A stretch of 64,000 bases of DNA, taken from positions 9,533,872 to 9,597,871 of the forward strand of contig NC_058499.1 in NCBI RefSeq assembly GCF_020382885.2. The letters run 5' to 3'. A program made the translations under genes and the position numbers. Position 1 is the first letter of the stretch; each line of letters opens with the position of its first letter. The notes beneath the pieces were generated by a model. The model saw only the letters and a list, made by a program, of their open reading frames with translations, did not search any database and was not told where the DNA came from. This DNA is from Scatophagus argus. Its lineage: Eukaryota; Chordata; Actinopteri; Scatophagidae. Below are positions 1 through 64,000 of this stretch, piece by piece.

Positions 1-2483
1 TGCATTGTCACTGCAGACCATGGATCTGTGTAATTGCTGAATGGTCTGCTACACAGAGGAATCTCTGAAAGGCCATTTGCCTTTTAGCCTTTGTTTGGAG
101 TAACCCTGACCGCCCCAGAAGAAAAGCCTTGGTTTTCAGGGCATTTGTTTGCCCACATATCAGTGGACAGGACAGCTGGGTCTATTCAATGGACCTGGTC
201 TACCATGGACATTTTTCACCAGTCTTAGAGTGGATGTCCCATGGCTGGTGTCAAGGAAACTAGCATGGCCTTCTCAGATATACTTATTTTGACACTGACA
301 CTGAGGATAGAAGGTTTGAGGCAACATGTCCTAATTCTCAACAGGACACAACTATGAAGAACTGGATGCAGTTATTACACAGGAAGAGGTTTGGAAATAC
401 AAACAGTAAAACAAATCTCATACACTTATAGACAAACCAACTGTGTTTTGACAAGCTTGTTGTAATTGTTGTCAGTTTGTTAAAGGGCAACAAAAAAAAT
501 AATTTTCCTATAAAAACTCTGAAATGTCAAGGTTAGTCTGGTGCCCAGCCTTTGTCAGTGAAAGGGTTAAAGGTTTTTGGTCAGCTGTAGGCAGGGAGTG
601 GAGGATGGGCCTCCTCTGTGCTCCCCTTCTGTCCAGAGGTCCCGGGGGTCAGGGGTCAGCAAGGAAAGGCTTTGTGATGTCACAGGCCTGCTCTGGCTGG
701 GCTGCCCTGCTGTTCTCTCGCCCCCTCTCCAGCCCACAATCCCTTTCACTGGATCAGACCCTCTGTTGCCCTGTCAAAGCAGGGCCCTTTTGTTATAGCA
801 AGGCCAGTTTGTCATGTGAATGAACAGGCCTGATATTTCAGAAAAAAGTTCAACGTTGATCCTTTCAAAACATGTTTACATTCAGGATGTGTGTTGCTTG
901 TAGTTCTACAACTGCATCACTAGATTCAGCACCTTTTGGATTTGCAGAAGGTGTCAGATATTTAATATATTTCTTACAATATTTGCAAACAAGTACATAT
1001 GTGCTTGCTGTTGTAATTTATTACTACTGTACACATGCACATTTGATAAAAGACATAAACAACACAAGAATCACATGGGTTGTCTTTTGTAGACTAATTG
1101 TAAACTGACTTCGATCTGGCTCTCAGTTTGGGCTAAAATTGAATGGACAGGGGGTAGAAGTGAACTTTGACCTCTTTAGAGAAACCTTTGTGCTGTTTGA
1201 CCTAGACATTGATTTGTTCTTAACAACAGAGGTGACCATATTAGCAGATCAGCCTGAGCAGGCCACACCCACCATCTACATCACTGACCCCCACAAGAGT
1301 GAAGATGGTGTGTTATCTCTCAGTGGAGGGTAAACAACATTGGTTTGAACTTCTTGCTAGGTGCTTGCATGGTGCTCACCAGTCAGCCATGTTGTCTGGA
1401 GGTATAGATGGATCATTCCAGACTTCAGGATAAGACTGAACAATGGAAAATGAGTTGTTGACATGGGATTTGGTTGCCATGTACTGACCATAAGCCAAAA
1501 ACTACTGCCATGAGACAGGAATAATTCACAAGCAAACCAAGATAATTTCTTTCTGGTCTTGATTTAGGCTAAACTCCTAGTGCACTTTACATAAGCAGGG
1601 TGCAGGGTTACTAGTGTATTTATGTAATATTGATATGAGATTAGGTCTTGAATTAAAGGATTGCTCTTTAATATGGTGTTTCAGTGGGAGACCAGGGTAT
1701 TGATTTCCCTTAACATGATATTGACTTCCTTCCTGTGCGTGAGTGGAGAGGCAGAGGGTTTTCACCTTAATGAATGAAGGTCATTGGTCATATCTTACAG
1801 AATATTCTGGAGGTAAATGTTTGGGGGGTGGACTGATTATTGGAAGACCTCCAGAATACACGTCGACAGAATATGACTCAGCAAATTATGCACAATTGTT
1901 TTTATAATCTTAAAGTATTTTGATACTCAATTAGTGACTACATAGCAGAGCTGAAGTAGAACATTTACATATGCATAGCTGGAAAATTAAATCATTAAAC
2001 TCACAAAATTGCATATTTTGCTTTTATGTTGTGTGTCTTCCCCAACCTATGCAAGAAATGGGTTTACTTCTATATTTCATCATTGTTGGCTTTGCAGTTC
2101 TTTTTCTGCAAAGCGGATTGATTGGTTTTTATTTATAACATTACATCATTCAGTGTCATTCCTCAATTGATCCATTGATTGGACCAGCTGGTCAGTATGG
2201 GACCTGGCTGCTCATCTGCACAAAAGCTTGTGCATCGTGTGTTACAAAGATCAATTCCTTTCAAAGAATCACTTAACATCCATCAAAGTCAGGGCATTGC
2301 ATGCATATTATGAAATATCTTAAGTGACTTATACAAATAACTGCAAAATATGATGGTGTAAGTAAACCTGCTACTAAAACAAATATCCATTGATTCCATA
2401 ATGGGTTTATAAGGAGGCTTTTAGTTGAAATGTTCCACTGCTGATAAATCCCGCTTTAACTGATAATTCATTTTTTCCCACAG
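1..2483 (+). other. prtg: Upstream intron of prtg, no exon recognised
   Basis: The first recognisable exon begins at 2484 in phase 1 and continues an Ig-domain receptor, so this stretch should be intronic. I see no exon for the signal peptide or first Ig domain; these must lie before the window. A GC-richer block at about 590-800 stands out from the AT-rich surroundings and could be a conserved non-coding element, but nothing here proves that. An open stretch at 1139-1333 has no family resemblance. Confidence 0.6.
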
Positions 2484-11422
<8,939 letters not shown>

Positions 11423-13717
11423 CAACATCCGGCCCACAGCTACGTCCAGCAGCCGAAGCTAAGCCACTTCTGCCTTGTTTGCTTCCTGAGTTGAGCCTCT
11501 CGCTTTTTTCCTGAGGCATAAGGGATCAGGAAGCCAGCTGCTGGAGGAAATGTGCTTTTTTTCTTCGGATCTACCTCAGGACTTTGTATGAATGTTTGTT
11601 TCTAACCTTTGTTTTCCCCATTTTTTTTAACTTTCTACCTGTTCGTCTGTGTTTGGTGTTGTCTGTCCTAAACCAAAGCTCACCCATGATGAATGTTAAA
11701 AAGAATGTCAAAAATGTACTGTGCTACATTTTCATTATATTTAATTACTTTCCACTGGAGCAGAGGGCTTAGTTGAGCCCTTTTGACTTATTTTCTACCT
11801 CCATGTTCTGTTATTGTACATACATTACTACCTCTTTTCACGACATGTGGTGCAGTATTATCTCGGACTCAGGGGACAAGGTGAAAATATTTCAGTGCCA
11901 TGTCTCGTTGGGACATAATTATCCAGAGTTCCTCATTTCTTTATATTCTCTGAATTCTCTTTTATTTTCACGGTTGAGAGAGCTTTTGTTTCACATTGTT
12001 TGAATGATGTATGTTGTGAAAAGAACAAGTGCATTAGATATTGTCAAACTGCTTGAGCTTTCATGATAAAATATGGTTTGGCATTTTCGACGCACTGAAC
12101 TAAAAGCTTTAAGATGGCCTTAAAATCGAAAGGGCTTCGCATATTGTAGAAGATGAGATGATCCAAAGACGTGAAAAAATTGTACCCAAAGAATTTTTGA
12201 TAATACAAAAGATATTCTAAGGCAAACCAAAAATATACTGGATGTACACTTGCCAAATAATGTTCTCGCGAATGATGTAAATGTTCCTTAGAATGGTGGT
12301 TTGAATGCTTTTCTCAGTGTAAATTTTCTTGATGCTTTATTCTGGTGAGAGCTTTAGCACAAGCCTCGCCAGCTTGTGTTCCATTTGCCTTCTAGACCAT
12401 TGCTAAACGCAGCGGCGACACCGATGCTATTATCCAAAGAGTTGTCTCCTTCCTCAGATGGGTATGGCTTTTCATTCAGTGGATCTTTGGTACTGAGGTG
12501 GAAATTACTGACACAAGACCAAAGATCCAGCGTGTCCTGCCAGTGATAGATGATGATATTTATTCTTTATTCAGAGGATCATCTGTTACTGTTCACCCAT
12601 ATTTTTGTATGGGGAAGAATTCTGTTTCTACATGATATTTTCTGTCCAGGTGTGACAATGAAGGATTCTGACTATCAAAATGGAAACCCTACGTGTGAAG
12701 AGCAACATAATCAATTTTTATATCTTTGTAATACAAATTATCCTAACCAAAGAAACTTGAAGTCTCTGTTATTTAGTGATTTTCTTTGGGTTTCATTTAC
12801 ATTATTTGCATTTAAATTTGATATGATTTCCAATGGTTTTGATTACTAGAAAGGCGTTTTTACCTTTTGGGGTTTTTTTTTATAAAGCTTGAGATGTCAG
12901 AAACTGTTCTGCTGTCTTTTTATCACCATGAGATTTCACCTGAATGATGCCTAGGTTACAGTGGACATTTTCATTTAGATCCATTGTCCTTTTAGCATGT
13001 TGTGAACAAAAATATTTTAATGTGACATTTTTCCTAAATCTTGTAAGACTGGTTTCAGGTTCAAAATTTGTCCCTGTAATGTATTAATATAAAAGGTTAA
13101 TTTGAAAGCCACAGGTAATTTTGCTGACTTACCGTAACTCAGGTGCCAAATGTAGATTTAGAGAGTAGACTTAACTGTTATTATTTAAGTTATGGTTTTC
13201 TGATATTTCTGCTTTTTGAATACCAAAATACAACCCTTTAAACCAAAGTGAGCAACAAAACAAATTATTTTAAGTGTTGGATTGTTGCGACAGTTGATGT
13301 TTTTGATACTCTCAAGGTGATCACAAATACTAGATAATAAAATTGTTCTTGGAAAAATACATTTTGTGTTGCACTTTGTCTTCTTGGGTGTTGCAGTGTG
13401 TGTGTGTCTGTGAACAAACAAAACTCCATTTTAGATATTATTTTAAAGGTTACTGTGCTGAGGAATGTTTTAATGACAGTGCATACTCAATATAGTTATG
13501 TGCATAACCCTGTCTTTTATGTTAGTTTCGACAATATCGGTATGCGAAATTTAATAATGTTGAAGAGGAAACTGCAATATGTGTTAACACACAGTCCAGC
13601 AGGGGGCGGAAAATCCCCATCAGGCGCTGTGGCTGCCAGAGTCAAGGCAGGGGAAGAAGTCGAAACGGGGCGTTCTTGTTTTTGTCAGTTGTCACACGCA
13701 GCGCATCTGCTGTGAAA
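11423..13717 (+). other. prtg 3' UTR and intergenic region
   Basis: AT-rich sequence with no supported gene. It probably holds the prtg 3' untranslated region. An AATAAA at 13336-13341 is a candidate polyadenylation signal about 1.9 kb past the stop codon. The last 150 bases before 13718 become more CpG-rich and should contain the rsl24d1 promoter. Confidence 0.55.
13336..13341 (+). terminator. Candidate polyadenylation signal for prtg
   Basis: AATAAA hexamer in AT-rich DNA downstream of the prtg stop and upstream of rsl24d1. Assignment to prtg is by position only. Confidence 0.35.
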
Positions 13718-15798
13718 ATGCGCATCGAAAAGTGTTATTTCTGCTCGGGACCCGTGTACCCCGGACATGGGGCAATGTTTGTACGCAACGACTGTAAGGT
13801 AAGGACATTGTCTTTCTGCCTGAATAATCCCACAACTTTAACTGAAACTCGTTTTTGACCGTTGTGGCTGGCCCGTTAGCTATCCGGCTAAAGTTAGCTC
13901 GCTCACGTGGGATGAAGATGGGGGTTTTAACAGCAGGTTGATTATCTGGCTCGGTTTTCAATGAGTTACAGTATGGAGTGGTCGCACTATCGTATTTACT
14001 GATACAACATTAGATACAAGCTACGTTTAATAAGATGTTACAAAAGTCGGACATTTAACTCGAGGCATGGGGCCTCGGTTTTGTATGGAGTGACTGCGCC
14101 CCCTGAAGGAAGGCTGTCACTACTACTAAAACTGTAGACCGGACAAATTATCAATAACACTGTGAACATAAAACTGTCTTTGTAATGCTTGTAATGTCTG
14201 TAGAGATTGAGGCATTGTTGTAAAACTTCGCTTTAGTTTTTTAACAATGTGTTGTACGAAGACCTCTTACAGCCACAATAAAAACAAAACAGACTTCACT
14301 AGGATGGTATTCAAGGGTTAAACATTTGATTTGTTTGTATTTTCTTTTATTGTTTTATTTTTATAACTATCTGTTATGATTAATTTATCAGTGCATTTTT
14401 ATCTTTTTGCTTTTCTTCAGTTCCTTAGTACTTGCTGAACACGGTGAACGCCTGGTTTGTCTGGTGTATCTGTGATGAGCTAATATCAGATGATATGTTG
14501 TCTGATATTAATGAATATGTATGAAGATGGAGAGCTTGCAGCTTATGCTAAAAATGATGTTGACTCTTGAGAGTGTTTTGAATTTGAAGCTCAACTCTGA
14601 AGAAATCTGTAATATTACGGAGCAAAACTAATTTAAAGGCAGGCAACAGTTTAAAATGTCGAGCTGTTTGTATCCATTCAGAGTCCTGTGGTTTCTTCTT
14701 CAGTTACTTTAAATTATTTCTTTTTTCGTCTCTTTTTAAATATATGTAGACATTCAGATTCTGCAGATCAAAATGCATCCTGAACTTTAAGAAGAAGCGT
14801 AACCCAAGAAAAACAAGATGGACCAAAGCATTCAGAAAGGCATCAGGAAAGGAGCTGACAGTGGTGAGTTGCTTATCTGTAGAGCTCTTATCTCATGGTC
14901 ATTCATTAATTTTACTGTTACTTAGCCAACAAACATCTTATGTTTCAGGATAACTCTTTGGAGTTTGAGAAACGCAGAAACATACCTGTTAAATATAACA
15001 GGGATCTGTGGGAGAAGACAGGTAAGGTGTACATTTGTTTCTCTCATGTACTTGGAGTGAAAATGTTTCATGATTTGATTTTTGAACTGAAAAGTCATGT
15101 GTCACTTTTAATGAACATAGTGGAAGCAATGAAGAGGGTGGAAGAAATAAAACAGAAACGACAGGCAAGATTCATCATGAACAGGTGAGCAAGTCATTTG
15201 CATTCACACTTTGGGATCTTTAAAGCTACCATTTTATGTTAAATAGTTTTTATATATGGTATTGACAGTGTTTGCCTCACCTTTACGGTTTTGTCTCTAT
15301 TTTATAGATTAAAGAAGGGCAAACAGTTGGAGAAGGAAGAGGCCATCACCGAAGTGAAGAAAAATATTCATCTTATCAAAGCACCTCATGCAGGTAAGAA
15401 TTTTGAGAGTCATTAAATAGCAAAGTGTTTAAAAGAAATTTGCAGTCATGTACCAGGAGTTTGAAATGATGACATTATGATTTTAAATCACACAAACACA
15501 CAAAGTGCAGTCCAGTGTGACATTAACATAAGACACAATGGTGGTGGACAGTGAATGGAATGAAATGCAGTAATAGTAGCAATAAATATAGTTATCTACT
15601 ATTTTTGTTATGAATTATTAGAAAGGGAACCTGGGTAGGATACTTAATTATGAATGTCCTTAACATTAATCTGTGATGTCATGATTTCAGTATTGTTCAC
15701 TTTTTTTCTTTTTTTTTTCAGGAAAAGCAAAACAGTTGGAAGCCAAAATGGTGCAGAAGTTACAAGAAGACGTGGACATGGCAGATGAAAATAATTAA
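13718..15798 (+). CDS. rsl24d1: Ribosomal L24 domain-containing protein 1 (Rlp24 homologue), 60S biogenesis factor
   Basis: Nuclear/nucleolar factor that occupies the eL24 position on pre-60S particles and is exchanged for eL24 during maturation (established for yeast Rlp24). Six exons: 13718-13798, 14750-14863, 14949-15021, 15121-15184, 15308-15393 and 15722-15798, all GT-AG, giving 164 aa; the human protein is about the same length. The N-terminus [11 protein letters not shown] with a second Cys pair in exon 2 (FCxSKC) forms the zinc-ribbon of the L24e fold. A basic stretch ([15 protein letters not shown]) and a C-terminal charged helix ending DVDMADENN follow. The ATG starts directly with the conserved MRIE, which fixes the start. 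Nothing is broken or unusual. Confidence 0.96.
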
Positions 15799-17137
15799 GC
15801 TTGTTTGTGTGGGGAAACTCATGAGCAAGTTGACCTTGATTTATTTTGTACTTCTGTTTTGGAATCAAAACTTTCCAAATGGCTGATGATGGACAGTAAT
15901 TGTATTGAGTTTTGCATAACTGTACAACCACTGAAAGCATTCACCGAGCCACATCTCCGAAGCAGCAGCAGTTAACTACACATCTTATTTTGTTTTTTCT
16001 GAGTGACAGCTGTGGCTGTAAAGAATTTATTCTGTCCTGTTGCATTGTATAATGTATTACAATAATGCAGAAAATGTAACCCACAAAAAAATAAAAACGT
16101 GTTTTGGGAATTGCTTTTGTTTTGTTTCTTATGTTTCTGTATCTTATGTGACGTTGACCCCACTATAATCATAGCTAAATTAAAAACCCAAAAACAAATA
16201 GCGAGTTTGTTGGAAGTACGAGAAGCCAACAAGGAGTCTGACTTTTGTGTTACACGTGGCTATCAGCTGATCAACCCTTTGCGGTTGTTTTTGTTTTATC
16301 AACATTATGGATAAAGAGAATTTTAGCAGCACATTACTACACTGTACACAAATTATTTGTTGTAAACACCTAAATTGTACTGTATGCTGCACTATCAGCC
16401 TTTAAAAAAGAAAAGTAACAGCTTCATCTATTGAATCATATCTCAGTCTCTACAGAGGCTGGTCTAACAGGTGTAATAAGAAAACAAATTATATCTTGGT
16501 AGAGACATTGTTTCTGGTCTTTTTTTGGTTTGTTTTTACAGAAATAACTTAAAATGATGCGTCTTATGTGAAAAATTAGTGTAATTGGCCTTTAAGCTTG
16601 ACAGAACGGAGATGTAATACGGTTGACAAATACTATGAAAATAAAAGCTTAATCCTGACACAAAGGAAATATTTCACCTATAAATTTTTAAGAATATTTT
16701 CACATGTTAATCAGATAATAATTTTGAATAATATGATGCGTTTTACTAAGGCGATGAAAAATCCATAAAAGAAAAGAAATCTTTCAGCAAATTAAAGATG
16801 TTATGCAGATGTAACGTGTGTGTACATGGCCTTTAAAGACGTGAATCAACAAGTAAACGGCTTATTTTTATACAAACGTAAGACAGTTTACATCACATTA
16901 TCAACTGTCGGACGCCTGACACATTCATGTGATAATAATCTGATAGTCCCAGCCTTCCCTGTCTCGTCTCATCTACATCTCTGGCATCGATTCATCGGCC
17001 TGTTGCTGGACAGGCTGCTTGACAGGCTGCTGCCCTCGCCCGCCTTGTCGCTACCAGTACCACCTTTGCATCCTTCACAAGAGCTGGTTGGACGGTTACA
17101 TCCAGTTTTACGAGCAGAGCAGGAATTCAGTACAGCC
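15799..17137 (+). other. rsl24d1 3' UTR and arpp19 upstream region
   Basis: Holds the rsl24d1 3' untranslated region with a polyadenylation hexamer at 16090-16095, then AT-rich intergenic DNA. From about 16950 it becomes more GC-rich and leads into the arpp19 start; this is the likely arpp19 promoter and 5' UTR. No other gene seen. Confidence 0.6.
16090..16095 (+). terminator. rsl24d1: Polyadenylation signal, rsl24d1
   Basis: AATAAA about 290 bases past the stop codon, the first good hexamer downstream of rsl24d1. Confidence 0.6.
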
Positions 17138-18107
17138 ATGTCCGAGGAGGTCGAAGGAACGAGGACTTCTGAAGAACAGCAGGTAAATTTTAACGACGAG
17201 GTATAAATTTAACCGCTTAGCCGATGCTTTTAGCAAGTCAATCTGGTAAATTAGCAGGCGGCTAGCAGGACGCTAATTAGCCAGCAGCTAGCATGCTATA
17301 CTCTGCTAAAATAATCAACGATGCTACCGCGGAGTAATTAGCTTCCAGCATTCGCAGACAAGGAAGAACAAAACCCCCGATGTTTTGTGGCCAACGAGTG
17401 TATTGCTGCAACGATTTGTAACTCACATGATTGAAAGCTCAGCTAACCGGTTAATACTGTAACAAAAAAAACGCTAAGTTAAATGGTAAGATCAATGCTA
17501 GCGCAAACACCAGTTGGAGTTTCCCTCATGGCGGCGCCTACATATTATGCAACGTAAATAGTAACCGTGTTAGCTCTAACTGCTGCCAGCTGTCAGATCA
17601 TATATTGCAGTTTTATTAGTCACTAATGTCATATGCACTTAAACGAAACTTTGACAGCTTTTGTCTCATCAAGTCAGCTGAGCGGTGCGTTTCCCATCCG
17701 TACACTCTGCGCTCTTTCAACAGGAAATGGAGGACAAAGTAATTAGTCCAGAGAAGGCAGAGGAGGCCAAACTGAAGGCCAGGTATCCTAACCTTGGAAC
17801 CAAGCCAGGAGGCTCAGACCTTCTCAGGAAAAGACTTCAGAAGGGGGTGCGTATCATATTTTAATCAGGCTAGCTGGTCATTTAAACAATGTCAGCCTTA
17901 CAGTTATTCTCACTTTATATCTTTTTGTTTTTCCAGCAAAAGTATTTTGACTCTGGTGACTACAACATGGCCAAGGCAAAAATGAAGAACAAACAGTTGC
18001 CATCAGCCCCAACGGAGAAGGCGGAGATCACAGGCGGGCACATCCCAACACCTCAGGACCTGCCCCAAAGAAAGACTTCAATTGTGGCCAGCAAACTGGC
18101 TGGTTGA
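17138..18107 (+). CDS. arpp19: cAMP-regulated phosphoprotein 19 (endosulfine family PP2A-B55 inhibitor)
   Basis: Small, intrinsically disordered cytosolic phosphoprotein. When phosphorylated by Greatwall kinase (MASTL) it inhibits PP2A-B55 and allows mitotic entry. Three exons, 17138-17182, 17724-17846 and 17937-18107, give 112 aa, the same length as human ARPP19. The Greatwall site FDSGDY opens exon 3, and the C-terminal PKA motif [12 protein letters not shown] is present. The middle exon carries the conserved block [12 protein letters not shown]. The start ATG in gccATGt context is followed by an acidic, poorly conserved N-terminus that is typical of this protein. ENSA is the close paralogue; the short N-terminus and the neighbouring myo5a favour arpp19. 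Confidence 0.94.
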
Positions 18108-20028
18108 TGAGTTTATGTTTACTGTTTTGTTACCATTCCAACTCCCACTTCATATCTACCCGCAGTTTACATTATTTTTCACCTTTGTATGTATTCTCTA
18201 AGAACAAGCTATGTACCAAGTGAAATTCTTGAGAGAAATTGGCAACTGTCAGGCACTGAACTATTGAGCTAACTCAAACAACAAAGCAGTAGCTGAAAAT
18301 GTTTCTCAAGACTGTAAAAACAAAACAAAAAAGAAATATATGAACGGTGATTAATTTCTGAACATCATACCACAGTTGTAAATTTGAATGGATGTTAGTG
18401 CTATCTAATTTTCACTGAACGTTTTCACTCGTAAGGATATATCTATATCTTTATAGATATGTATATCTTTCATGCAAATTGTCTGTCAAACAACAGTTGA
18501 AGAGTCTGGGCAGATTGTCTGTTTTTAATCACCTGTTCCACCATGTTACTGATAATTATAGAGGCAAAAATACTTTGAATTATGACCACAGACAGAGGGA
18601 AATATCACCTGAGTTTGCATTGATGTAAGGGGGAGGTAGAAGTGTACTTTGCAGATATACCTTTGAGTTTGAAGCTAATTTGTGTATTCACCCACTCAAA
18701 TGGAGGCATGTCTGTTTTAAATAGTGAAAAGTTAAGTAATCCTGCATTGATTTTTGTTTTCTAAGTCTTGACTGTGTGTCCTTTCCTCTTGCTGTGAAGC
18801 AGTTTGATTCTGTGCTTTCAAAGCACTGAAGTTTAGATCACACCCCCTTTGTAACCAATTGTATTTTAATACATTTTAGTGACATTGGTTTGCAACAACT
18901 TGCTGCTGGTCTCCATCTCACCCTGACCTCTAAAATGGCCTTAAAAGTAATGGACTCTCTTGAGCAATATTTGCTCCCTCAGTGAGAATCGAAGTTGTGA
19001 ATTTTGCCTGAAATGTCTGTCACTGTCTGACTGGAATCACTTAGGATTTTATGGAAAGAAACTCCCTTGATGTGTCTGGAGTGTGCATGTGCATTTATTG
19101 TGCAGTCACACTGTGCCATTTGTTTTGTAAATAAAATAGTTTTGCATAATATCCAATAAGTACATGTGTTCAATAGAATGTGTCTTTGCATTTTTAAACT
19201 TAAATGTTGCTGAATGACAAAGCTGCCTGAACTAAAAAGAGGTGCTTTATGTTGTACTCAAGTAGAAGCCTAACAGGATAAAAAATACCTTCATCCGCTG
19301 GCAGGGTGTAGTGTAAAATCCAATTTAAGTTCCCAGGTTGTCTTTGTAAACCCAAATGAAGTGTCTCTGTCCGTAAGCCATGTGACCATCTTTCTGCACA
19401 ATGAATATTTTTATTCATAAATATATTTTTCCTGCTTATACTTACATATATTTAAATGCAGGACTTGTATCTGAGTATTTTTGCAGGGTGGCATCAATAC
19501 TTTAAAGTAGTTAAATGGTCGGAATGATTCTTTGACCACGGATGTTGACACCACCTCAGCCTTCTCGTGTGGTTTAGTTCTAGATGGTGCACGATTATTT
19601 TTTGATCATTAGTTTCGCATAATTTCTGTAATAAAACACCTGAAAATAAAATCCTTATCAGATGGGGGACCCTTGGACAAAACCTTATCTGATGAGAGTC
19701 CGTGGACTATTTTGTGTCAGTTTGGGGTTTCCTTTACGTGGAAAAAATTATACATACATATGTTGGGAAGCAATGGTTTAGTTGACATGCGCGTCTTGGC
19801 CGCTGGGAGGCACGCAAGATGCGCGAGAGCAAAACGTGTCGGGGCACGCGCAGCTGACTGACAAGTGTTGCGGCAGCAGTTGAATGCTCCTTCCAGCTGA
19901 GCGCACTGAGCCCGGGAGAGGAGCTCGGAAAAGTTTTTAGCTCTGGCAGTCATTAAGAAGAAAAATGTTAAATGTTTTTTCTGCGGGTAGAGGAAGTTTC
20001 TGAAGGCTCACAGAGCGAACTGTAAGAC
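18108..20028 (+). other. arpp19 3' UTR and myo5a upstream region
   Basis: AT-rich sequence with a polyadenylation hexamer at 19130-19135 about 1 kb past the arpp19 stop. From about 19790 the sequence becomes CpG-rich up to the myo5a start at 20029, a likely CpG-type promoter and 5' UTR. No additional gene is supported. Confidence 0.6.
19130..19135 (+). terminator. arpp19: Polyadenylation signal, arpp19
   Basis: AATAAA about 1 kb downstream of the arpp19 stop, consistent with a long 3' UTR. Confidence 0.5.
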
Positions 20029-34833
<14,805 letters not shown>

Positions 34834-36747
34834 ACCTGTGCCCTCCAACACTTCATTTTCTTACTTCTTTTTACTGAAGTAATAACATTCAAGCGTCTTT
34901 TTAAACAATGTCTGTACCAGTTGTCATGTTTTCACTATCACTGAATATTTGTAATACTGCAGCAGAGGTTGTTTACATGTATTTGTGTGTTACTTTCTCA
35001 GTACTGCATAGCCAAAGACATAACTCCAAACAGTGAATCTGCAAAAAAGTCTTTTAAAGGTCATTCCTCCTGATGTATTGTTGATACAGTTGTTAAAAGT
35101 ATTTTGTGAATTCCTGCATTTAGTAATATATTCATGGGAAAGATTTCTTTCTCATAATATCTATACTTAAGTAAGGAAATATGACTGCAGCATCTACAAG
35201 TTAGCATTTTCCTGTTACTGGGATAGATATCCTGATAACTCTGAATTGGAGTGATTCCATGGAAACACATAAAACAAAGACTAACCATGAGCAATATTTA
35301 AAATATGAATTTGCTTCTGCTTTAAATGTTGAAAATGTCATGAGATGATATTCAGTTTTATTGCCGTAACTTTATATTTCTGTAACTGCTGATAATGAGT
35401 GATGTTACGTATGTCGGGACAAGGTGAAGGAGCAGGAAGTGACTGAAGTAGGCTATGTATTTAACCAGTCTTAATGTTTTTCTGGCAAATTAAAGGCTGG
35501 CTTTTCAGTAAGTACTTAAAGATACTGTACAAAGAATTTCATTGCTCCTTGAGGTATTATGAATCTTGTATCTCTTAAAGAAGGTCCCCCAAGAAAATGT
35601 GGAGTATTTTAATTATTTTACTATTTTACTTACTTTCTGGACATTAGTTTGCACAGCATTGTAATACACATATAATAAGGTGTAAAAATGTTATGTTATG
35701 TTTTTGGAAAAGTGTGGGGATCTCTGAATTGATTTTGGATGTACAGCTGTACTGTACTGGTGTCCTACCTGGACCCTCACCGTGCTGTGCTGCTTCAGGT
35801 TGTTGTTTTTCATCCTCCCACATTCATACTTGCTTTGTATTTGCAAATACTTAACGTGTAAAAATTCGTAAATAATTAATCTCTTGGTTCAAAGCTTCTC
35901 CGCTGTGCACACCAGGAATGTTGTTTCTTTGTAGGCATTTATTCCCTTTGTTTTCAAAATTTTGATACTGTGTTTAGTAGAAGGTTGTGAAATATTTACT
36001 TTTTTTTTTTTTAAAGACAAATTTAGTTTGTGGTAAAGCATGAATGCCTTCACGTATGATGAGGTGACTGAGGTCTGCATCCGGTTTCTTTTGTTGTCAC
36101 AATCCTTGATCAAACCAGCAACACCCACTCCGCCAGTCACTGTCACAAGACGGGAGGGCGGAGTCAAAATCCGCAGCAGGTGAGCAAGTCAAGTAGGAAG
36201 ACACGAGACAAACCTGTCGTGTGAGTGATGAGGCTTTCAGAATAAAAGCGCCATGTTTGTCACTTTCTGTTTGCGTTCTCAAACAGCACCGTTTTTATAA
36301 CTTTCTGGCTTGTGACCTCCCAAAATTAAACAATTTATTCCTCGTTCCTTTTATGTTATTGTGATCCCCTTGAATCCATCTTGTGTCGCTGTCTTTTATA
36401 GATCGGCTTAAATATGACATCAAAATATCTAAATATGAGAAAAGCTTCAGAGTCAAGTCAGAGATACTCAAGTTAATATATAACGTTAAAAACGGGCATA
36501 AAGTAAAAGCAACAAATAGACCTACATAGTATACATTTATTATAAATTGTAGCTAAATTTAGCTTTTTTCCAACGTTGTGGGTATTATTTTGAAAATTAC
36601 AACCGGAAAAACGACATCATTTTGTCTATTGTGACTGGCAAAGTTGTGAAGAGCAGGCACTAAATTCGCTGGTAACTAAGTGGTGATAATGACAGGTGAT
36701 CAAAAAGTAAAGTGACTGAGCTGAAATTAAAACAGTAATGCATAAAC
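34834..36747 (+). other. myo5a 3' UTR and myo5c upstream region
   Basis: AT-rich sequence between the two myosin genes. ATTAAA at 35489-35494 and AATAAA at 36241-36246 are candidate polyadenylation signals for myo5a. No supported gene, and no obvious CpG-rich promoter before the myo5c start, unlike the CpG-rich DNA upstream of myo5a. Confidence 0.55.
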
Positions 36748-47395
<10,648 letters not shown>

Positions 47396-47710
47396 CACAG
47401 CCAGCCGCTGGACTCTCACTCCGCATGACTGATACATAGTCCAGTGTATCTTAACAACACGTTACATAATGAATATGCACCATATTTTTAAAATTCAGGG
47501 CTGTGGTGAGGATTTTTGGCACTATACAAACAGGTCATGCCCCTCCAATACACCAGCTCCAAAAACAAAGTCTTTAAAATCGTTTTTATTAATGTCATTA
47601 GAGCTGCAACCAGTATTAATTAGTCGACCAACAGAAAATTTAGCTTCTCCAGTGTGATGATTTGCTGCTTTTATGTCTTTTATATCAGTATAAAACCGAA
47701 ATTTATTGAG
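47396..47710. repeat. myo5c 3' region with dispersed-repeat remnant
   Basis: The myo5c 3' UTR should begin here; I see no AATAAA. From about 47599 (GAGCTGCAACCAGTATTAAT, then AATTAGTCGACCAAC) the sequence resembles a widespread fish repeat whose middle reads like TTTGGGTTTTGGACTGTTGG. The left breakpoint of the tandem duplication falls inside this element. Family assignment is from memory. Confidence 0.4.
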
Positions 47711-48842
47711 TTTTGGGTTGTTGGCCAGACAATTCATGTAGCAAGTTCCTCACTGTTCAAAAATTCAGAATGATCATTTGATGTCTCTGCGTTATCTGAA
47801 AGCAAAGGGTAGCCAGAAAAGTTTTAGAAAACGGTTAAATCAGTATCACATGATTCTTCTCCTATTTCATTCTTACCCGGTGAATTTCTTCAAGGCTGTA
47901 CCACCAGCTCAAAGAGTAAAGAGCTGTAAAGAGTGTATATTATGCATTCAATGAACACTTCATTCAATCAGGTTGTGTATTCAAAAATACCACATGAATA
48001 CCACATACCACATACCAAACAAACTCAAGATTCAAGTCTTTTCATTGCAGCATTTTATGAATCGTGTATCGTGTTCTTAGTTCTCTTGATCCCAACAGGT
48101 CTGGGGCCGATCAGGTGGAGCCAATTCTGTTGTTATTAGCAGTGGCACTTTTAGCTAAGTTTTCAGTCTCAATAGGATGCAATACAGCACCACGAACAAC
48201 TCTTAACCTGGCAAGATCATCAAGGCCATCGAAGGCCATTGTGTAGAAAAGAATCCTCTTTTTTTTAGTTTATAATGTGTTAAAATAGGGGAAACTGTGA
48301 AAATAATTTGTATGCACTTAAATAATCACAAAGTGAGAGAGACACACCAAACTCGGATTCGGGTAAGATTCCAGGTCCAGCTCGCGCGCCAAACAGCTGC
48401 GCGCCTGGCGCGCTCCCGGCGCTGGACAGGGCGCATTTGGTCGGGTTGGCCGCTTTATTCACGAAACTAGACCCTCAGTGTCATCATGTACGCACAGAGC
48501 AGCGAATAACCACCATCGACTTCGTGAGGACCAAACGCCAAACCAAACGCTCAGGATGGACATAGACACAGTTTCTGAATTATGACCCGTTACTGATAAC
48601 TTGTTAAATAAAACACCAGGAAGTTAGCGGTAAGTCCGTGCAGTACGTGTTAAGTCTGTAAAAACTACCTGTTGTCATAGAAACATGAACCTGTCAATTC
48701 ATTTAAAATGGCAACTATAACTGTAAATGAAACAAACACCAGCCAGAGAGCCTCATTAACAATCAGCCAATTAACGTAGACATGCGCATCACTGAATCCC
48801 ACTGAATCTTGTTTGAGTTCAAAAATCTATAAACATTCTACA

Positions 48843-48852
48843 GCGCATGCGC
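48843..48852 (+). promoter_or_regulatory. NRF1-type palindrome upstream of coiled-coil gene, copy 1
   Basis: GCGCATGCGC, the full consensus for nuclear respiratory factor 1, 283 bases before the ATG at 49126, with a further ATGCGCAT half-site near 48782. TTTAAATA at 48926-48933 is a possible weak TATA element. The palindrome is preserved in copy 2. Confidence 0.5.
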
Positions 48853-49125
48853 GATGGATGGATCACTAACTCTTTATTGCGTCATGAGTGTTTGAAGATC
48901 AAAGCGCAGATGAAAGACCCGAGCATTTAAATAGACCCAGAATTTACTTCAGGTGGACTGCTTTTTGCTTTGAAACAACAAGCTGTTTGAGGCATTTTTA
49001 GGACTTCTCTCTTCTAATCTAAGAGATTGGAAAAATAAGTCATCACAGATAAGTAACCACGTTTTAATTTATTGGCTGATAAATTATCTTGTTTAACGGG
49101 CTGTGAACAACATTCCTAAGTAAGC

Positions 49126-50019
49126 ATGTCGGAAGAAGTAGTGGATCATAAAATAAGTTTAAGTGATATAGAAGAGAGTGTTGAACGTCTGAGGGTCACG
49201 TTGGAGAATGTAGCTGTTGACATGGCCCTACTTCATTCTCTATACAAGGAACAACAAGCAGAGAATCTAAAGCAGTGGGTAGCAATCGATCACCTTGATT
49301 TTCAAATAGGGGCCCCTCAGAAAGAAAGTAGAGATAAAGTGGCCATGCATGAATCTAAAATACCAATGAAACATGAACTCGCAGAAATTGAACAACTGCA
49401 GGAAAAAGTTGAAGGTCTGGAGAAAAAAGTGTCAGCGGGCAAACAGTTGATACTGGCACTGATTGCTCTTCAGCAAAAGGAAGTAGCTCTGAGAAGGGAG
49501 CAAAAGACCCCGGGTAATGAGACTGCTCAACTTGAGGCTTTGTCAGAGAAATGTGAGAATGAGAACAAAAACCTGAGGGCAATTGTACAAGATGTTCAGC
49601 ACCAACTGCTGGAAACAGAGCAGGTAACACAGAGGAACAGTGAGCTCATAACAAAAATGTTAAAGTCACTAACTTGTTATAAGTTGCAGACAGAGGACAT
49701 TTACAGCAAAATAGGTGCTTTGCAACAATCAGTTACCAATCTTACGCAACAGCTGAAGAAACAGGAGACGATATTAGCTGCTGCTGCTGACACTAAAAAA
49801 CAACCACATTCACAGGAGCCAGCATATTATACACTTCTGGACGATGCAGCTGTTGTGGACCAGCCCAGAAGGTGGTGGAATTGTTCTGCCAAAGGTCTAC
49901 TGAAAGCAGGTTTGTGTGTTGGCATTGCGGCTGTAACTACATACGTTGCCACACGTGTTCTGCCCAGTAGCAGTATCAGTATCATAATTCCTGTATTTAT
50001 CCCTGGAGGGAAATTCTAA
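49126..50019 (+). CDS. Unrecognised coiled-coil protein with C-terminal membrane segment, copy 1
   Basis: Intronless ORF of 297 codons. I do not recognise it. Residues about 10-225 are helical and Glu/Lys/Gln/Leu-rich with heptad-like spacing and no catalytic motif. They are followed by a linker containing EPAYYTLLDDAAVV, then RRWWNCSAKGLLK and a hydrophobic stretch at about 257-279. Because this segment is near the C-terminus and no signal peptide exists, a tail-anchored membrane protein is the natural reading. The last 17 or so residues (SSSISIIIPVFIPGGKF) come from sequence absent in copy 2 and add a second hydrophobic patch. The ATG at 49126 is the first in frame. CpG-rich DNA and an NRF1-type site lie upstream. 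Lack of introns suggests a retrocopy origin or a native single-exon gene; expression is unproven. Confidence 0.6.
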   Translation: MSEEVVDHKISLSDIEESVERLRVTLENVAVDMALLHSLYKEQQAENLKQWVAIDHLDFQIGAPQKESRDKVAMHESKIPMKHELAEIEQLQEKVEGLEKKVSAGKQLILALIALQQKEVALRREQKTPGNETAQLEALSEKCENENKNLRAIVQDVQHQLLETEQVTQRNSELITKMLKSLTCYKLQTEDIYSKIGALQQSVTNLTQQLKKQETILAAAADTKKQPHSQEPAYYTLLDDAAVVDQPRRWWNCSAKGLLKAGLCVGIAAVTTYVATRVLPSSSISIIIPVFIPGGKF

Positions 50020-50290
50020 TTCTTATTCTGACATTGCACATGCAGTATTCCCGACCAAGAAAGGAGAAAAGTGCGGAGTATAAAAATAGGATAAAACAAA
50101 AACTAAAATCTCAAAATACAGGTATTTACAATGTATTCAAATTTTTTAAGAAAATTTAAAACCGACTCATAGAACATCCTCAGCATCGTCCTGCAGATGT
50201 TGAAGGACCTCAGCCGCCTCAGAAAGTAGAGGCGGCTCTGGCCCTTTCTGTAGACCATGTCCACGTTCTTGCACCAGTCTAGTTTGTTAG
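49968..50290 (-). mobile_element. Copy-1-specific insertion containing an antisense non-LTR retrotransposon fragment
   Basis: About 320 bases present in copy 1 but not copy 2. On the minus strand 50160-50288 reads open as LINE reverse-transcriptase C-terminal sequence, with the typical KGQSRLYFLRRLRSF and CRTMLRMFYES motifs. The fragment is too short to be active. The insertion supplies the stop codon and last codons of the copy-1 ORF. The alternative, a deletion in copy 2, is less likely because the extra DNA is a mobile element. Confidence 0.7.
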
Positions 50291-50439
50291 AGTGTAGACT
50301 GGCAATATGATAACTTTCCAGTGCCTATCAGACTATGCCTTCCACCAGCTGGAGCCCTAATCCAGCTTCAGATGCACAGGTTTTCATTGCTTCTAAACAG
50401 AACAAACATAACCATCTGATTGACTTTACATGTTCTCTC

Positions 50440-50660
50440 CGTGTCTGTATGGGTTTTCTCCAGGTGCTCTGGTTTCCCCCTACAGACATGTACATTAATT
50501 CTATAAAAAAACAACATTAACAACAATAACAACATAGGGTTCCAACACAAGAGGGTTCTGGCTTTGGGCCCTTTTGTATGTGCATGGGTTTTCACCAGGT
50601 CCTCCAACTTTCCTCCACAGTCCCACAAACATGCACATTAGGTTAAGTGGCTACTGTTGT
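50440..50660 (+). repeat. Two partial dispersed-repeat units downstream of copy 1
   Basis: The phrases GTATGGGTTTTCTCCAGGTG and GTGCATGGGTTTTCACCAGG, each followed by a C-rich tract and ACATG-type sequence, are two successive fragments of the repeat seen more fully at 54468-54722. Both recur downstream of copy 2 at about 53720-53910, so they predate the duplication. Confidence 0.55.
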
Positions 50661-50886
50661 TCACCCTTGAGTCCAAGAGGAGATGTGTGCCAGGTGAACT
50701 GAAATTTTCCCAAGGCTCTCCTGTGATGCATGGTTTCTCGAAAATGGGACTGGTGTACTCTGATTAATAGCGCAGACTTTGGTGATGAAATAAAAACAAA
50801 TAAGCAGTAAAAGAAATAATAGCACAGAGAGTAGGCAGCTGGGTCAGACACAATGGCAGACACTTCCCTGTGTACTTGAACACCAG

Positions 50887-51590
50887 TGTTGTGCACTAGT
50901 AGGAGCAATTTGGTTATTGGCAAAAGAGTCAATGATTATCGGGAATAATCATTAAAGCAAAAATCAGTGTATACTTTATACACATAAATATCAGGGCACC
51001 ACCCTGTCACCAGGGACCAATAGCCAAATTAATTACCGTATTTTTCGGACTATAAATCGCACTTTTTTTCATGGTTTGGCTGGTCCTGCGACTTATACTC
51101 AGGTGCGACTTATATAATAAAATATACACGGCAATTTCACATGTTCACGCTGACAGTCGCGAGGGGGCGCTCTAGGCTGGTGTGCCAGTATCTGCTACGC
51201 TCCAGTACCACCGAAAAAATTAAATTTAAACATAAACTTATAAAGACAACTGAGAAAGACTGAACACAAATGCCCCAAAAAGAAAATCATACCCTGCAGA
51301 TTACAAGCTGCAAGTAGTGAGATATGCAGCCGAAAACGGTAATGGAGCAGCTGAAAGAAAGTTTGTAGTTAGCGAGAAAATTGTGAGGGACTGGCAAAAA
51401 GCGGAGGATACTCTAACTGCAATGAAGAAAACCAAAAAAGCTAATCGTGGGCTAAAAGCTAGGTGGCCACAGCTAGAGGAACAGGGTTTGGTAAACCTAT
51501 GTTGTTTATGTTATAGCTATCTGAATATCTGTTATTGTGTTACATTAACATACCAGACACCCATTCAGCCCGTTGTTCTCTAACCTATTG
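50887..51590. other. Spacer between duplication copies
   Basis: About 700 bases found only once. The first 150 bases are AT-rich with a short hairpin around AATGATTATCGGGAATAATCATT-like sequence near 50930-50955. From about 51036 it is a DNA transposon fragment, described separately. The second duplication copy begins at 51591. Confidence 0.6.
51036..51500 (+). mobile_element. Truncated pogo-like (Tc1/mariner superfamily) DNA transposon
   Basis: It begins with ACCGTATTTTTCGGACTATA and continues with GACTTATACTCAGGTGCGAC, a terminal-repeat sequence I recall from vertebrate elements carrying CENP-B/Brinker-type transposases. Downstream (about 51285-51490) a reading frame gives the N-terminal Brinker-like helix-turn-helix: PADYKLQVVRYAAENGN, then VSEKIVRDWQK, then KANRGLKARWPQLEEQG. 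The expected start ATG is one base out of frame, and the rest of the transposase and right terminus are missing, so it is dead. Confidence 0.65.
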
Positions 51591-52715
51591 TTTTGGGTTG
51601 TTGGCCAGACAATTCATGTAGCAGGTTCCTCACTGTTCAAATATTCAGAATGATCATTTGATGTCTCTGCGTTATCTGAAAGCAAAGGGTAGCCAGAAAA
51701 GTTTTAGAAAACGGTTAAATCAGTATCACATGATTCTTCTCCTATTTCATTCTTACCCGGTGAATTTCTTCAAGGCTGTACCACCAGCTCAAAGAGTAAA
51801 GAGCTGTAAAGAGTGTATATTATGCATTCAATGAACACTTCATTCAATCAGGTTGTGTATTCAAAAATACCACATGAATACCACATACCAAACAAACTCA
51901 ACATTCAAGTCTTTTCATTGCAGCATTTTATGAATCGTGTATCGTGTTCTTAGTTCTCTTGATCCCAACAGGTCTGGGGCCGATCAGGTGGAGCCAATTC
52001 TGTTGTTATTAGCAGTGGCACTTTTAGCTAAGTTTTCAGTCTCAATAGGATGCAATACAGCACCACGAACAACTCTTAACCTGGCAAGATCATCAAGGCC
52101 ATCGAAGGCCATTGTGTAGAAAAGAATCCTCTTTTTTTTAGTTTATATGGTGTTAAAATAGGGGAAACTGTGAAAATAATTTGTATGCACTTAAATAATC
52201 ACAAAGTGAGAGAGACACACCAAACTCGGATTCGGGTAAGATTCCAGGTCCAGCTCGCGCGCCAAACAGCTGCGCGCCTGGCGCGCTCCCGGCGCTGGAC
52301 AGGGCGCATTTGGTCGGGTTGGCCGCTTTATTCACGAAACTAGACCCTCAGTGTCATCATGTACGCACAGAGCAGCGAATAACCACCATCGACTTCGTGA
52401 GGACCAAACGCCAAACCAAACGCTCAGGATGGACATAGACACAGTTTCTGAATTATGACCCGTTACTGATAACTTGTTAAATAAAACACCAGGAAGTTAG
52501 CGGTAAGTCCGTGCAGTACGTGTTAAGTCTGTAAAAACTACCTGTTGTCATAGAAACATGAACCTGTCAATTCATTTAAAATGGCAACTATAACTGTAAA
52601 TGAAACAAACACCAGCCAGAGAGCCTCATTAACAATCAGCCAATTAACGTAGACACGCGCATCACCGAATCCCACTGAATCTTGTTTGAATTCAAAAATC
52701 TATAAACATTCTACA

Positions 52716-52725
52716 GCGCATGCGC
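52716..52725 (+). promoter_or_regulatory. NRF1-type palindrome, copy 2
   Basis: GCGCATGCGC in the same position as in copy 1. In this copy the sequence between the promoter block and the coding region has been removed by deletion. Confidence 0.45.
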
Positions 52726-52964
52726 GATGGATGGATCGCTAGCTCTTTATTGCGTCATCAGTGTTTGAAGATCAAAGCGCAGATGAAAGACCCGAGCATT
52801 TAAATAGACCCAGAATTTACTTCAGGTGGACTGCTTTTTGCTTTGAAACAACAAGCTGTCTATACAAGGAACAACAAGCAGAGAATCTAAAGCAGTGGGT
52901 AGCAATCGATCACCTTGATTTTCAAATAGGGGCCCCTCAGAAAGAAAGTAGAGATAAAGTGGCC

Positions 52965-53666
52965 ATGCATGAATCTAAAATACTAATGAAACATGAACTC
53001 GCAGAAATTGAACAACTGCAGAAAAAAGTTGAAGGTCTGGAGAAAAAAGTGTCAGCGGGCAAACAGTTGATACTGGCACTGATTGCTCTTCAGCAAAAGG
53101 AAGTAGCTCTGAGAAGGGAGCAAAAGACCCCGGGTAATGAGACTGCTCAGCTTGAGGCTTTGTCAGAGAAATGTGAGAATGAGAACAAAAACCTGAGGGC
53201 AATTGTACAAGATGTTCAGCACCAACTGCTGAAAACAGAGCAGGTAACACAGAGGAACAGTGAGTTCATAACAAAAATTTTAAATTCATTAATTTGTTGT
53301 AAGTTGGAGACAGAGGACAAAATAGGTGCTTTGCAACAATCAGTTACCGATCTTAAACAACAGCTGAAGAAACAGGAGACGATATTAGCTGCTGCTGCTG
53401 ACCATTTCAGAAATGAATATTTGGCAAGCACTAAAAAACAACCACATTCACAGGAGCCAGCATATTATACACTTCTGGACGATGCAGCTGTTGTGGACCA
53501 GCCCAGAAGGTGGTGGAATTGTTCTGCCAAAGGTCTACTGAAAGCAGGTTTGTGTGTTGGCATTGCGGCTGTAACTACATTCGTTGCCACACGTGTTCTG
53601 GCCAGTACAGTGTCGACTGGCAATATGATAACTTTCCAGTGCCTATTAGACTATATCTATGCCTAA
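52965..53666 (+). CDS. Coiled-coil/membrane-tail protein, copy 2, N-terminally truncated
   Basis: The frame homologous to copy 1 is open from about 52761 to the TAA at 53664-53666, but the original ATG and first 38 or so codons have been deleted. The first in-frame ATG is at 52965, giving 233 codons. Short upstream ATGs (for example in CAGATGAAAGACC) would compete. It keeps the heptad-rich region, the EPAYYTLLDDAAVV linker and the hydrophobic segment. It has an extra HFRNEYLAS, lacks IYS and ends in TFQCLLDYIYA, perhaps the ancestral C-terminus. No frameshift or stop interrupts it. It may be a truncated functional gene or a young pseudogene; the sequence alone does not decide. Confidence 0.45.
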   Translation: MHESKILMKHELAEIEQLQKKVEGLEKKVSAGKQLILALIALQQKEVALRREQKTPGNETAQLEALSEKCENENKNLRAIVQDVQHQLLKTEQVTQRNSEFITKILNSLICCKLETEDKIGALQQSVTDLKQQLKKQETILAAAADHFRNEYLASTKKQPHSQEPAYYTLLDDAAVVDQPRRWWNCSAKGLLKAGLCVGIAAVTTFVATRVLASTVSTGNMITFQCLLDYIYA

Positions 53667-54311
53667 ACAGAACAAACATAACAGAACAAACATAACCATC
53701 TGATTGACTTTACATGTTCTCTCCGTGTCTGTATGGGTTTTCTCCAGGTGCTCTGGTTTCCCCCTGCAGACATGTACATTAATTCTATAAAAAAACAACA
53801 TTAACAACAATAACAACATAGGGTTCCAACACAAGAGGGTTCTGGCTTTGGGCCCTTTTGTATGTGCATGGGTTTTCACCAGGTCCTCCAACTTTCCTCC
53901 ACAGTCCCAAAAACGAGAGGAGATGTGTGCCAGGTGAACTGAAATTTTCCCAAGGCTCTCCTGTGATGCATGGTTTCTCGAAGATGGGACTGGTGTACTC
54001 TGATTAATAGCGCAGACTTTGGTGATGAAATTAAAAACAAATAAGCAGTAAAAGAAATAATAGTACAGAAAGTAGGCAGCTGGGTCAGACACAATGGCAG
54101 ATACTCCCCTGTGTACTTGAACACCAGACATAAAAACGCCAATACGGTCATTTAAATATTTTTATTTTTATAAAAAATTATATTTTTATTTTTAGAACAG
54201 ATCATCATGTATGACAGTTTAAAATTACCTTATGATGTACAAACCTCCGATAGAAATTTCAGTTTACTGCCACCTCTTTCTGGTAGGCTGCACATAGCAG
54301 CCAAACATCTT

Positions 54312-54440
54312 ATGCTGATCAGAATCAGCTTTATTTGCCAAGTACATGTGACTGTACAAGGAATTTGACTCTGGATTTTTCTCTCTCCTGTGCACCATTC
54401 AAAATACAAAAAATAAAAAACAATAATAAAATAAAGTATT
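54312..54440 (-). repeat. Non-LTR-type repeat tail, minus orientation
   Basis: GATCAGAATCAGCTTTATTT and GCCAAGTACATGTG, followed by ACAAGGAATTTGACTCTGG, resemble the reverse complement of a common fish retroelement 3' end. The AATCAGCTTTATT core is shared with the tail of the SINE at 26229, suggesting a shared LINE partner. Confidence 0.5.
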
Positions 54441-54467
54441 TGCAAAAAGAAGGCCCTCCTATGCGAA

Positions 54468-54722
54468 GTTTACATGTTCTCCTGTTCCTGTGCCTGCGTG
54501 GGTTTTCTCCAGGTACTCCGGCTTCCTCCCACAACCCCATAAATATGTACATTACGTTAATTGGCTACTCTATATTGCCCTTAGGTGAGAGTGTGTGGTT
54601 GTCTGTCTTTGTGTGTTGGCCCTGTGATTGACTGGCGACCAGTCCAGGGTGAACCCCGCCTCTTGCCCGCAGTCAGCTGGGATAGGCTCCAGCTCCCCCA
54701 CGACCCTGACGGATAAACGGTA
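54468..54722 (+). repeat. Near-complete copy of a dispersed teleost repeat
   Basis: Contains the phrases TGCCTGCGTGGGTTTTCTCC, TTGGCCCTGTGATTGACTGG, CGACCAGTCCAGGGTGAACC, CAGCTGGGATAGGCTCCAGC and a tail GGATAAACGGTAAAGAAA. I recall this repeat as very abundant in fish. Fragments occur at 23094-23128, 28775-28851, 50440-50660 and 53720-53910. The target-site duplication at 23079-23143 suggests it spreads by retroposition. Confidence 0.65.
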
Positions 54723-55149
54723 AAGAAAAAACAAGATATAAATATATGTACATGTAGTGCAAACAGTGTGATGGTTCACGCAATGAAAGAATCTATCAGG
54801 TCTAGCGGCTGGAGGATCAGTCTTCCCTCCATATTCAGCATCCATTTTTAGTGCTATAGTCCATGGCCAGCATCTGGGTTTCAGTCATGCCTTTCAGGCC
54901 GCACTCAGTTCATTCAGTTAAAATCACACACTTCCCACTGTGGTATAATTTCAAAGTAAGTTGTGAAGGGTTAAAGTTGTAGTATACAATGCCTTATGAC
55001 AACATGAAGTAGTCATGCTGTGTTTTGAATATCATTTAAGAAAAAGCAATTAACAACAAGTAACAAGCAATTATTGTTTGTGTTTTTGATGATTAATGAT
55101 GTAAGGTGACCTTGAGTGTCTAGAAAGGCTCCTATAAATAAAATGCATT

Positions 55150-55190
55150 ATGATGATGATGATGATGATGATTATTATTATTATTATTCT
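55150..55190. repeat. ATG/TTA trinucleotide microsatellite
   Basis: Seven to eight ATG units run directly into ATT units upstream of gnb5. No function seen. Confidence 0.85.
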
Positions 55191-55332
55191 TACCACAAAG
55201 GGGCTTGAAGCTAAAGTAGAGAGGTGAGGCCGTGTTGCCGCTGAGGATGCAGCTCGCGTAGAGCAGCAGCATCACCAGGATACAGGATCCTCCTCCTCCT
55301 CCTCTGGAAACTGGAGGAGCATCTTCTCCCCG

Positions 55333-55340
55333 TGACGTCA
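55333..55340 (+). promoter_or_regulatory. Perfect CRE in the gnb5 upstream region
   Basis: TGACGTCA, the palindromic CREB/ATF consensus, 98 bases before the gnb5 ATG in GC-rich DNA. This position fits a proximal promoter or early 5' UTR element. Confidence 0.45.
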
Positions 55341-55437
55341 TGACAGCAGCATCAGCTGTTAGCTCTGCTTTAAGCCTTTTCGCTGCCGATCGCTGCCTGC
55401 ACAAAGGAAATATATGAGATCCCCTCTAATCCCTGAA

Positions 55438-59005
<3,568 letters not shown>

Positions 59006-60471
59006 GGATGAAGACACAGAGAATTAAATGGTAGACAGATTTACTGAAGACGCATTGATATTTCTGTTTGCTAGAGTACAATCACAGAGGTAGAGACTCA
59101 GTTTTGGTTGTACATAGGGCATATCAATAGCATTGTTTATACTCCTGTCTCATGGCTGGGGTGTATTTACATATTTCAGAGAATAATTAAACCAAATGGC
59201 ACGCTTATATTATAGAATGATTGAAAGAAAATTGCACAGAAGTACTTATGATTACAACTTAAGATGTAAAATGTATATTGCAGAAAATAACATTGGTAGT
59301 GACTAGCATCAGTATAGGATAGAAGTGACACAATAAAGTGATGTATTGTATGTGCCCACATAAAGGACATTACTTGTTTATTTATATGTTTTTAGCACAA
59401 AATAATAGAGGAATGCCATCTGTTGAGGAAAATTGGGTGCAAGGAACATAATACTCCTGCAGGAGGAGCAGTAAAATTCACATGAAGGCATCAGCTTCTC
59501 TTGGCTAGACTTACTCATGACACATACTAAGAAAAAGAGAAAGGAGGTTGGGGGTTTGTGGCTTCCCAGTAAAAGAAATGTTGTGATGTGAGGGACAGTG
59601 AGAATGATTAGATGGGCTTGTAGAAATGATTCAGTATTAGTTTTAAAATCTAAAAATAATATTAGATATAAAGAAGTATTGGAAAAAAATATTATGAGCA
59701 AAAGAACAAATCTGTTGTTTACTGAAGATAAAAATAGACATCTGAGTATTTTTAACGTCACACTCTGTGCACCCATCTAACAGTAGCTCACCTGCCAATA
59801 TTATTCTAATGTAAAGAAAGCACATTCACAAGTAAACTTAAAATACATGATGTTGACTTTACCTCTCATTTTTGTTTGTTTCCAGCTGTGGAAGCCACTT
59901 ACTTCTCTATGTGCACATTCAGTCACTGCAGACACCTTGAACTTGTGGTCCCCCCTACTAGATATATAAATATTAATATAAAAAACATGTTTAAATTCTT
60001 AGAACGTGCTCCTTCCATGCAGTTGTCCAATGGCTGTAATTTCATATTTACTGTAATTATTTTATTGTAGTTTAGTGTACAGTTGTACAAGGGACTGTTT
60101 ATCAAACATAATAAACAGTTTTTTGAATATCATCACTTTCTCTCTTATCTAATTATTCTGTTTTACAGTTATTTCTTGTTTAATAATTTACTGAGCTATT
60201 GAGACCCTGCAAACGTTGTTTTTGTTTAAGGTTTCTAATAAAGTTTTGCAAATACAAGCGGAAGTGACATCATCATCAAGCCCAGTCTGCTGAATCAAAA
60301 CAATGGCCGACTGGCAAGCTAACATTTTACCTCTTGTGATCTGTTTAATTGTTTAAAAGATAGTTTTTTGTGACTCTGTGTACGAAAGTCTTACTGGGAT
60401 GGAGAGATGATTTAGTACGTGTATTCTGAGAGAAAACTGCCAGCTGCCAAGCCTCGCTTTTCGCTGCCAAA
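59006..60471 (+). other. gnb5 3' UTR and ap4e1 upstream region
   Basis: AT-rich. AATAAA at 59332-59337 is a likely gnb5 polyadenylation signal; AATAAA-type hexamers also occur near 60109 and 60238. From about 60260 (GCGGAAGTGACATC, an ETS-like GGAAG next to a TGACATC element) the region leads into the ap4e1 start and probably holds its promoter. No other gene is supported. Confidence 0.6.
59332..59337 (+). terminator. gnb5: Polyadenylation signal, gnb5
   Basis: AATAAA 327 bases past the stop codon, followed by a GT-rich stretch (GTGATGTATTGTATGTG) that fits a downstream element. Confidence 0.6.
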
Positions 60472-63400
60472 ATGAGTGATGTTGTGGAGAAGACCCTGAC
60501 AGCTTTGCCGAGCCTCCTGTCATTGGACTCTCAGCCTGGATCTGCAAAACTATCGTCCACCTCAAAATTAGGAAACCTCATCAGGGGGATCACTGAGCTA
60601 ACGTCCAAACATGTGAGTCTGTCCTTTAAAACTGGAGCTCGGGTAAAATAAGACGAGACAGTGTTTGGTAATATGCTGTAAAGTTAGCCTGCTAAGCTAC
60701 GCGTGCTAACTCAAAAGAAGGTGTGTTTTTATGTTTTAACCCACCTTCTCTATCCTATGTATTCTGTGCAGTGCTGTGAAAAGTTTGAAATTTACACACA
60801 CCATCTCATTTTGGGCATGTTATCATCAGGAGGTAATACTGGGGAAATCAGAGCCGTGACCATTTTAAAGACTTGTAATTATTGTTAATGTGCTCATTTG
60901 CTTCACTGGCTCTGGTATTCTAATTATTGTCATCCCTTCTCGCCTCCTTGAAGTAACTGGTGAAATAAGCTCCTGGAAGCACTTCTGATCAATGGCAGTA
61001 AGCACAGAATTCTAGTGCCAACCACAGCAGTGTTGATCTCATTTTCCTAAAATGTGTTTCACCTGTACAGGAGGAAGAAAAACTTATTCAGCGCGAACTA
61101 GCATCTATCAAAGAACAGGTGGCTTCCCCCAACACCTCCATGGTATGATTCTCCTGATTTTCCAGTTTGGGCTTGCACAAAAAAAAATTATTCAAATAGG
61201 TCCAGTGATGCCTGAAATTTTTGATACGCTTGCTTATTTTTTCAGAGGCAAATGAAGGAGCTCATGGTGAGAGCCATCTACTGTGAAATGCTCGGTTATG
61301 AGGCTTCATTCAGCTATATTCATGCCATCAAACTGGCTCAACAAGGCACTGCTCTGGAGAAAAGAGTCGGTATGTTCTTTTTTAAAAGTTTGTTGAAAAG
61401 CTTACTCATTCCTCAGCAGCTGGCTCTGAAATACTCACTTGGGTCATAATCAACAGAAGTTACATCATAAGTGGTTTTGGTTTTGAGATTTTCAGTTTTA
61501 GTTTTAAATGACTGATTTTTTTTAGAATCTTTTTTTCCACTGGTCACCACAACAACTCAACTGAACTATGCAACAGCTGCGCTGCATCTTTCCGCACTGC
61601 TCTGGGGGAAAAGTGATGTTGTGTGTGCTTTGCAGGTTATCTCGCTGTGTCTTTGTTTCTGAATGAAAATCATGAGCTGCTCCTTCTCCTTGTGAACACT
61701 GTATTAAAGGTAGGTGTCAAGTTTTTATCTTTTTTTTTGGCATCTGTTGTTTGAATATGAGATGTTGATGTCTTTTGTGTTTTCAGGATCTTCAAAGCAC
61801 AAACCTTATTGAAGTGTGTATGGCTCTAACTGTTGTCAGCCAGATATTTCCCAAAGATATGATTCCTGCGATCCTTCCTCTGGTTGAGGAGAAACTAAAC
61901 CACCCAAAGTAAGGATGCTCTTTACCTTTTATGTTCATCTGAATGTATTTATTCATATGATAACAAGCAGCTTGAAAAATCTTGACTTTCCCTCCGTATT
62001 TGTAGAGAAATCATTCGACGAAAAGCAGTCCTGGCACTGTATAAATTCTACTTAATAGCGCCGAATCAAGTTCAACACATCCACAACAAATTTCGCAAAG
62101 CTCTCTGTGATAAGGATCCTGGTGTCATGACAGCTTCACTCCACATCTACATGCAGATGATTCAGGTAATTTGTTTTTCTGGACTGTAATTATTTAGAGT
62201 TTATTGGCAAACCATCATCCAGCCATTGGTTTAATTTACTGTGGTGTAATCCAGTCATACTATTGTGTGTATTTTTATTTTGCTACAGGAGAATCCAGAA
62301 AGTTATAAGGACCTGACAGCAAGTTTTGTCACCATACTGAAGCAAGTGGTGGGAGGAAAACTTCCTTTAGATTTTAACTATCACAGTGTCCCTGCTCCAT
62401 GGCTGCAAATTCAGCTTCTTAGAATACTGTCTCTACTTGGGAAAAATGACCAGAGGTAACTGTTACAGATTTGTCCCTTGATGAACTGGATGTTTACGCT
62501 GTCATGTGGTTGTGCTCTGTACTTAAATCTTTCCAAGTTGTGAGTTTATTCTTTCTTTAACAGCACAAGTGAGATCATGTATGATGTCCTTGACGAGTCT
62601 TTACAAAGAGCAGAAATGAATCATAACATCACCTACGGTATGTCGAAGTTAAAGTAGAGTTAACTTGTAAATTTGGTTGTAGTGCTTTTCTTCAACCGGT
62701 TTCTGACATCTGTCTTTATTTCCAGCAATATTATACGAGTGTGTAAAATGTATTTACACAGTTCATCCCAAGTCTGATCTTTTGGAAAAAGCTGCAAAGT
62801 GCATTGGCAACTTTGTTCTGTCATCGAAGATTAATCTCAAATATCTCGGTAAGATCCAAAGAAAATCTTTGATTTGAATCAGGATTTTAGTTTTTGAGAT
62901 TTACTGTATTAAACTGGTTTATTTGATGCTATTGTAGGCTTGAAGGCCCTGACCTACGTGGTCCAACAGGATCCTAAACTGGCCCTGCAGCATCAGATGA
63001 CCATCATCGAGTGTCTTGATCACCCCGACCTTATCATCAAGCGTGAGGTGGGAGTTTCAGGTGTCATGGAATTGTAGTTTTACTCCCACCCTCTGCACAG
63101 AGTTGACTGATTCTGACTGTGAAAAATGTGTAGCAAATTAGCAATTCTGTCTGATCTGAAAAAGTCGTTTCAAAGCATTATGGCGCTTTTTCTGTTTCTT
63201 TTATAGACCTTGGAGTTGTTGTTTCGGATCACTAACGCCCAGAATGTCACAGTGATTGTTGAGAAGATGCTGGAGTTTCTACGCACCAGTAAAGATGACT
63301 ACACTACCATCGACCTGGTCGGGAAGGTGGCAGAGCTGGCAGAGAAATATCCTTCTGAGTGTGTTGATCACACTACAAGCAAGAGATAGCACAGTGTTGC

Positions 63401-63923
63401 ATACCTGTAAAGGTGGAAATCGGAGTCACAAATGCCTGTTGGAGTTGCTTCACCGATCTGAGAGGCAGATTACACTTAAAATCGGATTCTGTGACAATTA
63501 TTCTGGTGATTAATTATTGTGCATTGCATAACTTTATCGCAATGGTGACATAGTAAATTTCTTGAAACCAGCTCTGCTTTTTTGTAGCAGTTTTTCGCTG
63601 GAACACTGAACACTAAACAGATCATCTTTAACTGTGCTGAAGTCTGGTGAGCTGCAGCTGAGACTCTCAGTTTCTCAATGTTGAAGCTACTGGTTAAGAT
63701 GTGCTAAAGCACAACTTTTAAATTAGTTCTGTGTTGAAAAACAGAAATCTAGTCCTATTTGTTCCGTTCCTTGTTACTCGGTGGATTGTTTTTCCTATAA
63801 ACCTTTATACATATGCACCAGACAATGAATGGTTCATTGAGACCATGAACACAGTCTTTTCAGTAGGTGGAGACATGATGCAGCCTGACATCCCAAACAG
63901 TTTCCTTAAACTGTTGTCTGAGG
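60472..63923 (+). CDS. ap4e1: AP-4 complex subunit epsilon-1, 5' portion
   Basis: Large adaptin of the AP-4 coat at the trans-Golgi network, which sorts ATG9A and other cargo; the human gene is linked to hereditary spastic paraplegia (SPG51). Twelve exons are visible: 60472-60612, 61071-61142, 61246-61369, 61636-61709, 61787-61908, 62006-62165, 62289-62455, 62564-62637, 62726-62848, 62938-63047, 63207-63346 and 63811-63923. They encode the first 473 residues: MSDVVEKTLTALPSL, then the adaptin N-terminal helical solenoid (IYCEMLGYEASFSYIHAIKL, FNYHSVPAPWLQIQLLRIL). The remaining solenoid, hinge and ear lie beyond the window. Eleven junctions keep phase; ten are GT-AG, while the last appears to be an AT-AC intron. 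Start chosen at the ATG giving the conserved MSD-VEKTLTALP. Confidence 0.95.
63347..63810 (+). other. ap4e1: Apparent AT-AC (U12-type) intron of ap4e1
   Basis: Coding sequence reads …GCAGAGAA|ATATCCTTCT…TTTATAC|ATATGCACCAGAC. Only a cut before ATATCCTT and after TTTATAC restores the conserved AEKYAPDN reading. ATATCCTT is the U12-type donor core. TTTTTCCTATAAAC at 63790-63802 is a plausible though imperfect branch site, ending about 8 bases before the junction. No GT-AG pair was found that preserves the frame. Confidence 0.8.
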
Positions 63924-64000
63924 GTGAGATAAGCACACACTCAACTTAATCTCTGTTGTTGCTGTGTTGTAATATTTCAGTTCAGTAAATGATAATTTCT

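Follow-up and report, generated by a model that had tools for sequence, protein, structure and literature searches.

The locus lying between the myo5c and gnb5 genes of Scatophagus argus is a true tandem duplication, belongs to a true but unnamed protein family, and is truncated in both of its copies. The analysed window is the 64-kb stretch C7:9533872–9597871, and the searches of the fish's own genome covered 571 Mb in 48 contigs. Taken as a whole, the locus is rather probably best explained as two recent, partly degraded tandem copies from a small family of intronless genes for coiled-coil, tail-anchored proteins, a family that, with the queries used, would be confined to one chromosome of this genome. 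The unit, comprising a promoter, a leader, a single coding exon and a tail, would be of the same stock as a gene at 15.08 Mb on C7 (B530 below), to which DNA-level duplication would connect it. It would then have been duplicated in place, and afterwards a deletion would have removed the start of copy 2 and a transposon would have entered the tail of copy 1.

Tandem units and their reading frames

The left neighbour of the locus contains a DIL exon whose best match among solved structures is myosin-Vc. On the right, a WD exon of the neighbouring gene scores 149 bits against G-beta-5 chains and at most 116 bits against the other listed G-beta chains of ordinary length; the G-beta-5 chains are outscored by three entries that contain repeated stretches, including one labelled beta-1. 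Because these two exons fit myosin-Vc and G-beta-5, the placing between myo5c and gnb5 made in the original prediction is right; the locus may represent a lineage-specific insertion, as also proposed there. According to a published report, the position of MYO5C, GNB5 and AP4E1 alongside CYP19B is conserved across fishes (PMC11580623).

Self-comparison and alignment resolve two direct repeats on the forward strand, unit 1 at 47710–50886 and unit 2 at 51590–54127, which bears out the two direct copies proposed originally. The spacer of about 700 bp between them harbors a transposon fragment with a Brinker-type HTH (51254–51580, forward strand; PF09607, E 2.2e-8), which we take to be of the pogo/Tigger class. 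The units differ at 11 of 1269 aligned bases in the upstream part, at 16 of 720 in the ORF and at 30 of 524 downstream; 16 of the downstream differences sit within 23 bases of probably non-homologous sequence, and three lie past the unit end. The ORF differences are clustered, 11 of the 16 occupying a 135-bp stretch (random placement was as tight in 5 of 10000 trials), and this cluster is best read as a gene-conversion patch. Two length differences within the ORF, of 9 and 27 nt in the unit alignment, both preserve the frame. The 27–33-bp matches downstream of the units represent a dispersed repeat with five copies in the 64-kb stretch and were set aside. Rfam at gathering scores gave no match in the 64-kb window.

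The open frame of copy 1 was confirmed at 49126–50019 (forward strand, 297 aa; ORF list and unit alignment). For a given run of 299 codons, the chance of containing no stop is about 5e-9 at the window composition, uncorrected for the number of places, and it is from this uninterrupted frame that we infer the gene to be intronless. Residues 1–280 are native. Residues 281–297 are transposon-encoded, since 49968–50287 is a dispersed insertion without a counterpart in copy 2; to the codon of residue 281 it contributes the third base only. The 320-bp insertion lies on the reverse strand, right after the membrane segment, and is LINE-like: its reverse strand matches PF09004 (E 3.5e-10), presumably the end of a LINE reverse transcriptase. 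With 40 of 1662 candidates scored, it gave at least 67 match rows in the genome including itself, and its first 194 bases recur in at least 39 other places. It must be internally deleted, because its two parts stand about 380 bp apart in other genomic copies. Past the insertion, comparison with B530 identifies a remnant of the native far tail with stops inside (50289–50396, forward strand), which is collinear with the B530 tail and identical at 8 of 24 positions; 6 of 20000 shuffles equal this agreement, and 280 of 20000 do so when the first three residues are omitted. The 297-aa frame of copy 1 should not be annotated as a native protein.

A 253-bp stretch of copy 1 (48986–49238) is missing from copy 2, and with it the start codon and some 38 codons. 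The deletion fuses the leader in frame, resulting in a stop-to-stop frame of 307 codons at 52743–53666 (forward strand; ORF list and unit alignment). The first ATG after its TATA-like box, at 52965, is internal and in frame, and the frame started there (52965–53666, forward strand) translates to 233 aa with the N-terminus missing and the anchor present. The tail remnant of copy 1 has no counterpart in copy 2. The complete far tail after the anchor is thus missing in both copies, cut by the insertion and stops in copy 1 and short in copy 2. An uninterrupted ORF had been claimed for each copy; the frames are indeed open, but the start of copy 2 is deleted and the end of copy 1 is transposon-derived.

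Relatives of the window copies on C7

A search of the same genome with the copy 1 protein, taken to E 10, returned 11 matches, both window copies included. Seven places have E below 0.001, every one on C7, and five of them are relatives at 14.948–15.084 Mb with E of 3.9e-7 to 3.9e-4 and frames of 450–749 codons; the four further matches are weak (E 0.03 to 4.2) and were not counted as family. With the 530-codon frame of B530 as query, nine of the 10 rows up to E 1 fall on C7, the exception having E 0.92. The relatives, whose surroundings were read over 200 kb of C7, are located at 14.948–14.960 and 15.081–15.084 Mb, 5.4–5.5 Mb from the window copies. Three of them, A1–A3, are tandem units of about 5.85 kb with 99% identity and 749 codons each. 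B530 (15080763–15082352) encodes a protein of 464 aa when read from the first ATG in frame, with the N-terminus, coiled coil, anchor and far tail all present. B450 (15083088 on) is broken by frameshifts relative to the other relatives, one of them within the anchor. In A1, which was the one read of the three, no hydrophobic tail was seen by eye in any of the three frames, and the 749-codon frames of A1–A3 seem to have lost the anchor. By this reading, B530 alone among the seven family members would be whole, and, if expressed, this near-complete gene would be one in which function is testable.

Like the window copies, all five relatives have long, intronless coiled-coil frames. Copy 1 is 27% identical to B530 and 31% to B450, both of which are longer, and 34–35% identical over about 100 residues to A1–A3, also longer. 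B530 and B450 share with the window copies a W..C..KG.LK-like motif and the hydrophobic segment. The tail of copy 2 aligns to that of B530 with a score of 64, reached by none of 2000 shuffles, nor by any of 2000 in which residues were shuffled within segments; the tail of copy 1 scores 56 (0 of 2000 shuffles). The body of copy 1 scores 200 against B530, and the largest of 1000 shuffles that kept the heptad phase reached 114. Judged by these alignments, the window copies belong to the B530-type family, with a homologous tail (W..C..KG.LK and the hydrophobic segment) and a homologous body.

The absence of a recognised family, as originally claimed, was upheld in the databases and overturned within the genome, where the five relatives on C7 were found. 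Pfam gave nothing at cut-off for either window copy (best E 0.038 and 0.0048), and among solved structures in the PDB the window protein had three rows up to E 1, the best at E 0.21. Among the relatives, the best profile was PF06818 (Fez1) for B530 (E 3.1e-4; 21.7 bits, cut-off 34.4) and PF16331 for parts of A1 (E 0.0036) and B450 (E 0.027); these matches were not used because they are below cut-off and lie over the coiled coil. Judging by titles and the openings of abstracts, no paper in the literature search seemed to describe a B530-type gene family.

Relatedness extends to the front of the gene. The start context CATTCCTAA-GTAAG[CT]ATG is common to copy 1 and B530, and the palindrome GCGCA[AT]GCGCG, which was noticed first and tested later, stands upstream of both the window gene and B530. 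The whole upstream alignment between them is weak, 58 of 1000 shuffles equalling its score. Because start context, upstream palindrome and domain order are common, birth and death of a small family at the DNA level is favoured over a retrocopy or a transposon ORF. That the locus derives from a named multi-exon gene as a processed retrocopy, a case raised in the original prediction, is quite unlikely: its single, intron-free open frame would suit such an origin, but no multi-exon parent was seen in its own genome with two family protein queries, and a start context and upstream palindrome in common with B530 are unexpected in a retrocopy.

Upstream region and coding constraint

The promoter-like CpG block claimed for each copy is present in both units. 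In unit 1 it occupies 48350–48560 (no strand assigned; GC 0.583, 21 CpG, observed/expected 1.18, compared with 0.409 and 0.40 for GC and CpG observed/expected window-wide), and its counterpart in unit 2 lies at 52220–52430. Closer to copy 1 is a palindrome, GCGCATGCGCG (48843–48853, forward strand), which we presume to be NRF1-like, with its duplicate before copy 2 at 52716–52726. The pattern, picked post hoc, has two matches in 64 kb, representing a single duplicated site, and none in 100 shuffles. A TATA-like box, TTTAAATA, follows at 48926–48933 (forward strand) and, in copy 2, at 52799–52806; both may serve as promoter elements. The 1416 bp upstream matched, in the 571-Mb search, both window units and one weak stretch on C13 (68% over about 190 bases), and nothing else.

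Behind the TATA-like box of copy 1 runs a leader of 195 nt with no ATG, and 82 of 5000 shuffles are likewise ATG-free. ATGs are found directly upstream of the box, at 48854–48910; a transcript starting 5' of the box would include these additional ATGs. The leader of B530 contains two ATGs. Coding use is favoured by the two frame-keeping gaps, the open frame and the ATG-free leader behind the TATA-like box, and disfavoured by the ATGs just upstream of that box and the two in the B530 leader.

Between copy 1 and copy 2, 13 codons differ nonsynonymously and two synonymously, where 75% nonsynonymous is expected under neutrality, and purifying selection is not apparent in this comparison. A1–A3 differ pairwise at 4, 7 and 9 of 2247 bases, too few for a selection test. 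B450 and A1 differ over 699 bases by 24 nonsynonymous and 8 synonymous codons, which is near neutral, although B450 is frameshifted. The window copies may be decaying. The chance is about even that both are pseudogenes, i.e. paralogues from the B530 family that have decayed too recently for their frames to have closed; this explanation overlaps with that of partly degraded tandem copies and denies them a product. It agrees with the codon counts, the lost start of copy 2, the transposon within the copy 1 tail and the stops that interrupt the far tail there. It accords less well with the approximately 240 shared codons that are open in both copies and contain the two frame-keeping internal gaps, and with the in-frame position of the first ATG of copy 2 behind its TATA-like box. 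If the copies are not expressed, they present a tandem pair that keeps open frames yet has lost opposite ends.

Predicted product and nuclear-envelope or transposon alternatives

The heptad-rich body and single C-terminal hydrophobic segment described originally are both supported, the latter less clearly in copy 1. Residues 81–225 of copy 1 have a hydrophobic period of 3.5, and 24 of 5000 shuffles were as strong; in B530 the same period is the highest among the seven tried, as computed with no shuffle control. The native hydrophobic 19-mer of copy 1 is at 257–275 (1.60), and the hydrophobic segments of copy 2 and B530 are at 190–208 of 233 aa (1.82) and 412–430 of 464 aa (1.68), respectively. 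Taken alone, copy 1 is less clear as a tail-anchored protein, because its most hydrophobic 19-mer (274–292, 1.68) is mostly transposon-encoded. The AlphaFold single-sequence model of copy 1 (mean pLDDT 55.6, tail below 50) places low-confidence helices at 12–60, 66–75, 82–125, 132–225 and 258–277.

The likeliest product is a tail-anchored, self-associating coiled-coil protein on the cytosolic side. Where made, it would form a cytosol-facing oligomer, the hydrophobic C-terminus following the W..C..KG.LK motif would hold it to the ER or nuclear-envelope membrane, and its role would be that of a tether or scaffold. The predicted layout is like that of tail-anchored coiled-coil proteins in general, among which we take giantin, TMCO5, SLMAP and TRAF3IP3 as comparators; the window copies differ in having no Pfam match at cut-off. 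If the genes are expressed, fish genomes gain a fast-changing family, as yet without a name, of membrane-anchored coiled coils encoded in single exons. A further-reaching proposal, which we consider unlikely, is that this is a fish-restricted family with rapid birth and death on a single chromosome, whose members act as fast-evolving germline membrane or nuclear-envelope tethers, KASH-like in layout and unrelated in sequence.

It is very unlikely that the proteins are KASH-like linkers of the outer nuclear membrane. KASH-domain proteins (PF10541) and B530 are alike in having a coiled-coil body, one C-terminal anchor and a short far tail, which in B530 and B450 is of about 34 residues with a cysteine and ends in a common ...RPF (in B450 in a shifted frame), and we assume a likeness of these tails to those of KASH proteins. 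In this genome, however, PF10541 detects six loci with E no higher than 6.5e-6, with a seventh that passes cut-off only together with its neighbours, and no B530-type family member is among the 35 rows listed; a search with the B530 tail, taken to E 10, returned nothing for KASH. A terminal PPPX is a feature of KASH domains and is absent from copy 1, copy 2 and B530. KASH membership was rejected for want of a profile match and of this terminus.

A transposon or viral origin of the ORF is highly improbable: transposon pieces do occur within and between the units, but the upstream region is near-unique, the protein matches below E 0.001 stay on C7, and six pattern matches among viral contigs yielded no confirmed relative. 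Protein searches of the genome found no dispersed copies of the coding body; what is dispersed is the 320-bp insert only. The transposon ORF that the original prediction had named as an alternative fails for the bulk of the protein and holds for the last 17 residues of copy 1.

Differences and transposon sequence in the tandem copies

The differences between the damaged coiled-coil genes of the two tandem units (copies 1 and 2) are distributed unevenly: 11 of the 16 found over 720 aligned ORF bases fall within the 135 bp of window positions 49612–49746. Such clustering resembles what would be left after gene conversion from another copy. The spacer separating the units harbors a fragment of a pogo/Tigger-like DNA transposon (window 51254–51580; Pfam PF09607), which possibly had a part in their duplication. 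The high-copy transposon inserted in copy 1 encodes a peptide (window 50112–50285, minus strand) scoring with Pfam PF09004, a family named after the ALKBH8 N-terminus; this name can mislead annotation.

The 44-nt repeat

Repeat comparison within the window revealed a 44-nt piece present five times (50441–50484, 50576–50619, 53725–53768, 53860–53903 and 54490–54533). The pieces look like parts of a dispersed repeat, which would explain the 27–33-bp matches near the distant relatives.

Surroundings of the distant relatives on the same chromosome (C7)

The relative B450 is flanked by a satellite-like array (C7:15085049–15097123) of a 115–130-bp piece (41 match rows, spacing ~299 bp), also found within the unit of the relative A1. 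The three near-identical relatives A1–A3 are adjoined by a PQ-rich repeat frame (C7:14963542–14964597) with a trefoil-like stretch at its end; it looks like a fish egg-coat (zona pellucida) gene.
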